A DNA stretch of 64,000 bases, taken from Longitalea arenae. Its GTDB lineage: Bacteria > Bacteroidota > Bacteroidia > Chitinophagales > Chitinophagaceae. The notes below the pieces were generated by a model. The model was not told where the DNA came from. It worked only from the letters and a program-made list of their open reading frames with translations, and did not search any database. The DNA lies in NCBI RefSeq assembly GCF_016924755.1, contig NZ_JAFFJX010000018.1, forward strand, positions 1 to 64,000. Direction: 5' to 3'. The position numbers and the translations under genes are program-made. Positions 1-64,000 of this stretch are shown one piece after another (the stretch's first letter is position 1; each line of letters opens with the position of its first letter).

Positions 1-154
1 ATCTTTTAATATCGTATGTTATCTTTCTCTTACCTCTTTCCTATCTCACTTAACGTATTACCTAACTTGTTTTCTTTGCCCCTAACTGCTTCTCTCATCC
101 TCTCTTCCCTTCCCTTCTTCTCTCTCTTCGCTATCCCGTTTTTGATTGGGGTTG

Positions 155-185
155 CAAAGGTAAGAGTTTCTTTCAATCTGCCAAA
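155..185 (-). promoter_or_regulatory. leftward Bacteroidota promoter, repeat copy 1
   Basis: On the minus strand TTTG (182-185), 19 bases, then TACCTTTG (155-162). This fits the Bacteroidota sigma-ABfr consensus TTTG-N19-TAnnTTTG exactly. The gene served lies left of the window. Confidence 0.6.
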
Positions 186-294
186 TCTTTTTTCGATTTT
201 TTAAGAGCTAATTTTCAGTGGATCATCTCGTTATCTTCTCTCCTTCTCCTCACGCTTTTCTCTCTTTTCCGCTGCCCCTTTTTCGTTGGGGGTG

Positions 295-325
295 CAAAGT
301 TAAGAGCTTTTTTATTTCCACCAAA
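295..325 (-). promoter_or_regulatory. leftward Bacteroidota promoter, repeat copy 2
   Basis: On the minus strand TTTG (322-325), 19 bases, then TAACTTTG (295-302). Same layout as copy 1; the spacer has diverged but its length is kept. Confidence 0.6.
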
Positions 326-422
326 TCTTTTTTCTATTTTTTTCTAAGAACTTCTCAGTGATTGTTACTCTTTCTTCTCTGTCTTTTTCTCTTTTTCACT
401 GCCCCGTTTTCGATTGGGGGTG

Positions 423-452
423 CAAAGGTAGGCGGATTTCGTTCTCCACAAA
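423..452 (-). promoter_or_regulatory. leftward Bacteroidota promoter, repeat copy 3
   Basis: On the minus strand TTTG (449-452), 18 bases, then TACCTTTG (423-430). The spacer is one base shorter than in copies 1 and 2. Confidence 0.5.
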
Positions 453-584
453 ATCTATTTTACTTTTTTTAGAAATTTTTTCAGGAAAAGGGCCTGCCGG
501 CCCAAATACCGTCTTCATCCCAGGTCCCTGAGACGATATCAGAAGCATGTTTAAGGAAATTATACAACTGCTTTATCGAAAGGC

Positions 585-2180
585 TCAGTCACCGGTAACC
601 ACTAACTTCCTGGTTTCCAGCACCTGCCCGCTGTGGGAAATAAAGCCTACCAGGTAATTTCCCGGCAGCTGCAGGCTCAGCGGGATAATATTCCGCTCAT
701 TTACCGGCTCGCGGTGAACCATTTGTCCCTGCACATTCCAGATCACCACATATTTAACGGCCGCCAGGCCATTGACACCCACATAGAAATGACGGGCCGT
801 GGGATTGGGCCATACCAGCAGCTGGAAGCCGCCTGCTTTATTGCCCACAGCCACCACATTGGAGTAAGAAATACCGCCGCTATAGTCAACCAGCCGCAGG
901 CGGTAATAACTGTTGCCCGTGTACCTGTTCGCATCTTCCAATGCATAATGCAAATGAAGATCACTGAATCCATTTACCGCCTGAGACAATACAGAATCCC
1001 TGTTGCTGAAGCCGGCCTCATTGCTTAACCTGCGTTCTACCACAAAGTACCTGATATTCATCTCCGGTTTGGTGGTCCAGTGCACTTGCACCTTGTTCTG
1101 ATCCATCCGGTAAGCATTCAACCATACCCGGGTATAGCGCAGAGAGGTATCGCCTTTGCTGGTAAACTTGGTGAAATAAGAAGCGGACGAGATCCTGCTT
1201 TTCAGGATGCGTGTATTTACACCGCCTCCCGACAAGCGACCGGATGAATTCAGATAACCGGTTACCGGGTACACCTGCGGATAGGATGTATCCCATCCGC
1301 TGTTCTTAAACTGTGAAATGTAGGAATAACGCCGGTTTGCGCTGAATACACCGCCTTCGTCAGCCAGTTGGTGCTGCAGGGCTATTTCCGTTTCATCGTT
1401 ATCCGGCCTGTTCCGTTTTCCGATCTGCCAGGTCTTGTTCACGCCCTCTTCTATAAGTTCATTACCGCTAAACAGTTCTTTTTTCACACCATCATAGACC
1501 CGCGCGTGATAATCATCGCCCTGCGAGCTGCGGCTTCTGATGGCCACCGGCGTATAGGCATTCACGCTGGTACCAACCGGGAAGATCACCCAGCTGTCGC
1601 GGCTGCGGATATTTTCCCGTACGAGCACACCGGTTCCACCAGCGCCGGTTATGATATACCGAATGGAATCGTAACCGGTAATAGTACCTGGCGCCCCATC
1701 TCCTACTACCAGCGTGTTATTGTCAAGGTAAAGGTGACCGGCACTGAAATGCAACTGATGCCGCACTTTGGTAGTGCTGCCGGTCAATTCAACGCCCTGT
1801 TCATTATGTATCTCGAGCCGCGCAAAGGCGGCGCCGCTACGGGTAACGGCATTATAACCGCCATCGATCTGCTGGCGGCCACTATCTCCGTTGAAGCGAA
1901 TAAGTCCGCCCACACCACTTGCATCTTCGCCGGCATTGCCTTCATCCGTGATCATTGCTTCTTTGTCGTTCTCCCATTTCCTGCCCTTAAAATTCACCAC
2001 CGCTTTTTTATCAACGCCCAGTTTGCCATAATTGTAAACATTGGAAAAGATGGTTGCCGTATCGCCGGAGAAATAGACTTTTCCCTTTTTAGGCACATAA
2101 ATGCCCTGCTGGCTTGTAGCGGTAAATGCAGCGGCCAACAGCAGGTTTAAAAGGATAATATGACGAAGACGAAGGATCAC
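585..2180 (-). CDS. secreted protein with T9SS type A sorting domain
   Basis: 531-residue exported protein. An N-terminal signal peptide (hydrophobic stretch LLNLLLAAAFTA, then TSQQ) leads into a long beta-rich region of unknown function. The last ~80 residues contain WPNPTARHFYVGV and end in TRKLVV, the pattern of type A T9SS C-terminal domains that carry cargo across the outer membrane. The start is GTG; its GTGA overlaps the stop of the upstream gene, so translation is probably coupled. It is last in a leftward set of three secreted-protein genes. No catalytic motif is recognised; an adhesin or surface-layer role is possible but unproven. Confidence 0.8.
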   Translation of the reverse strand: MILRLRHIILLNLLLAAAFTATSQQGIYVPKKGKVYFSGDTATIFSNVYNYGKLGVDKKAVVNFKGRKWENDKEAMITDEGNAGEDASGVGGLIRFNGDSGRQQIDGGYNAVTRSGAAFARLEIHNEQGVELTGSTTKVRHQLHFSAGHLYLDNNTLVVGDGAPGTITGYDSIRYIITGAGGTGVLVRENIRSRDSWVIFPVGTSVNAYTPVAIRSRSSQGDDYHARVYDGVKKELFSGNELIEEGVNKTWQIGKRNRPDNDETEIALQHQLADEGGVFSANRRYSYISQFKNSGWDTSYPQVYPVTGYLNSSGRLSGGGVNTRILKSRISSASYFTKFTSKGDTSLRYTRVWLNAYRMDQNKVQVHWTTKPEMNIRYFVVERRLSNEAGFSNRDSVLSQAVNGFSDLHLHYALEDANRYTGNSYYRLRLVDYSGGISYSNVVAVGNKAGGFQLLVWPNPTARHFYVGVNGLAAVKYVVIWNVQGQMVHREPVNERNIIPLSLQLPGNYLVGFISHSGQVLETRKLVVTGD

Positions 2181-3445
2181 TGAATTAAAGTAACATCAAA
2201 GGTGATGGCGCCTACCGCCAGAGGAACAAGGCTTGTATTCACCACACCAACGGTGATCGTATTAGAGCTGCTGATATAAGAATAGGCAATAAGCAAACCA
2301 GAGGGCAATGCACTTCTTGGATTGATCATTACTGTATTTTGAGCCGCCGCCCCGCTGATGCTTGCGGTGATCTGGCGGGTAGTTCCAACGGCAATACTGG
2401 TATTGTCGTTGATGCTGAAACTGGTTTTTATCAGATTGTTCAACACCGTTCCTGAACTGCCTAGTTTATAGGTACCGGCCACATCTAAAGTGGCCGCCGG
2501 ACCAGTCGTTGCTACTCCTACCCTGCCTGCACTGGTGATCCGCATTCTTTCATTGGAAGAAGTGATACCACCGGTGAAAAAGATCAGGTTTTTATCTGAT
2601 GCCGTGTTGCCAATGATGAATTCCTGGCCCGCGCTGTACAGGTAACCGTTGTTGGGGCCGCTCAAAATATTATTGGCGCTGTTATAGCCGCCTCCGTTGA
2701 TACCGAGGTTCACATAATTGGTGGTCTCGGTTCCATTGTTGGCGGTAGCCACTATATCGGTACTGGCCTGCCCCTGGCCCGACTCATTCTGGATATTGAA
2801 CTGCAGGTAGCCGTTCCGGCTTCCTTTTGCAATGAGCAGATTGTACGACTCGGTGCTTCCGGCATCTATCAATAATTTTTCCGGAGCAGCTGCATCGAAA
2901 TCGGCGATGCCTATCGCCAGATTACCGGTTTTGCTCAACCGCATTTTTTCGGTATTGTTCGTAATAAAGGGCAGGTCATAGTTATCGATAGTGCCCAGCT
3001 TTTTTTCCGATGTTACGGTATTACCGGTCAACCCCCAGCCTGTGCTGGCGCCGCCGGTAGCTGTAATAACACCCGTAGCGGCATTGTAACTGATACCTGA
3101 TCCCGCACTGAAAAGGCTGCGTACTTTCTGATAAAAATTGGAAATATGGGTGGTATCGATAGATGTTGTGGAAGCCAGTGACTGCCAGTGGCCGCTCGCG
3201 CGTAACAGCAATCGTTTCGATGGCGTAAAATAAACCACCATGCCATCCGGCGGGTTCAGGGCATTGATCAGCGCCGTATCTGTTATGCGGGTAAACAATA
3301 AACCCTGGTTGGCTGACTGCAGTTCGAGCACGGCGGATTTCTCCACCGACCAGGGATTGTTCCCCAATCGCAACTGCTGCGACACACCTTTCCCCGAGAG
3401 CAGTACTATTAACAGCATTGCTCCCAGCCATCTGTTGATACGCAT
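2177..3445 (-). CDS. secreted surface protein, paralogue of the upstream gene
   Basis: 422 residues with a signal peptide (LGAMLLIVLLSGKGVSQ). Residues ~24-90 match the same region of the 444-residue protein encoded just upstream: both have LxxGxNP, then (V/I)LEL(Q/E)S, QGLL, DTAxINAL and PPxGMxxY. Further on lie NERMRITSAGRVGV and ATLDVAG, the short beta repeats seen in tail-fibre-like and endosialidase-chaperone-associated proteins. No T9SS domain is visible. It sits 33 bases after the upstream gene and overlaps the T9SS gene downstream by four bases, so all three are probably co-transcribed. Function is unknown; a structural or adhesive surface protein is the best guess. Confidence 0.75.
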   Translation of the reverse strand: MRINRWLGAMLLIVLLSGKGVSQQLRLGNNPWSVEKSAVLELQSANQGLLFTRITDTALINALNPPDGMVVYFTPSKRLLLRASGHWQSLASTTSIDTTHISNFYQKVRSLFSAGSGISYNAATGVITATGGASTGWGLTGNTVTSEKKLGTIDNYDLPFITNNTEKMRLSKTGNLAIGIADFDAAAPEKLLIDAGSTESYNLLIAKGSRNGYLQFNIQNESGQGQASTDIVATANNGTETTNYVNLGINGGGYNSANNILSGPNNGYLYSAGQEFIIGNTASDKNLIFFTGGITSSNERMRITSAGRVGVATTGPAATLDVAGTYKLGSSGTVLNNLIKTSFSINDNTSIAVGTTRQITASISGAAAQNTVMINPRSALPSGLLIAYSYISSSNTITVGVVNTSLVPLAVGAITFDVTLIQ

Positions 3446-3478
3446 ATATCCTGCTTTAAGCGGTGGGTATACCGGTTA

Positions 3479-4813
3479 TTATTTCTTGATGATGTACCAG
3501 TCAGTACCGTCTGTCTGAAGCGTAACGTAGGTCCAGTCGTTATAGATCTTGTAAGAGCTGCCGCCGTCGATCGTACCGCTGGCAGGTGAAATGGTGAGCT
3601 CTTTATCGATACCACCGGTACCTACTTTTTTGATGGTGTAAATACGGCCGGCAAAACTGGCGGGAGCTGGTAAAGTAATGGTGAAAGACGATGAGGTGGT
3701 ATTGGCCAGAATGGTATTGTCGGCGCCCGTAACGGTATAGTTGGCGGTAACTGATTTGATGGCCATAGCTAATGAACCTGCTACTTGCAGAGTTGAATTG
3801 GCATTGCCGGTTGTACCGGCCAGGATCGCTTTGCTGGCGGCAACACTGTCCTGGAAGGTCTTATTACCACCAAAGGTTTGTGCCGCTGCGGTAACAATAC
3901 CCGGATTGCTGGCATTGGCCGGATGCAATACGATCTGGCGTGAAGTACTGTCTGTTACGATGGAAGCGCCTTTCACATTGGATGAAGAAGCAACGGCGCC
4001 GATCGTGATGGTTTGAATACCGCTCTGGATCTTCGACCAGTCGTCATAGGTTAAAAACCCATATGGTTTATTGGCCGAAGCGCCATCCTGCACGGGCAGG
4101 TAGATAGCAATAGTGCTGTCGGCAGAACGGTTCTCTACTTTTACAGAATCTTCTGAAGTACTGGCTTCCGCAGTGATAGAAAGGGTTTGCTTTTGTATTC
4201 CATTGATAGCACTGATGGCATTGGTAAATGCGCTTGATGACATGGTCCTTTTATAGACCGAGCCATCGGCTGCCAGCACCAATACATCTACTTCCGTTGA
4301 ATTACTGCCCAGGTTTTCGAGCTTTACGGTACCGTTTACGTTGAGGGTAGCAGAGGGCGTGGTAGTACCGATGCCGATATTACCGTTTGAACCGATGATC
4401 ATGCGGGCTGCATTATCCGTTTTGATCGTAAACGGTTTTCCATCTGTTGTTCCAATAAAGTTAGTGGCTGAATCGGTGCCGCTGTTGCCGGTAAGCGACC
4501 AGTTGGCGGTTGCATCGGCCATACTGGCGAGCTTTTTCCAGGCGCCATTGCTGCGGATGCGCAAACTGTTGTCCGCTGTCAGATAAATGATCATGCCATT
4601 GGGTGGTGTAAGGGCATTGATCGCAGCCGTATCACTCAAACGTGGTAATAACAAACCCTGGCGGGTACTTTCCAGTTCGAGGATAGAACTCTTGTGCATG
4701 TTGGTGGGATTATCACCCACTTTAAGCTGGGCATTTGCCAGCATCCCTGCCCCCATAAGGCTTACCAATAAGAGGGTTCTTTTTCGGTTGATCAGGATGT
4801 TGAATACGTTCAT
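3479..4813 (-). CDS. secreted surface protein with GIGTTTP-type repeats
   Basis: 444 residues from ATG at 4813. I chose this start because it puts a clean signal peptide (RTLLLVSLMGAGMLANAQ) at the N terminus; the frame stays open upstream to 5041, but that extension has no exported-protein character. The N-terminal ~70 residues are paralogous to the next gene. The middle has GNIGIGTTTPSATLNV and LAADGSVYKR, typical of large families of Bacteroidota tail-fibre-like extracellular proteins. The C terminus (GSSYKIYNDWTYVTLQ) is probably a beta domain. First gene of the leftward three-gene set. Function unknown. Confidence 0.75.
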   Translation of the reverse strand: MNVFNILINRKRTLLLVSLMGAGMLANAQLKVGDNPTNMHKSSILELESTRQGLLLPRLSDTAAINALTPPNGMIIYLTADNSLRIRSNGAWKKLASMADATANWSLTGNSGTDSATNFIGTTDGKPFTIKTDNAARMIIGSNGNIGIGTTTPSATLNVNGTVKLENLGSNSTEVDVLVLAADGSVYKRTMSSSAFTNAISAINGIQKQTLSITAEASTSEDSVKVENRSADSTIAIYLPVQDGASANKPYGFLTYDDWSKIQSGIQTITIGAVASSSNVKGASIVTDSTSRQIVLHPANASNPGIVTAAAQTFGGNKTFQDSVAASKAILAGTTGNANSTLQVAGSLAMAIKSVTANYTVTGADNTILANTTSSSFTITLPAPASFAGRIYTIKKVGTGGIDKELTISPASGTIDGGSSYKIYNDWTYVTLQTDGTDWYIIKK

Positions 4814-5855
4814 GTTCAAGGATTTTGTGTTCGTAATTTTTACTATTATTAAAACAGTGAACCTTATAATTGTATTAGTGCAAAATCGATAACTATTCAT
4901 GGATTTATTAGTAACATGGAAAAACGGTAGGTAATTATGCTTAACAATAATCCTTCTCCCCCAATACCCCGTAACCTGCACGCCGAACGTCAAACGAAAA
5001 TTGCAGGCACATCGAACCGGCCAACAGCCAGGAGGCGCCAAACGGGTAAAGCCATAACGTACCTGACATGTACACTATAAATATGAAGAATGTTGAAAAC
5101 TTAGGCGCCTGCCTGCGGTAACATGGTTTGATGTTTGTTTAGTACGGCTCGATAAAATTGATTTTCCTGCGGTGCGGTTTTATGCTGGTGACAATTTCGC
5201 ACTAAAATGATAATATCAGTTAAGAACCGGTAAGCAGTAACCAGTATTTTTATTGTTCACATGCTTTCCCATACAGATATACGATGGGCTAGTATAGAAC
5301 TCATTACACCGCTACACGTGTACAAGCACGTTACTAACGATCAGCTTCCTTTGAATGTTCATATAAATTTCCGGACAATAGCATTGTTAATTGAAAAAAA
5401 AGTCTTACTTATGTACTACATATTATCCTGACCAATTAAACCTTATTCATGAAAAACTGTACCCTTAGCGCACTGCCATATGAGAACTCTGCCAGGGCCA
5501 GCGGCAGAGTGATTGCCCCGCTGCATACTACCAACAGCAATCCTGCTTATGCAATTGCTTATCCCCCTTTCACCAGTAACATACCGGATATTGCAGCAGT
5601 GCCTTTACCGATGGCATGCGTAGCACCATAACAAGGTTTGTATACTAACCCCATTATTTGGGGCCGCCCTATTATGGCCATAGGCCATTCCGTACCTATT
5701 CCCTACACTAGTATAGCCCGTCGATGAAAGTTTCAGTAAACGCTGTTTACTGAACCATATACCTATTTGCCTGCCGGAACCCGGTTTCTGCAGGTACCGG
5801 AACCGGCATGCCTGACCTTATTCTTTTTAACCATTAAAATTAAACATTAAACACC
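4814..5855. other. long divergent intergenic region
   Basis: About 1 kb between two divergently transcribed secreted-protein genes, with no ORF I would defend. It holds a 10-bp-arm palindrome at 5732-5754 and several AT-rich stretches where both promoters must lie. I could not place a full TTTG-N19-TAnnTTTG promoter in it. Confidence 0.5.
5732..5754. promoter_or_regulatory. perfect inverted repeat, candidate operator
   Basis: TTCAGTAAAC, a three-base centre GCT, then GTTTACTGAA: ten-base arms with no mismatch, about 100 bases upstream of the amidase start at 5856. There is no T-run, so a dimeric regulator site is more likely than a terminator. Which protein binds is unknown. Confidence 0.45.
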
Positions 5856-8738
5856 ATGAGTAAACGACGACTACTAACTGGTTTATTGCTTATCCTTTTA
5901 TGCAGGCTGCAGACCACTGCCCAGGAGGCAGATAACTACAGCGGTTACTTTGCGGAAGCTTATCGATTGTACCCGAATATCCCGCAGGGTATACTGGAAG
6001 CTGCGGCCTGGTCCGCTTCCCGGATGTATAATATGCAGCCTACCACGCATGGCGATGGCGATGAAGTGGCTATGCCTTTGCGTTATGGGATCTTCGGACT
6101 GATCGAAGATGGCAAAGGTTATTTCAAGAACAACCTTACGGCCGTAACTGCCTTAAGCGGTTTAACGGCGGAACAATTCAAAAAGGATGTCCGGCTGCAG
6201 ATCCTGTCCGTGGCGAGGTTCCTCAGCAATGAGGCCGGAAAACAAAAAGCGGGCGCCCGTCCCAGCGCCGAAGCTTTTGTGCATGTGCTGGATAAGCTCT
6301 CCGAGATCCCCGACGATGGAACAGCGGTTAATAAATATGCGCATTTATTGTACACCTATGATGTGTATGATCATTTACAGCGCGGTTTTGTTTCGCCCCG
6401 CTTAAAACAATTGCCCCGCCCTGTACAGCTCGACAAGATCTATGCCCCGCAAACCTTACGCACCTTGCGGGCGCCCGGCGTGCAGGTGAATTATTCACAG
6501 GATAAAATAAAAGCCAATGGAACTGTTTTACCTACCAGCCATACAACAGCTGCCAGCAATGCCAGAACTGAAAGCGTTACTGATATTGCGGCCGTGCAAA
6601 GCACTGATTATCCCCCGGCTTTGTGGGACCAGGCGAACACCAGCAATTTTACGGTAGGCCGTGGCGGCGTTGTGCCAACCAATATCACCATACATACCAC
6701 ACAGGGAAATTATGCGGGCACGATCTCCTGGTTCAATAACCCATCCGCAAAAGTCTCGGCCCATTATGTAATCCGCTCTTCCGATGGACAGATCACCCAG
6801 ATGGTACTGGAGAAAGACAGGGCCTGGCATGTGTACAATAACAATTCCTACACATTTGGCATTGAACACGAAGGTTTCGTTGACCAGGGCAATACCTGGT
6901 ATACCAATGCCATGTATAACAGTTCGGCTGCCCTGGTACGAGATATTTGTGCCGACTGGAATATCGATCGCTCGAAATGTTATCGCGGGCCTGCTTCTGC
7001 TACCGTAGTAGTGCTGCCCCGGGAAGTACGCATCAAAGGCCATCAACATTATCCCGATAATGACCATACTGATCCCGGCAGGTACTGGAACTGGGTGAAA
7101 TATGCCGACCTGATCAATCCACCTACCGCCGTTACCGTTGCTTCTTTTGCAGTGAAAGATCAAAACACCGGACTGGCCATTGCCAGCGCAGCCGTTGCCA
7201 TCACCAAACCCGATGGTACTACCGCCAGCGCTACTACCAATGCCAGCGGGCAACTCGTGTATGGACTGGACAGCGGCCGTTACAGTTTTACTTTTTCCAA
7301 AACAGGGTATAAAAGCCTGGCCACTTTCTTTATAGGCGGCCCCAACGACAGTGTGTATGCCGATATCAACCTCGATGCGGCCAGCACCGCCCGGGTAGCT
7401 ACCAATACTTCACCCCTGCTTACGACCAGTAACAACCAAATGGTGTTGACCGGTTATGTACGTGATGCAGACGCCAACAGCGCCCTGGCCGGGGTACAGG
7501 TGCAGGCAGCTAATTATACTGCTACTACCGATGCCAGGGGATTCTTTTCCATAACGCTTCCTGCCGGTACGGTTGCTCCTGGCAGCACACCACCCACGAT
7601 CTCTATCCAATCAAGCAAGGCGGGTTATCTCACCAACAGCATTCAGCATTTGTATGCCATTCCCGATACCTATGAAATGCAGATCGCTTTAACCGCAACG
7701 GCTTCCCCCCGTGCTGCCGGACTGCGCAGCCTGGGTGACCAGATCATTCGCCGCCATGGTTTATTTGATAAAACGATCGCCGAACAATTGGAATTTACAG
7801 GCAGCTTTACGCCCACCACTTTCAATGCCCGCGAGCAAGCAAGTGTTAACACCGCCGCCCTGCTGGCAGCTGTACCAACGGTGATCCGCGTAGTTACCAA
7901 TTGCGCCTGCGTCAGCTGCGCCCGTCCACGCGTACAGGTCATGAGCCTGGAAGCCTATGTACAAACCGGTGTAGATGATGAATGGGTGAGCAGTTGGAAC
8001 GCCGCTTCCCTGCAGGCAGGTACAGTGGCTTACCGTTCACGCGGCGCCTGGTTCGTGCAACATCCTGTTGCCAGCAATTATGATATCTCGGCTGCTGCCT
8101 GTCACCAGACCTGGCAAAGCGACCGGGCAAGCAGTGTAAAAAATGCGGCCATCGCTACAGCAGGTATTGTGCTCATTAAAAACGGCGCTATTTATAAAGC
8201 AGAATACTGCGCTGAATCCAATAACTCGGGTTGTGGGGATGGCTTCAGCGGCACCGGCACCGATTATCCCTGTATTGCCGACAGCCGTTGTGCGGGCCGC
8301 ACCAAAAGCGGACATGGCCGTGGCATGTGCCAGTGGGGTTCCAGCTTCTGGGGCAGCGATCAAACCTATAGCTGGATCCTGAATCATTACTATAATCCCG
8401 ACAGCGCCGCGCTTCAAACGACCACCATCGCCGGCGCCAGTGGCAACAACAGCGAGAGCAAGATCACCGAAGATGGCGCATTGAAGCTGGCGCCCAACCC
8501 TACCAGTGGTGCTTCTATCAGCATTGAATACACGCTGGCTGATGTATCACAGCCGGCCAGCATTGTAGTGACCGATAACTTCGGCAAATCGGCCCAACAG
8601 CGCAATGTGGTATTGCAGCAGGGACTGAACCGCTTAACGGTGAATACCAGCGGGCTCAAGCCCGGGATCTATAATGTTACCATTCGTCTGGGCGCTTCAG
8701 GAAAATCAGTAAGTAAGAAATTACTTGTTGTGAAATAG
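5856..8738 (+). CDS. T9SS-exported amidase fused to a SpoIID domain
   Basis: 960 residues. In order: signal peptide (1-22); helical domain ~26-120 with a lysozyme/SLT-like feel (YPNIPQGILEAAAWSASR, RYGIFGL); Amidase_2 domain ~265-425, with likely zinc ligands H280 (ITIHTTQG), H396 (KGHQHYP) and D406 (HTDPG); two carboxypeptidase-regulatory-like beta domains (~427-520, ~529-610); SpoIID/LytB-like domain ~676-852, with EW in DDEWVSSW at the position of the SpoIID catalytic Glu and the GHGRGMCQWG signature; type A T9SS domain ~879-960. Amidase_2 enzymes cut the MurNAc-L-Ala bond and SpoIID enzymes cleave denuded glycan strands, so one secreted protein may do both steps. From 7128 onward it is nearly identical to the next gene. 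Confidence 0.88.
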   Translation: MSKRRLLTGLLLILLCRLQTTAQEADNYSGYFAEAYRLYPNIPQGILEAAAWSASRMYNMQPTTHGDGDEVAMPLRYGIFGLIEDGKGYFKNNLTAVTALSGLTAEQFKKDVRLQILSVARFLSNEAGKQKAGARPSAEAFVHVLDKLSEIPDDGTAVNKYAHLLYTYDVYDHLQRGFVSPRLKQLPRPVQLDKIYAPQTLRTLRAPGVQVNYSQDKIKANGTVLPTSHTTAASNARTESVTDIAAVQSTDYPPALWDQANTSNFTVGRGGVVPTNITIHTTQGNYAGTISWFNNPSAKVSAHYVIRSSDGQITQMVLEKDRAWHVYNNNSYTFGIEHEGFVDQGNTWYTNAMYNSSAALVRDICADWNIDRSKCYRGPASATVVVLPREVRIKGHQHYPDNDHTDPGRYWNWVKYADLINPPTAVTVASFAVKDQNTGLAIASAAVAITKPDGTTASATTNASGQLVYGLDSGRYSFTFSKTGYKSLATFFIGGPNDSVYADINLDAASTARVATNTSPLLTTSNNQMVLTGYVRDADANSALAGVQVQAANYTATTDARGFFSITLPAGTVAPGSTPPTISIQSSKAGYLTNSIQHLYAIPDTYEMQIALTATASPRAAGLRSLGDQIIRRHGLFDKTIAEQLEFTGSFTPTTFNAREQASVNTAALLAAVPTVIRVVTNCACVSCARPRVQVMSLEAYVQTGVDDEWVSSWNAASLQAGTVAYRSRGAWFVQHPVASNYDISAAACHQTWQSDRASSVKNAAIATAGIVLIKNGAIYKAEYCAESNNSGCGDGFSGTGTDYPCIADSRCAGRTKSGHGRGMCQWGSSFWGSDQTYSWILNHYYNPDSAALQTTTIAGASGNNSESKITEDGALKLAPNPTSGASISIEYTLADVSQPASIVVTDNFGKSAQQRNVVLQQGLNRLTVNTSGLKPGIYNVTIRLGASGKSVSKKLLVVK

Positions 8739-8745
8739 TAACAAA

Positions 8746-8807
8746 GACCTGTCAGGTACACATCAGGGGGCTGCCAACGCAGGCGGCTAAAGTGTACCTG
8801 ACAGGTC
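8746..8807. repeat. hairpin element, copy 1
   Basis: GACCTGTCAGGTACAC (8746-8761) and its exact reverse complement (8792-8807) flank a 30-base centre containing AGGCGGCTAA. It starts 8 bases after the stop codon of the amidase gene. A dispersed palindromic repeat; it may also act as a terminator or mRNA end stabiliser. Confidence 0.85.
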
Positions 8808-8855
8808 GCATAAAAACGGTGGCTAGTGGCTAGTGGCGAGTAAGGGATAAACAAA

Positions 8856-8917
8856 GACCTGTTAGGTACACATCGGCGGCCTGCATATTCAGGCGGTTAA
8901 AGTGTACCTGACAGGTC
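8856..8917. repeat. hairpin element, copy 2
   Basis: Same element as at 8746, with one substitution in the left arm (GTTAGG for GTCAGG) and a diverged centre. A GGCTAGTGGCGAGTAAG-type spacer separates it from copy 1. Confidence 0.85.
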
Positions 8918-8932
8918 GCACTAAAACGAACC

Positions 8933-8993
8933 GACCTGTCAGATGGACTCAATTCACTGATCTTTCAATGGCCTGCAGTCCACCTTACAGGTC
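8933..8993. repeat. hairpin element, diverged copy 3
   Basis: Arms GACCTGTCAGATGGACT (8933-8949) and AGTCCACCTTACAGGTC (8977-8993) pair at 15 of 17 positions. Several arm substitutions have a partial compensating change, which suggests the fold rather than the sequence is kept. Ends 24 bases before the next start codon. Confidence 0.65.
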
Positions 8994-9017
8994 TTCATCC
9001 AGATCAAACTTTATACT

Positions 9018-11975
9018 ATGAATAAAACGCGACAATTCCTTTTAGGGGCACTGGCGGCTTTGCTATTCTCGCCCGTAGCGGCGCAACAGCCGGCTGGCGC
9101 CACCCATATTACATTTACCGTAAAAGATCAAAATACGGGATTTGCCGTACCCGGTGCGGTGATCCAGGTTACAGCGCCCAATGGCAGCAGCAGCAGTTTG
9201 ACAGCAGCTGCCAACGGCAAAGTCCTATTCACGGCCGTGAATGGAAAGTATGACTTCTCCATTGCAGCCAATGGTTACAAACCTTTAGCCACTTATTTTT
9301 CATCGGGCGAAGTAAATAATATTGAAGCACGCATTAACCTGGAACCAGCTGACAATACTGTGCGCCTGGAACAACCGGCAGCGCGCGCAGGCGTGAATCA
9401 AACCACTATCAGTGGCTATGTACGGGATGAGACGAATAACAGTCCGCTCGCCGGTGTGCAGGTGAACAGCGGCAGCGCTTCAGCCATTACCGACGCCAGG
9501 GGCTATTTTTCATTGGCGGTTCCCGCATCCCAGGCAGCTATCGCACCCAATACTATACCGGCAAAAACAACGATCACTTTTACGAAGAATGGTTACGCAC
9601 CTTATACTGCTCAACGGTATGCCATACCCGATGCTTATACCATGAAAGTGGCGCTTTCGCCGGCGAGTGCAGCGCGAACGCAGCAGCCTGCTGGCGAACC
9701 GGAAAAGCAGGTACATGGCATCTTCGACCGAACAGCTGCCGATGAGCAGCAGCGATCAGCGCCATCAACTGTACCAGAGGCCCGGGTAGAAGCGGCCCTG
9801 GCCGCCACGGTACCCCGCAGCATCCGGGTTGGCATTAGCTGTAATTGCACTTCCTGCAGTTCGGTGGAAGTAATGACACTGGAAGAATATGCGCAATCTG
9901 GCCTGGATGATGAATGGATCGCCAGTTGGGGCGCCGCCTCTTTACAGGCCGGGTCGGTTGCTTACCGTACCTACGGCGCCTGGTATGTATTACATCCCGT
10001 AGCCAGCAGCTATGATATTGCAGCCACTACCTGTAACCAGGTTTGGCAGGCCGACAGATATACCAGTTGCGTGAACGCTGCCAAAGCAACGGCCGGCATT
10101 GTGCTGGTAAAAAATGGCGCGATCTTCCGGTCGGAATATTCAGCAGAGAATAACAACTCCGGTTGCGGCAATGGCTACAGTGGCACCGGTTCAACCTGGC
10201 CCTGTATTTCGGATGGCCGTTGTGCCGGTTATGCCAAGAATGGCCATGGCCGCGGCATGTGTCAATGGGGCTCAAGCCGCTGGGCCAGCGATAAAACCTA
10301 TACCTGGATCCTGAACCACTACTACAATCCGGGCAGCGTCTTCATTCAACTGCCACCGAGCCCTGCCGTTACCGTTGCTTCTTTTGCAGTGAAAGATCAA
10401 AACACCGGGCTGGCCATTGCCAGCGCAGCCGTTGCCATCACCAAACCCGATGGCACTACCGCCAGCGCTACTACCAATGCCAGCGGGCAGCTGGTGTATG
10501 GACTGGACAGCGGCCGTTACAGTTTTACTTTTTCCAAAACAGGGTATAAAAGCCTGGCCACTTTCTTTATAGGCGGCCCCAACGACAGTGTGTATGCCGA
10601 TATCAACCTCGATGCGGCCAGCACCGCCCGGGTAGCTACCAATACTTCGCCCCTGCTTACGACCAGTAATAATCAAATGGTATTGACCGGTTATGTACGC
10701 GATGCAGACGCCAACAGCGCCCTGGCCGGGGTACAGGTGCAGGCAGCTAATTATACTGCTACTACCGATGCCAGGGGATTCTTTTCCATAACGCTTCCTG
10801 CCGGCACGGTTGCTCCTGGCAGCACACCACCCACGATCTCTATCCAATCAAGCAAGGCGGGTTATCTCACCAACAGCATTCAGCATTTGTATGCCATTCC
10901 CGATACCTATGAAATGCAGATCGCTTTAACCGCAACGGCTTCCCCCCGCGCTGCCGGACTGCGCAGCCTGGGTGACCAGATCATTCGCCGCCATGGTTTG
11001 TTCGATAAAACGATCGCCGAACAATTGGAATTTACAGGCAGCTTTACGCCCGCCACTTTCAATGCCCGCGAGCAAGCAAGTGTTAACACCGCCGCCCTGC
11101 TGGCAGCTGTACCAACGGTGATCCGCGTAGTTACCAATTGCGCCTGTGCCAGCTGCGCCAGTCCACGCGTACAGGTCATGAGCCTGGAAGCCTATGTACA
11201 AACGGGTGTAGATGATGAATGGGTGAGCAGTTGGAACGCCGCTTCCCTGCAGGCAGGTACAGTGGCTTACCGTTCACGCGGCGCCTGGTTCGTGCAACAT
11301 CCTGTTGCCAGTAACTATGATATCTCGGCTGCTGCCTGTCACCAGACCTGGCAAAGCGACCGGGCAAGCAGTGTAAAAAATGCGGCCATTGCTACAGCAG
11401 GTATTGTGCTCATTAAAAACGGCGCTATTTATAAAGCGGAATACTGCGCTGAATCCAATAACTCGGGTTGTGGGGATGGCTTCAGTGGCACCGGCACCGA
11501 TTATCCCTGTATTGCCGACAGCCGTTGTGCGGGCCGCACCAAAAGCGGACATGGCCGTGGCATGTGCCAGTGGGGTTCCAGCTTCTGGGGCAGCGATCAA
11601 ACATATAGCTGGATCCTGAATCATTATTATAATCCCGACAGCGCCGCGCTTCAAACGACCACCATCGCCGGCGCCAGTGGTAACAACAGCGAGAGCAAGA
11701 TCACTGAAGATGGCGCATTGAAGCTGGCGCCCAACCCCACCAGCGGCGCTTCTATCAGCATTGAATACACGCTGGCTGATGTATCACAGCCGGCCAGCAT
11801 TGTAGTGACCGACAACTTCGGCAAATCGGCTCAACAGCGCAATGTGGTATTGCAGCAGGGACTGAACCGCTTAACGGTGAATACCAGTGGGCTCAAGCCC
11901 GGGATCTATAATGTTACCATTCGTCTGGGCGCTTCAGGAAAATCAGTAAGTAAGAAATTACTTGTTGTCAAATAG
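9018..11975 (+). CDS. T9SS-exported protein with two SpoIID domains
   Basis: 985 residues. Signal peptide (1-22), two carboxypeptidase-regulatory-like domains (~29-110, ~134-215), SpoIID-like domain 1 (~274-440, with LEEYAQSGLDDEWIASW and GHGRGMCQWG), two more regulatory-like domains (~452-530, ~554-635), SpoIID-like domain 2 (~701-877), and a type A T9SS domain (~904-985). There is no amidase domain. Both SpoIID modules keep the DDEW segment and a shared cysteine set (NCxC-x2-C, SGCG, PCI, GMCQWG) that could form disulfides or bind metal. The C-terminal 536 residues are almost identical to the upstream protein, whereas the first module has diverged. SpoIID proteins act after an amidase has stripped the stem peptides, so the upstream gene is a logical partner. 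Confidence 0.87.
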   Translation: MNKTRQFLLGALAALLFSPVAAQQPAGATHITFTVKDQNTGFAVPGAVIQVTAPNGSSSSLTAAANGKVLFTAVNGKYDFSIAANGYKPLATYFSSGEVNNIEARINLEPADNTVRLEQPAARAGVNQTTISGYVRDETNNSPLAGVQVNSGSASAITDARGYFSLAVPASQAAIAPNTIPAKTTITFTKNGYAPYTAQRYAIPDAYTMKVALSPASAARTQQPAGEPEKQVHGIFDRTAADEQQRSAPSTVPEARVEAALAATVPRSIRVGISCNCTSCSSVEVMTLEEYAQSGLDDEWIASWGAASLQAGSVAYRTYGAWYVLHPVASSYDIAATTCNQVWQADRYTSCVNAAKATAGIVLVKNGAIFRSEYSAENNNSGCGNGYSGTGSTWPCISDGRCAGYAKNGHGRGMCQWGSSRWASDKTYTWILNHYYNPGSVFIQLPPSPAVTVASFAVKDQNTGLAIASAAVAITKPDGTTASATTNASGQLVYGLDSGRYSFTFSKTGYKSLATFFIGGPNDSVYADINLDAASTARVATNTSPLLTTSNNQMVLTGYVRDADANSALAGVQVQAANYTATTDARGFFSITLPAGTVAPGSTPPTISIQSSKAGYLTNSIQHLYAIPDTYEMQIALTATASPRAAGLRSLGDQIIRRHGLFDKTIAEQLEFTGSFTPATFNAREQASVNTAALLAAVPTVIRVVTNCACASCASPRVQVMSLEAYVQTGVDDEWVSSWNAASLQAGTVAYRSRGAWFVQHPVASNYDISAAACHQTWQSDRASSVKNAAIATAGIVLIKNGAIYKAEYCAESNNSGCGDGFSGTGTDYPCIADSRCAGRTKSGHGRGMCQWGSSFWGSDQTYSWILNHYYNPDSAALQTTTIAGASGNNSESKITEDGALKLAPNPTSGASISIEYTLADVSQPASIVVTDNFGKSAQQRNVVLQQGLNRLTVNTSGLKPGIYNVTIRLGASGKSVSKKLLVVK

Positions 11976-11982
11976 TAACAAA

Positions 11983-12044
11983 GACCTGTCAGGTACACAT
12001 CAGGGGGCTGCCAACCCCGGCGGTTAAAGTGTACCTGACAGGTC
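11983..12044. repeat. hairpin element, copy 4
   Basis: Duplicate of the element at 8746, again 8 bases after a stop codon. Both 16-base arms are intact; the centre differs at a few bases. Confidence 0.85.
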
Positions 12045-12092
12045 GCATAAAAACGGTGGCTAGTGACTAGTGGCGAGTAAGGGATAAACAAA

Positions 12093-12154
12093 GACCTGTT
12101 AGGTACACATCGGGGGGCTGCCAACCCAGGCGGTTAAAGTGTACCTGACAGGTC
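12093..12154. repeat. hairpin element, copy 5
   Basis: Duplicate of the element at 8856, including the GTTAGG variant in the left arm, which confirms that the hairpin pair was copied with the coding module. Confidence 0.85.
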
Positions 12155-12271
12155 GCATAAAAACGGGTCGAGCTGTGAGGTTTCACAGAAACCGCTGCCA
12201 GCTCAACACACGATGACGAACCTTACAGGTTTTGCCAAACAATCATTCTTAATAAACACAAACAACCATCT

Positions 12272-12823
12272 ATGAAAAGAAACACCGCAAAGAACATGTC
12301 ATTGGCCATGCTGATCAGCATGATGGCGATCCTGTCTTGCAACAAACAGGAAAAACCGGCCACGGAAGCGCAGGACCAGGAAATCACACAAACACCGGTA
12401 CCAGAAGCGCAGGCAGGCACGGAATCTATAACAGCAGCCCGCGTAGCTTCACCCGTACCCGGTTATACGGTCACTTATCCGTATGGGATCAAGAATCCTA
12501 ATTATGCGGCGGGTTATCACACGGGTGATGATTATGCGGCGCCCACCGGCTCAAAAGTAGTGGCCGTACTCGATGGCACTATTGCCTGGTCGAACAATAA
12601 CGGCGGGGCCTATGGCCGCTGGATCGGACTGCGTGCGTCCAATGGCCGCGACTATGTGTATTGCCATTTATCGGTACGCTCTGTTAGCACCGGCACCAAA
12701 GTAGTTGCCGGTCAAAAAATAGGGGAAGTAGGCGCTACAGGTAACACCACAGGTCCACACCTGCATTTCGAAGACCGGCCCAAAGGCGGTGGGTATGGAC
12801 AGGTACGGAAGCCGACCTGGTAA
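12272..12823 (+). CDS. M23 family (LytM) peptidase lipoprotein
   Basis: 183 residues. A lipoprotein signal peptide ends at AILSC, followed by a ~35-residue acidic, proline-containing linker and a compact M23 domain. HTGDDYAAP provides the His-x3-Asp zinc pair and HLHFE the HxH motif, so the active site is complete. M23 enzymes cut peptide cross-bridges in peptidoglycan. The protein is probably anchored in the outer or inner membrane, unlike the T9SS-secreted neighbours. Same strand as the amidase and SpoIID genes but 296 bases downstream, so co-transcription is uncertain. Confidence 0.88.
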   Translation: MKRNTAKNMSLAMLISMMAILSCNKQEKPATEAQDQEITQTPVPEAQAGTESITAARVASPVPGYTVTYPYGIKNPNYAAGYHTGDDYAAPTGSKVVAVLDGTIAWSNNNGGAYGRWIGLRASNGRDYVYCHLSVRSVSTGTKVVAGQKIGEVGATGNTTGPHLHFEDRPKGGGYGQVRKPTW

Positions 12824-12904
12824 GTTCAAAAGTTGATCAGGGTTGATAAGTTGATAAGGATAATACGCAACTACACAACCATCAGGAACTGAAAAATAAG
12901 AAGG

Positions 12905-12937
12905 CCGCAAGGCTCCGCCGGCTGGCGGAGTTTGCGG
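12905..12937. terminator. strong GC hairpin after the M23 gene
   Basis: Arms CCGCAA...CTCCGCC and GGCGGAG...TTGCGG close a four-base loop. There is no T-run on the plus strand, so it may be a processing or blocking hairpin rather than a classical terminator. Confidence 0.4.
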
Positions 12938-13017
12938 GCTAAAACAACCGCTATAAGGGATTCACCAGTGCTCTTTGAACCGGTTTGTTTCATCCGGAAA
13001 ACCAATGTTCTCTTTAT

Positions 13018-13050
13018 GTGTGTCCCGGCATCTTCTTCTGCCGGGCACAC
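13018..13050 (+). terminator. hairpin just upstream of the sialidase gene
   Basis: GTGTGTCCCGGCA and TGCCGGGCACAC pair around TCTTCTTC, followed by TTTCATTG. It ends 28 bases before the sialidase start: either a terminator for the M23 transcript or a leader hairpin of the sialidase mRNA. Confidence 0.45.
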
Positions 13051-13078
13051 TTTCATTGTAAACAATAAAACCTGAAAA

Positions 13079-14326
13079 ATGAAACAAACAAAATGCCCAA
13101 ACAACACAAGCACTAAACGGCTGCATGGCCTGCTGGCTATGATGGCCGTGATCGCCTTATCAGCCACTGCCTGCAAAAAAGGCGCTGGGAACAAAGCAGC
13201 CGTCACCGATGAGGAAAGAGCTCCGCTAACCGAAGCTACCCAAACCCATACCTATAGTAAGATCTTTGATGGCGGAACAGGCGGCTATCATTCCTTCCGC
13301 ATTCCGTCGATCGTTCGTACCAATGCCAATACCCTCATCGCTTTTGTAGAAGGCCGCATGAGCATGAATAAAGACCATGGCAATATCAATGTAGAATATA
13401 AACGGTCTACCGATAATGGCGCCACCTGGTCGGCCATGATGGAAGTGGTTGGCGCAGGCCTGGGCACCTGGGGTAATCCAACGGCGGTGGTTGACCGCAG
13501 TACAGGCCGCATCTGGGTATTTATGAACTGGAATGCAGAAAATAAAAACATCGGCGGCACCGATGGTTATGAAAAAATTGATACCTGGGGCGACCGTAAA
13601 GTATACTATTCTTACAGCGATAACGATGGCCTCAGCTTTTCAACACCTACCGATATGACCAGTACCCTGCTGCCCCCCAATTATACCTGGGATGCCATTG
13701 GACCCGGCGTAGGTATTCAAACCAGCAATGGCACTTTGGTTATACCTGCCCAGGGCAGAAATATTTACAGCACCGATCATGGGGCTACCTGGCATTATAA
13801 ATTAATACCGGGCGGCACCAGCGAAGGCGCTATTGTAGAATTGATGGATGGGCGCCTGATGCGTAATGACCGGGCCACTACCACGGTTTGGAATACCGCC
13901 AAACGCCGCTGGGTATCGCGGGGAACCATCGCCGGCAGCTTCAGCACATTTGCTCCCGATGATGTATTGCTCGATCCGGCCTGCCAGGGCTCTATTGTTC
14001 GTTACACCGGTGCACCTGACCGCATCATGGTGCTGAATTCAGCCAGTACAGAAACGCGCTGCAAAATGCGGGTGCGCATCAGTTATGATGGCGGCCAAAC
14101 CTGGCCGATCAGCCGAAAGATCTATGACTGGTTAACAGACAGCGAGGCTTTTGCCCAGGGTAAAGGCGGTTATAGCAGTATGGTAAAAACAGCCGACTAT
14201 ACTATTGGCGCTCTTATCGAGATCAATGAGAACACCGGCGACAGTCAGAACAGCCATCGTTCCATTGAGTTCCATAAATTCAATCTTCCCTGGATGTTGA
14301 ATGGAAGTGCGGAACCTATTCCTTAA
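13079..14326 (+). CDS. exo-alpha-sialidase lipoprotein (GH33-like)
   Basis: 415 residues. Lipobox SATAC with Cys32. The sialidase signature FRIP lies at residues 73-76 (the Arg normally binds the sialic-acid carboxylate). At least three Asp-box repeats follow: STDNGATW, STDHGATW and SYDGGQTW, plus a weaker SDNDGLSFS. GAIVELMDGRLM fits the conserved Glu region. The predicted reaction is release of terminal sialic acids from glycans at the cell surface. It follows the peptidoglycan hydrolase genes on the same strand. Other BNR-repeat hydrolases share the Asp boxes, but FRIP makes sialidase the best call; substrate preference is unknown. Confidence 0.85.
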   Translation: MKQTKCPNNTSTKRLHGLLAMMAVIALSATACKKGAGNKAAVTDEERAPLTEATQTHTYSKIFDGGTGGYHSFRIPSIVRTNANTLIAFVEGRMSMNKDHGNINVEYKRSTDNGATWSAMMEVVGAGLGTWGNPTAVVDRSTGRIWVFMNWNAENKNIGGTDGYEKIDTWGDRKVYYSYSDNDGLSFSTPTDMTSTLLPPNYTWDAIGPGVGIQTSNGTLVIPAQGRNIYSTDHGATWHYKLIPGGTSEGAIVELMDGRLMRNDRATTTVWNTAKRRWVSRGTIAGSFSTFAPDDVLLDPACQGSIVRYTGAPDRIMVLNSASTETRCKMRVRISYDGGQTWPISRKIYDWLTDSEAFAQGKGGYSSMVKTADYTIGALIEINENTGDSQNSHRSIEFHKFNLPWMLNGSAEPIP

Positions 14327-14333
14327 TAATAAA

Positions 14334-14371
14334 TGTGGCATCCGCCAGTTGGTGGATGCCACAATATTTTT
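14334..14371. terminator. bidirectional terminator
   Basis: TGTGGCATCC (14334-14343) pairs with GGATGCCACA (14354-14363), followed on the plus strand by ATATTTTTTA. It lies between the convergent sialidase and histidine kinase genes and probably serves the plus strand best. Confidence 0.8.
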
Positions 14372-16263
14372 TATGTCATGGGCACCTGTACCAGTAAACG
14401 GCAGCCGCCCATAGGTTTTGAATCGATGGTGAGGGTACCGCCCAGGGTTTCAGCCCGGTTCAGCATGTTCAGCAGGCCAATGCCTTTGGTTTGCTTTTTC
14501 GTATCGAATCCTTTTCCATTATCTTCAATAAGCAATGACAGGCGGTCATCCTGTTGTTCAATGGCGATCCGCACATAACTTGCTTCTGCATACCGCATGA
14601 TATTATTGGTTTGCTCCTGGATGATGCGGTACAGCATCAATTGTTTATCCTGCGACAACAGATCTTCCAGTGAAGGGTCACATTCAAAATCTACTATTAA
14701 AGGCCGCGCCAGCTGCATGTTCTTGATGATATCTTCCACCGGGTCTATCAGCCCCACCTCATTTATAATAGAAGAATTCAGTGATTTGGAGATCTTTCTT
14801 ATTTCCTGGATCGCGATATCGATGTACTGCGTTGTTTTTTCGATCAGGAACTCCTGGTCTTCGGCATTAGTCCTGGCGGTGGTCAGCATGATCATGGCCG
14901 ATGAAAGGATCTGGTTCACATTATCATGCAATTCCTTGGAGATCTCATTGCGCTCATATTCCTGGCCGGAGATCATGGCCTGGTTGATCCGCAGGCGTTC
15001 CTTTTCCTTTTGCTGTTCCAGTTCCTCTTCCAGTTTTCTTTTTTCGGTAAGGTCCTGGATGGCGCCGATCGCGCGCACCGCAATGCCATCTTTATATATG
15101 ATGTAAGCGCGGTCCGACATATACTTATAACTGCCGTCGGCGCAGCGGAAACGGTATTCATCGTGCCAGTAATTCTTCTGCGCCAGCAGCATGGCATTGA
15201 TCTGCTGCATGACCCGGTGGCGGTCTTCCACATGGATCTTTTCCAGCAACCAGTACAGGTCGTTTTCCATCTCGTTCTGGGTATAACCGGTAAGCTGGCA
15301 GAAAGGCTCACTGCGGTAAATGGTGCCTTTTTCAATATTCCAGTCCCAGATATAATCTGACGTAGCTTTGGTTGTATAGTAGAACCGTTCGTTTATTTTA
15401 CAGATCTCTTCCTGCGCTTTTTTCTCGAAGCTTTGCAAGAGGTTCTCACTGTCAGACAGGCGCAGCTCGGCTTCCCGGCAGGCAGTGATGTCATTGAAAG
15501 TACAAGCAACCAGTCCGGGTACCGAATCATTGAACTCTTCCAGTAAACAGGTGCTTACCGATAACCAGGTAAGCACTCCCTGGGCATTCCTGAAGCCAAG
15601 CACACTCTTTTTGAAAATGGCGCCCGATTTCACGGTAATGATGCCCGGGTAATCTTCTACCGGCATGGGCGAACCATCTTCATGAAAGGCGCGGCCACCG
15701 ATATCTGAAAGGTTCTTCCCAATTATCTGGTCGTGGGTGAAACCGGTGATCTCGCAGGCTTTATGATTGGCAGAAATTATGGTTCCCAGGTCGCCCTGTA
15801 ACAACAGTACGCCTTCTTCCAGGGAATTAAGCAGGGTCTTATACATCACATCGGGCCGGATATCTTTTTTACGCTGTATCACCGCCTGCAGATCGCGCAG
15901 GATGATCACTACATCGAGCAGGTATTGCGTACCCGGAAACTTATGGGTATAACAGGAAATGCGAAAAGTGCGGCCGTCAGGGGTGGATACAAAAATATCT
16001 TCCACCTGTTCATCGAGGGCGATGGCCCTTTGCAGCTGGTTTTGTACTTCAACATGCCCTGGAAAGAGCCCGTCAAGGAAATCGACGATATTCTTTTTAG
16101 CAGGTCTTCGCGGTTGCCTGAACCAAAGTTCTTCGGCCATCACATTCCAGTGCAGTAAATTAAAATGCCGGTCAGTAATAAATACGGCGTCCTGGCAGTC
16201 GTTCAGAATAGCTTCAAGCCAGGGAGACATCTCTCGGTAATTAGTTGCAAAAATGGGGGTCAT
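14371..16263 (-). CDS. cytoplasmic PAS-domain sensor histidine kinase (HisKA_3)
   Basis: 630 residues from ATG at 16263, chosen because the longer frame (to 16350) adds a Cys/His-rich stretch unlike this family. No membrane segment. Three PAS domains: ~20-115, ~145-255 and a PAS_3-like one ~300-410 (WDWNIEKGTIYRSEPF). Then a coiled stretch and a HisKA_3 dimerisation domain with the phospho-acceptor near H446 (KELHDNVNQ). The ATPase has an N-box (EQTNNIMRYAEAS), G1 (EDNGKGFD) and G2 (KGIGLLNMLNRA). Such kinases usually pair with LuxR/NarL response regulators, but none is encoded nearby, so the partner must be elsewhere. Confidence 0.88.
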   Translation of the reverse strand: MTPIFATNYREMSPWLEAILNDCQDAVFITDRHFNLLHWNVMAEELWFRQPRRPAKKNIVDFLDGLFPGHVEVQNQLQRAIALDEQVEDIFVSTPDGRTFRISCYTHKFPGTQYLLDVVIILRDLQAVIQRKKDIRPDVMYKTLLNSLEEGVLLLQGDLGTIISANHKACEITGFTHDQIIGKNLSDIGGRAFHEDGSPMPVEDYPGIITVKSGAIFKKSVLGFRNAQGVLTWLSVSTCLLEEFNDSVPGLVACTFNDITACREAELRLSDSENLLQSFEKKAQEEICKINERFYYTTKATSDYIWDWNIEKGTIYRSEPFCQLTGYTQNEMENDLYWLLEKIHVEDRHRVMQQINAMLLAQKNYWHDEYRFRCADGSYKYMSDRAYIIYKDGIAVRAIGAIQDLTEKRKLEEELEQQKEKERLRINQAMISGQEYERNEISKELHDNVNQILSSAMIMLTTARTNAEDQEFLIEKTTQYIDIAIQEIRKISKSLNSSIINEVGLIDPVEDIIKNMQLARPLIVDFECDPSLEDLLSQDKQLMLYRIIQEQTNNIMRYAEASYVRIAIEQQDDRLSLLIEDNGKGFDTKKQTKGIGLLNMLNRAETLGGTLTIDSKPMGGCRLLVQVPMT

Positions 16264-16474
16264 AGGGTTTCTCAAGTAAAATGTTATGGTCACGGATCTT
16301 TGTAACACACATCCCAAATTATGCCAATGATGTAAACACTTTACTGTCAACGCGAATACAGATCAGGCACAGGATATTCTTTCCCACAAATAGAAAAACG
16401 TTCCCATACATTAGTATCTTATACGAGTCCCATGTTTGTGCATAAATATTTGTTTCTTATACAATTAAATATTT

Positions 16475-17053
16475 CTACTTACCACTATGTACATAAAAGT
16501 CCTCCCACTCTTTTCTGAGCATGGAATACACAAAGAGATCAACGAACTGGTTGTTTACAAATTCGCCCTGCCTGATAATACCTTCGCGTTTGAGACCAAG
16601 CCGTTCGGGTATGGCCTGGCTTTTTAGGTTGGCAGTTGCGGCCCTGATCTCGATGCGGTTTAATTTAAGGCGGGCAAACCCCTCATCGATGATCACCTTG
16701 CAACAGCGGGTAATAATGCCTTTACCCATATGATCCTTATCGATCCAGTAACCGATGGAGGCGTTTTTATTGTGCTGATCGATATTGTATAACCCGATGC
16801 GCCCGATCATCACATGTTTCTCCAGGATCACATAACCCATCTCCAGCTGGCTGGCGTACCGCTGTTTGGAACTGTTAATGTACTTCCTGAAATCTTCTAC
16901 CGTGCGCATATGATCCACCCAGGGCAACCATTCGCGCAAATGCTGCCTGTTCTGCTTTACCAGCTGATACAGGGTTTCTGCATGGTGGTAATCGATCAGT
17001 TCCATTACAATTGTATCATCTACCCTTATTTTAACACCCAGCCGCAACAACAT
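16475..17053 (-). CDS. GNAT acetyltransferase, RimJ/RimL type
   Basis: 192 residues. RimL-like layout: an N-terminal strand, then a helical region (NRQHLREWLPWVD), IGRIGLYN, GYWIDKDHMGKGI as the acetyl-CoA pyrophosphate loop, and ERLGLKREGIIRQGEF with the C-terminal strand. This family acetylates N-termini of ribosomal proteins or small amines; which substrate applies here cannot be told. Single gene, divergent from the susC transcript. Confidence 0.82.
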   Translation of the reverse strand: MLLRLGVKIRVDDTIVMELIDYHHAETLYQLVKQNRQHLREWLPWVDHMRTVEDFRKYINSSKQRYASQLEMGYVILEKHVMIGRIGLYNIDQHNKNASIGYWIDKDHMGKGIITRCCKVIIDEGFARLKLNRIEIRAATANLKSQAIPERLGLKREGIIRQGEFVNNQFVDLFVYSMLRKEWEDFYVHSGK

Positions 17054-17068
17054 ATACCTGGATTTTAA

Positions 17069-17175
17069 GATTTCGGGATTTTGAGATTTTGGGATTTTGA
17101 TTTAATCCTTTTGAATTTACAGATTAATTGGATGCCGCGCATAGGAAAATCAGGAAATCTCAAAATCCCGAAATC
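17069..17175. repeat. 21-bp perfect inverted repeat
   Basis: GATTTCGGGATTTTGAGATTT (written here in part: GATTTCGGG...GAGATTT) at 17069-17089 is exactly reverse-complemented at 17155-17175 across a 65-base loop. The left arm is followed by another GGGATTTTGA. A related CCCCAAAATCGCAAAACCCCG string occurs in part near 59156. The region 17054-17403 otherwise holds only the susC and GNAT upstream sequences. Confidence 0.8.
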
Positions 17176-17403
17176 AGCAATCCCGACCAGTGGTTCATTT
17201 CAGTAAACAACTCGTCAAGAACCATTAACACATTTACCCGCCACGAATATAAATTCGTAATTGATGAGAAATGGATATTTTCTCCTGTTCTGATAACTAC
17301 ATGGTAAGCCTGGTCCTGACCCTATACGATTCTATAAATGACCCGGGCAACCGAAGACACCCGCCGTAGCAAGACTATTCAGCACAACCAAAACACCCAT
17401 AAC

Positions 17404-20400
17404 ATGCATCCAAGACTGCTATGTATCATTGCATTTCTTGCAGCGTTCATCATTCATTCCGCTGCATGGGCACAAAGCAAAACAGTAAAAGGCAAAGTGC
17501 AGGCTGAGGACGGAAGTCCTTTGCCCAAGGCATCGGTGCTGGTAAAAGGCTCCAAAGCCGGCACCAGCAGCGGCGATGACGGCAGTTTTGAACTGGCCGT
17601 TCCGGCCAATGCTACCCTGGTCATCAGCGCCATTGGTTATTCCAAAACAGAAGTAAAAACGGCTGCAACCGATTTTGTCACCGTTACGCTGCAAGCCGAC
17701 AACCGTTCGCTGAACGAAGTAGTGGTCACCGCGCTGGGCGTAAAACGCGAAAAAAGAAATCTCACCTTCAGCTCCCAGGAAATAAAAGCCGAGGAGCTGC
17801 TGCGCGCCAAAGAATCGAATGTGCTCAATGCGATGACCGGGAAAGTAGCCGGTGTGCAGATCACCAGTTCTTCGGGCACGCCGGGCGCTTCGAGCCGCAT
17901 CGTGGTGCGCGGCGTTACTTCCATCATCGGTAACAATGAGGCCCTGATCGTAGTGGATGGCATTCCCATCAACAATGCAGAGACCGGAGCGGTGAACAGC
18001 GGACCGGGCAGTAACCGGCTGATCGATCTCGATCCTTCCATCATTGAAAGCATCAATGTACTGAAAGGTGCATCCGCCACCGCGCTGTATGGTTCAGCAG
18101 GCGCCAGGGGCGTGGTCATGATCACCACCAAAAGCGGCGCTGCCAGTAAAAAACCGGCGATCACCCTTTCGCAGGACCTCTCTTTTGAAAGCGGCATCTT
18201 TCCCGAGATCCAAAGCAAATATGCCCAGGGCGACCGCAAGGAGATCAATAACGTCATTTACGACAATGTGTATTATGATGGGGAGACGGATAAAGCCAGC
18301 AGCTCCTGGGGCCCCCTGATGGATACCTTACGGGTAAACGGCCAGCCGGTACAGAAAAGGAACCAGTTAAAAGATTTCTTTCAAACCGGTGTTACGTCGA
18401 ACAGCACCATCAGCTTTTCTGGTTCCAATGGAGCTGGCTCCAATTATTTTGCTTCCTATTCTTACCTGGATCAGAAGGGCATGGTGCCTACCACCTTTTT
18501 GAAACGCCATTCGGTGTTCACCAAGTTCACCACCAAACTTACTGAGAAGCTGAGCGGAACCTTTCAATTCAATTATGCCAACAGCCGCACGAACCGCATG
18601 CCCGAAGGCTATATCCTGGAAAGTCCCATCTGGACCATTTACTCAGCTCCGGTTTCCTGGAATCCGCTGCCTTACCTGAATCCCGATGGCACACAACGCG
18701 TTTTCCGGTTCTCGCGTAACAATCCTTATTGGGTATTGGATAATGTTTATACGCGGGGCACGGTAAACCGCTTTATTCCGGTGATCACTTTGAATTATGC
18801 GCCGTTCAGCTGGTTGAACATTACAGAAAGAATGGGCCTTGATACCTACAATGAACAGGTAAAATATTATGAGGCCCGCGGTTCCGTAGCCAATATCAAC
18901 GGGGTGGTCGTTGACCGGGTAAATACTTTCCGGCAATACAATCACGATCTTATTATAGATGTGCATAAACAATTCAACAAGTTCAATGTACAGCTGCTGT
19001 TTGGGAACAATGTGCTTTCCACTTATTCGCAGAATGTGGAAGGCCGGGGCGTTGGCTTATCCATCACAGGCGGTTATGATAATGTAGCCAATGCTTCTAC
19101 CCAAACCTATAGTGAAAAACATTACCTCACCCGTAAAACAGGTTTTTATTCCCAGGCAAATATTGAATACAACCATATCCTGAACCTGGCGCTGACCGGC
19201 CGTTATGATGGCAGTTCGGTATTGGCCAAAGGAAATAATTTCTACCCCTATGGTTCTGCCGCGGCTGGATTTATTTTTTCTGAATTGCTGGGCCCCAGGT
19301 TATCGGGCATTCTCAATTTTGGTAAACTGCGGGTGTCTTATGCTACCGTAGGTAACGACAATGTAAATGCGTACGCACTCACTACGCCTTATCTCAGCGT
19401 AAGCACTACCAATGGCAATACGATCGGCGGCATCTCTTTTCCTTTCCAGGAACAGAACGGGTTCCTGCTGAACGGCGTATTGGGTAATCCATTACTGAAG
19501 AACGAACTGGTGCGGGAGTTTGAAGCCGGCATCGAGCTGAAAGCATTGGGCAACCGTATAGGCGCTGAAATTTCCTGGTTCAATAAAAAAGTCACAGATG
19601 GCCTGATTCCTGTGACCATCTCACCTTCTACCGGCTATAACCAAACGACCATTAACACGGCGCGTATGCAAACCAGGGGCATCGAGGTCTTGCTGAATGC
19701 CAATCCGGTGAGGGCCGGTAAATTCAACTGGGACCTGGTATTCAGTTTTACCAAACTGAACAACAAAGTGCTGGCCCTGCGGGAAGACCTTACCCGGGTA
19801 AACGTTGGCTTTACACAGGCTATTGTCGGCGAGCCCTACGGTGTTAAGTTCGGTACCCGCTTTGCCCGCGACAGCGCTACGGGTCAATGGCTGATCAATG
19901 CCAGCGGGCTGCCCTTTGCCGATACCCAACAGGGCATATTGGGCAATATTACGCCCGACTGGCTGGCCGGATTGACCAACAATTTTACGTATGGCCCTTT
20001 CAGTCTCAGCTTCTTTTTTGATATGAAAAAAGGCGGCGTTACAGAAAATAACGTAGATGGATATGGTTATTTTTATGGCACGCCCAAAGTGACCGAAGAC
20101 CGCGATGTGCGTGTGGTAGAAGGCATCAGTATTGTTGATAACAAACCCAACACAGTTCCGGTAAAAGGCCAGGATTACTGGCGGCAGTTATCAGGAGTGC
20201 TGGAATCGGTTATCCAGGATGCCACCTATCTTAAACTTCGCAACGTGAGCATTGGTTATGTGCTGCCATCGAAACTGATAGAGAAAACACCGCTTAGATC
20301 GGCTTCCCTCACCCTTACCGGCAGGAACCTGTGGATCCATAGTCCGCACTTTACCGGCGGCGATCCCGAGACCAATTCCTTCGGTTCTTCAAACGGATCG

Positions 20401-20469
20401 CTGGGCATGTATTCTTTTTCCACACCAACTGCCCGCTCATTCAATATCAGTTTGAAACTTGGTTTGTAA
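17404..20469 (+). CDS. SusC/RagA family TonB-linked outer-membrane protein
   Basis: 1,021 residues from ATG at 17404, where a good signal peptide begins (LLCIIAFLAAFIIHSAAWAQ). In order: carboxypeptidase-regulatory-like domain (~25-105), TonB plug domain (~110-250, including VVVTALGVKREKR, VVDGIPINN and LKGASATALYG), and a 22-strand-type beta-barrel to the C terminus (ends FNISLKLGL). It imports a glycan or peptide bound by the SusD lipoprotein encoded 31 bases downstream. No neighbouring hydrolase shows the substrate; the nearest enzyme upstream is the sialidase. Confidence 0.93.
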   Translation: MHPRLLCIIAFLAAFIIHSAAWAQSKTVKGKVQAEDGSPLPKASVLVKGSKAGTSSGDDGSFELAVPANATLVISAIGYSKTEVKTAATDFVTVTLQADNRSLNEVVVTALGVKREKRNLTFSSQEIKAEELLRAKESNVLNAMTGKVAGVQITSSSGTPGASSRIVVRGVTSIIGNNEALIVVDGIPINNAETGAVNSGPGSNRLIDLDPSIIESINVLKGASATALYGSAGARGVVMITTKSGAASKKPAITLSQDLSFESGIFPEIQSKYAQGDRKEINNVIYDNVYYDGETDKASSSWGPLMDTLRVNGQPVQKRNQLKDFFQTGVTSNSTISFSGSNGAGSNYFASYSYLDQKGMVPTTFLKRHSVFTKFTTKLTEKLSGTFQFNYANSRTNRMPEGYILESPIWTIYSAPVSWNPLPYLNPDGTQRVFRFSRNNPYWVLDNVYTRGTVNRFIPVITLNYAPFSWLNITERMGLDTYNEQVKYYEARGSVANINGVVVDRVNTFRQYNHDLIIDVHKQFNKFNVQLLFGNNVLSTYSQNVEGRGVGLSITGGYDNVANASTQTYSEKHYLTRKTGFYSQANIEYNHILNLALTGRYDGSSVLAKGNNFYPYGSAAAGFIFSELLGPRLSGILNFGKLRVSYATVGNDNVNAYALTTPYLSVSTTNGNTIGGISFPFQEQNGFLLNGVLGNPLLKNELVREFEAGIELKALGNRIGAEISWFNKKVTDGLIPVTISPSTGYNQTTINTARMQTRGIEVLLNANPVRAGKFNWDLVFSFTKLNNKVLALREDLTRVNVGFTQAIVGEPYGVKFGTRFARDSATGQWLINASGLPFADTQQGILGNITPDWLAGLTNNFTYGPFSLSFFFDMKKGGVTENNVDGYGYFYGTPKVTEDRDVRVVEGISIVDNKPNTVPVKGQDYWRQLSGVLESVIQDATYLKLRNVSIGYVLPSKLIEKTPLRSASLTLTGRNLWIHSPHFTGGDPETNSFGSSNGSLGMYSFSTPTARSFNISLKLGL

Positions 20470-20500
20470 CCATTCCATTGATCCTTTAAACACGTTCATC

Positions 20501-21907
20501 ATGCGCAGTAAAACATATCTTCTTTTTGCGGCCATTTGTATATTGGTTGTAAGCGGCTGTAAAAAATTCATCGACGTTAACAACGATCCCAATAATCCGC
20601 TCAGTGTGCAGGAAGCATTGATCCTGTCGCCGGTGGAGCTGAACCTGGCCAGCGTACTGACCGGCGGCGCCGGCACCGGCGGGCTGGCGGCCACCCTGGT
20701 GAATCACTATATGCAGAATGTAGCGCTGAACCAGCCGGTACCCAATCATGGCACTTACTGGCTTTTCAATGTGGATCTGGATGACACCTGGCGGAATATT
20801 TATGTAACCAGCCTGAACAACCTCAAAGTAATGAACGATAAAGCCACGGCGAATGGCAATTTCAATTATGCAGGCATAGCGAAGATCTTAAGCGCTTTTT
20901 GCCTGGGCATTGCCACCGACTACTGGGGCGATATTCCCTATACAGAGGCTTTTAATGGCAGCAACAATCTGCAGCCGGCATACGATTCCCAGGAAAACAT
21001 CTATAAGACCATTCAGCAGCTACTCGATGAGGGCATCAGCGATATCAACAAGAGCGCTGTTATTAAACCCGGCAAGGATGATTATTTCTACCAGGGCAAT
21101 ATGGATAAATGGAAAAGGCTGGCCTACACCTTAAAGGCACGGTATTATATCCATCTTACCAAAGCGCCGGGTTATACGGCGGAGGCGCAGGCCGAACTGG
21201 TTTTAGCCGCATTACAGAACGGCATGCAGGCGAACAGCGATGATCTGAAAATGGAATATCCCGGCGGGGCGGGCGAAGAAAATCCCAGGTACATTACCAT
21301 GCTGCCGGTATCCACCCTGGTATTGTCATCGGCCTGTGTAGATACCCTGGTGGCAAGGAAGGATCCGCGTTTACAGCAGCTCGTGGCCAAAGCCAAACAA
21401 ACCGGTTTATACAATGGGCGGCCCATCGGGTCGGTGAATATCAGCGGCAGCCTGGATGTTTATTCATTACTGGGAGAAGCCGCCGGCATGGCCGGTTCAC
21501 CGGTGTATGTGTTCAATTATTCTGAAGCCCTGTTCCTGAAGGCTGAGGCCACCCTGATCAAATCGGGTTTTGCAGCCGCGCAGCCCATTTACCAGGAAGC
21601 CATCCGATCGCATATGAGCAAGCTGGGCGTAAGCGAGGCGGATATGAATACCTACCTGGCAAGCCGCGGTACGCTCACGGCCGGTAATGCGCTGCAACGG
21701 ATCATGGAGGAAAAGAAGATCGCCAACTTTTTTTCTATTGAGAATTTTAACGACTGGCGCCGCACCGGTTATCCGCAGCTGGCCAAGGTGCCGAATGCAT
21801 TATCGGAGATTCCCCGCCGTTTGTTGTACCCGCAGGTAGAGCTTACTTCGAACCCGCAGGACATGCAATCGGCCCGGCTGACAGACCGGGTTTGGTGGGA
21901 CCGGTAG
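20501..21907 (+). CDS. SusD/RagB family substrate-binding lipoprotein
   Basis: 468 residues from ATG at 20501. Lipobox VVSGC, then KKFIDVNNDPNNP, the usual start of the SusD-like class that shares this DPN motif. TPR-like helices run through the protein, and the end carries RRLLYPQVEL and DRVWWD, typical of this subfamily. It sits on the cell surface as a lid on the SusC barrel. The degenerate group II intron begins within ~15 bases of its stop codon, so the natural terminator was probably displaced. Confidence 0.92.
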   Translation: MRSKTYLLFAAICILVVSGCKKFIDVNNDPNNPLSVQEALILSPVELNLASVLTGGAGTGGLAATLVNHYMQNVALNQPVPNHGTYWLFNVDLDDTWRNIYVTSLNNLKVMNDKATANGNFNYAGIAKILSAFCLGIATDYWGDIPYTEAFNGSNNLQPAYDSQENIYKTIQQLLDEGISDINKSAVIKPGKDDYFYQGNMDKWKRLAYTLKARYYIHLTKAPGYTAEAQAELVLAALQNGMQANSDDLKMEYPGGAGEENPRYITMLPVSTLVLSSACVDTLVARKDPRLQQLVAKAKQTGLYNGRPIGSVNISGSLDVYSLLGEAAGMAGSPVYVFNYSEALFLKAEATLIKSGFAAAQPIYQEAIRSHMSKLGVSEADMNTYLASRGTLTAGNALQRIMEEKKIANFFSIENFNDWRRTGYPQLAKVPNALSEIPRRLLYPQVELTSNPQDMQSARLTDRVWWDR

Positions 21908-21938
21908 CCCCCGGCCTCTAATCGAATCGAGTAGGCGG

Positions 21939-22003
21939 CCGTGAGCCAATCGCTCACGGTGCGCCTCTCACACCACCGTACGTACGGTTCCGTATACGGC
22001 GGT
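21939..22003 (-). ncRNA. group II intron domains V and VI
   Basis: Minus-strand ACCGCCGTA pairs with TACGGTGGT (one G-U pair) with a two-base bulge and a short distal stem, the size and shape of catalytic domain V. It is followed by GTGTGAGAGG and then the domain VI hairpin. This is the conserved 3' core of bacterial group II introns. Confidence 0.75.
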
Positions 22004-22006
22004 TTG

Positions 22007-23105
22007 TTAAAATAACTTTGTTTGGTGAGTTGTTTTCCAGTAATAGTGATTTGCGAACCCTATGTACCCTTGTTGGGTAAAGTAATCGTTGTTCAAGGCC
22101 CTACACAGAATGGCACTTCGCGCGATGCGACAGTATCCTTTACTGCTTCCGCCCCATTCAATAGCTTGTCTAACGTTGATTCCTAGTCTTTTCAGGTTCC
22201 TCTACCGTGTTGCCGGCTTTTTCCATTGTTTCCATAAACCCATTCGTAGACGCATTCTAACCCAGCCATCCAGATCTTCCATTCTGTATTTGGCTTTGGC
22301 TATTATAAAGTAGTTCACCCATCCAACGATTGTAGCCTCTATCTTCGTGATCTTGTCTTTCACTTTACCAGGGGCCTTACGTTGCGTTAAAGTCTTCATC
22401 TTTTCTTTTATCTTTCTCACCGACTTGGGGGCAATCCGTACTCCCAGACTTGTTTGCTACGATAGAAAGAAAAACCCAGTAACGTGCTCTCCATTGGACG
22501 ACTTACTTTACTCTTTGTGCGGTTTACTTTTAACTTTAGCTTTTTCTCAATGAACTCCGTGATTGTTGCCAGCACGCGCGTCGCTGACTTCTCACTTTTC
22601 ACGTAGATGCTACAGTCATCGCAATACCGTACATACCGGTGGCCTCTTGCCTCTAGTTCTTTGTCCAGTTCATTCAAAACAATGTTGCTCATCAGCGGCG
22701 ATAGCGGGCTGCCTTGCGGGGTACCTTCCTTGCGCTCCCTTACTACCCCGTTTTCCATCATTCCGCAATTCAGGTATGCCCGCAATAATTTCAGCGTTCG
22801 CTTGTCAGTTATCTTTCGGGCAAGCAACGACATTAGCCTGTCGTGGTTCACCCGATCGAAAAACTTATCCAGGTCCAACTCCACTACCCATTCACGGCCA
22901 TCGTTCAGGTTTGTTTGTGCCTGATACACGGCCTGATGAGCATTCCGGTTCTCTCTAAACCCATAGCTATGTTCGGAGAACTCTCCTTCATACAGTGGGC
23001 TTAACCATTGGGCTATTGACTCGGTAATTAGCCTGTCGATCACAGTGGGTATTCCCAGCATCCGTTTTCCGCCTCCATTTTCTTTGTCTATTTCTACTTT
23101 CTTTA
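22007..23105 (-). pseudogene. ltrA: group II intron reverse transcriptase/maturase, broken
   Basis: The RT palm and fingers are readable from ~23105: KKVEIDKENGGGKRMLGIP, SYGFRENRNAHQAV, ELDLDKFFDRVNHD, GTPQGSPLSPLMSNI and RYCDDCSIYV (the YxDD box is YCDD). Near 22430 a one-base shift moves the frame from SKQVWE to RIAPKSVRKIKEKM, which continues as the maturase domain. A TAG follows KKPATR near 22195, after which the C-terminal domain (RNLKRLGINVRQAIEWGGS... to the TAA at 22007) continues in frame. The N-terminal ~60-90 residues are missing. So there are three lesions: a deletion, a frameshift and a nonsense codon. Confidence 0.85.
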
Positions 23106-23259
23106 AATGTTGCGTACCAGTATTTTAGAAGGCACGTACCGCCCCCAGGCAGTAGCTTCCGGCTTATCCTCACACAGGTAGTTCTCTAATGTGTGTTTTC
23201 TGTTGTAAGCACCTCGCTCATACATTTCTTATGATAAAGGATTGCCCGTCTACAAGGTG

Positions 23260-23568
23260 ATGAATTTTATCCTTAATAAACACCCTAGCGGCTATGTTGT
23301 AGTAGAAAAGCCGCATATACTTTCAGATAATCGCTATGGGTTCCCTTTTATTGGAATAGCTGATAATATTATTCAATACTTGCTCAGCCATCGCACACTT
23401 TTTACCAATTTTATTAATGTCAAAGAAAAGATGGTTTGCTTAATAGGTATTGAAGCTGAAAAAAACCCACAATCCGTAGGTTTACCGGCTGATGTATTAG
23501 TGCTCAATAAAAAAAGACACAAATGGTACTTCAATAGATACTGTGCAGACGCTTTGCCTACGGAGTAA
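23260..23568 (+). CDS. unrecognised small protein
   Basis: 102 residues from ATG at 23260 (in-frame GTG and ATG codons lie slightly upstream). No family recognised, no signal peptide and no membrane segment. Phrases such as PSGYVVVEKPHILSDN and QSVGLPADVLVLNKKRHKWYF look like genuine coding sequence. Markedly AT-rich compared with the flanking chromosome. Because the group II intron abuts its 5' end, it may be the 3' part of a longer gene. A terminator-like hairpin follows at 23605. Confidence 0.5.
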   Translation: MNFILNKHPSGYVVVEKPHILSDNRYGFPFIGIADNIIQYLLSHRTLFTNFINVKEKMVCLIGIEAEKNPQSVGLPADVLVLNKKRHKWYFNRYCADALPTE

Positions 23569-23604
23569 AATTTTGAAATGGAACGAAGATTTTAGCGTAA
23601 GTAT

Positions 23605-23627
23605 AAAGCCTCCCCAAAGGAGGCTTT
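23605..23627. terminator. hairpin after the 102-residue ORF
   Basis: AAAGCCTCC and GGAGGCTTT pair around CCAAA, 36 bases after the stop codon. The U-run comes from the right arm only. Confidence 0.6.
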
Positions 23628-23747
23628 ACTGCGCTATATTCAATAACCCCGTTATGGAAAAGCTTTCAGTAAAAGTAAAAGTAATGTCCACGTACAGGTA
23701 ATTTTAACAGTTTTAAATTAATAAAGTAACTTCGAAAAAGCCTAATT

Positions 23748-24240
23748 ATGCTTGAACATTTACTTAAGCTGCCTCACATAAGGCTTGTAGCAGGAGTGTT
23801 TTTTATTTTTGCTTCAATTTTTGCTCCTTTATCTTTTTATTTTCATTTTGCTCGTTCATTATCAAAGTTTTGATTTTTGGAAAATGATAGTGATCAGCTT
23901 CGGTGCAGGATTCCCAGTTGTTCTGTTAAACACTTTCTTTTCCAGTCTTGTACTGCAGGGTATCAGTAAAATGGAATCTATTATGGTGGGAACCATTGGT
24001 ATTATAGTGCAATTATAGGATCCATTTTAACAATGACTACTTTTTATGTGCCGATGATTGACTTGGTTTATCCGAAGAAAAATAGCGTTGCATCTTTACA
24101 CTCCGCAACCATTTTTTTGGTTAAAATGGAAGCGATTATTGTCTTGTATCTTTTAGCTTTTGCCTGGCTCAGGGAAATTAGGTGGAAGAATAAAGGTAAA
24201 GAAGCAAATGGACAAAGAATTTCTATTTTTGATAATAAAA
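23748..24240 (+). pseudogene. frameshifted membrane-protein gene
   Basis: Three frames join into one plausible four-helix membrane protein. MLEHLLKLPHIRLVAGVFFI... runs in frame 1 to a TGA after RSLSKF; the next frame takes over at FDFWKMIVISFGAGFPVVLL; a second shift near 24010 leads into AIIGSILTMTTFYVPMIDLV and KMEAIIVLYLLAFAW. Each junction lies in an A/T-rich or short-repeat stretch. Family not recognised. It sits in the AT-rich patch between the intron and hicBA. Sequencing error at both sites is possible, but the broken neighbours favour true decay. Confidence 0.6.
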
Positions 24241-24268
24241 AAAAGCCCCGACAAATATCAAGGCTTTT
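24236..24268 (-). terminator. terminator of the hicAB transcript
   Basis: On the minus strand AAAAGCC and GGCTTTT enclose TTGATATTTGTCGG, followed by a T-run, about 33 bases after the hicB stop. It may also work on the plus strand. Confidence 0.65.
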
Positions 24269-24300
24269 AAAGCGTGTTTTCTATTACGATTCTCGACTGA

Positions 24301-24699
24301 TTATAAGTGCACAGCTAGTAGCTCACTGCCTAATTGATGTAAGGCCTCTTCAATTTTTTTCTTTTGAGCAGGCCTGGGCTTCTTTAATCCACTGCTATAG
24401 TGTTGTAACTGGCGTTGGTTTATACCTGTAAGATGCTCTAGAGCGCTTTTTGTGAAAACCTTTTGATAGTAATTCAACAAGCTCTCTGTATCAAATTTAT
24501 AGACAATTTTATATTCTCCTTTTAAAATAGCCGGTATATTGCTTAGTTTGTTATGTTTTTTGAATAGTTTGATTGATTCAACAATAGATTTTATAGCTTC
24601 TTCAGGAGTATCGCCCCCTCCATAAATACCTTCCAAATTGTCCGTAAAGGCGCTATAATGGTCTTTGGTTTTTTCGATTGTTACATTTACGATTTTCAT
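24301..24699 (-). CDS. hicB: HicB-like antitoxin with C-terminal helix-turn-helix
   Basis: 132 residues from ATG at 24699, chosen over an upstream in-frame start that would overlap hicA. Residues ~1-50 form the HicB partial RNase H-like fold (YSAFTDNLEGIYGGGDTPEEAI). The C-terminal ~60 residues (SALEHLTGINQRQLQHYSSG) look like a Cro/XRE-type DNA-binding helix-turn-helix. It neutralises HicA and represses the operon. The gene follows hicA by 41 bases on the same strand, the common toxin-first order. Confidence 0.85.
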   Translation of the reverse strand: MKIVNVTIEKTKDHYSAFTDNLEGIYGGGDTPEEAIKSIVESIKLFKKHNKLSNIPAILKGEYKIVYKFDTESLLNYYQKVFTKSALEHLTGINQRQLQHYSSGLKKPRPAQKKKIEEALHQLGSELLAVHL

Positions 24700-24740
24700 A
24701 CATACATTTATTTGGTTCAGAAAGCAGAAAGGAAGGGGCA

Positions 24741-24920
24741 CTATTTCAACCCCAGTTCCTTTTCGATTTTCTTTTGTAATCCTTTTCCAATTTCTTTTGA
24801 GCCATGATTTGGTACGGGATATCTCTTGCCGTCCTTTTCATAAATATAATGGCTCCCTTCAGTACGGATATGAACCCACCCGTTTCTTTTAATTAGGCGA
24901 TGTAATTCGCTATACTTCAT
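24741..24920 (-). CDS. hicA: HicA-like mRNA interferase toxin
   Basis: 59 residues, short enough to be missed by length filters. It reads MKYSELHRLIKRNGW, then EGSHYIYEKDGKRYPVPNH and KEIGKGLQKKIEKELGL. This is the HicA/YcfA double-stranded-RNA-binding-like fold, with the catalytic histidine of the GSH motif present. HicA toxins cleave mRNA. Stop at 24741, hicB starts 41 bases later. The promoter and palindromic operator lie 48-79 bases upstream of the start. Confidence 0.87.
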   Translation of the reverse strand: MKYSELHRLIKRNGWVHIRTEGSHYIYEKDGKRYPVPNHGSKEIGKGLQKKIEKELGLK

Positions 24921-24967
24921 TTTTCAAAGATCTTTATGGTTTATAAAATCAGGGGTAGAGTCGCAAA

Positions 24968-24999
24968 CAAAGGTAGTAATATTACTACTCTTTTCCAAA
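24968..24999 (-). promoter_or_regulatory. hicAB promoter with palindromic operator
   Basis: Minus strand: TTTG (24996-24999), 20-base spacer, TACCTTTG (24968-24975). The spacer contains the perfect 16-base palindrome GTAGTAATATTACTAC (24973-24988), which also overlaps the -7 element. A dimeric HicB bound here would block the polymerase, the usual autoregulation of hicAB. Confidence 0.7.
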
Positions 25000-25089
25000 G
25001 CTTATTTAGGAACTTTAGTAAGATTGACTATTGGCGACGCGATTAAACTGTATTTTTAACTTAGATTTGAAATAATGAAAGATCATAAA

Positions 25090-25380
25090 AAAGTACTGCT
25101 AATCGACGGGTGGTATTTCCCGGTAATGGGGTTATATAGCTGAATATCAACTTTATCTTTTTCTGTCTCTATGAGAGCCCGGGCCGCTAGCTGGCGTTGA
25201 GAAAGATCTTTAATCTCATTTAAGCCGGCTCGAATTGGAATTTTCTTGCCCGATCGCTTCTTCCTTTCTGAACGAATATTTCCCTGTCTTTTTCCTTAAT
25301 AGATAGGGATCGGTATCTCAGTTTTTGGGGGTTACCTTGATTTCGCTGCGGGCGCAGCCATTACCTAATTGAATCTTCAT
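25090..25380 (-). pseudogene. tyrosine integrase N-terminal remnant
   Basis: From ATG at 25380 the minus strand reads MKIQLGNGCARSEIKVTPKN and then stops. In another frame it continues with GKKIPIRAGLNEIKDLSQRQ, ALIETEKDKVDIQLYNPITG and KYHPS. This matches the N-terminal Arm/SAM-like part of Bacteroidota phage-type integrases; the catalytic domain is absent. It lies just beyond the 3' end of tRNA-Gln, the usual place for the integrase of a tRNA-integrated element. Confidence 0.6.
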
Positions 25381-25448
25381 TGTGCAATTTTTTAAAAGTG
25401 TTCCGGATTTTGTTCCGGTTTAAAAAATTGCTACAAAACTGCAGAGAG

Positions 25449-25490
25449 AAAAAAAAGGCTTAAGCTATTGATATTTAATATCTTAAGCCC
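25449..25490 (-). terminator. terminator downstream of tRNA-Gln
   Basis: On the minus strand GGCTTAAG and CTTAAGCC pair around ATATTAAATATCAATAG, followed by eight T residues. It starts 5 bases after the tRNA 3' end. Confidence 0.85.
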
Positions 25491-25494
25491 TTTG

Positions 25495-25565
25495 TTGCCC
25501 GAAGAGGGCTCGAACCCCTACATACAGAGCCAGAATCTGTCGTACTACCATTATACTATCGGGCA
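25495..25565 (-). tRNA. tRNA-Gln (anticodon CTG)
   Basis: Acceptor arms TGCCCGA and TCGGGCA pair fully. Anticodon stem ACAGA/TCTGT with loop TTCTGGC gives anticodon CTG (reads CAG, Gln). T arm AGGGG-TTCGAAC-CCTCT. Discriminator A; the CCA is not encoded. It has its own promoter and terminator. Confidence 0.93.
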
Positions 25566-25605
25566 GACTATTTAAGAACGGATCCCCTTTCTTAAAAGGT
25601 GGGTG

Positions 25606-25636
25606 CAAATTTAAAATTTATCCAAATCGCCACAAA
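25606..25636 (-). promoter_or_regulatory. tRNA-Gln promoter
   Basis: Minus strand TTTG (25633-25636), exactly 19 bases, then TAAATTTG (25606-25613), about 40 bases before the tRNA 5' end. A textbook Bacteroidota promoter. Confidence 0.8.
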
Positions 25637-25780
25637 AAGATTATTGGGTGCAGGGCAACTAACCGTGTCATCCGGCTGTAAAACCGTTAGAAGCCCGCTT
25701 ATGGATGGCTTATCCGGTTTTACCCCACCATATCGAATGATTTCGTAAGTTGTAGGCGCAAACACTAAAAGGCCGTCTTT

Positions 25781-26365
25781 TTGAACGAACTGGAACTGAT
25801 ACAACGACTCCGCGAAGGAGATGAAGGGGCATTTAAAAAATTGGTAGAAAACTATCAGGACCTTGTATTTAATACGGCCATTGGGATCGTTCAGAACAGT
25901 GAAGATGCCGAGGATGTTGCCCAGGAGGTCTTTATCCAGGTCTACCGTTCTATCGATCAGTTCAAGGGTGATGCCCGGTTGTCGACCTGGATCTACCGAA
26001 TTACCACTACAAAGGCGCTGGACCATATCCGCAGCCGCAAGCGAAAAAAGCGTTTTGCCTTCATTACCAGCCTTTTTGGCCCCAATGATGAACTGATTCA
26101 TGAACCTGTTGATTTTCAACATCCCGGGGTAGCCCTCGACCGTAAGGAGCAGGCGGCCCTCCTGTTTAAAATGATTGATCAACTGCCTGAAAATCAGAAA
26201 GTAGCTTTTACCTTACATAAAACGGAGGAATTGAGTTACCAGGAGATCGCCGATGTTATGCAATTGTCGGTATCTGCGGTGGAATCGCTCTTGTTCAGGG
26301 CCCGGCAAAACCTGCGCAAACTGCTTGAAAAACATTATCAACAGAATAATTCACAAGGCAGGTGA
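25781..26365 (+). CDS. ECF-type RNA polymerase sigma factor
   Basis: 194 residues. Region 2 (LVENYQDLVFNTAIGI, EDAEDVAQEVFIQVYRSIDQF, RLSTWIYRITTTKALDHIRS) and region 4 (LPENQKVAFTLHKTEELSYQEIADVM, SVSAVESLLFRAR) are complete. The start is TTG at 25781: the frame has a TAA just upstream at 25766 and no ATG. The 112-residue membrane protein next to it is probably its anti-sigma factor and the third gene a periplasmic sensor, an arrangement like CnrH-CnrY-CnrX. Confidence 0.9.
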   Translation: MNELELIQRLREGDEGAFKKLVENYQDLVFNTAIGIVQNSEDAEDVAQEVFIQVYRSIDQFKGDARLSTWIYRITTTKALDHIRSRKRKKRFAFITSLFGPNDELIHEPVDFQHPGVALDRKEQAALLFKMIDQLPENQKVAFTLHKTEELSYQEIADVMQLSVSAVESLLFRARQNLRKLLEKHYQQNNSQGR

Positions 26366-26429
26366 GCGTTTCGAAGGATTTGCGATTTATTAGCGTCAAA
26401 TGTATAAGTTTACATCGTAAATTAGATTT

Positions 26430-26768
26430 ATGTCAATCGATCCAAATAACGACTCCCGGATAGATGCAGTGCTGAGCAGCCTGGATGGCATACAGCGGGC
26501 GAAAGCGCCTGACTTTATGTATACCCGCCTGAAAGGAAGGATGGAGCAGGAATTTGACCAGGGCGGTCCGCTCGGCCGCTGGCTTACAAAGCCCGTGCTG
26601 GCTTTGGCGATTGCAGCTGTTATACTTATTGTTAATGCTACCACTGTGTTGAAAATGTGGGAACAGGGAACTACTGCCGGCAGTACTATAGAATCAGGAC
26701 AGCTGGTAGCTGCTGATTATCCGGCAGCCGTATATCCTGTATATAATGAAAATCTGCTGGAACCATGA
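26430..26768 (+). CDS. putative single-pass anti-sigma factor
   Basis: 112 residues: a ~50-residue cytoplasmic N terminus (DSRIDAVLSSLDGIQRAKAP), one membrane helix (~53-73, LALAIAAVILIVNAT) and a ~40-residue periplasmic tail. No ZAS zinc motif, so it resembles short CnrY-type anti-sigma factors. It follows the sigma gene by 64 bases and overlaps the next gene by four bases (ATGA). The role rests on context and topology, not on a recognised domain. Confidence 0.7.
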   Translation: MSIDPNNDSRIDAVLSSLDGIQRAKAPDFMYTRLKGRMEQEFDQGGPLGRWLTKPVLALAIAAVILIVNATTVLKMWEQGTTAGSTIESGQLVAADYPAAVYPVYNENLLEP

Positions 26769-27241
26769 TGAGGCCTCCCCGACAAAAATGGCTGTTGGTA
26801 CTTGTAGCGATCTTACTGTTGACCAATATTGCCACGCTTTCTATTTACTGGATAAAAAAACCCAACCGGGATGAAGGCCGTGATGCGGGTAAAAAAAGAA
26901 TGGGCCAGTTCATGGTAGACCAGATGAGATTTGATGCCGCCCAGGAAGCTGCCTACTGGAAACTGCGCGATTCTGTGATGGCTATTCAAAAGCCGGTAAT
27001 GGATTCCATGCGTGCTGCGAAAAAAAACTTCTTCGATCTGCTGAACCAACCCAATCCTTCTGACTCTGTGTTAGTGCAACGCAGTAATGAAATTGCCGAA
27101 CTGCAGAAAAAACTCGATATCGTTACCTTCCACCATTTTCAAAAAGTAAGGGCCATCTGCCGCCCCGATCAATTGCAAAAATTCGATACGGTGATCAAAG
27201 AGATCGTTAACCGTATGACGCCCTTCAGAAGAAAACAATAG
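26765..27241 (+). CDS. periplasmic stress/metal sensor, CnrX/CpxP-like
   Basis: 158 residues. An N-terminal membrane anchor (WLLVLVAILLLTNIATLSIYW) is followed by an all-helical periplasmic domain (MVDQMRFDAAQEAAYWKLRDS...LLNQPNPSDSVLVQ...ICRPDQLQKFDTVI) with the helix layout of the CpxP/Spy/ZraP/CnrX superfamily. Third gene of the sigma operon. It probably senses metal or envelope damage and releases the anti-sigma factor. The ligand is unknown. Confidence 0.75.
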   Translation: MMRPPRQKWLLVLVAILLLTNIATLSIYWIKKPNRDEGRDAGKKRMGQFMVDQMRFDAAQEAAYWKLRDSVMAIQKPVMDSMRAAKKNFFDLLNQPNPSDSVLVQRSNEIAELQKKLDIVTFHHFQKVRAICRPDQLQKFDTVIKEIVNRMTPFRRKQ

Positions 27242-27345
27242 AGAACATTGCTGTTGCACCGGTCAATTTACCACTAAAAGGGTATTATCTGGTACTTATT
27301 TTGGTTGTTACTTTGCTTTAACCTGTAACACCAAAACTAACTACT

Positions 27346-28026
27346 ATGCGATCGATCTTTTTAATGGCCGCCTGCTGCGGCCTCCTTTCAAACGCCAGTC
27401 TGGGTCAGGATTGCAACACCTTTTACTTACTTCAGAAAGACAAGACCATTGAAATGACCATCTACGATAAAAAAGGTCAGCCCAATGGCAAACAGGTATA
27501 CACCGTATCAAATGTCAACAACAGCGGCGGCAACACTACAGCAACGGTCAATTCTGAGATGTTCAGTAAAAAAGGCAAATCAATTGCCAAAGGGCATAGT
27601 GAGATCGTTTGTAACAACGGGGTCATGATGGTTGATATGAAAATGCAATTGCCCCAGGCGCAGCAGGAACAGTTTGCCAAGGCAGATGTAAAAGCCGATA
27701 AGATCTATATTGAATATCCGGTGAACATGAAAGCCGGCGACAAATTAAAAGATGCCACTTTAGACATGTCGATAGACAACTCAGGGATGAAACAGAACGT
27801 ACATATGGTTACCAGCGACCGTTCTGTCGTGGGCAAAGAAAGTGTTACGACCACTGCGGGCACCTGGGACTGTTTCAAGATCACGTTTAAGAGCAAAATC
27901 ACTATAAAAACGATGGGCGTTGGAATGCCATTTAATATGGAAGGAACAGAATGGTTCGCACCAGGCTTCGGCATTGTAAAAACGGAAAGCAAACACGGCG
28001 GCACAGCCATAACAGCCATCAAATAA
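27346..28026 (+). CDS. secreted TapB/DUF3108-like protein
   Basis: 226 residues with a signal peptide (FLMAACCGLLSNASLGQ). The body is beta-rich: DKTIEMTIYDKKGQPNGKQVY, YPVNMKAGDKLKDATL, TTAGTWDCFKITF and GTEWFAPGFGIVKTES. The last segment, in which a serum-like beta half-barrel ends with 'W(F/Y)APGxGxVK', is typical of the DUF3108/TapB family. Function unknown, probably periplasmic. Monocistronic, with its own terminator. Confidence 0.75.
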   Translation: MRSIFLMAACCGLLSNASLGQDCNTFYLLQKDKTIEMTIYDKKGQPNGKQVYTVSNVNNSGGNTTATVNSEMFSKKGKSIAKGHSEIVCNNGVMMVDMKMQLPQAQQEQFAKADVKADKIYIEYPVNMKAGDKLKDATLDMSIDNSGMKQNVHMVTSDRSVVGKESVTTTAGTWDCFKITFKSKITIKTMGVGMPFNMEGTEWFAPGFGIVKTESKHGGTAITAIK

Positions 28027-28052
28027 GTAATATCCTCAGTACGGAAACCAGG

Positions 28053-28085
28053 TCCCCCCGGCTCCACCGGGGGGATTTCTTTTAT
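28053..28085 (+). terminator. rho-independent terminator
   Basis: TCCCCCCGG pairs with CCGGGGGGA around CTCCA, then TTTCTTTT. Lies 27 bases after the TapB-like gene. Confidence 0.88.
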
Positions 28086-28129
28086 CCCCTTCAAGGTATC
28101 ATGCTGCGCACCGCCCCAGTATGATTGTA

Positions 28130-29005
28130 TCAGGCGAGCAGCTGCAAACATTTTTGCAGGGAATCTTTCCAGGCGGGGATCGTGCAATGAAATGTCTTTT
28201 GCAATTTGGTGGTATCCAACAAAGAGAATGCAGGTCTTTTAGCCGGAGTGGGATATTGTGCCGTCGGGATTGGATTTACCACGCAGGCACTGTTTGTCAT
28301 CTCTTTTATCGCAACGGCAAAATCGTACCAGCTGATCTTGCCCCGGTTACAGTAATGATAAATACCGGGTACCCAGCTGCCGGCCGACAACTGACTATTG
28401 GCAATGATGTGCATGATGCAATTCGCCAGGTCGGCGGCATAGGTAGGCGCCCCGATCTGGTCGTTCACAACATTGATCGCAGGCCTTTCCTGCATCAGTT
28501 TCATCATTGTTTTTACAAAGTTCTTACCAAAGGAAGAATACACCCAGGCGGTTCTTATGATAACAGCTGCGGGGTCGGCAGCCATACAAAGCTCTTCGCC
28601 TTTTAATTTAGAAGCGCCATAGAGGTTCACGGGATCCGTAGGCGCATCTTCGGTATAAGGCGCCGGCGACTGGCCGTTGAATACATAATCGGTTGAAATA
28701 TGAATGAAGCGGGTATTATAGGTTTTACAGGCAGTGGCCAGCAAACGGGGACCTTCTGCATTGATGCTGTAGGCAGCCTCCTGTTCCGATTCCGCTTTAT
28801 CAACGGCGGTATAGGCTGCACAGTTTATACAATAAGCAGGTGTATGTTCAGCAAACAGTTTTTGAATGGCGGCCTCATCATTTACCGGCATATCTTCCCG
28901 GGTGGTAAAAACGAATTGAAAAGCAGGATAAGCAGCGGCCAATACCCGCAACTCCTGCCCTAGCTGTCCGTTGGCGCCGGTAACGATAATAACTGGTTGC
29001 GACAT
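28130..29005 (-). CDS. rmlD: dTDP-4-dehydrorhamnose reductase
   Basis: 291 residues from ATG at 29005 (a TTG two codons upstream is ignored). NAD(P)-binding GANGQLGQ near the N terminus, STDYVFNG, and the catalytic YGASK motif. Catalyses the last step of dTDP-L-rhamnose synthesis. Last gene of the leftward nucleotide-sugar operon, 8 bases after rmlC. Confidence 0.93.
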   Translation of the reverse strand: MSQPVIIVTGANGQLGQELRVLAAAYPAFQFVFTTREDMPVNDEAAIQKLFAEHTPAYCINCAAYTAVDKAESEQEAAYSINAEGPRLLATACKTYNTRFIHISTDYVFNGQSPAPYTEDAPTDPVNLYGASKLKGEELCMAADPAAVIIRTAWVYSSFGKNFVKTMMKLMQERPAINVVNDQIGAPTYAADLANCIMHIIANSQLSAGSWVPGIYHYCNRGKISWYDFAVAIKEMTNSACVVNPIPTAQYPTPAKRPAFSLLDTTKLQKTFHCTIPAWKDSLQKCLQLLA

Positions 29006-29013
29006 ATACAAGA

Positions 29014-29574
29014 TTATCCGTTAAACTCAAAAGGATTGACACAATCAGCGAATAGCGGCAGTACCTGGTCCTTCTCCGATACAATGGCGTTTTCCAATGG
29101 TACTTTCCAGTCTATTTGTAAGACCGGATCATTATATAAAATGCCATGTTCACTGGCCTTATGATAAAACTGATCGCATTTATACAATACTTCAGCGGTA
29201 TCGCTGAGTACCGAGAAGCCGTGTGCAAAACCGGCGGGGATATACAATTGCTTTTTATTGGCAGCAGATAACTCAATGGCAAAGACCTTTCCAAAGGTAG
29301 GTGAGCCTTTGCGGATATCAACTGCCACGTCGAGGATGGCGCCCACTAAAACCCTTATCAGTTTAGCCTGGGCATATGGCGGGATCTGGTAATGTAATCC
29401 CCTGATCACTCCATAGGTGGAGCGGGATTGATTATCCTGCACGAACTTGGTTTCTATACCTGCACCACCAAAAATCTTCTGGTTATATGCTTCGTAAAAA
29501 TAACCACGGCTATCATCAAATACCATTGGTTCAAAAACCAGTAAACCCGGAATGCCTGTGTCAATAAAAGCCAT
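29014..29574 (-). CDS. rmlC: dTDP-4-dehydrorhamnose 3,5-epimerase
   Basis: 186 residues, full length for RmlC. Cupin fold with VIRGLHYQ (catalytic His), DVAVDIRKGSPTFGK and IPAGFAHGF. Converts dTDP-4-keto-6-deoxyglucose to dTDP-4-keto-rhamnose. Between rmlB and rmlD. Confidence 0.93.
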   Translation of the reverse strand: MAFIDTGIPGLLVFEPMVFDDSRGYFYEAYNQKIFGGAGIETKFVQDNQSRSTYGVIRGLHYQIPPYAQAKLIRVLVGAILDVAVDIRKGSPTFGKVFAIELSAANKKQLYIPAGFAHGFSVLSDTAEVLYKCDQFYHKASEHGILYNDPVLQIDWKVPLENAIVSEKDQVLPLFADCVNPFEFNG

Positions 29575-29658
29575 TAGATATTGTAGATTTTAAGTCCTGT
29601 TCAATTAGCACAACCTGTACCGGCCTTCGCCGGATGAGCTAATTATCACATTAGCATA

Positions 29659-30732
29659 TCAGCGTTTAGCGTATTGCTCTTCATAATAATGCTGATAATC
29701 GCCCGAAGTTACATGTTTTATCCAATCTTCGTTTTGCAGGTACCAGTCCACTGTTTTTTCCAGGCCTTCTTCAAACTGCAGGGATGGTTTCCAGCCCAGT
29801 TCTTTATTCAGTTTGGTGGCATCGATGGCATAGCGCAGGTCGTGGCCCGGCCGGTCTTTTACATATGTGATCAATTTGGCAGATGTACCTTCTGGCCTGC
29901 CCAGCTTGGCATCCATTATTTTACATAACAGATGAACGAGGTCGATATTCTTCCATTCGTTAAAGCCGCCCACATTGTACTTATCACCTGTTTTCCCCTG
30001 GTGAAAGATCAGATCGATGGCCCGGGCATGGTCTTCCACGAACAACCAGTCGCGTACATTTTCACCCTTGCCGTATACCGGTAAAGGTTTATTGTTTTTA
30101 ATATTATTGATCATTAAGGGGATCAGTTTTTCCGGGAAATGATATGAGCCGTAATTGTTGCTGCAATTGCTCATGACCACCGGCAAACCATAGGTGTGGT
30201 ACCAGGCCATTACAAAATGGTCCGAAGAAGCTTTGGAGGCGGAATATGGGGAACGCGGATCGTAAGCCGTTTCTTCCGTGAAGAACCCTTCTTCGCCCAG
30301 CGAACCATATACTTCATCGGTGGACACGTGATAGAAACGTTTTCCCGCCATTTTACCGGGTGATTGATCCCAGTATTTCCGGCTGATGTGCAGCAGGTTG
30401 GCAGTGCCCAATACATTGGTCTTAACAAATGCCAGGGGATCCAGGATGGAACGGTCGACATGGCTTTCTGCCGCCAGGTGGATCACGGCGTCAAATGCAT
30501 ATTTTTCAAACAGCGCCTCTATACTGCCGCTATCGGTAATATCCGCTTTTTCGAAGCGGTAATTGGCAGCATGCTGCACGTCTTTCAGATTCTCGAGGTT
30601 GCCGGCATAGGTCAACGCATCGGCATTCACTATCAGATAATCGGGGTACTTGTTTACAAACAATCTCACCACATGGGAACCTATAAAACCGGCCCCACCG
30701 GTGATCATGATCGTTTTTGAAACGGCACTCAT
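29659..30732 (-). CDS. rmlB: dTDP-glucose 4,6-dehydratase
   Basis: 357 residues from ATG at 30732 (the frame opens seven codons earlier at a TTG). TGGAGFIGSH, STDEVYGSLGEEG (the D-E catalytic pair) and YSASKASSDH. Makes dTDP-4-keto-6-deoxyglucose. No rmlA (glucose-1-phosphate thymidylyltransferase) lies in the window, so its substrate must come from a gene elsewhere. 84 bases separate it from rmlC. Confidence 0.93.
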   Translation of the reverse strand: MSAVSKTIMITGGAGFIGSHVVRLFVNKYPDYLIVNADALTYAGNLENLKDVQHAANYRFEKADITDSGSIEALFEKYAFDAVIHLAAESHVDRSILDPLAFVKTNVLGTANLLHISRKYWDQSPGKMAGKRFYHVSTDEVYGSLGEEGFFTEETAYDPRSPYSASKASSDHFVMAWYHTYGLPVVMSNCSNNYGSYHFPEKLIPLMINNIKNNKPLPVYGKGENVRDWLFVEDHARAIDLIFHQGKTGDKYNVGGFNEWKNIDLVHLLCKIMDAKLGRPEGTSAKLITYVKDRPGHDLRYAIDATKLNKELGWKPSLQFEEGLEKTVDWYLQNEDWIKHVTSGDYQHYYEEQYAKR

Positions 30733-30849
30733 AGTATATTCAATTATTGTCAATGGTGAACGGTCAATGGTGAATATACTTCAATACCAAACACCAAATA
30801 ACAAATAAACTTATTTAAATTCAACCAGTCGCTCCCATTGGCCGGGAGA

Positions 30850-31833
30850 TTATTTCTTTGCCTGGAACTCTTTCGGTTGCTTGAACCATTCTTCCTTGGG
30901 CAATGATTTAAAGTATTCGTAGGTCACTTTCAGTCCTTCTGATCGGCTCACTTTCGGCGTCCAGCCCAACACCTCTTTTGCCCGCGTGATATCCGGCTGC
31001 CTTTGTTTGGGATCGTCAACCGGCAGAGGCTTATGTACGATCTTTTGGGTAGTGCCGGTAAGTTTAATGATCTCTTCGGCAAATTCTTTCAATGATATCT
31101 CATCGGGGTTACCAACATTCACCGGCAAATGATAATCGCTCAGCAGTAACCGGTATATTCCTTCAATAAGATCGTCTACATAACAGAAGCTCCTGGTTTG
31201 TGAGCCATCGCCGAAGACGGTAAGATCTTCCCCGCGTAAGGCCTGGCCAATAAATGCAGGCAGGGCGCGGCCGTCGTTCAATCGCATGCGCGGACCATAC
31301 GTATTGAAGATCCGTACTATGCGGGTCTCAACACCGTGAAAGGTATGATAAGCCATGGTCATCGCTTCCTGAAAACGTTTGGCTTCATCGTATACGCCCC
31401 TGGGGCCAACCGGGTTTACATTGCCCCAGTATTCTTCATTTTGCGGATGCACCAGGGGATCGCCATATATTTCCGAAGTAGAAGCTACCAGGATGCGGGC
31501 GCCTTTTGCTTTGGCAAGCCCCAGGCAGTTATGGGTTCCCAATGAGCCTACTTTCAGCGTTTGAATAGGGATCTTCAGGTAATCGATCGGACTGGCAGGA
31601 GAAGCAAAGTGCAAAATATAATGCAGGTCGCCGGGAACATGAATGAACTTCGAAACATCGTGATGATAAAACTCAAACTGTTCCAGCTTGAATAAGTGTT
31701 CAATATTGCGCAGGTCACCCGTGATCAGGTTATCCATGCCGATAACATGAAAACCTTCTTTGATAAAGCGATCGCACAAATGAGAACCAAGGAAACCGGC
31801 TGCCCCGGTGATAAGCACTCTTTTTCTTGCCAT
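30850..31833 (-). CDS. UDP-glucuronate decarboxylase (UDP-xylose synthase)
   Basis: 327 residues. Extended [23 protein letters not shown], and the catalytic tyrosine in [12 protein letters not shown], which is characteristic of UXS rather than of 4-epimerases; also [10 protein letters not shown] and [10 protein letters not shown]. Decarboxylates UDP-glucuronate to UDP-xylose. It lies 8 bases after ugd, whose product is its substrate, so the two genes form one pathway. Confidence 0.9.
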
Positions 31834-31841
31834 GAGGTTAT

Positions 31842-33176
31842 TTATTTGTTTTTAACACCATTCGCTGGTTCAGCTACTGCGCGGCCCACACTTTCATAAT
31901 AGAATCCTAACTCTTTTATTGCATCAGTTTCAAACAGGTTACGGCCATCGAAGATCACTTTGTTCTTTAACGCAGTTACGATCTTCAGGAAGTTTGGCGT
32001 GCGAAACTCGTTCCATTCGGTGGCAATGATCAATGCATCGGCGCCCTCGAGGCAATCGTACTGGTTTTCAGCATATTCGATCTTATTACCCAATAAAGCG
32101 CGCACATTGTTAACGGCCTCGGGGTCATACGCACATACCACAGCGCCTGCTTTTAGCAGTTCATCGATCATATATAAAGCCGGCGCCTCACGAATATCAT
32201 CGGTATTGGGTTTGAACGCCAGTCCCCACAAAGCAAACCTTTTTCCTTTCAGATCATTCTTGAAGAATCTTTTGATCTTGGGAAGCAGGTGCAGTTTTTG
32301 TTTTTCATTCACATCCATCACGGCATTCAGGATCTGGAAATCATAGCCAACTTCAGTAGATGATCTTACCAACGCCTGTACATCCTTGGGGAAACAGCTT
32401 CCGCCATAACCGATGCCGGGAAACAGGAAACGTTTTCCAATGCGGTCGTCGCTGCCAATACCACGGCGAACCATATCCACATCGGCGCCCAGGCGCTCAC
32501 AGAGCTGGGCGATTTCATTCATGAAGGATATTTTGGTAGCCAGGAATGAATTGGCGGCATATTTGGTAAGCTCGGCAGAGCGAACATCCATATAAATGAT
32601 GGGGTTACCCGAACGAACGAAGGGTGCATACAATTCACCCATTACTTTACGGGCCCTTTCAGAAGAGGCGCCGATCACCACGCGGTCGGGTTTCATGAAA
32701 TCTTCAACGGCTACCCCTTCGCGGAGGAACTCGGGATTCGACACCACATCAAAATCACCTACAAATGTTTTGGCAATAGCGGCATGTACTTTTTCAGCAG
32801 TACCAACCGGCACCGTACTTTTATCTACCACTACTTTATAATCGGTCATAAGCTCGCCCAGGTCTTTGGCCACTCCCAAAACGTATTTCAGGTCGGCACT
32901 TCCATCTTCACCGGGCGGTGTTGGCAATGCCAGGAAAATGATCTCTGCTTCCTTTACCCCTTCGTATAAGCTGGTGGTGAAGCGTAAGCGCTCTTCTTTG
33001 AGATTACGCAGGAATAATTTTTCCAGTCCGGGTTCGTAGATAGTGATCTGGCCGGCAGAAAGTTTTTCTACTTTAGATTTATCTATATCAACGCAGGTAA
33101 CATCGTTACCAGTTTCAGCAAAGCAGGTGCCCGTTACCAATCCAACGTACCCTGTGCCTACGACAGCGATTTTCAT
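31842..33176 (-). CDS. ugd: UDP-glucose 6-dehydrogenase
   Basis: 444 residues. N-terminal Rossmann [27 protein letters not shown], the substrate-domain lysine region [13 protein letters not shown], the catalytic cysteine in [14 protein letters not shown], and a C-terminal UDP-binding domain ([18 protein letters not shown]). Oxidises UDP-glucose to UDP-glucuronate. Confidence 0.94.
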
Positions 33177-33206
33177 TTACGGTTGTTTTAATGGTTCCTG
33201 AAATAA

Positions 33207-34340
33207 TTACTGTTGACCAATAAACTCCAATACCTTACCGGTAATAAACTGGAGTTGTTCCACGCTTAATTCGGTATGCATAGGAAGGGATATTACGCGT
33301 TCGGTGAGCCAGTCGGTAGTTTTCAACTCAATTTTGGCACCACCAAAAGCCTCGAACATTTTCTGGCGATGAGCCGGTACGGGATAATAGATCATGGACG
33401 GAATACCATGGCCAGCCAAAAACTGGTGAAGGGCATCACGGTCAACACCCTGGAGCAACAAAGTATATTGATGGAAAACGTGGTTGCTGTAAGGCGCTCT
33501 GTAAGGAACCGTGATCTTCGGGTTGCCGGCAAAAGCTTTGTCGTAAAAATCAGCAGCGCTGCGGCGTGCTTCAATATATTCATCGAGGTGCGGCAGCTTC
33601 ACATTTAATATAGCGGCCTGTATGGTATCGAGCCGGCTGTTGCAGCCAACGCGTTCATGGTAATATCTTTTTTTCATGCCGTGGTTGGCAATCATACGCA
33701 AAACTTCAGCCAGCTGGTCATCGTTGGTAAAAATGGCGCCGCCATCACCAAAGCAGCCCAGGTTCTTCGAGGGGAAAAAAGAAGTGGTGCCAATCGTACC
33801 CAATGTGCCGGTCTTTTTGGTGGTGCCATCGCTCAGGGTTATATCCCCACCGATCGCCTGTGCATTGTCTTCAATGACTGCAATCTTATGCCGGCTGGCA
33901 ATTTCCAGAATGGCTTCCATGTTGGCAGCCTGTCCATATAAATGAACCGGGATGATGGCTTTTGTTTTAGGCGTAATGGCCTTTTCAATAGCTACGGGAT
34001 CAATACAGAATGTTTTGGCATCTACCTCTACAAACACCGGTTTCAATTGCAGCAGGGCAATTACTTCGGTAGTGGCAATGAAAGTAAAAGAGGGGGTGAT
34101 CACTTCGTCGCCGGGCTGCAGGTCCAATGCCATTAAGGCTATCTGCAGGGCGTCTGTTCCATTGGCACAGGGAATAACATGCTTTACGCCCAGGTATTTA
34201 CTCAAGCCGGCAGCAAAGTCCTGAACCGCTTTTCCATGAATGAAAGCGGTGCTGTTTATTACGTCTGCAATAGCTGCATCTACCTCAGGTTTTATCTTTG
34301 CGTACTGCTGCTTGAGATCAACCATCTGAATGGGCTGCAT
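33207..34340 (-). CDS. DegT/DnrJ/EryC1 sugar aminotransferase
   Basis: 377 residues from ATG at 34340, where the family's VDLKQQYAKI start falls; the frame opens 11 codons earlier. PLP motifs: GTDALQIAL, EDNAQAIGG, and SFFPSKNLGCFGDGGAI with the Schiff-base lysine. It transfers an amino group to a keto sugar nucleotide, closest in feel to WbpE/WecE enzymes; the exact sugar is unknown. First gene of the leftward operon, promoter at 34371-34401. Confidence 0.9.
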   Translation of the reverse strand: MQPIQMVDLKQQYAKIKPEVDAAIADVINSTAFIHGKAVQDFAAGLSKYLGVKHVIPCANGTDALQIALMALDLQPGDEVITPSFTFIATTEVIALLQLKPVFVEVDAKTFCIDPVAIEKAITPKTKAIIPVHLYGQAANMEAILEIASRHKIAVIEDNAQAIGGDITLSDGTTKKTGTLGTIGTTSFFPSKNLGCFGDGGAIFTNDDQLAEVLRMIANHGMKKRYYHERVGCNSRLDTIQAAILNVKLPHLDEYIEARRSAADFYDKAFAGNPKITVPYRAPYSNHVFHQYTLLLQGVDRDALHQFLAGHGIPSMIYYPVPAHRQKMFEAFGGAKIELKTTDWLTERVISLPMHTELSVEQLQFITGKVLEFIGQQ

Positions 34341-34370
34341 ATCAATTCCTTTTTTTAAATTAAATGGGCA

Positions 34371-34401
34371 CAAACGTACTGCAAAAAAATGGAGTGAGCA
34401 A
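34371..34401 (-). promoter_or_regulatory. promoter of the nucleotide-sugar operon
   Basis: Minus strand TTGC (34398-34401), 19 bases, TACGTTTG (34371-34378), 31 bases before the aminotransferase start. The -7 box is perfect; the -33 box is TTG rather than TTTG. Confidence 0.6.
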
Positions 34402-34588
34402 GCCTATCCGAAAGCGGAATGCCCTGAAACAGCGCATACATAACCATATGCAGATTTATTGTGGTGTATATTCAGTGCCCCGTGAAATCTGTTTTTCTTC
34501 GGTTAACTTCTATAAAACCGCTAATTTGCCCTTTTTGTCAATTCTGGCGATAAAAACGACATTTGTTCTCTGAATTCAAATTATTACC

Positions 34589-35974
34589 GTGCACCTGTTT
34601 ATTTATAATATCTTTTTGTTTTTATACTCAATCGGCATCCGTATTACTTCACTCTGGAATCCCAAGGCCCGTTTATGGCTCAATGGCCGGGAGGATATCT
34701 GGCTGAAATTACAGAACGCGGAAGGCCTGAGGCGGAAGACCGAAGGCGAAAGGCAGAAAGCGGCAGGCGAAGGTAAAACCGCGGGCCCCCACTCGCCGCT
34801 TGCCACTAGCCACGCGCCCCAGGGCCACTCCCCGCTTGTGTGGATGCATTGCTCTTCCCTGGGTGAATTTGAACAGGGCCGGCCGGTGCTGGAGGCCATC
34901 AGACGGCAATATCCGAACGCGAGGGTTTTACTGACCTTCTTCTCCCCCAGCGGTTATGAAGTTCGTAAAAATAATTCCGGCGCTGATTATGTATTATACC
35001 TGCCCATGGATTCCAAAACCAATGCCCGCAGGTTCATCAACCTCGTACAACCCGACCTGGTGGTTTGGATCAAATACGAATACTGGTTCTATTACTTAAC
35101 AGAATTGAAGAAAAAGCAGATCCCGCTGCTGCTGGTATCCGGCATCTTTCGGAAAGACCAGCCTTTTTTTAAATGGTATGGCCGGTTGCACTGGTACATG
35201 CTGGAAAGCTTCAATCACCTCTTTGTACAAACCCCGGCCAGTAAACAATTACTGGGCACCATCGGGTTTACCAATAATGTGACCATCAGCGGCGATACGC
35301 GGTTCGACCGCGTGGTGCAGATCGCCGAACAGTTTGAACCGGTAGATAAGATCGCTGAATTTTGCGGCGACAGCGCGGTCATTGTGGCTGGCAGCACCTG
35401 GCCCGAAGATGAAGAGGAAATGGATCATTATGCGAATAGCCACCCGGAAATAAAATTCATTATCGCACCGCATGAAATAACCGAAGAGCACCTCAAAGAG
35501 ATAGAGAAATTATTCAAACGCAGTGTACGCTATTCAAAGCTTAGCGTTCCCGGCAGTTCCCCGGTGCCCATTCCACGGAACCGGCAGCTGAATATAGAAC
35601 CGCCGAATACGCTTATCATTGACAATATCGGCATGTTATCTAAACTGTATAAATATGCTACTATTACCTATGTAGGCGGTGGCTTTGGCGATGATGGCGT
35701 ACACAATGTACTGGAAGCCGCCGTGTATGGCAAACCGGTGGTATTTGGGCCGGTATATGATAAGTACATCGAAGCTGTTGAACTGGTAGAACAGGGCGGC
35801 GCTTTTGTGATTAATACAGCGCTTGAACTGGAAAAAACATGTGATCATTTACTGATGAATACCAGTGCCTGGGAAGCAAGCTGCCAGGCTGCCCGTAATT
35901 ATGTATATAATAAGAAAGGCGCCACTGACATGGTAATGCATTATATTCAGGAGAACCGTCTTTTGACCAGCTGA
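34589..35974 (+). CDS. waaA: Kdo transferase with an in-frame repeat insertion
   Basis: 461 residues from GTG at 34589. 3-deoxy-D-manno-octulosonic acid transferase: membrane-anchoring N terminus, VWMHCSSLGEFEQGRP, the YEYWFYYLTELKKKQIP block, VTISGDTRFDR, and the GT-B C-terminal YVGGGFGDDGVHNVLEAAVYGKPVVFGP. It adds Kdo to lipid A. Residues ~44-82 (34718-34834) are a low-complexity insert rich in EGxRRK and HSPLATSHAP that normal WaaA lacks; its DNA resembles the intergenic repeats of this genome. It sits before the first conserved block, so the enzyme may tolerate it. Tail-to-tail overlap of 28 bases with the next gene. Confidence 0.9.
   Translation: MHLFIYNIFLFLYSIGIRITSLWNPKARLWLNGREDIWLKLQNAEGLRRKTEGERQKAAGEGKTAGPHSPLATSHAPQGHSPLVWMHCSSLGEFEQGRPVLEAIRRQYPNARVLLTFFSPSGYEVRKNNSGADYVLYLPMDSKTNARRFINLVQPDLVVWIKYEYWFYYLTELKKKQIPLLLVSGIFRKDQPFFKWYGRLHWYMLESFNHLFVQTPASKQLLGTIGFTNNVTISGDTRFDRVVQIAEQFEPVDKIAEFCGDSAVIVAGSTWPEDEEEMDHYANSHPEIKFIIAPHEITEEHLKEIEKLFKRSVRYSKLSVPGSSPVPIPRNRQLNIEPPNTLIIDNIGMLSKLYKYATITYVGGGFGDDGVHNVLEAAVYGKPVVFGPVYDKYIEAVELVEQGGAFVINTALELEKTCDHLLMNTSAWEASCQAARNYVYNKKGATDMVMHYIQENRLLTS
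34718..34834 (+). repeat. repeat-derived insertion inside waaA
   Basis: First half is a run of GGCGGAAGACCGAAGGCGAAA-like units (written in part); second half is ACTCGCC-N4-GCCACTAGCCAC, which matches the reverse complement of the spacer repeat at 8819-8846 and 12057-12083. Length is a multiple of three, 39 codons, with no stop. Confidence 0.65.
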
Positions 35975-36747
35975 TAAAAATGGCGGGTGCTTTCTTTGTT
36001 CTCATCCCAGCCCAGTTTTACTTTTAATTCCCTTTCGATCCAGTACTGGGCTTCGGGCAGTATGCGAAAACTGTTGATCGTTTTTATACTGCGTTCATAC
36101 ATTACTTCGTCGTTGCGGAAAAGCTCGCTGATGAAGACAAAGCGGTCGTTGATGCCGATCGCCCGGCGCAAGTCGCGAACCGGCGCATCGTTCAGCACAT
36201 GCGCTACTTCTTTCACCTCTTCTTTTAACTTTTCGTTAAGGGACGCTTCTTTCGAAGCCATCACCTCGTTCAGTTCTTTAACTGCCTGCTGATGGGCCAG
36301 GGTAGGAATTTCGCGGAGGGGATCAAACTTCCATCCATTCTCAGCCTTTTGGCTTTCATAATGATGGCCATTGCCATTTTTTTCCACAGGCTGGCTGGCG
36401 CCATTCATTTCCACAACCGGTGTTGGCACTACAACCGGTAATTCTTCCGGCGCTTCCTGTACCGCTACCGGTGGTGTTTCTACTACAACGGGTTCGGCCA
36501 CTGTTTTTGGAGGCGTTTGGGTAGTTTTTTCTTCCCGCTGCTGTATATGCCGGTTCTGATAGCTATGACCATTAGCCGCCGGCATCACCACTGCCACTTT
36601 GCTCGAGTTGACAGGCCGGTGAGTGGACGTTGACATCTGTACCAATTCTGTTTCAATTAATTGAGTTGTCACTAATAGTTGAAACGGATCGGCATTTTGT
36701 GCAAATTGTTCATTTAATTTGCCAATAAGTTGTGCTAAACGTTCCAT
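35947..36747 (-). CDS. conserved Bacteroidota protein of unknown function
   Basis: 266 residues, no signal peptide or membrane segment. An N-terminal helical segment (MERLAQLIGKLNEQFAQ), a disordered Pro/Val/Glu-rich middle (~60-140), and a conserved helical C-terminal domain (RDLRRAIGINDRFVFISELFRNDE, then RHFYQLVKRRF). I know the C-terminal block as a recurrent unannotated Bacteroidota domain but cannot assign a function. Divergent from tdk and convergent with waaA, overlapping it by 28 bases. Confidence 0.75.
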   Translation of the reverse strand: MERLAQLIGKLNEQFAQNADPFQLLVTTQLIETELVQMSTSTHRPVNSSKVAVVMPAANGHSYQNRHIQQREEKTTQTPPKTVAEPVVVETPPVAVQEAPEELPVVVPTPVVEMNGASQPVEKNGNGHHYESQKAENGWKFDPLREIPTLAHQQAVKELNEVMASKEASLNEKLKEEVKEVAHVLNDAPVRDLRRAIGINDRFVFISELFRNDEVMYERSIKTINSFRILPEAQYWIERELKVKLGWDENKESTRHFYQLVKRRFS

Positions 36748-36766
36748 AATAAGCGGGTACTTTTTT

Positions 36767-36806
36767 ATGGTTAGAGTTAATTGATTGATGGTTAGAGCTA
36801 ATTGAT
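36767..36806. repeat. two 21-bp direct repeats upstream of tdk
   Basis: TGGTTAGAGTTAATTGA and TGGTTAGAGCTAATTGA, 21 bases apart, between the divergent start codons of the unknown gene and tdk. Same helix face spacing (two turns), so a regulator site is possible. Confidence 0.4.
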
Positions 36807-36840
36807 AAAGTTAACAATTATTGTACCTATTTCCGTTAAC

Positions 36841-37413
36841 ATGTTTATAGAACCTAATATATCGGGTGAACGCCGGGGCAGTATTGAAGTGATTTGCGGG
36901 TCTATGTTTTCCGGAAAAACAGAAGAATTGATCCGGAGACTAAAACGGGCAAAGATCGCCAACCTGCGGGTAGAAATCTTTAAGCCTAAGATGGATGTGC
37001 GCTATGATGCGCAGAACATCATCTCACATGATGAAAACGCCATTCTCAGTACACCTATTGATAACTCCCAAACCATATTATTATTGCATGGAGATGCCGA
37101 TGTGATAGGTGTTGATGAGGCTCAATTTTTCGATGATCAGTTACCGGATGTTTGCGACCAGCTGGCCTTAAAGGGTATAAGGGTCATTGTGGCCGGTTTG
37201 GACATGGATTATAAGGGTAAACCATTCGGACAAATGCCCTTTCTGTTATCAAAAGCCGATTTTATTACGAAACTGCACGCCATTTGCGTGAAATGCGGTC
37301 ATATTGCCAATTATTCCTTTCGTAAAAAAGCCGATAAGACCCAGGTGCTGCTCGGCGAAAAAGACATGTACGAACCCAGATGCAGGAAGTGTTATTATGA
37401 GTTGACGGGTTGA
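36841..37413 (+). CDS. tdk: thymidine kinase
   Basis: 190 residues from ATG at 36841 (the frame opens 13 codons earlier with an unusual start). Type [19 protein letters not shown]-loop, [21 protein letters not shown], and the zinc lobe with CVKCG and CRKC. Phosphorylates thymidine for salvage. Confidence 0.94.
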
Positions 37414-37600
37414 CTGGTAGAAAAGTTAAAAAGTTGAGAAAGTAGAGAAAAGTTAAAAATCTGAGAAAGTGGAAAGTTTAAAAGTTGAGGAAGTGGAAAG
37501 TGGAAAAAGAAGAATGCCGGATACAGGAATATCGAAAAAGAGGAATGCCGATAAAGAAATGTGTCGAAAAAGAAGAATGCCGAAAAACAATAACGCGTCC
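37414..37600 (+). repeat. purine-rich short-period repeats after tdk
   Basis: Begins at the tdk stop codon with AAAAGTT(A/G)AGAAAGT-type units (37420-37505), followed by three copies of GAAAAAGARGAATGCCG (37503, 37530 and 37566 regions). The open frame through it is compositional and not a gene. 37414-37680 holds nothing else recognised. Confidence 0.65.
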
Positions 37601-37680
37601 AAAGAATAAAGAACCACAAACCACAAACTACAAACCACAAACGCCTGCTAGTAAGAAAAAGCAACATTAAAACCGAAGAC

Positions 37681-38331
37681 TTGAACCATATACTTACCCT
37701 TATTAAAAAAGATATCCTGCTTGAAGTGCGCCAGCAATACACTTTTTACGGGATCCTGCTGTATGTAGCATCTACCATCTTTGTATTGTACCTGGCGATG
37801 GGTCAGCCCGAAGAAAAAGTATGGAATGGATTGTTCTGGATGATCCAGCTGTTCATTTGTGTGAATGCGGTCGCCAAGAGTTTTCTGCAGGAAAGTCAGG
37901 GCCGCATGCTTTATTTTTATACGGTAGCCGGCGCGCGGGATTTCGTGCTCTCGAAATTATTGTTCAATGCCGGATTAATGGTGGTCATGAGTATTGTGAG
38001 CCTGCTCTTATTTCAGTTGCTGATGGGTAATCCCTTACAGAATCCCTTGCGTTTTGTAGGTTTTGTTTGTTTGGGTGGCTGTAGTTTAAGCCTTGTATTT
38101 ACTTTTCTCGCTGCCATAGCGGCACGCGCCCGCCAGGGCGCAGCCCTGATGGCCATTTTGGGTTTCCCGCTGATCATTCCCCAGGTGCTCCTGCTGATGC
38201 GCATGTCGAACACTGCCTTTGCCGATGTCATTCAGGCCGGCCTTTGGCAGATCATTTTGCTGCTCGCAGGTCTTGATGTATTAGTGATCGCCCTGGCAAT
38301 CATCTTGTTCCCTTTTTTGTGGAAAGACTAA
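37681..38331 (+). CDS. ccmB: heme exporter / cytochrome c maturation permease CcmB
   Basis: 216 residues from TTG at 37681; no ATG or GTG precedes it in frame. Six predicted membrane helices, with KKDILLEVRQQYTFYG at the N terminus and MAILGFPLIIPQVLL in helix 5, both typical of CcmB. Part of the ABC-type Ccm system with ccmC and ccmD downstream. The ATPase gene ccmA is not adjacent. Confidence 0.9.
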   Translation: MNHILTLIKKDILLEVRQQYTFYGILLYVASTIFVLYLAMGQPEEKVWNGLFWMIQLFICVNAVAKSFLQESQGRMLYFYTVAGARDFVLSKLLFNAGLMVVMSIVSLLLFQLLMGNPLQNPLRFVGFVCLGGCSLSLVFTFLAAIAARARQGAALMAILGFPLIIPQVLLLMRMSNTAFADVIQAGLWQIILLLAGLDVLVIALAIILFPFLWKD

Positions 38332-38336
38332 AACAG

Positions 38337-38435
38337 TCACCGGTTGCCAGTTACCAGTCGCCGGTCGAAGGAGGTCAGCCGTTGCCACTGCCAGTTGGGC
38401 GTCGCCGGAAACCGGTAACCGGTAACTGGTAACTA
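38337..38435. repeat. CCGGTAACTGGTAAC-type repeats between ccmB and ccmC
   Basis: Starts a few bases after the ccmB stop. GGTTGCCAGTTACCAGTCGCC on the left can pair with CCGGTAACCGGTAACTGG on the right, so it forms a hairpin. Same family as 62657-62797. Confidence 0.7.
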
Positions 38436-38511
38436 ATTTTTGCCGGAGGCCACTTTCATTCACATAACCCGCAGGAAACATAAACAACCTTCTATTTAAG
38501 TTCTTTTCCCC

Positions 38512-38519
38512 TAATTTTG
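38512..38519 (+). promoter_or_regulatory. possible -7 box upstream of ccmC
   Basis: TAATTTTG fits TAnnTTTG, 77 bases before the ccmC start. No clear TTTG is found 19 bases further upstream, so this is tentative. Confidence 0.3.
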
Positions 38520-38595
38520 CCCCACCTATTTTGGATCATTGGGTCGTACGATTGCTTTCAGGTACCAGTGATCATTCAACAAACTACAGGACTCT

Positions 38596-39282
38596 ATGCG
38601 CCAGTACTGGTGGAAAATACTAAGCATTGTATTACTGATCTATACTTTTATTGCAGGTCTTTTGATCCCCCTTCCGTACGAAACAGCCTATGCCAGCAGT
38701 AACCTCTACGAAAGCATGCGCAATTTCTTCTTTCATGTGCCTATGTGGTTCAGCCAGCTGGCTTTAATTACGGTTTCCCTGTATTATTCTATCAAATACC
38801 TGCGCAATCCCAATCCCACTTACGACATTTACGCCACCGAATTTGCCCGCACCGGAACGGTCTTGGGTGTGCTCGGTTTGATCACCGGCGCCATTTGGGC
38901 CCAATACACCTGGGGGGCAGCATGGAGCAACGATCCAAAACAGATCGGAGCAGCCATTGCCCTCCTGATCTATGTGGCCTATTTTGTATTGCGCAATTCG
39001 ATGCCTGATATGGATAAAAGAGGCCGGGTGGCGGCAGTTTATAACATATTCGCATATTTTATTTATATCCCCATGATCCTGATCTTACCGCGGCTCACAG
39101 AATCACTGCACCCCGGCGGAAAAGGATCTGAAGGAAATCCCGGCCTTGGTGGCAGCAGCCTCGATGCTACTATGCGCCTCGTGTTCTGGCCCGGCGTGCT
39201 GGGCTGGATACTTCTGTCTACCTGGATCTCTACCCTCAGGCTGCGCGTTCGATTACTGGAAGAGAAAAAACATTCTGCATAA
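38596..39282 (+). CDS. ccmC: cytochrome c biogenesis protein CcmC
   Basis: 228 residues, six membrane helices. The heme-handling tryptophan-rich loop reads AQYTWGAAWSNDPKQ. FHVPMWFSQL supplies one conserved His, and SLHPGG the other. CcmC presents heme to the CcmE chaperone. Eight bases before ccmD. Confidence 0.92.
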   Translation: MRQYWWKILSIVLLIYTFIAGLLIPLPYETAYASSNLYESMRNFFFHVPMWFSQLALITVSLYYSIKYLRNPNPTYDIYATEFARTGTVLGVLGLITGAIWAQYTWGAAWSNDPKQIGAAIALLIYVAYFVLRNSMPDMDKRGRVAAVYNIFAYFIYIPMILILPRLTESLHPGGKGSEGNPGLGGSSLDATMRLVFWPGVLGWILLSTWISTLRLRVRLLEEKKHSA

Positions 39283-39290
39283 TTTTTAGT

Positions 39291-39506
39291 ATGAAGCAAC
39301 TAATTGTAACCCTGATCGTTTTATTTTTCCATTTACTGGCGAATGCCCAGGATTCAGTGAACCATGTTGACCAAACGCGTACCGGTTTATATGCTGGCGG
39401 CAAGATCTATGTTGTACTGGTGGTAGCCGTTACTATTTTGGTGGGTTTGTTCCTGTACGTGATCCGGCTCGACAGAAAGATCACCAAACTGGAGAAGAAC
39501 GGTTAA
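39291..39506 (+). CDS. ccmD: CcmD family protein
   Basis: 71 residues: cleaved or anchoring N-terminal hydrophobic segment (LIVTLIVLFFHLLANAQ), then YAGGKIYVVLVVAVTILVGLFLYVIRLDRKI, a single helix followed by a charged end, as in CcmD. It stabilises the CcmC-heme-CcmE complex. Confidence 0.8.
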   Translation: MKQLIVTLIVLFFHLLANAQDSVNHVDQTRTGLYAGGKIYVVLVVAVTILVGLFLYVIRLDRKITKLEKNG

Positions 39507-39748
39507 TGGTTAGTAGTAAGTAGCGAGTAGGATTGCTCACAAACTTATGTGCCGCCTGACCAAATTTATTTGAAAAGAATTGTTGGTGATGAGGTTCAGA
39601 TGATCTTTTACGACGGTAGCTACTGTTGTTTGAATTTAACGAAGTAAATGAATCCGGTGGAGTGAATGCGGTTGAGTCGCACCAACCACCAGCCATTTAC
39701 CAATAACTTGTCATATACTGCTCAATACATAAACAAAAACAGCTAGTC

Positions 39749-41158
39749 ATGTCAGATTACAGTTTTTTTGGCGCGGTGGAAAAGAGCTTCGATAAAGCCG
39801 CGCAATTCACCACCTGGGATCCCGGCATCCTGGAACAGATCAAACAATGCAATGCCGTATACCGCATGCATTTCCCGGTTAAAATTGGCGATAAGATCGA
39901 AGTGATCAAAGCTTATCGCGTGCAACACTCTCATCACAAACTGCCTTGTAAAGGCGGGATTCGTTTTGCCCTGTCAGTAAACCTCGATGAGGTAATGGCC
40001 CTTGCCGCCCTCATGACCTACAAATGCGCCATTGTGAATGTGCCATTTGCCGGCGCTAAAGGAGGTATCACCATCGATCCCAAAAAATATACGCCGTATG
40101 AACTCGAAAAGATCACCCGGCGCTATACATCAGAATTAATTAAGAAGAATTTCATTGGCCCCGGCATCGACGTACCCGCGCCTGACTATGGCACCGGTGA
40201 ACGCGAAATGGCCTGGATCGTTGACACGTATACGAGCATGCGCCCCGGCGAAATAGATGCACTGGGTTGTGTAACAGGGAAACCTGTTACCCAGGGTGGC
40301 GTCCGTGGCCGCCGGGAAGCGACCGGACTGGGTGTTTTCTTTGGCCTGCGTGAAGTATGTTCCATGAAAGATGTGATGGACAAACTGGGTTTACCGGTTG
40401 GTGTGGCAGGCAAACGTGTAGTGGTACAGGGATTGGGCAATGTAGGTTATCATACCGCCAAATTCTTCCAGGACCATGGGGCTAAGATCGTAGGCTTAAG
40501 TGAATACGAAGGCGCTATCTTCAACCTAGATGGACTGGATATTGATAAAGTGGTTGAGCACCGCAAAACCAAAGGTTCTATCCTCAACTTTCCCGGCAGC
40601 ACCAATTTTGCCAAGAATACCGATGCGCTGGAAATGGAATGTGATATCCTCATTCCGGCAGCACTGGAGGCCGTGGTCACCGGTCAGAATGCCCCCAATG
40701 TAAAAGCCAAGATCATCGGTGAAGCTGCAAATGGACCGCTCACGCCGGAGGCAGATGAGATCTTCGCTAAAAGAGGCATCCTGGTGGTACCCGATATGTA
40801 CCTCAATGCCGGCGGTGTAACTGTATCGTATTTTGAATGGCTGAAAAACCTTAGCCATGTGCGTTATGGCCGGATGGAAAAACGATTTACAGAAAACCTG
40901 AACACCCATATACTCGGTCAAATCGAAGAGTTGACCGGCAAAAAAGTAAATGGCAAAGAAAAAGAATTGATCCTGCATGGTCCCGAAGAGGTGGATCTGG
41001 TTCGCAGTGGATTGGAGGAGACCATGATCACCGCTACCCGTGAGATCATGGAGGTATGGAAAAGCAATCCGCAAATCCCCGATATGCGTACAGCCGCCTA
41101 CGTGGTAGCCATCAATAAAGTAGGTACCAGCTATGCTGAGCTGGGTATCTTCCCGTAA
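39749..41158 (+). CDS. gdhA: Glu/Leu/Phe/Val dehydrogenase (glutamate dehydrogenase)
   Basis: 469 residues. Substrate domain with PCKGGIRF, the catalytic-lysine segment [10 protein letters not shown], and [18 protein letters not shown](P) domain with [13 protein letters not shown] and [12 protein letters not shown]. Interconverts glutamate with 2-oxoglutarate and ammonia. Length and motifs are intact. Monocistronic, terminator at 41180. Confidence 0.92.
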
Positions 41159-41179
41159 AGCTGACTAAGTCATTACTCG

Positions 41180-41217
41180 AAAGCTCCCATCCCTACCGGG
41201 TGGGAGCTTTTATTTTA
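41180..41217 (+). terminator. rho-independent terminator of gdhA
   Basis: AAAGCTCCCA (41180-41189) pairs with TGGGAGCTTT (41201-41210), followed by TATTTTA, 21 bases after the stop. Confidence 0.9.
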
Positions 41218-41442
41218 CTTATAAATCAATGATTATCAAAATAAATACATTTTACATTTTTAATACATGAACCATTTAACCAGAACCTGATCTGTTGTAT
41301 CATAGCATTAAATATCAAAATTGATTTGGACGATTGTTACCCCATAAAGACTTTACCCAACAACTCGCTGCTAACTACCTTCGAAACAGACTTATATTCT
41401 GAACCCCCTCCACCACTGGATAGAATTTTTCTTTTTCAGGTC

Positions 41443-41808
41443 TTACTTATACAAGTCCTGGTCCTTGATATAATCAATGCCATTCTCTTTCAGATACCCA
41501 ATGCCCCATTCACTGATAAAAGTATATAAAGGCGACAGCGATCTTCCGAAACCGGTTAAACGGTATTCAACCCGGTAAGGCTTTTCAGAAAGCACTTTCT
41601 TTTCAATTAGTTTATCCCGCTCCAGTTCCTTTAACTGCTGGCTTAACATTTTCTCCGATACGCCCGGCAGGTTATCCCGGATCTCACTGAACCCTTTTTT
41701 CTCGAACTGATGCAGATGCGATAATATCAGCAGCTTCCACTTACCGCCAATAAAATGGAGGGTTACATCAACGGGGCAGGTAAAAGTTTTATCGTGGAGT
41801 TTGATCAT
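41443..41808 (-). CDS. HxlR family transcriptional regulator
   Basis: 121 residues, complete winged helix. Conserved CPVDVTL with Cys11 (the redox-sensing cysteine in many HxlR proteins), IGGKWKLLILSHL, SEIRDNLPGVSEKMLSQQLKELE and YRVEYRLTGFG. Such regulators often respond to electrophiles or oxidants and control the divergent gene, here the ABM-domain protein 114 bases away. A palindrome lies between them. Confidence 0.92.
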   Translation of the reverse strand: MIKLHDKTFTCPVDVTLHFIGGKWKLLILSHLHQFEKKGFSEIRDNLPGVSEKMLSQQLKELERDKLIEKKVLSEKPYRVEYRLTGFGRSLSPLYTFISEWGIGYLKENGIDYIKDQDLYK

Positions 41809-41852
41809 AGGAAAACTGTTTCTGCAAATTACTAAAGAAACTGCCGGCCGGG

Positions 41853-41868
41853 CTTACTTTCCGGTAAG
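41853..41868. promoter_or_regulatory. candidate HxlR operator
   Basis: CTTAC-TTTCCG-GTAAG, a symmetric site midway between the HxlR gene and the divergent ABM gene, near a TATTGTTTG that may be the rightward -7 region. Confidence 0.45.
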
Positions 41869-41922
41869 TTATTGTTTGCCCCAATGATAGCCGCTAACTT
41901 GAACGCCCAAAATCAAAAGCGT

Positions 41923-42330
41923 ATGAGATTTCTAACCTGTCTTCTTTTTTTAACAGCAACACTCATGGTAAATTCCACTTGTGCACAAAACAATAACAAA
42001 CATATGGAAACGAAAAAGGATCATTCCGTTGAGATCATCCGGTATAATCTTGCCACCGGTCAGCAAAAGGATTTTGAACAGGCCTATACCAATGCAGGCA
42101 AATACCTGAAAGCATCCCCCTATTGTTTGGGTTATAAAATCATTCATGGTAAGGAAGAACCCAACCGGTATATCGTGATCATTCACTGGACCTCGATGGA
42201 GGATCATTTGAATGGTTTTAGAAAAAGCGCCGACTTTATGCCTTTTCTCAGCCTGGTAAGGCCATTTTATAATAACATCGATGAAATGAAACATTACGAA
42301 AACACGACGATCGAATGGACTAAAGAATAA
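41923..42330 (+). CDS. exported antibiotic-biosynthesis-monooxygenase-fold protein
   Basis: 135 residues from ATG at 41923, where a signal peptide begins (RFLTCLLFLTATLMVNSTCAQ). The rest is one ABM ferredoxin-like domain: VEIIRYNLATGQQKDFEQAY, SPYCLGYKIIHGKEEPNRYIV, HWTSMEDHLNGFRKS and FLSLVRPFYNNI. ABM proteins act on quinones and other reactive compounds, which fits control by an HxlR repressor. Substrate unknown; an exported ABM protein is uncommon. Confidence 0.8.
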   Translation: MRFLTCLLFLTATLMVNSTCAQNNNKHMETKKDHSVEIIRYNLATGQQKDFEQAYTNAGKYLKASPYCLGYKIIHGKEEPNRYIVIIHWTSMEDHLNGFRKSADFMPFLSLVRPFYNNIDEMKHYENTTIEWTKE

Positions 42331-42336
42331 TCACAA

Positions 42337-42368
42337 AACCGTGCCGGGTGCAAAACCCTGGCACGGTT
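42337..42368. terminator. bidirectional terminator
   Basis: AACCGTGCC (42337-42345) pairs with GGCACGGTT (42360-42368), with an inner GGGT/ACCC pairing. Between the convergent ABM and DUF2339 genes. Confidence 0.82.
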
Positions 42369-42374
42369 AACTAT

Positions 42375-44726
42375 TTAATTATTTCCCTGCTTATCTTCTG
42401 GTTTTGCCGCTTCCCCAAATAACACATCCTTATACTTGTTATACAAAAAAGACATCACCAGTAACAACACACCGAGTGAAATAAAGGATACTGTTTTGGT
42501 GATAGTGCCCGAACCGGCCAGGTCATACAGGAACAACTTGATCAATGTAACCAGGAAAAGCGTTATGGCGGCCAGCCGCAAATGTTTTTGTTTTCCTCGA
42601 ATGCCCAGCACGATCAGCATCATGGCGTACAACCCCCACAGAATGCTCAATCCAAGTTTATACTGTTTGTCGGCGCCTGAAGCGGCCGTCCAGCACAGGT
42701 ATTCTGCACTTACAAAAGCCAACACCATCCCATATACGAGAAGCGTATATGCTTTTTTTACCACCGGTTCCTGTACAAATTCCCTGGTGGCCTGCTGGCC
42801 GGTATAAAGCAGCACCGCGGTAATGGCCATAAGAATATAGCGGCTCAAAAAATCAAGCGGACCAAAGCTTCCCCAGCCTTTCTGGAAATAAACCCGCGTG
42901 AGTTCGTTCAGCAACGGCAGGGCCTGCGCCACTACAATGATCATCATTAAAGCAAGACCGGCAAGGGAGGATATTCCGAGCAACTTACTGCCCACCCATC
43001 GCTGATTGATCATCATCAGCGTGATCGTAAATACCATCGAATACAACAAGAGTACGATAAATGCAAAGGCGCTAACAGGGCTGTTCCATACCCCATAGAA
43101 CACATCATAAACGGGCCCCGGTTTTTCCAGCTGCCTGAAATACCCATTGATCTCGATGTGAAAAATAAAATAGGCCGTGATTATGAAAACAGCGGGCAGC
43201 AAATAATTATAAAACCGAAGGTATAAACTGCCAGGTGCTAAAACCGACCGGTATTTTTTATGGCGATCATAATAGATGATCGCCGCCTGGGCTGCCGCTA
43301 TCAGCAAACCGGTGACAAACACAATATTTATAAAAGGATTAATAGCCCCCTTATCGGGAAAAGTAAAGTCTCTTGTATGTTGAAACCAGTCATGCACCAG
43401 GCTTAAAAAGCTCAAAACAGCCAGCCCCGCTCCCAGCATTTCATAAGCCGGGGCCTGCCGGGTACGGCCGATCACAAATACCAATACCGCCTCGGCTGTC
43501 CATAATAGCGTGACCCAGTTGCCATCGAGCTGCACCGGCACCGCAATGGTACCAAACACGATCACCAATCCCAGGATGAGGTAGTACAGCGACCGGTCGG
43601 CCAGCTCTAAACGCCGGATCAACTGGCTCACTGTTAAATGAATGCCCGCATTCACAATAGTGAAGAGCCCGGCATAATTGCTGCTGGCATCCTGGGTAAT
43701 GAGATCATAGCCAAAACCGTAGAAAATAAAAGCATTGCTTAGCAGGATCAACAGATCAGAAAAACCATACTGTTCTCTTTTTATGATCTTATAGCCCAGG
43801 AAAGTGGCATAAAAGATCAGAAAGAAAACAGAAAGGTAGGTCCATGCAATGAATGTATGATCTGCATACCGGAAGTTGAAAATATACCAGCTGATATAAA
43901 TGATCCAGGTAAGTATAAATGCCGAATAGAACAAGGACTTCCAGTATTTGCGCAGTGAAACGAGGAGTATACCCGTGTTGATGAAGGCCACATAAGCAAA
44001 GAAAACGGCATAACGGCCGGAATTATCGCTTAACAAAAATGGAATGGCGTAAGCACCCACCTGCGCCAGGTGGGCAATGATAACCCGGTTGTATAAGAAT
44101 GCCGCATATACGGTACCTGCAGTTACCACCAGCATCAGGGCGAAAGCAGCCAGTTGCGGCATCAACTGGTAAAAACTGTATGCGGTATAGGTAATGAAAT
44201 ACATTACTGCCAGTCCGCCCCCCATTAACACACTGCTATAGGCCTCATATTTTTTCTTTAGCCATAGCGCAACGCCGATCAATGCGGCTCCGGCAAGATA
44301 GCCATTGATGACCCGGATCAGCGGGCTTACCATATTATGTTCTATGGCGTATTTGGCGCCAATGAAAATACCGATAATAGTAACCAGTATGCCTACCTTG
44401 CTGGCGACATTCTTGCCGATGAATTCTTCAAAAGAGGAGCTGGAGCGGGATCGGGGTGCAGAAGTTCTTGCCGGTGGGCGCGGCGGAGCCGGCGGTTGAG
44501 CAAGCGCCCGGTGAGGCGCCTCAATGACTTCAATGACCTCTACCGTTTTTACCTCGACTTGTTCGCCGGAAGGAGCCCCAGGTGAACGATCATTTATTGA
44601 CAGCTTTAATGCATGCAGTTCATCGATCAATTGTACCAGCTGTTCACTAATGGCAGTTTGTTGCCGCGATAACTCCTGAATACGGCGGGTCAGCGCTTCA
44701 ATTTTCTCATGGATCTTTTCATCCAT
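42375..44726 (-). CDS. DUF2339 multi-pass membrane protein
   Basis: 783 residues. N-terminal coiled coil (~1-45), a Pro/Arg/Ser-rich linker (~50-95), then about 20 hydrophobic helices to the C terminus. FEEFIGKNVASKVGILVTIIG followed by GxxLAVMYF is the DUF2339 signature; typical length is 700-1,000. Function of the family is not known; an envelope role is assumed. Single gene; its stop nearly abuts a bidirectional terminator. Confidence 0.85.
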   Translation of the reverse strand: MDEKIHEKIEALTRRIQELSRQQTAISEQLVQLIDELHALKLSINDRSPGAPSGEQVEVKTVEVIEVIEAPHRALAQPPAPPRPPARTSAPRSRSSSSFEEFIGKNVASKVGILVTIIGIFIGAKYAIEHNMVSPLIRVINGYLAGAALIGVALWLKKKYEAYSSVLMGGGLAVMYFITYTAYSFYQLMPQLAAFALMLVVTAGTVYAAFLYNRVIIAHLAQVGAYAIPFLLSDNSGRYAVFFAYVAFINTGILLVSLRKYWKSLFYSAFILTWIIYISWYIFNFRYADHTFIAWTYLSVFFLIFYATFLGYKIIKREQYGFSDLLILLSNAFIFYGFGYDLITQDASSNYAGLFTIVNAGIHLTVSQLIRRLELADRSLYYLILGLVIVFGTIAVPVQLDGNWVTLLWTAEAVLVFVIGRTRQAPAYEMLGAGLAVLSFLSLVHDWFQHTRDFTFPDKGAINPFINIVFVTGLLIAAAQAAIIYYDRHKKYRSVLAPGSLYLRFYNYLLPAVFIITAYFIFHIEINGYFRQLEKPGPVYDVFYGVWNSPVSAFAFIVLLLYSMVFTITLMMINQRWVGSKLLGISSLAGLALMMIIVVAQALPLLNELTRVYFQKGWGSFGPLDFLSRYILMAITAVLLYTGQQATREFVQEPVVKKAYTLLVYGMVLAFVSAEYLCWTAASGADKQYKLGLSILWGLYAMMLIVLGIRGKQKHLRLAAITLFLVTLIKLFLYDLAGSGTITKTVSFISLGVLLLVMSFLYNKYKDVLFGEAAKPEDKQGNN

Positions 44727-44777
44727 AAACGAGTTATTGGTTGCGCTAAAGAAAGCATAAAAAGCGTTAATAACAAC

Positions 44778-45218
44778 TTAAATTCCAAAGGCTGGCAAGG
44801 ACTCAAGCATTTGCAGCTGGTTGTTTTTTCTAATATATGCAAAACAGGCCGATCCATTGGTGATCACCAGGTAAGGAACCGGTACAGCCATGTTATAGCG
44901 CAATACCTGCTGCAACACCTCATCGCTCAAAGGCACTTCCATGCCCTTACATTCCACCATCAGCCAGGGCTTATGCTGGCCATCATAGATGAGAATATCG
45001 AACCTTTTCCTTAACTCCCCGAGCCTGATCTCTTTTTCAACGGCCGTTAAGGCAGCCGGATATTTTTTCACCTGTAATAAATACTGCAGAAAATTCTGGC
45101 GCACCCATTCTTCAGGAGTTAAGCGCAACCATTGCCGGCGGCATTCATCAAAAATAAATTCTTTCTCTTCTTCCTTTTTTAAACGGAATGGGAAAGAAGG
45201 ATACTCAATCCTGATCAT
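44778..45218 (-). CDS. HsdR N-terminal-like nuclease-fold protein
   Basis: 146 residues. Matches the small stand-alone 'type I restriction enzyme R protein N terminus' family: EEWVRQNFLQYL, then RKRFDILIYDG and WLMVECKG. The D and the ExK of a PD-(D/E)xK nuclease core are present. These lone proteins are common in Bacteroidota without hsdM or hsdS, as here, so a restriction role is doubtful; the true function is unknown. Confidence 0.82.
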   Translation of the reverse strand: MIRIEYPSFPFRLKKEEEKEFIFDECRRQWLRLTPEEWVRQNFLQYLLQVKKYPAALTAVEKEIRLGELRKRFDILIYDGQHKPWLMVECKGMEVPLSDEVLQQVLRYNMAVPVPYLVITNGSACFAYIRKNNQLQMLESLPAFGI

Positions 45219-45417
45219 GGCATCAAAACTACTATTTGTTATACAGAAGGCGCAAGTTATAAACTACCGGCTTTACTATTTGTTATTACTAAAAAACTGC
45301 TCGTTTTGCCTAAAATAAACGAAATTTATTGATGAACCTAACTGAAGCGCAACCCCACCTGCACGGCAATCCCTGCCGGGATAACGATTGACCCAATAAA
45401 AAGAAGGAAATAATAAG

Positions 45418-46188
45418 ATGAAAACAAAAGAAGAAATAGTTAAGAACTGGCTGCCCCGTTACACCGGAGAAACCCTGGACAATTTTGGTGAATACATCCT
45501 GCTTACCAATTTCAGCAACTATGTAAAGATGTTTGCCGAATGGAACGATGTTCCCATTACCGGCATCGACCGTCCCATGCAATGCGCTACTGCAGAAAAT
45601 ATCACCATCATCAATTTCGGAATGGGTAGCCCCACGGCGGCTACCGTAATGGACCTCCTGACCGCCATTGAACCCAAAGCCACTTTGTTCCTGGGTAAAT
45701 GCGGGGGACTCAAAAAACGCAATAATATCGGCGACCTTATTTTACCCATTGCAGCTATCCGGGGCGAAGGTACTTCCAATGACTATTTTCCACCCGAAGT
45801 TCCCGCTCTGCCGGCATTCGCCCTGCAAAAAGCGGTGTCTACGACTATTCGTGACTATGGGGTCGACTACTGGACGGGCACCGTATACTCTACCAACCGC
45901 CGGGTTTGGGAGCATGACGACCATTTCAAGGAATACCTGCAAAAGATCAGGGCAATGGCCATAGATATGGAAACCGCCACCATCTTTTCAGTAGGCTTTT
46001 ATAATAAGATCCCTACGGGCGCGCTCTTACTGGTAAGCGATTCGCCCATGGTGCCGGAAGGCGTCAAAACCGAGGAAAGCGACAAAAAGGTTACCGCCAA
46101 TTTTGTAGAACGGCATGTACGCATTGGCATCGATTCGTTGAAACAGCTGATCAATGATGGGCTAACGGTACGCCATCTTAAGTTTTAA
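45418..46188 (+). CDS. amn: AMP nucleosidase
   Basis: 256 residues, the short bacterial form. NP-1 phosphorylase fold: INFGMGSPTAATVMDLL, FLGKCGGLKKRNNIGDL, IAAIRGEGTSNDYFP and AMAIDMETATIFSVGF, with the ribose-binding M-E pair. Cleaves AMP to adenine and ribose 5-phosphate. Confidence 0.92.
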   Translation: MKTKEEIVKNWLPRYTGETLDNFGEYILLTNFSNYVKMFAEWNDVPITGIDRPMQCATAENITIINFGMGSPTAATVMDLLTAIEPKATLFLGKCGGLKKRNNIGDLILPIAAIRGEGTSNDYFPPEVPALPAFALQKAVSTTIRDYGVDYWTGTVYSTNRRVWEHDDHFKEYLQKIRAMAIDMETATIFSVGFYNKIPTGALLLVSDSPMVPEGVKTEESDKKVTANFVERHVRIGIDSLKQLINDGLTVRHLKF

Positions 46189-46194
46189 GTTCAC

Positions 46195-46237
46195 AGTTAT
46201 TCAGTTATTCAAACTCACTTTATTTAACTGAATAACT
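46195..46237. terminator. AT-rich inverted repeat between convergent genes
   Basis: AGTTATTCAGTTA (46195-46207) and TAACTGAATAACT (46225-46237) are exact complements; a third AACTGAATAACT follows at 46249. Probably a bidirectional terminator built from the AGTTATTC repeat family. Confidence 0.6.
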
Positions 46238-46259
46238 TATAAACTCAGGAACTGAATAA

Positions 46260-47975
46260 CTAAGGAACTCTATACACCGGGTACTTCATATGATCCGGTT
46301 CAAAGTAGGGAGAATTCCTGTAAACGAAATCGAGTTGGGCCGAAGCGCTTTTGGCAAACACCGAATCGCTGGCCCGTTTTTCATCCAATTGCTTTTTAAG
46401 TTCCGGGTGTTCATGCAGGTATTGGGCCGCCAAGTCTTCAAACGCATAAGGACTGTACCCTTCTTTGCGGCTCAGGATGGCATCAAAATAATTCCAGGCA
46501 AAGTAAGAATCATCGGCCTGCGGTTCCAGCACCGTTACCAGAAAACGATCCGCTTCCTGGTTCAATGGAATGTAATAATCTCCTTTTCTGCAATGTACTA
46601 ACTGCTTCTTTTTACTCACCACCACCTCGGTATTCAGGTGGTGCATTTCGTATTGCCGGGGCAGGGTCTTGTAGTCTTCAATGCGATATACTTCCACGGT
46701 GATGCTGGTATCTTTTGATAAGGGCACCATCCGCACCTTGTTTAGCTTCAACAGCTCGATCACCTTCCACCAGCCCTGGGGAACGATATAGGCAGCAGGT
46801 TTTTGAATAGTGGTTTTGGGTATATAAAAGTTATAGTAAGGCAATTGCTTCTCATAGGGTTTGGTTCTGTCGTAATAAAGCCTGGGCAGTCCCGATACCT
46901 CGCTGTTCTTATAACCGGCCTCATAACCTTTAAAAAGCACCTGTTCCTGACGGCTGGTATCCAGTTTCCAGCTGACGGGGAAAGCGCCGGCCGCCCGGTC
47001 ATTATTTTTAGCCTCGGTTCGTAATTGTTTGATGGCAGCACTGTTCACCGATGTGAACGCTATGAACGATTCCATCAGCGCATAGGTAGCTTTTACCCGC
47101 TGGTCGTAGGGTTTTAGCATATGCGTTTCTGGCACGAACGCAAAACTATGCCACAAGGTGGCATAACCGCTGCTGTAACGCGGGCCATCGAAATAGGCGG
47201 TTAAACCGGCATCCGGCGTATTACCGGCAAAATCAACATAGGGCACCAGGTCGTAGCCCTTTTCCTTCATCAGTTTGTACAAGCCGGGCTCAAAGCGGTC
47301 ATGCAAATATTCCCCCATTACACCGCCCATTTTAGAATGCTGGGTGGCCAGCAGCGTCATCACATGCTGGTAATCGGCCCCGTTGCTTACATGGTTATCG
47401 ATGAACACATCGGGATCGCATTCGTGAAAGATAGCGGCAAAGGAGCGGGCTTCTTTGGAATCGCATTTTATGAAGTCGCGGTTAAGATCGAGGTTCTGAG
47501 AATTTCCGCGCGAACCAAAGGCGGCCGGGCCGTTCTGATCGGCGCGGTACCAGGGACTGCGGTTCAAACAGCCGCCAATATTATATACCGGGATAATGGC
47601 CAGCACTACATTCGCCGGCAGCTTTATCTTTTGGGTCACCATGTCACGCACCAGCAGCATGCTGGCGTCGATGCCATCGGGTTCACCAGGGTGAATGCCG
47701 TTATTGATGAGAATGATGCGTTTATTCTTCCGGCGCAGGCTGGCCAGGTCGAAATCGCCGTCGCCTGACACTACTACCAGGTGCAGGGGAAAACCGGCAT
47801 CGGAGGGGCCCATGGTGCGCATTTTTACCAAAGCAGAGCGGCTGTCGAGTTTTTGCCACCAGCTGATGATCTCCTGGTAAGTGGGCGTTTCTCTGCCCTG
47901 GCTTTGCTCGAATTTGGTGAGAATCGACTGGCTGAAAAGAGAAAATGGGAATAGAATAAGTAGCAATATTCTCAT
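46260..47975 (-). CDS. M14 family metallocarboxypeptidase-like protein
   Basis: 571 residues with a signal peptide (LLLILFPFSLFS). Zinc ligands: His and Glu in NGIHPGEPDG and the His in IDNHVSNG. NLDLNRDFIKC supplies the substrate-binding Asn-Arg, and FVPETHML fits the catalytic Glu. A ~200-residue C-terminal beta domain follows. Likely a periplasmic or secreted peptidase; the substrate is unknown and could include peptidoglycan peptides. Confidence 0.87.
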   Translation of the reverse strand: MRILLLILFPFSLFSQSILTKFEQSQGRETPTYQEIISWWQKLDSRSALVKMRTMGPSDAGFPLHLVVVSGDGDFDLASLRRKNKRIILINNGIHPGEPDGIDASMLLVRDMVTQKIKLPANVVLAIIPVYNIGGCLNRSPWYRADQNGPAAFGSRGNSQNLDLNRDFIKCDSKEARSFAAIFHECDPDVFIDNHVSNGADYQHVMTLLATQHSKMGGVMGEYLHDRFEPGLYKLMKEKGYDLVPYVDFAGNTPDAGLTAYFDGPRYSSGYATLWHSFAFVPETHMLKPYDQRVKATYALMESFIAFTSVNSAAIKQLRTEAKNNDRAAGAFPVSWKLDTSRQEQVLFKGYEAGYKNSEVSGLPRLYYDRTKPYEKQLPYYNFYIPKTTIQKPAAYIVPQGWWKVIELLKLNKVRMVPLSKDTSITVEVYRIEDYKTLPRQYEMHHLNTEVVVSKKKQLVHCRKGDYYIPLNQEADRFLVTVLEPQADDSYFAWNYFDAILSRKEGYSPYAFEDLAAQYLHEHPELKKQLDEKRASDSVFAKSASAQLDFVYRNSPYFEPDHMKYPVYRVP

Positions 47976-47999
47976 AGTGTGGCTGTTAGGGGCTAAATA

Positions 48000-48345
48000 T
48001 AAGGAATGTTAGCAGTTAGCGGGTACCAGTTAACGGGGAAGGCGGTAGCAAGTGGGCAGCGGTAAATATGCCCTCCCATAGCACTGAGATAGCTCTGGAA
48101 TAGCTCTAGGATAGCTCTGGAATAGCTCATACGCACAAGCTTTTGTGCAGTTACCTGGAGCTTTTCCGTACAATACCCTGAACTATTATTCTACTATTTG
48201 GGTACAATTCCGCTACCGTAACGATATCACCGGCGCTCGATCTTCTACCTTCCGGCGGCTGACCTCTTCCAACGGCTGATCTTGGCTTCCGGCTTCTGAC
48301 CCTGGCCTTGGGTTCCAACTTCCGGCTTCCGGCCTCGATTTCGGG
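48000..48345. repeat. repeat-filled intergenic region
   Basis: No gene. From left: GTTAGCGGGTACCAGTTAACGG; a tandem array of four 11-base units GATAGCTCTGG/GAATAGCTCTA at 48088-48130; and a CTTCCGGCTTCTGACC-type run at 48240-48340. All appear to be unrelated repeat families. Confidence 0.6.
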
Positions 48346-48349
48346 AAAT

Positions 48350-48382
48350 AAAAAAACCTCCCGCGCGAACGGGAGGAAAAAA
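48350..48382 (-). terminator. rho-independent terminator of rpsT
   Basis: Minus strand CCTCCCG and CGGGAGG around TTCGCG, followed by a run of seven T residues. The plus strand also has an A/T-rich end, so it may be bidirectional. Confidence 0.85.
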
Positions 48383-48457
48383 CAAAAAAAATAATATTAT
48401 TCGAGATAATTGTAATTCGCTATGGGACTCAACAGAGAGACCTCAGCCAATTACCAC

Positions 48458-48715
48458 TTATTTCGCAAGGGTATTGATCTTTTTAGCCAGCTTGCTTTTC
48501 AGGTTAGCGGCTTTATTCTTATGGATAATACCTCTTTTAGCTAATTTATCTATCATAGAAGCTACTTCAGGGAATTCTTTGGTAGCCTCAGTGCCAGTCT
48601 TGAGTGCTTTCAGATCACGGATGGCATTACGGGTAGTTTTACCGTAATACTTATTTCTTTCACGTCTTTTAGCGGCTTGACGCACGTCTTTTTTGGTAGC
48701 CTTATGATTTGCCAT
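48458..48715 (-). CDS. rpsT: 30S ribosomal protein S20
   Basis: 85 residues from ATG at 48715: MANHKATKKDVRQAAKRRER is the invariant S20 N terminus, so the 21-codon upstream extension of the frame is not used. Lys/Arg-rich helical bundle that binds 16S rRNA. Confidence 0.96.
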   Translation of the reverse strand: MANHKATKKDVRQAAKRRERNKYYGKTTRNAIRDLKALKTGTEATKEFPEVASMIDKLAKRGIIHKNKAANLKSKLAKKINTLAK

Positions 48716-48754
48716 TTCGTTCCAAAGTTTAAATCCGAATAATTTTCGGGGATG

Positions 48755-48762
48755 CAAAGGTA
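48755..48762 (-). promoter_or_regulatory. rpsT -7 box
   Basis: Minus-strand TACCTTTG, 40 bases before the start, set in TTACCTTTGCATCCCCG, the same context as the repeats at 155 and 423. The -33 region is T-rich but not a clean TTTG. The rest of 48716-49102 holds GTTGGCAGTTCGCAG-type repeats near 48850 and the sucA leader. Confidence 0.55.
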
Positions 48763-49102
48763 ACAATTTGCACCACAAAAAGAAAAATAAAACGGTAAAA
48801 ATCTTGACGCATCACCGTTTTTCATGAAATACAGCCGGTTAGCTTGTGCCAGTTGGCAGTTCGCAGTTGAAGTTGGCAGTTACCAACTCCAATTACCGGC
48901 GGAGCAATAGCAAGGTTGCAAATTTTCAGGAACTTTACAAGGCAAAACATCCGCCCCTTGCAGGTTTTAGCGGCCTGCCCTTGTTTATAGTGTCAAAAAA
49001 CACAAATTCAGATAATTTGGCTTCCGTTCCTACCTTTTTTGACCGATATTTGTACCCCGATTTTAAATAACTCAATACACTTTAAGTTTCAATTGCATCC
49101 TC

Positions 49103-51862
49103 ATGAAGGATTTTTCGTATATCACCAGTTCCCACCCGGCCTTTATTGAAAACCTGTATCAGGATTTCTTACGAGACCCAAACAGTGTTGATCCCGACCT
49201 GAAAAAATTTTTTGAAGGATTTGACTTTGCCGTGGGACAAGGCAAAAACGGGACAAACGGTACCGCAACAACAGCCCCCGAAACAAGCGGCGCCACTGCC
49301 GAAAGTTTCGACTGGAAAAAAGAAGTAGGCGCCTACCGCCTCATTCTCGGTTACCGCAACAAAGGCCACCTGATTGCTAAAACCAATCCCATCCGTCCGC
49401 GTAAGGACCGGGGCGCAAACCTCGACCTTGGGTTCTTTGGTTTTACCGAAGCTGATCTCGATAAAACCTTTAATGCAGGCAATATGATCGGGCTGGGTAC
49501 CACTACCCTGCGCAACATTTTGCAGCACCTGCAAAAGACCTATGCATCGCATGTAGGTATCGAGTTCAAATATATCAGCGATCAAAAGAAAGTTGACTGG
49601 CTTACCAATGAAATGGAACGGAACTTCACCCGGCCATTACCCATCAACAAGAAAAAACGCATCCTGGAAAAACTGAACCAGGGCGTTATCTTCGAAAAAT
49701 TCCTTCACACCAAATATATCGGTCAAAAACGTTTCTCACTGGAAGGTGGTGAAACCACTATAGCCGCCCTCGACGAGATCATTACCACGGCCGCCAATAA
49801 CGACGTACAGGAAGTAGTGATCGGTATGGCCCACCGCGGCCGCCTGAACGTTCTGGCCAACATCATGGGTAAAACCTATGAGCAGATCTTCAGTGAATTT
49901 GAAGGCACCGCCAAACTCGACCAAACCATGGGTAGCGGCGACGTAAAATACCACATGGGTTATGGCAGTGAAGTGCAAACAGCCGATGGCAAGACCATTC
50001 ACCTGAAGCTGATGCCCAACCCATCGCACCTGGAAGCCGTTGACCCCGTAGTGGTTGGCTTCGCCCGGGCAAAAGCCGATGTATTGTACAAAAGTGATTT
50101 CGACAAAATATTACCCATACTCATCCACGGTGACGCCTCTGTTGCCGGCCAGGGTGTGGTATACGAAGTGCTGCAGATGAGCGACCTCGACGGTTACTAT
50201 ACCGGCGGTACCATTCACTTCGTGATCAATAACCAGATCGGTTTCACCACCGACTTTGAAGATGCCCGCAGCTCCGATTACTGTACTTCACTGGCCGCCA
50301 TGATACAGGCGCCCGTATTACACGTAAACGGCGATGATGCAGAAGCGGTAGTGAAATGCGTTGAAATAGCCACCCGCTACCGCCAGGAATTCAATTCAGA
50401 TGTGTTCATCGATATGGTTTGTTACCGCCGCCATGGCCACAATGAAGGCGACGATCCGAAATTCACCCAGCCGCATCTTTACCAGCTGATCGAAAAACAC
50501 GCCAACCCGCGGGAAGTGTACACCAACTACCTGCTCGAGAACGGCGAACCGGATGCGAAAGACCTGGCCAAGGAAATGGAAAAGAAATTCTGGGCCGACC
50601 TGCAGGAACGCCTCGATGAAATAAAGCAGAATCCCCTTCCCTACCATTACCAGCAGCCGGAATTGGACTGGAAGAGCCTGCGCAAGGCCACTGAAGACGA
50701 TTTCGACAAATCGCCTGATACCGCCATCGATGAAGCCAGCTTCAAAAAAGTATTCGAAGCCCTCATGAAATGGCCCGCCGATTTCAAACCATTGAAAAAG
50801 GTAGAAAAGATCATCCAGGATAAAGTAAAATTATATAACGACGAAGGCAAGATCGACTGGGCAACCGGAGAATTGCTGGCTTACGGCAGCCTTTTACTCG
50901 AAGGCAAGGATGTGCGCATGAGCGGACAGGATGTACGCCGCGGCACTTTCTCGCACCGCCACGCTGTACTGCGCGACGAAAATACCGACAAAGCGTACAG
51001 CAGGTTGAGCCAGATCCCCGATGCCAAAGGCGAATTCAGGATATACAACTCTTTACTGAGCGAATATGGCGTACTGGGTTTTGAGTACGGTTACGCGCTG
51101 GCCAACCCCAATGCCCTGGTATTATGGGAAGCCCAGTTCGGCGATTTCTGTAACGGCGCCCAAACCATGATCGACCAGTTCATTTCGGCCGGAGAGCAAA
51201 AATGGAACCGCATGAACGGCGTCACCATGTTATTGCCCCACGGTTATGAAGGACAGGGTCCCGAACATAGCAGCGCCCGCATGGAACGCTTTTTACAAAT
51301 GTGCGCCGAACAAAATATGGTGATCACCAATATCACCACGGCTGCCAACTTCTTCCACGCCCTGCGCCGCCAGCTGGCATGGCCTTTCCGCAAACCATTG
51401 ATCAACTTCTCACCCAAAGCCAACCTGCGTCATGCCGGCACTTATTCGGCCACCCGGGAGTTCACCAGCGGCGGATTCAAGGAAGTGATCGACGATACCT
51501 TTGCAGACGATGCCGGCCGGGTACGGAAAGTATTATTCTGCAGCGGTAAAGTTTATTTCGACCTCGCAGAACGCCAGCAAAAAGAAAACAAGAAAGATAC
51601 CGCCATTGTACGGCTTGAACAGTTATATCCTTTACCTGTTAAACAACTGGAAGAACTGTACCGCAAATACAATAAGGCCACCTGGTTCTGGGTTCAGGAA
51701 GAACCGCTGAACATGGGCGCCGCCTCCTTCCTGCAAATGAACCTGAAGAGCATCAACTACGGCGTGATCAGCCGCCAGCCAAGCGCTGCCACCGCTACCG
51801 GTTATGCCAAAGTACATGCACAGGAACAGGCAGAGATCATTGAAACAGCATTTTCAATATAA
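49103..51862 (+). CDS. sucA: 2-oxoglutarate dehydrogenase E1 component
   Basis: 919 residues, full length. N-terminal YITSSHPAFIENLYQDFL (E2-binding region), VVIGMAHRGRLNVLANIMGK, the thiamine-diphosphate segment GDASVAGQGVVYEVLQMS, YRRHGHNEGDDPKFTQP, and the C-terminal LPHGYEGQGPEHSSARMERFLQ (given in parts). Decarboxylates 2-oxoglutarate and passes the succinyl group to the E2 encoded 107 bases downstream. lpd is not here. Confidence 0.96.
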   Translation: MKDFSYITSSHPAFIENLYQDFLRDPNSVDPDLKKFFEGFDFAVGQGKNGTNGTATTAPETSGATAESFDWKKEVGAYRLILGYRNKGHLIAKTNPIRPRKDRGANLDLGFFGFTEADLDKTFNAGNMIGLGTTTLRNILQHLQKTYASHVGIEFKYISDQKKVDWLTNEMERNFTRPLPINKKKRILEKLNQGVIFEKFLHTKYIGQKRFSLEGGETTIAALDEIITTAANNDVQEVVIGMAHRGRLNVLANIMGKTYEQIFSEFEGTAKLDQTMGSGDVKYHMGYGSEVQTADGKTIHLKLMPNPSHLEAVDPVVVGFARAKADVLYKSDFDKILPILIHGDASVAGQGVVYEVLQMSDLDGYYTGGTIHFVINNQIGFTTDFEDARSSDYCTSLAAMIQAPVLHVNGDDAEAVVKCVEIATRYRQEFNSDVFIDMVCYRRHGHNEGDDPKFTQPHLYQLIEKHANPREVYTNYLLENGEPDAKDLAKEMEKKFWADLQERLDEIKQNPLPYHYQQPELDWKSLRKATEDDFDKSPDTAIDEASFKKVFEALMKWPADFKPLKKVEKIIQDKVKLYNDEGKIDWATGELLAYGSLLLEGKDVRMSGQDVRRGTFSHRHAVLRDENTDKAYSRLSQIPDAKGEFRIYNSLLSEYGVLGFEYGYALANPNALVLWEAQFGDFCNGAQTMIDQFISAGEQKWNRMNGVTMLLPHGYEGQGPEHSSARMERFLQMCAEQNMVITNITTAANFFHALRRQLAWPFRKPLINFSPKANLRHAGTYSATREFTSGGFKEVIDDTFADDAGRVRKVLFCSGKVYFDLAERQQKENKKDTAIVRLEQLYPLPVKQLEELYRKYNKATWFWVQEEPLNMGAASFLQMNLKSINYGVISRQPSAATATGYAKVHAQEQAEIIETAFSI

Positions 51863-51969
51863 GCAGAGGGTAGAAGATAGAAGATCCGGCAGCATAAGAT
51901 CAGTCATTAATTTCAAATGTGGTGAGCTATTCACCATTCACCATTGACGATAAATAAGAAACGTTTTTT

Positions 51970-53217
51970 ATGATAGATATAAAAGTTCCGACAGTTGGAG
52001 AATCCATTAGCGAGGTTACTTTATTAAAATGGGTAAAGAACAGTGGAGATTATGTTGAACGTGATGAAGTGATCGCTGAACTGGAAAGCGAAAAAGCCAC
52101 TTTTGAAGTAAACGCTGAAAAAGCAGGCGTTTTGAAACAATCCGCCCAGGAAGGCGATACCCTTCAAATTGGCGACGTACTGGCTACTATTGATGAATCA
52201 GCAGCCAAACCAGAGAAAGCAGACTCCAACGGAACGCCGGCTAAAGAAACAAAGTCAGAAGCCGGAGGGCAGAAGCCCCAGGCTCCTGCTACGCAGACCT
52301 CTCAGGCGCCTGTAACAGCTGTATCTAATGATGTAAAAGCGACCCCGGTCGCTGCTGCCATCATTGCCGATAAAAAAGTTGATCCCAAATCAGTTACGCC
52401 AAGCGGATTCAGCGGTAAGATCGTAAAGAACGATGTACTGGCCGCCCTCTCCAATCCCGGTAAAGTGACCGGCGGTAAACCGCTGTTCAGCCGCGATGAA
52501 AGAAGGGAGAAAATGAGCCAGCTGCGCAAGACCATCAGCCGCCGCCTGGTAGAAGCTAAAAATACAACGGCCATGCTCACTACCTTCAATGAGGTAGACA
52601 TGAGCCGCATCATGGAGATCCGCAGCAAGTTCAAAGATAAATTCAAGGAAGCCCATGGCGTAAACCTCGGTTTCATGAGCTTTTTTGCCAAAGCCTGCGC
52701 CATCGCATTACAGGAATGGCCTGCAGTGAACGCCTATATCGACGGCGATCAGCTGGTTTACCATGACTATGCCGATATTTCTGTAGCCGTATCTACCCCC
52801 CGCGGCCTGACCGTTCCCGTTATCCGCAATGTAGAAAGCCTCAGCATGGCCGAGATCGAGAAGAAAGTGATAGAACTGGCCGGTAAAGCAAGAGACAACA
52901 AATTATCAATGGAGGAGCTCACCGGTGGCACCTTCACCATTACCAACGGTGGGGTGTTTGGCTCCTTAATGAGCACGCCCATCATCAACCTGCCCCAAAG
53001 CGCCATCCTGGGCATGCACAAGATCCAGGAGCGCCCGATGGCCATTAACGGACAGGTAGTTATTAAACCCATGATGTACCTGGCTTTAAGTTATGACCAC
53101 CGCATTATCGATGGCCGTGAGTCTGTAAGCTTCCTGGTGCGCGTAAAAGAATTGCTCGAAAATCCCGAGCTCTTATTGTTTGGAAAGGATCCGGTTAAGA
53201 CTTTGTTGGAACTGTAA
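51970..53217 (+). CDS. sucB: 2-oxoglutarate dehydrogenase E2 (succinyltransferase)
   Basis: 415 residues. Lipoyl domain 1-75 with the lipoylated K42 ([11 protein letters not shown]), an Ala/Pro-rich linker, an E3-binding domain (~140-165, [19 protein letters not shown]) and a catalytic domain with [19 protein letters not shown] and the active-site [11 protein letters not shown]. Co-transcribed with sucA. Followed by a triplicated hairpin repeat. Confidence 0.95.
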
Positions 53218-53239
53218 AATCAATTGGCAATTCGCAATT

Positions 53240-53470
53240 GGTAAAAATACAAAGAGCTCCTGCAAAACAGGGGCTCTCTCGTTTATTGGAGTCAATGGTC
53301 AATGGTCAATGGGCAGTTGGCAATGGGCAAAAATACAAGAGCTCCTGCACAAACAGGGGTTTATAGCGGTCAATGGGCAATGGGCAGTTGGCAATGGGCA
53401 AAAATACAAGAGCTCCTGCACAAACAGGGGCTCTCTCGTTTATCGCGGTCAATGGTGAATGGGCAATGTT
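53240..53470 (+). repeat. tandemly repeated terminator units after sucB
   Basis: Three units of about 71-85 bases. Units 1 (53254-53276) and 3 (53410-53433) contain GAGCTCCTG...CAGGGGCTC hairpins; in unit 2 (53339-53360) the right arm decays to CAGGGGTTT. Between them are TCAATGG(T/G)CAATGGGCAGTTGG strings. It looks like an original sucAB terminator that was copied twice. Confidence 0.75.
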
Positions 53471-53519
53471 GAATGGCTCGTCAATTTGTCAAATTAATAA
53501 GCGACTTTAAACCGCTGCT

Positions 53520-53775
53520 TTTGGGCTTCATTGCCTCTGTGTCTTTTTGCCTCCTCGCCTTTTTGCCTTTTGTCGCCTTTTCGCCTCTATGCCTTCTTGC
53601 CTTTCCTAGTTGCCGATTTACCTCTGTGCCTTGTTGCCTCTGTGCCTTGTTACCTTTTGCCTTCTCGCCTCCTCGCCTTGTTGCCTCTTTGCCGTTTTGC
53701 CGCCTTTCCTTGTTGCCTTTACTCTCTATACCTCTTTGGCTCTTTGCCTTTTCTCTATGCCTCTTTGCCTTTTAC
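53520..53775 (+). repeat. polypyrimidine TTGCCTCTTTGCC array
   Basis: About 250 bases in which the plus strand is almost all C and T, made of degenerate ~10-base units such as TTGCCTCTTT, TTGCCTTTTG and TCGCCTCCTC. It ends 18 bases before the methyltransferase start. Open reading frames through it are compositional. Confidence 0.8.
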
Positions 53776-53792
53776 AGTATCTTGCAAACCGT

Positions 53793-54974
53793 ATGAAATA
53801 CTTCTCCCACCTGAACACGGCGGTGCAGTTGCTGCAACAGTACGACGGCAGTGTACCGTTCGGGAGTTTTATAAAATCTTTTTTCAGCCAGTATAAAAAG
53901 TTCGGTTCCCGGGACCGGAAGAATATTGCACATCTCTGTTATGCCTTTTTCCGCCTGGGCAAAGCCCTGCCCCAACTGCCGCTGGAACAGCGGATCCTGA
54001 CCGGACTCTTTTTCTGCAGTCCAGAACCCAATGAGCTCCTGCAGCACCTGAAACCGGCGTGGAATGAACAGGCGCACGGATCCTTACCGCAAAAATTCCA
54101 ACTAATAAACGACACACTGGCCCCGGTTACCATACAGGAGGTATTTCCCTGGACCAATGAACTGAGCGCCGGTATGGACCAAACCGCCTTTAACGCTTCC
54201 TTCTTCACCCAGCCTGATCTTTTCCTCCGCCTGCGCCCCGGTAAGGAAGCAGCCGTAAAAAGCAAACTGCACGAGGCAGCTATTCCCTTCCGCGTTTTGA
54301 ACAGTTCCTGCCTTGCCCTGCCCAATGCGTCGAAAATAGATACGATCATCGAAACCGATCGCGAAGCCGTGATCCAGGATTACAGTTCCCAGCGGATCGG
54401 CGAATTGATGGAACTTATTCGGAGCTCAACGGGCCAGAGCGCCAAAACACTGAAGCTATGGGACGCCTGTGCAGCCAGCGGCGGCAAATCTATCCTTGCC
54501 AGCGATATTTTTAACCGCATCGACCTCACGGTTTCTGATCTTAGGAAATCGATTCTTATTAATCTGGAAAAACGGTTTGCGGCCGCAGGCATTAGGAACT
54601 ACCATTCTTTTACTGGTGATCTATCTGCTGCCCCGATCGATCATCCGTCAACATTCGACATTATCATCACCGATGTACCCTGCACCGGTGCAGGCACCTG
54701 GAGCCGCACCCCGGAACAATTATATTATTTCGATCATGTACAGGTCGACCGCTACAGCGCCCTGCAAAAAAAGATAGTGCAACATGCCCTTGCCGCATTA
54801 AGACCAGGCGGCTTTCTGTTGTATTGTACCTGCTCAGTATTCAAAAAAGAAAATGAAGAAGTGGTGCAGTTCATCCAGGACCGGCATTCGCTGCAATTGC
54901 TGCAGACAAACTTATTTACCGGTTACGATCAAAAAGCCGATACCCTCTTTGGCGCGCTGTTTCAAAAAAGCTAA
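53793..54974 (+). CDS. RsmB/NSUN-type RNA cytosine-5 methyltransferase
   Basis: 393 residues from ATG at 53793; the longer frame runs through the polypyrimidine repeat and encodes Leu/Cys/Phe-rich nonsense. N-terminal helical domain (GSRDRKNIAHLCYAFFRLG) in place of a NusB domain, then a Rossmann core: DACAASGGKSIL (SAM motif I), ITDVPCTGAGTWSR (motif IV, Cys in PCTG) and LLYCTCSVFKKENEE (motif VI, catalytic Cys). Probably modifies rRNA; which site is unknown. The start codon lies directly against the repeat, so its promoter must lie in or beyond it. Confidence 0.88.
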   Translation: MKYFSHLNTAVQLLQQYDGSVPFGSFIKSFFSQYKKFGSRDRKNIAHLCYAFFRLGKALPQLPLEQRILTGLFFCSPEPNELLQHLKPAWNEQAHGSLPQKFQLINDTLAPVTIQEVFPWTNELSAGMDQTAFNASFFTQPDLFLRLRPGKEAAVKSKLHEAAIPFRVLNSSCLALPNASKIDTIIETDREAVIQDYSSQRIGELMELIRSSTGQSAKTLKLWDACAASGGKSILASDIFNRIDLTVSDLRKSILINLEKRFAAAGIRNYHSFTGDLSAAPIDHPSTFDIIITDVPCTGAGTWSRTPEQLYYFDHVQVDRYSALQKKIVQHALAALRPGGFLLYCTCSVFKKENEEVVQFIQDRHSLQLLQTNLFTGYDQKADTLFGALFQKS

Positions 54975-54977
54975 GCT

Positions 54978-56945
54978 TTATTTCTTCAACACCTTGCGGC
55001 TGTAGATCCGCTTGTTATTATTGTACAGAATGATCTCATAAATGCCGGGGCTCCAGCCCGGGGCCATTACCGTTGTACTGTAATAACCCGCCGGCTTGGC
55101 GATCTTTCTGGCATAAACGATGCGGCCGCGCATATCGCTTATCTGAATGCCCATATTATCGATGGCCTCCGGTGTATTCACTACTACCTGCAGTTGTTGG
55201 TCGAAGGGACTGGGCATTGTCATTAATGTATTATCCGGGAAACAGACAGTATGAATGGCTTGCTGTAAACTGGCTATTTCAAAAACAGTATCTGTAGAGC
55301 GCATAGCCTGCAGTATGCGGTAATGAACAGGTCCGCCGGCAGCTTTTAACGTATCCCTGTATTCATAACTATTTGCTTTAAACGATGGTGAGACGGACGC
55401 TAACTGGCCAATGGTGGAGAAACCGGTCTCCCCTGGCAATTTCCGTTGTATGGTATACAGGCTGCTGGTATCATCCTTGCTTCTCCAGTTTACCGATACA
55501 ATACAATTATTAAAAGCGGTGCTGGCCGTTGCGTATTGTTTGGTAAGCAGCGCAACCGCTTTTTTCATATTCGGTAAACCATAACCATACCGGAAATCGG
55601 GATTGGCCGATTGACTGGCGCTCTGTTGCAGCGCATCCATGATCTGCATATTGCTGAACTCAGGGAATACCTGCCATAGGCAGGCACTGAGGCCGGCCAT
55701 ATTCGGGCAGGCATAGGAAGTGCCGGTACCGGTCTCCGGTTCCCAGTTGAGGGGATTGGCTACCCATGCATTCACGCCCACGGCCACCACATTCGGTTTT
55801 AATAAACCGGCGCCGTTTGGTCCCAGGCAACTGGTATTGCCAATAATGCCATTGATATCAACGGAGCCAACAGTCAGTACATGTTCGGCATCTGCCGGAA
55901 CACCCACATATTTCAACTCATTGGAATAATGGCCGCTGTTACCGGCCGCCACTACGACCAGGATCCCTTTTTTCGCTGCAAGATCAGCACCCAGCGATAT
56001 CATGGCCGTTTTACCATTACGTTCCGCATAGGAGTAATCGAAGATCGGGTTCTCAAATACGTTATATCCCAATGAACAGGAGATCATATCAACACCCGCG
56101 CTGTCGGCAAATTCAGCTGCTGCCAGCCAGTTCTGTTCTTCCACCGGATATTCGGTGTCAACGTCTTCTGTACGCAACAACCAATAGCTGGCGTGGGGTG
56201 CGGTTCCTATCATTATGCCCGGCCGGTTAGCTGCCAGCAGGGAAAAAACATTGGCGCCGTGAAAATAGTCTTCATCCACACTGGTTTCGTTCTTTACGAA
56301 ATCCCAGGTACCTAATACCCTCCCCTGTAACCGAACACTGTCGAATGCCGGGTTGCTGAGGTAATTCAGGAAACCGGCATCCAGCACCGCTATGGTCATA
56401 CCGCGGCCGGTAAAACCCATTTGATGCAGCCAGTCGCCATGATGAACACGGATCTGATCATACATTTTACCATAAGCCAATGCCGTAACGCCTGTCTGGC
56501 CCGTCAATTCCCTTGCCGGCGCCGGAGCTGCTGCTTTAGTGGCCAGGGTTCCCGAGAGGCCATTATGACCGGTGTTTTTTCTTGGCGCAATGCCGTTCGT
56601 TTTCTTTACAAATGGAAATGCGTTGATCCTCGCAAGCGCATTGGCATCCGTGGTCGTGATCAATACCTGGTTCAACCATTTTGAGACGTTTATTATAGCA
56701 ACATTCGGAATGCTGCGGATGCTGTCGAGATAAGCGGCGCTCAGCGGCAGGTCGGTTGAATCGTAACTTATATTGTACCTCAACCTGCGGGCCATTGCTT
56801 TTGATGAGAGAAAGGCCGAGGGGTTAGCCAATGTATAGGCAGATCCTTTTTTATCGGTAAACTGTACAATGTAACGGGAGAATTGAGCTTGCGTAAAACC
56901 GGTACCTGCGATCAGCAATACCAGCAGCGTAGCTAATTTTTTCAT
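54978..56945 (-). CDS. S8 subtilisin-like protease with T9SS domain
   Basis: 655 residues. Signal peptide (LATLLVLLIAGTGFTQAQ), an N-terminal pro-region, then the S8 triad: Asp in TIAVLDAGFLN, His in DYFHGANVFSLLA, Ser in GTGTSYACPNMAGLSA; the oxyanion Asn is in VVAAGNSGHYS. The C-terminal ~75 residues (MPSPFDQQLQVVV...GIYEIILYNNNKRIYSRKVLKK, given in parts) are a type A T9SS domain. Secreted protease. It follows the lipoprotein gene by 48 bases, likely one operon. Confidence 0.92.
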   Translation of the reverse strand: MKKLATLLVLLIAGTGFTQAQFSRYIVQFTDKKGSAYTLANPSAFLSSKAMARRLRYNISYDSTDLPLSAAYLDSIRSIPNVAIINVSKWLNQVLITTTDANALARINAFPFVKKTNGIAPRKNTGHNGLSGTLATKAAAPAPARELTGQTGVTALAYGKMYDQIRVHHGDWLHQMGFTGRGMTIAVLDAGFLNYLSNPAFDSVRLQGRVLGTWDFVKNETSVDEDYFHGANVFSLLAANRPGIMIGTAPHASYWLLRTEDVDTEYPVEEQNWLAAAEFADSAGVDMISCSLGYNVFENPIFDYSYAERNGKTAMISLGADLAAKKGILVVVAAGNSGHYSNELKYVGVPADAEHVLTVGSVDINGIIGNTSCLGPNGAGLLKPNVVAVGVNAWVANPLNWEPETGTGTSYACPNMAGLSACLWQVFPEFSNMQIMDALQQSASQSANPDFRYGYGLPNMKKAVALLTKQYATASTAFNNCIVSVNWRSKDDTSSLYTIQRKLPGETGFSTIGQLASVSPSFKANSYEYRDTLKAAGGPVHYRILQAMRSTDTVFEIASLQQAIHTVCFPDNTLMTMPSPFDQQLQVVVNTPEAIDNMGIQISDMRGRIVYARKIAKPAGYYSTTVMAPGWSPGIYEIILYNNNKRIYSRKVLKK

Positions 56946-56993
56946 GGCGGTTATTGTTAATGGTAGATAGCCTTCAGTGTAACCGGCACGCGA

Positions 56994-57764
56994 TTAATTA
57001 TGATCCATGATGGTCATTGTTACGCCAAATCCGGTCAGGTAACCCGAAACGGTTGTAGGTGGCTGGTATTCCCAAACGGCCACTTCTTTATATACGAGGC
57101 CGATATTTTTTGCATATTTCTCCACCCAGTATGTTTTGGAAGCGGATACGCCAGGCTCCAGGGGCAGATTGGTTGAATCGGCGATCTGCACAACGGTAAT
57201 GGTGCTGTCGTATGTTTTATTGTTCAACGTCAATGAAGCGCCTACATCGTGGTAGGTATAATCCCAGGTGCGGATATCCTGGTCATTACTGAAATCATAC
57301 ACGCCTTCATACGGATTATCTGGCAAATAGCCATTACCCCGCCAGCTAACGCCGTCTTTTACCGGTATTACCAGTTTCACATACCTGAAATTGGACTCAT
57401 TCATTTCAATATTCTGCGCGGAAGGGATCACATGGTATGTGAGCAGTGGTTTCCAGTCGTTATCGTTGGTGCTGTTAAAGTCGCGCAGGTAGCGAACGAT
57501 GCGCCAGCCGGCACGGCCCAGATTATCTGTCAGCTGTCCTTCCACGATATCTTTTGCCTGGTAGCTGACAATGGTATCTCTTTGATCATGATCTACAAAG
57601 CGGAGTGAATCGTAGCGGTATAAAATATATTTACCCGTTTGCAGGTTCAGATAATCTGTAACCGCATCGGAACTGATATTATCTGTTTTCTTTTCACATC
57701 CGCTTAACTGGATAGCTAATAGAACGACACCGGCAGTTATAACAGTAAATAAATATTTCTTCAT
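56994..57764 (-). CDS. lipoprotein of unknown function
   Basis: 256 residues. Lipobox LSGCEKK. Beta-rich body: DYLNLQTGKYILYRYDSLRF, WRIVRYLRDFNS, YEGVYDFSNDQDI and YWVEKYAKNIGLVYKE. The repeated 'GKYILYRYDSL' and 'KNIGLVYKE' phrases are seen in other Bacteroidota lipoproteins of the DUF4249/DUF3108-like style, but I cannot name the family. First gene of the pair with the S8 protease. Confidence 0.7.
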   Translation of the reverse strand: MKKYLFTVITAGVVLLAIQLSGCEKKTDNISSDAVTDYLNLQTGKYILYRYDSLRFVDHDQRDTIVSYQAKDIVEGQLTDNLGRAGWRIVRYLRDFNSTNDNDWKPLLTYHVIPSAQNIEMNESNFRYVKLVIPVKDGVSWRGNGYLPDNPYEGVYDFSNDQDIRTWDYTYHDVGASLTLNNKTYDSTITVVQIADSTNLPLEPGVSASKTYWVEKYAKNIGLVYKEVAVWEYQPPTTVSGYLTGFGVTMTIMDHN

Positions 57765-57832
57765 ACAACAGTTTGTAAAACAGCTACTTTGTTACAGGAC
57801 AACCATGGAGGTGTTTAAGTTGCAGCCCAAAA

Positions 57833-57865
57833 CTAAAAAAACCATCCGCCGTGTGGCGAATGGTT
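57833..57865 (-). terminator. rho-independent terminator of mnmA
   Basis: Minus strand AACCATTCGCC and GGCGGATGGTT around ACAC, then T-run, 36 bases after the mnmA stop. Separates mnmA from the lipoprotein-protease pair. Confidence 0.88.
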
Positions 57866-57900
57866 GTAACGTTGATCAGTAATTATTTATTGCCTGAAAA

Positions 57901-59004
57901 TCAGGCTAATTGTCCCCGTTGGATCACGCCGCCGCCGATCACATCATCGCCTTCATAAAACACCGCGCTCTGGCCGGGCGCAATGCCTTTGGCGTAATGC
58001 GAGAACTGTACCTGCACGCCTTTTTCATGGTTGTACAGGCTGGCCAACGCGCCTTTATCTTTATACCGGATCTTGGTGATCGCTTCCATGCCATCGCTTA
58101 TGCCATCGTACTTGATCCAGTTGATCTTACTAACCAGCATATCCTGGCGGTTCAGGTCATCTTCCTCTCCCAGCATCACCGTATTGGTTTCGGGAATGAT
58201 ATTGGTAACATACACCGGTTTGCCAAAAGTGATATCCAGGCCTTTGCGCTGGCCAATGGTATAGAAGGGATAGCCTTTATGTTTGCCCAACACTTTACCG
58301 GTCTTATCTACAAAATTGCCGCCCAGGACTTTTTCTTCCAGTCCATCAACCCTTCGCTTCAAAAAGCCCCGGTAATCATTATCGGGCACAAAGCAAATTT
58401 CATAGCTCTCGCTCTTCTTCGCCAATTCTGGGTAACCATAATCGAGCGCCATCTGGCGGATGGCCGTTTTATGATAAGTACCCAGCGGCAACAGCGTGCG
58501 GCTCAGCAGGTCTTGCTGCAGGCCCCATAATACATAACTCTGGTCTTTGGTCTCATCTACCCCTTTGCTGATATAATACCTGCCATTCTCATGCTGGTGC
58601 ACATTGGCGTAGTGACCAGTGGCAATATAGTCGCAGCCCAATGCATCGGCCCGCTTTAAGAGGGCGCGCCATTTAATATGCGTATTGCACATTACACAGG
58701 GATTGGGTGTACGCCCTGCCAGGTATTCATCTACAAAATTCTCGATCACAAAATCGCCGAACTCATCGCGGATATCCAGGATATAGTGCGGAAACCCGTG
58801 CTGCACAGCAGCCATGCGGGCATCGTTGAAAGAATCGATATTACAACAGCCGGTTTCCTTTTTGCCGCCGCCACTGGTGGCATAATCCCATGTTTTCATG
58901 GTAATGCCCACCACCTCATAACCCTGATCGTTGAGCATCAGGGCGGTAACGGTACTGTCGATACCGCCACTCATTGCCACCAAAACTTTTCCTTTACGGC
59001 TCAT
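57901..59004 (-). CDS. mnmA: tRNA-specific 2-thiouridylase
   Basis: 367 residues. PP-loop SGGIDST (12-18), nucleophile Cys106 in NPCVMCNTHIKW, and persulfide-relay Cys204 in SYEICFVPDNDYRG. The C-terminal beta-barrel holds YTIGQRKGL and APGQSAVFYEGD. Thiolates U34 of Lys, Glu and Gln tRNAs. A TATATTTG -7 box lies ~30 bases upstream. Confidence 0.95.
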   Translation of the reverse strand: MSRKGKVLVAMSGGIDSTVTALMLNDQGYEVVGITMKTWDYATSGGGKKETGCCNIDSFNDARMAAVQHGFPHYILDIRDEFGDFVIENFVDEYLAGRTPNPCVMCNTHIKWRALLKRADALGCDYIATGHYANVHQHENGRYYISKGVDETKDQSYVLWGLQQDLLSRTLLPLGTYHKTAIRQMALDYGYPELAKKSESYEICFVPDNDYRGFLKRRVDGLEEKVLGGNFVDKTGKVLGKHKGYPFYTIGQRKGLDITFGKPVYVTNIIPETNTVMLGEEDDLNRQDMLVSKINWIKYDGISDGMEAITKIRYKDKGALASLYNHEKGVQVQFSHYAKGIAPGQSAVFYEGDDVIGGGVIQRGQLA

Positions 59005-59230
59005 ATCATAAAAAAATTAAGCTTGCAAATATACGATTAATGGCTCAAAGGGAGGAACCAGGGCCGACGGGCTGCCGGTTATCCGGTTTCCCAACCGGCC
59101 AACAGGGCTAATAACAGCAAAGGGCTCAAATAGTTGAAAGGCGAAGCCATTAGATCCCCAAAATCGCAAAACCCCGAAATTCTTGTCTTATCTTCCATCC
59201 TAACTTCTATCACCAAACTTTAGAGTCATT

Positions 59231-61822
59231 ATGAGAAAACATGATGCCTGCACCCGGATCTGGATGATGGTGGCTTGTATAATATTTTCAATACATACCG
59301 CCCCTGCGCAGGACCTTGCTTATTATCTTCCCGACAGCATTACCTACAATACAGCCATTCCCAAACCCAGGGATATCATTTACCATGAGCCCGGCGAATG
59401 GCATGTGACCCATGACCGCCTGGTGAATTATATGTACGCGGTAGCAGCGGCCGCTCCTGAGCGTATCAAACTGGAGCGGATGGGCTTTACCTATGAGAAC
59501 CGGCCGCAAGTGCTGCTGATCATTACTTCGCCGCAAAATCACCAGCGGCTCGAAGCCATCCGCGAACAACATCTTCAGCTAAGCGATCCCCAACGGTCGG
59601 CCGGCCTCAATATCGACAATATGCCCATCGTCGTGTATATTGGTCATTCCATCCATGGCAATGAATCGAGCGGGGCCAACGCCGCCCTGGTAAGCGCCTA
59701 TTACCTGGCAGCCGCACAGGGCAAACAGATCGATGCGCTTTTGCAAAAAACCGTCATTCTTTTCGACCCTTCCTTTAATCCGGATGGTTTACAACGCTTC
59801 TCCACCTGGGTGAACCAGCACAAAAGCAAGAACCTGGTAACCGATCCCAATAGCCGCGAGTTCAATGAAGTATGGCCCGGTGGCCGTTTCAACCATTACT
59901 GGTTCGACCTGAACCGCGACTGGCTGCCATTGGTGCATGTGGAAAGCCGCAACAGGCTGGAATGGTTTCATAAATGGAAACCAAATATTTTGACCGACCA
60001 TCATGAACAGGGCAGCAATGCCACTTTCTTCTTCCAACCAGGGGTACCCTCGCGCGTAAATCCATTGACCCCGGCCGGCAACCAGGAACTTACTGGTAAA
60101 CTCGGTGCATTTCATGCAGCCTTCCTCGACCGCATCGGCTCCCTGTATTTTACCAAAGAGAACTATGATGATTTTTATTACGGTAAAGGTTCCACCTACC
60201 CCGATATAAATGGCGCCATCGGCATCCTCTTCGAACAGGCTTCCTCGCGGGGGCATGCCCAGGAAACAGAACATGGTACCCTGCGTTTTCCGTTCACGAT
60301 CAAAAATCAGTTCACCACTACCCTTTCTACCCTCGAAGGCGCCAACGTTTTACGCAAAGAATTCCTTAGCTACCAGCGCGATTTTTATAAGAACGCCCTC
60401 GCCGAAGCCGCCACCACTCCCATAAAAGCCTATGTTTTCGGCAGTGGCCGCGACCGCAGTAAAACGGCTTTGTTCGTTGATATGTTAAGACGCCAGCAGA
60501 TCGACGTATATGAACTGAATACCGCTTTACAGGCAGATGGTACTGCTTTCGAAAAAGGAAATGCCTTTGTGGTGCCCGCCCATCAGGCGCAATACCGCGT
60601 GATCAGGGCCATCTTCGATAAAACACTCAATTATAAAGACAGCCTGTTTTACGACATTACCGCCTGGACCTTACCCCTCGCCTTTGGATTACCCTATGCT
60701 GAATTAAATGCGGGCCGTTACAATAACTCGCTGTTGGGTACGAAAGTCGACAAAGCCATACAACCCACCGGAAGCGTTGTGGGTGATAAAAGCAGCTATG
60801 GATACCTGTTTGAATGGGATGAATATTATGCGCCCCGCGCCTTGTATGCATTACAGCAGGCAGGTATTATGACGCGGGCAGCATCTGCTCCTTTCGACAT
60901 AGCGGTTCATGATGGCAGGCGCAGATTCAATTACGGCGCTATTTTTATTCCGGTAACAACACAAACGATGGATGCCGGTAAAATATACCAGCAGGTAAAA
61001 ACAGCAGCAGAACAAAACGGTATTACAATCTATTCCCTCCATACCGGCAGCGCGAGCAGCGGCAGCGACCTGGGCAGCCACCGAATGCGGCCGGTAGCAC
61101 AACCTTCCATCGCTTTGCTCACCGGTACCGGTGTGAATGCTACCGATGCCGGCGAGATCTGGTTCCTGCTCGACCAGCATTTTAATATTCCGGCTACCCA
61201 GCTCGAAGTGCCGGTCTTTAACCGGATCGATCTCACCCGCTACAATACCCTCATCATGGTTGGCGGCACGTATAATAACCTCGACAAAGAAAAGCTCCGT
61301 AACTGGATCCAGGCCGGCGGTACTTTCATCGTTACTGAAGAAGCGGTTCAATGGGCCGCACAAAACGGACTGACCACGGTAAGCTTTAAAAAGGCAAAAG
61401 AAGACAGCGCGAAACAAATCCCTTATATAGAACGTGAATACCGGCTTGGCGCACAAAGAATGAATGGCGCCATCTTCAGGGCCATCACCGATCTAAGCCA
61501 TCCGCTTGCTTACGGCTACAACCAGCCGTATATCGATCTGTTCAAAGCCAATGCTGTTTACCCCGAACGGAATAAAAATCCCTATTCAAATCCGCTCGTG
61601 TATGGCGATAAACCTTTGCAAAGTGGTTTTGTAACAAAGGAAAACTATAATGCCATAAAGAATTCAGCGGCTGTTCTGGTGAACACGCTGGGTTATGGCC
61701 GCGTGATCTCCATTGCCGACAATCCGAATTTCAGGGCGTTCTGGCTGGGCGGAACCAAATTGTTCTTAAACTCGATCTTCTTCGGAAGACTGATTGAGCC
61801 AGGATCTGCACGCAACGAATAA
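59231..61822 (+). CDS. large M14 zinc carboxypeptidase family protein
   Basis: 863 residues with a signal peptide (ACIIFSIHTAPAQ). Residues ~60-380 form the M14 domain: zinc His and Glu in GHSIHGNESSG, third zinc His in LTDHHEQGS, NPDGLQRF, FDLNRDWLPL, and a Glu in LFEQASSRG. The C-terminal ~450 residues have an alpha/beta class I amidotransferase-like feel (LIMVGGTYNNLDKEKLRNWIQ). Family members are common in Bacteroidota and not characterised in detail. Probably periplasmic. Confidence 0.87.
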   Translation: MRKHDACTRIWMMVACIIFSIHTAPAQDLAYYLPDSITYNTAIPKPRDIIYHEPGEWHVTHDRLVNYMYAVAAAAPERIKLERMGFTYENRPQVLLIITSPQNHQRLEAIREQHLQLSDPQRSAGLNIDNMPIVVYIGHSIHGNESSGANAALVSAYYLAAAQGKQIDALLQKTVILFDPSFNPDGLQRFSTWVNQHKSKNLVTDPNSREFNEVWPGGRFNHYWFDLNRDWLPLVHVESRNRLEWFHKWKPNILTDHHEQGSNATFFFQPGVPSRVNPLTPAGNQELTGKLGAFHAAFLDRIGSLYFTKENYDDFYYGKGSTYPDINGAIGILFEQASSRGHAQETEHGTLRFPFTIKNQFTTTLSTLEGANVLRKEFLSYQRDFYKNALAEAATTPIKAYVFGSGRDRSKTALFVDMLRRQQIDVYELNTALQADGTAFEKGNAFVVPAHQAQYRVIRAIFDKTLNYKDSLFYDITAWTLPLAFGLPYAELNAGRYNNSLLGTKVDKAIQPTGSVVGDKSSYGYLFEWDEYYAPRALYALQQAGIMTRAASAPFDIAVHDGRRRFNYGAIFIPVTTQTMDAGKIYQQVKTAAEQNGITIYSLHTGSASSGSDLGSHRMRPVAQPSIALLTGTGVNATDAGEIWFLLDQHFNIPATQLEVPVFNRIDLTRYNTLIMVGGTYNNLDKEKLRNWIQAGGTFIVTEEAVQWAAQNGLTTVSFKKAKEDSAKQIPYIEREYRLGAQRMNGAIFRAITDLSHPLAYGYNQPYIDLFKANAVYPERNKNPYSNPLVYGDKPLQSGFVTKENYNAIKNSAAVLVNTLGYGRVISIADNPNFRAFWLGGTKLFLNSIFFGRLIEPGSARNE

Positions 61823-61829
61823 CCAATGA

Positions 61830-61947
61830 GCTAATTTGCTAATTTGCTAATGTGCTAATGGTCAATATTGTAATTACTACGCATTTGCAGTGCTGTTAAT
61901 AATTGAGCTTGCATTTAATTAGCACATCAGCAAATCAGCACATTAGC
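61830..61947. repeat. 30-bp inverted repeat of GCTAATTTGCTAATG units
   Basis: Left arm 61830-61859 and right arm 61918-61947 are complementary at 27 of 30 positions, loop 58 bases. Starts 7 bases after the M14 gene stop. Related strings at 62461-62500 (after ssb) and 29600-29660 (between rmlB and rmlC). Confidence 0.8.
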
Positions 61948-62008
61948 ATATTATTCTTTAATTTGCCCCACAAAACAATATTTAAGTACGACGCTAAATT
62001 TATTAAGT

Positions 62009-62461
62009 ATGATCAAGTTACAAGTAATCGGCAACCTGGGTAAAGATTGTGTTACCAACAATGTGAATGGGAAAACGGTAATGAATTTTACGGTAGCGCA
62101 CACAGAAAGGTTTCGTGATGCCCAGGGTAACCAGAAAGACAAGACCATTTGGGTGGATTGTGCTTACTGGAGCGACCGGACCGGCATTGCGCCTTACCTG
62201 CGCAAAGGCACCCAGGTATACGTAGAAGGAAACCCCGAAATAAGAACATTTACCAAACAAGATGGAACATATGGCGCTTCACTTACCCTGCGCGTTGTGT
62301 CAATACAATTATTGGGTGGCCGTCCTGAAGGCGGCAGCGGTGGGGGAGACTATAGCGGCGGCGCCAGTCAGTATTCAGCGCCCACGCAAAGAAGCAGTGC
62401 CCCAACATCATCATCTGGCAGCGGTGGCTTTAATGAGCCTGTAGATGATCTGCCATTTTAG
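62009..62461 (+). CDS. ssb: single-stranded DNA-binding protein
   Basis: 150 residues. OB fold: VIGNLGKDCVTNNVNGKTVMNF, DKTIWVDCAYWSDR and GTQVYVEGNPEIRTF; then a Gly/Ser-rich linker and the acidic tip DDLPF that recruits partner proteins. Short for a replicative SSB N-terminal domain plus tail but complete. Confidence 0.95.
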   Translation: MIKLQVIGNLGKDCVTNNVNGKTVMNFTVAHTERFRDAQGNQKDKTIWVDCAYWSDRTGIAPYLRKGTQVYVEGNPEIRTFTKQDGTYGASLTLRVVSIQLLGGRPEGGSGGGDYSGGASQYSAPTQRSSAPTSSSGSGGFNEPVDDLPF

Positions 62462-62535
62462 TCAATGTGCCAATGTGCTGATTTGCTAATGTGCTATGAA
62501 ATGCAGTTCCGATAGTGAAGAATAATAATTAGAAT

Positions 62536-62573
62536 AAGCCGGTAACATCGTAATGAAGTTGCCGGCTTTTTTG
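62536..62573 (+). terminator. rho-independent terminator of ssb
   Basis: AAGCCGGTAAC and GTTGCCGGCTT (one G-U pair) then TTTTTTG, 75 bases after the ssb stop. Confidence 0.85.
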
Positions 62574-62656
62574 TGCATTGTCAATTCACGATCTTATGGG
62601 CATGCGGGCGATCATGAACCTGCAGAAGACAATAAGAAAGCTGCGAGCCCGCAATA

Positions 62657-62797
62657 CGGGTAACCGGCAACTGGTAACCGGTAACTGGTAACCGGCAACC
62701 GGCAAAAGGTAACCGGTAACTGGTAACCGGCAACCGGGAACTGGTAACCGGTAACTGGTAACCGGCAACCGGGAACTGGTAACCGGCAACTGGTAAC
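62657..62797. repeat. CCGGTAACTGGTAAC tandem array
   Basis: About 140 bases of alternating CCGGTAACTGGTAA, CCGGCAACCGG and GAACTGGTAA units (period 14-16). Near-palindromic units, so the array can fold on itself. Same family as 38337-38435. A different family (AGTTCAAAGTTAATAG) continues to 62835 and enters the next gene. Confidence 0.8.
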
Positions 62798-62804
62798 AGT
62801 GAAC

Positions 62805-64000
62805 TTAGAACTTTGAACTATTAACTTTGAACTTGTTCTCAAACTCCTTCACCAGTCTTTCAATCTCAAACCTGCTCACCGGCTTCCGCTGATCATCGAT
62901 ATCAATCACATACAAATACCCCCTGTTGCCAGTGGTAGCACTAAAAGCGCTCACCAGGTTGAACTGATCACTTACCAGCAGGCGGCCATTCGATGTATTC
63001 CATAATTCCTTGGCGCACAAACAACCCATCGTAGGCGTTAGCGGATACCAGGGTTTGTTCCTGAAATACTCCGGGTCGATGGTAGTGCCGTGCGCGATGA
63101 TGGAATTGCGGCCGATCTTACCGGCATAAAATGCTTCTGTAAGGGAACTGAAATTCCGCAGCGCGGGCGGCAGCAATTGCAAATAAGACCATAACGCATC
63201 AAAGTTGGGCGTATACACCACACTGTCGCCGGCATGAAAGTAACTTGTCCATTTTCTTTCATAAGGCATTACCAGCTGCAGGTTTGGCGTAGGGCCAATT
63301 AGTTTATTATACGTGACCGCAGTGCCCTGAATGCTGTATACACCCTGTGGCGTATTGCCATCGGGAATAAAATAGGGCATGCCCGAAGCAGCACGCGCCA
63401 GTTGCTCAATCATCATCAGGCGGCCATCGGCATGACGCATAAAACTGCCATCGGCATTTTGTACAATGGCCAGTCCGGCATAATCGCGATTATGGCGTTG
63501 AAAGGAATAAATGACCTTCTTCTTTACTACCTGTTGATAGCGGAACAATTCCACCAGGTCGTTCACGGCAGGCGCTTTATAGTGGGTATAGCTATTCAGG
63601 TATTTATCCAATTCGAACAGCACCGGAATATGGCCGTAATTAGGGAATTGCTCCCTGATCCTTTTTCGAATCGTGGCGGTATTGGCGGTTGATGAATCGT
63701 ATCGCAGGCTATACACCGCTGCCATGGCAAACAGAAAGGGATTGGATTCCTTCGCCAGTAACAATTGAATGCTTTGAATGTATTGATGTGGATACATGCC
63801 ATACACGGCTTCAAGCATGGCCCGTTTGGTATCATATTGCAGCGCATCGTAGTGAACAAATAACTGGGTAATGCCCTGTTGGGTGGTATCATTGTCGAGC
63901 ATGAACTGAACAATGGCCCGGCAGGCAGCTTCATACTTATCTTCGGTATTACTGTCGAGTGGCGCTAAAAACGCCTTGCCCACTACATTCTCGTGCAGGT
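62805..64000 (-). CDS. unrecognised protein with L,D-transpeptidase-like motif, partial
   Basis: At least 397 residues; the frame is open to the right edge, so the N terminus is missing. N-terminal helical part (QLFVHYDALQYDTKRAMLEAVY) then a mixed domain. Residues near the C terminus read SIIAHGTTIDPEYF, then TPTMGCLCAKE about 20 residues later. A His-Gly-Thr followed by (S/T)xGC resembles the YkuD L,D-transpeptidase active site, but spacing and context differ and I am not sure. The last ~8 codons (KVNSSKF) come from the AGTTCAAAGTTAATAG repeat. Confidence 0.6.
   Translation of the reverse strand, partial: LHENVVGKAFLAPLDSNTEDKYEAACRAIVQFMLDNDTTQQGITQLFVHYDALQYDTKRAMLEAVYGMYPHQYIQSIQLLLAKESNPFLFAMAAVYSLRYDSSTANTATIRKRIREQFPNYGHIPVLFELDKYLNSYTHYKAPAVNDLVELFRYQQVVKKKVIYSFQRHNRDYAGLAIVQNADGSFMRHADGRLMMIEQLARAASGMPYFIPDGNTPQGVYSIQGTAVTYNKLIGPTPNLQLVMPYERKWTSYFHAGDSVVYTPNFDALWSYLQLLPPALRNFSSLTEAFYAGKIGRNSIIAHGTTIDPEYFRNKPWYPLTPTMGCLCAKELWNTSNGRLLVSDQFNLVSAFSATTGNRGYLYVIDIDDQRKPVSRFEIERLVKEFENKFKVNSSKF

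What the first reader, a model, noticed from the sequence alone, without database searches (positions are those of the whole stretch)
7128..12157. Indel-free 1.8-kb tandem duplication under strong synonymous constraint
The SpoIID-T9SS module plus two hairpins is present twice, 3,237 bases apart. By hand I count ~34 substitutions in 1,611 coding bases, 31 of them silent, no indel. So both copies are either selected as functional proteins or kept alike by gene conversion. Crossing-over between them would remove exactly the second gene while leaving the first intact, and unequal exchange would add copies, so the locus can change copy number.
Basis: partly seen in the sequence, partly recalled or inferred. 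Interest (0 to 1): 0.72.

Follow-up and report, generated by a model that had tools for sequence, protein, structure and literature searches.

The report
Two wall-enzyme genes copying each other
Two neighbouring genes for secreted cell-wall-cutting enzymes in a bacterium share a nearly identical end, and comparison with related species shows that the duplication is old and the two ends have repeatedly been overwritten by one another while both stay under selection; it is a new, clear example of a known process.

Summary
The reading needs correcting: this is not a young tandem duplication. The same two-gene layout (amidase + module; second SpoIID unit X + module) is resolved in 6 of 10 held genomes of the genus. 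In all six, the two modules of one genome are closer in DNA to each other than to any other genome's copies (in protein 4 of 6). A tree in which each position follows the species tree is rejected (p-AU 1e-36). Yet two species still group by position in the first ~720 columns, and in one species a ~560-base identical tract abuts 60-68% identical sequence. So an old duplication is being homogenised by gene conversion, most consistently over the SpoIID core. Here the last reset covered the whole module plus two hairpins, at about 9% of the synonymous distance to the nearest species. Since then each copy has gained mainly silent changes (13:1 and 15:2), so both appear functional. Copy-number change is possible by geometry, but 6 of 6 resolved loci hold two modules. 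Known kind: concerted evolution.

The parts
5856..8738 (+). Gene 1 (960 aa): signal peptide (by eye), Amidase_2 (N-acetylmuramoyl-L-alanine amidase), then module copy M1 (two carboxypeptidase-regulatory-like beta domains, SpoIID, T9SS type A sorting tail)
7128..8738 (+). Module copy M1, coding part to the stop codon
7932..8174 (+). SpoIID Pfam stretch of M1 (residues 693-773), with the conserved Glu codon at 7980-7982
8310..8339 (+). GHGRGMCQWG motif of the SpoIID domain of M1
8746..8807 (.). Palindrome 1 after gene 1, inside the copied tract
8856..8917 (.). Palindrome 2 after gene 1, inside the copied tract
9018..11975 (+). Gene 2 (985 aa): X fused in frame to module copy M2; two SpoIID domains and a T9SS tail
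9018..10364 (+). X: N-terminal part of gene 2 with its own beta domains and SpoIID; about 50% identical in protein to the module
10365..11975 (+). Module copy M2, coding part to the stop codon
11983..12044 (.). Palindrome 1 after gene 2, copied with the module
12093..12154 (.). Palindrome 2 after gene 2, copied with the module
12272..12823 (+). M23 peptidase, neighbour in 4 of the 6 resolved loci (not found in the fetched stretches of G004 and G005)
13079..14326 (+). BNR-repeat sialidase-like protein, neighbour in 6 of the 6 resolved loci

Best explanation
Two adjacent genes encode secreted cell-wall hydrolases of different architecture that end in the same 536-residue module (two beta domains, SpoIID, T9SS tail). 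The module was duplicated before the sampled members of the genus diverged; most likely it sat first in the two-SpoIID gene 2 and a copy was later fused behind an amidase to make gene 1. Since then the copies have been repeatedly homogenised by gene conversion between direct repeats about 3.2 kb apart, with tracts from a few hundred bases up to the whole module and its 3' flank. In this genome the last tract ran from about 7128 to about 8929 and most likely went from gene 1 to gene 2. Both copies are kept by purifying selection. Likely function: the amidase strips stem peptides and SpoIID cuts the glycan, a set for degrading peptidoglycan at or outside the cell surface. Shown: domains, homogenisation, tract structure, purifying selection. 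Inferred: recombination mechanism, direction, origin, enzyme activity, biological role.
For: Within-genome DNA identity of M1/M2 is 97.9 (own), 98.3 (G007), 85.3 (G004), 80.6 (G005), 80.4 (G003) and 75.9% (G002), each higher than any value to another genome. 'By position' topology rejected: p-AU 1e-36 whole, 1e-69, 1e-44, 1e-108 for three segments. Core columns 780-1260: all six genomes pair M1 with M2 (support 100, 100, 97, 100, 89, 87), while columns 0-720 join G003_M1 with G002_M1 at 100. Four-fold sites of the core: within-genome identity exceeds that to the sister species in 6 of 6. G003: dS 0 in the last third against 2.1 in the first; run-length permutation p 1e-4 (G003), 7e-4 (G004), 0.005 (G005), 0.019 (G007). 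G005, a single 9.03-Mb contig, shows the same mosaic. A His/Ala difference in the GHG motif of SpoIID is shared by both copies in 6 of 6 genomes (GHG in own, G007, G003; GAG in G004, G005, G002), while X is GHG in 6 of 6. One X per resolved genome. Copied stretch past the start of the stop codon differs: about 207 bases here, 17 in G003, 2-6 in G007, G005 and G002 (weak in the last two), none found in G004. Direction: G007 has the palindrome after gene 1 only. Origin: G243, another genus of the family, has one X-module gene plus M23, no second module and no amidase relative. Selection: 13:1 and 15:2 silent:replacing, p <= 4e-6 each.
Against: In protein the within-genome pair is closest in only 4 of 6 genomes (G005 and G002 fail). 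The run-length test is not significant in G002 (0.065) nor in this genome (0.52), where whole-module homogenisation leaves no contrast; on third positions alone G007 is not significant either (0.12), while G002 is (0.029). The pure 'by genome' tree is rejected in columns 0-720 (0.0025) and marginally in 780-1260 (0.032), in the latter because species order differs, not the pairing. Outside the core, four-fold identity within G005, G003 and G002 is not above that to the sister species in columns 0-780. Direction inside the module is ambiguous. Five of six resolved assemblies have about 20-40 contigs, so smoothing of long identical tracts in assembly cannot be fully excluded. Origin rests on one outgroup genome.
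Confidence: 0.9

Rival explanations
1. Independent recent duplications in each lineage: every species made its own second module.
For: Would also give copies that group by genome.
Against: Same in-frame junctions and neighbours in 6 of 6 resolved loci; internal tract edges in G003, G004, G005; grouping by position of G003_M1 and G002_M1 in columns 0-720 with support 100; X not duplicated.
Confidence: 0.05
2. Purifying selection alone keeps the copies alike, without conversion.
For: Low dN/dS between copies in all six genomes, 0.03-0.20; both copies separately constrained here.
Against: Silent sites are homogenised too: within-genome four-fold identity in the core 0.69-0.97 against 0.46-0.68 to the sister species; the noncoding flank with the palindromes is copied too, 10 of 182 differ.
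Confidence: 0.02
3. Repeated unequal crossing-over (expansion to three modules, then contraction) rather than non-reciprocal conversion.
For: Direct repeats of 1.8 kb at 98% are good substrates; expansion followed by deletion can also homogenise (general knowledge).
Against: One X and two modules in 6 of 6 resolved genomes; several tract edges lie inside the module.
Confidence: 0.08
4. Assembly artefact: one real copy written twice, or two divergent copies smoothed.
For: Three of ten genus assemblies break in or at the edge of the module, so the repeat is hard to assemble.
Against: 34 scattered, mostly silent differences with both junctions assembled; G005, a single contig, shows the same layout and mosaic.
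Confidence: 0.03

Closest known systems
Long-lasting recurrent concerted evolution in prokaryotes (tuf, amo, psbA, fla and others; PMC6053082; abstract, outline and section 6 seen)
   Same: Paralogues closer within a genome than to orthologues, conserved synteny, at least five species (here six in DNA), conversion as the cause.
   Different: Its table of 19 bacterial genes has no peptidoglycan hydrolase and names no Bacteroidota (tuf is given as '6 phyla'). Here only a C-terminal module shared by two proteins of different architecture is homogenised, with partial tracts visible; one genus only, no dating in years.
SpoIID lytic transglycosylases and the SpoIIP-SpoIID pair (C. difficile, PMC6221140, passages seen; Waddlia, PMC6635528, passages seen)
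   Same: PF08486 above cut-off in both proteins. The Glu of the DDE motif falls, in a weak alignment, on the chain position that by its numbering should be E101, the proposed catalytic Glu of C. difficile SpoIID (numbering inferred). There an amidase (SpoIIP) must act before SpoIID on purified wall.
   Different: In C. difficile amidase and SpoIID are separate proteins; here an unrelated amidase type (Amidase_2) and SpoIID are fused in gene 1, SpoIID is doubled in gene 2, and both carry a T9SS tail.
Chitinophaga amidase-SpoIID proteins (L078, L080, L082)
   Same: Amidase relative, SpoIID unit and, at the end, a match to the module's tail in one open frame of 976-1001 codons.
   Different: One SpoIID unit in each of these 3. 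It is about 54% identical to X and 44% to the module, while the midpoint-rooted tree places the Chitinophaga units beside the modules (98/96).

Membership tests
Concerted evolution | Paralogues within a genome more alike than orthologues across genomes | tested here: met
   DNA: 6 of 6 resolved genomes; protein: 4 of 6
Concerted evolution | Duplication older than the species compared | tested here: met
   Same layout in 6 of 10 genomes, amidase|module junction in 9 of 10
Concerted evolution | At least five species (threshold of PMC6053082) | tested here: met
   Six species-level genomes
Gene conversion | Tracts with edges inside the repeat, silent sites included | tested here: met
   Run-length p 1e-4 (G003), 7e-4 (G004), 0.005 (G005), 0.019 (G007); not significant in G002 (0.065) and own (0.52); third positions: G007 0.12, G002 0.029
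Gene conversion | Non-reciprocal, recombinase-dependent transfer | not testable with these tools
   needs a genetic experiment
SpoIID/LytB family | Profile match above curated cut-off | tested here: met
   PF08486 30.1 and 61.0 bits against 23. TIGR02669 above its cut-off only for gene 2 (112 against 83.3); gene 1 below (55.5)
SpoIID/LytB family | Glu of the active site conserved | tested here: met
   E285 in 20 of 20 aligned units
SpoIID/LytB family | GHGxGM motif conserved | tested here: inconclusive
   Met in both window copies and in X; but the His is Ala in both modules of G002, G004 and G005 (6 of 12 module copies), and 18 of 20 aligned units have it. That the motif is a family hallmark rests and recall
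SpoIID/LytB family | Glycan-strand cleavage | not testable with these tools
   no assay
SpoIID/LytB family | SpoIID fold in a predicted structure | tested here: inconclusive
   Model mean pLDDT 58.9, large parts of the SpoIID region below 50; no fold search made
T9SS cargo | C-terminal type A sorting domain | tested here: met
   TIGR04183 24.1 and 25.0 bits against 23; Pfam PF18962 below its cut-off, 24.7 and 24.6 against 27; 88 TIGR04183 matches at E <= 0.001 in the genome

The most novel reading that the evidence does not exclude
The conversion is not a passive by-product of proximity. The SpoIID core is kept alike between two enzymes of different make-up (amidase-linked and X-linked) because they must act as a matched set on one substrate, so that even a change in the GHG motif (His to Ala) is present in both copies or in neither, while beta domains and sorting tail are freer to diverge by position.
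Probability: 0.2. Interest if true: 0.6.

Novelty: new member of a known kind. Interest (0 to 1): 0.4.

Why it matters
It is a compact natural case of conversion tracts in a bacterial protein module: six species, caught at different stages (whole module, ends plus core, 3' part, core only). It warns that orthology of such modules cannot be read from similarity, and that a 98% identical tandem module can be an old duplication. The locus also joins an amidase and SpoIID in one protein with a secretion tail, a testable self-sufficient peptidoglycan degrader.

Tried and rejected
Recent tandem duplication: rejected by the conserved layout in relatives. Purifying selection alone: rejected by four-fold sites. 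Clumping of the 34 sites as a sign of several tracts in this genome: none found. Direction of conversion from diagnostic sites inside the module: G003/G002 sites lean to the M2 type, sites shared by G004 and G005 lean to the M1 type, so ambiguous. Conversion from X into the module around the GHG motif as the source of His: X-to-module identity there is no clearer in His genomes (46-50 of 60) than in Ala genomes (42-49 of 60), so not supported. Rfam for the hairpins: no match among the window's 2 hits. AlphaFold model of the module: poor, no fold search made. PDB by sequence: three SpoIID entries, weak (E 0.02-0.13).

Papers, search listings only unless said: concerted evolution in tandem paralogues (15 of 128 listed, 12 of 214 listed), SpoIID with amidase and denuded glycans (4 listed of 5), Niastella/Chitinophaga and peptidoglycan (12 of 12), SpoIID in Bacteroidetes (2 of 2), Longitalea (2 of 2), bacteriolytic Chitinophaga (8 of 285). 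PMC6403190 was searched for terms: 0 mentions of SpoIID. None of the listed titles or abstract starts described this locus; that is not a full literature check.

Subsets: one search used 16 of the 33 loci plus L038, with 18 units of six genomes; one search used 20 sequences. In one search (12 of 394 family genomes matched at E <= 1e-30) only 2 candidates per listed genome were scored, so copy counts for the genus rest, where all candidates of the 10 genomes were scored, and for G243 (53 of 53 scored).
Full report
OBSERVATION. The two copies lie 3,237 bases apart. 7128-8738 and 10365-11975 differ at 34 of 1,611 positions, 31 silent, without indel; 8739-8920 differs at 10 of 182; identity collapses outside. 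Gene 1 (960 aa) is Amidase_2, two beta domains, SpoIID, T9SS tail; gene 2 (985 aa) is a first unit X (beta domains plus SpoIID) followed in frame by the same module. X is about 50% identical to the module in protein.

RELATIVES. Of 10 held genomes of the genus, own included, 6 have both genes intact with one X and two modules (G000, G002, G003, G004, G005, G007); 3 (G001, G006, G008) are broken in or at the edge of the module; 1 (G009) has the sialidase neighbour but no module or X match. By equal contig length G007 is Longitalea luteola, G003 Niastella caeni, G004 Niastella soli, G002 Niastella sp. OAS944. The amidase|module junction is seen in 9 of 10. The M23 gene follows in 4 of the 6, the sialidase in 6 of 6. 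So the duplication is older than the sampled species.

CONCERTED EVOLUTION. M1/M2 DNA identity within a genome is 97.9 (own), 98.3 (G007), 85.3 (G004), 80.6 (G005), 80.4 (G003), 75.9 (G002), each above all values to other genomes; in protein this holds for 4 of 6. The amidase part and X together give the species groups (own,G007), (G003,G002), (G004,G005), all at 100. A tree with M1 and M2 each following that species tree is rejected (p-AU 1e-36 whole; 1e-69, 1e-44, 1e-108 by segment). A pure by-genome tree is not rejected for the whole (0.50) or the last segment (0.22); it is for columns 0-720 (0.0025), where G003_M1 and G002_M1 join at 100 and a mixed tree is not rejected (0.065); and marginally for 780-1260 (0.032), where all six pairs nevertheless join by genome in the best tree.

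TRACTS. Sliding identity: G003 100% from about column 1080 to the end but 59-74% over roughly the first 720; G004 93-97% in the first five windows, 67-90% next, up to 98% in the core; G005 mostly 92-97% in the core, 63-84% elsewhere apart from the window at its edge. Run-length permutation: p 1e-4 (G003), 7e-4 (G004), 0.005 (G005), 0.019 (G007), 0.065 (G002), 0.52 (own, homogenised throughout); third positions only: 1e-4, 0.001, 0.027, 0.12, 0.029, 0.65. Four-fold sites of the core are more alike within than between sister genomes in 6 of 6; in columns 0-780 this holds for own, G007 and G004, not for G005, G003 and G002. A replacement in the core follows the same rule: the His of GHGRGM is Ala in both modules of G002, G004 and G005 and His in both modules of own, G007 and G003, with X always His. 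On the species tree that distribution needs at least two changes.

LAST EVENT HERE. dS between the copies is 0.085, against 0.94 (amidase part) and 0.92 (X) between own and G007, so the last whole-module reset is at about 9% of that distance. Polarised with G007, 14 changes fell in M1, 17 in M2, 3 unclear, unclumped; silent:replacing is 13:1 in M1, 15:2 in M2, 3:0 unclear, against a neutral replacing fraction of 0.68-0.75 (p <= 4e-6 each). The copied stretch past the stop differs by species. G007 has the palindrome after gene 1 only, so the last transfer here most likely went from gene 1 to gene 2; inside the module the direction is ambiguous.

ORIGIN. G243, of another genus in the family, has X fused to a shorter module, then M23; gene 1 as query finds no second module and no amidase relative in that genome at E <= 0.001. 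The two-SpoIID gene may be older and the amidase fusion younger (inference, one genome). In the protein tree X, the Chitinophaga units, L038 and the modules form one group (100/99). Three Chitinophaga genomes carry an amidase-SpoIID protein of their own.

FUNCTION. The active-site Glu is present in 20 of 20 aligned units. In C. difficile SpoIID needs the prior action of the amidase SpoIIP and loses activity when E101 is replaced (passages); Waddlia SpoIID cuts denuded glycan (passages). An amidase and SpoIID in one protein with a T9SS tail, beside an M23 peptidase, suggests a secreted peptidoglycan-degrading set. This is inference; prey, self or debris as target is open, and in the three GAG species the module's activity may be altered.

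VERDICT. Real, well supported, and of a known kind. The table in PMC6053082 (section 6) lists 19 bacterial genes, none a peptidoglycan hydrolase; its database was not checked. Copy-number change remains possible but is not seen in 6 of 6 resolved genomes.

Noticed in passing
window 21926-22004, - strand: Rfam group II intron match above the gathering score.
   Followed up: no
both modules of G002, G004, G005 (L036, L035, L037): The His of the SpoIID GHG motif is Ala in both copies of the module, while X keeps His; in G243 (L132) the module reads GSG. The module may have altered activity there.
   Followed up: partly
L038 5663-9115 (G001): A second, diverged locus: amidase joined to a T9SS tail without SpoIID, followed by an X-like unit with its own tail, one SpoIID unit for two genes.
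   Followed up: partly
L078, L080, L082: Chitinophaga proteins with amidase, SpoIID unit and tail in one frame.
   Followed up: partly
L097 5961-9335: In Luteimonas an amidase relative lies just upstream of a SpoIID relative, so the pairing recurs in another phylum.
   Followed up: no
L111, L112, L113, L115, L118: Diverged relatives (74-76%) of the 62-base palindrome elsewhere in G005, G004 and G002: a dispersed palindrome family.
   Followed up: no
window 14371-16350, - strand: PAS/histidine-kinase-like protein (named by eye) beside the sialidase in all 10 genus genomes, also in G009, which lacks the module.
   Followed up: no
G000:C22:867279-868559: A second amidase paralogue (48% identical) whose match stops before the module; similar ones in 7 other genus genomes.
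   Followed up: no
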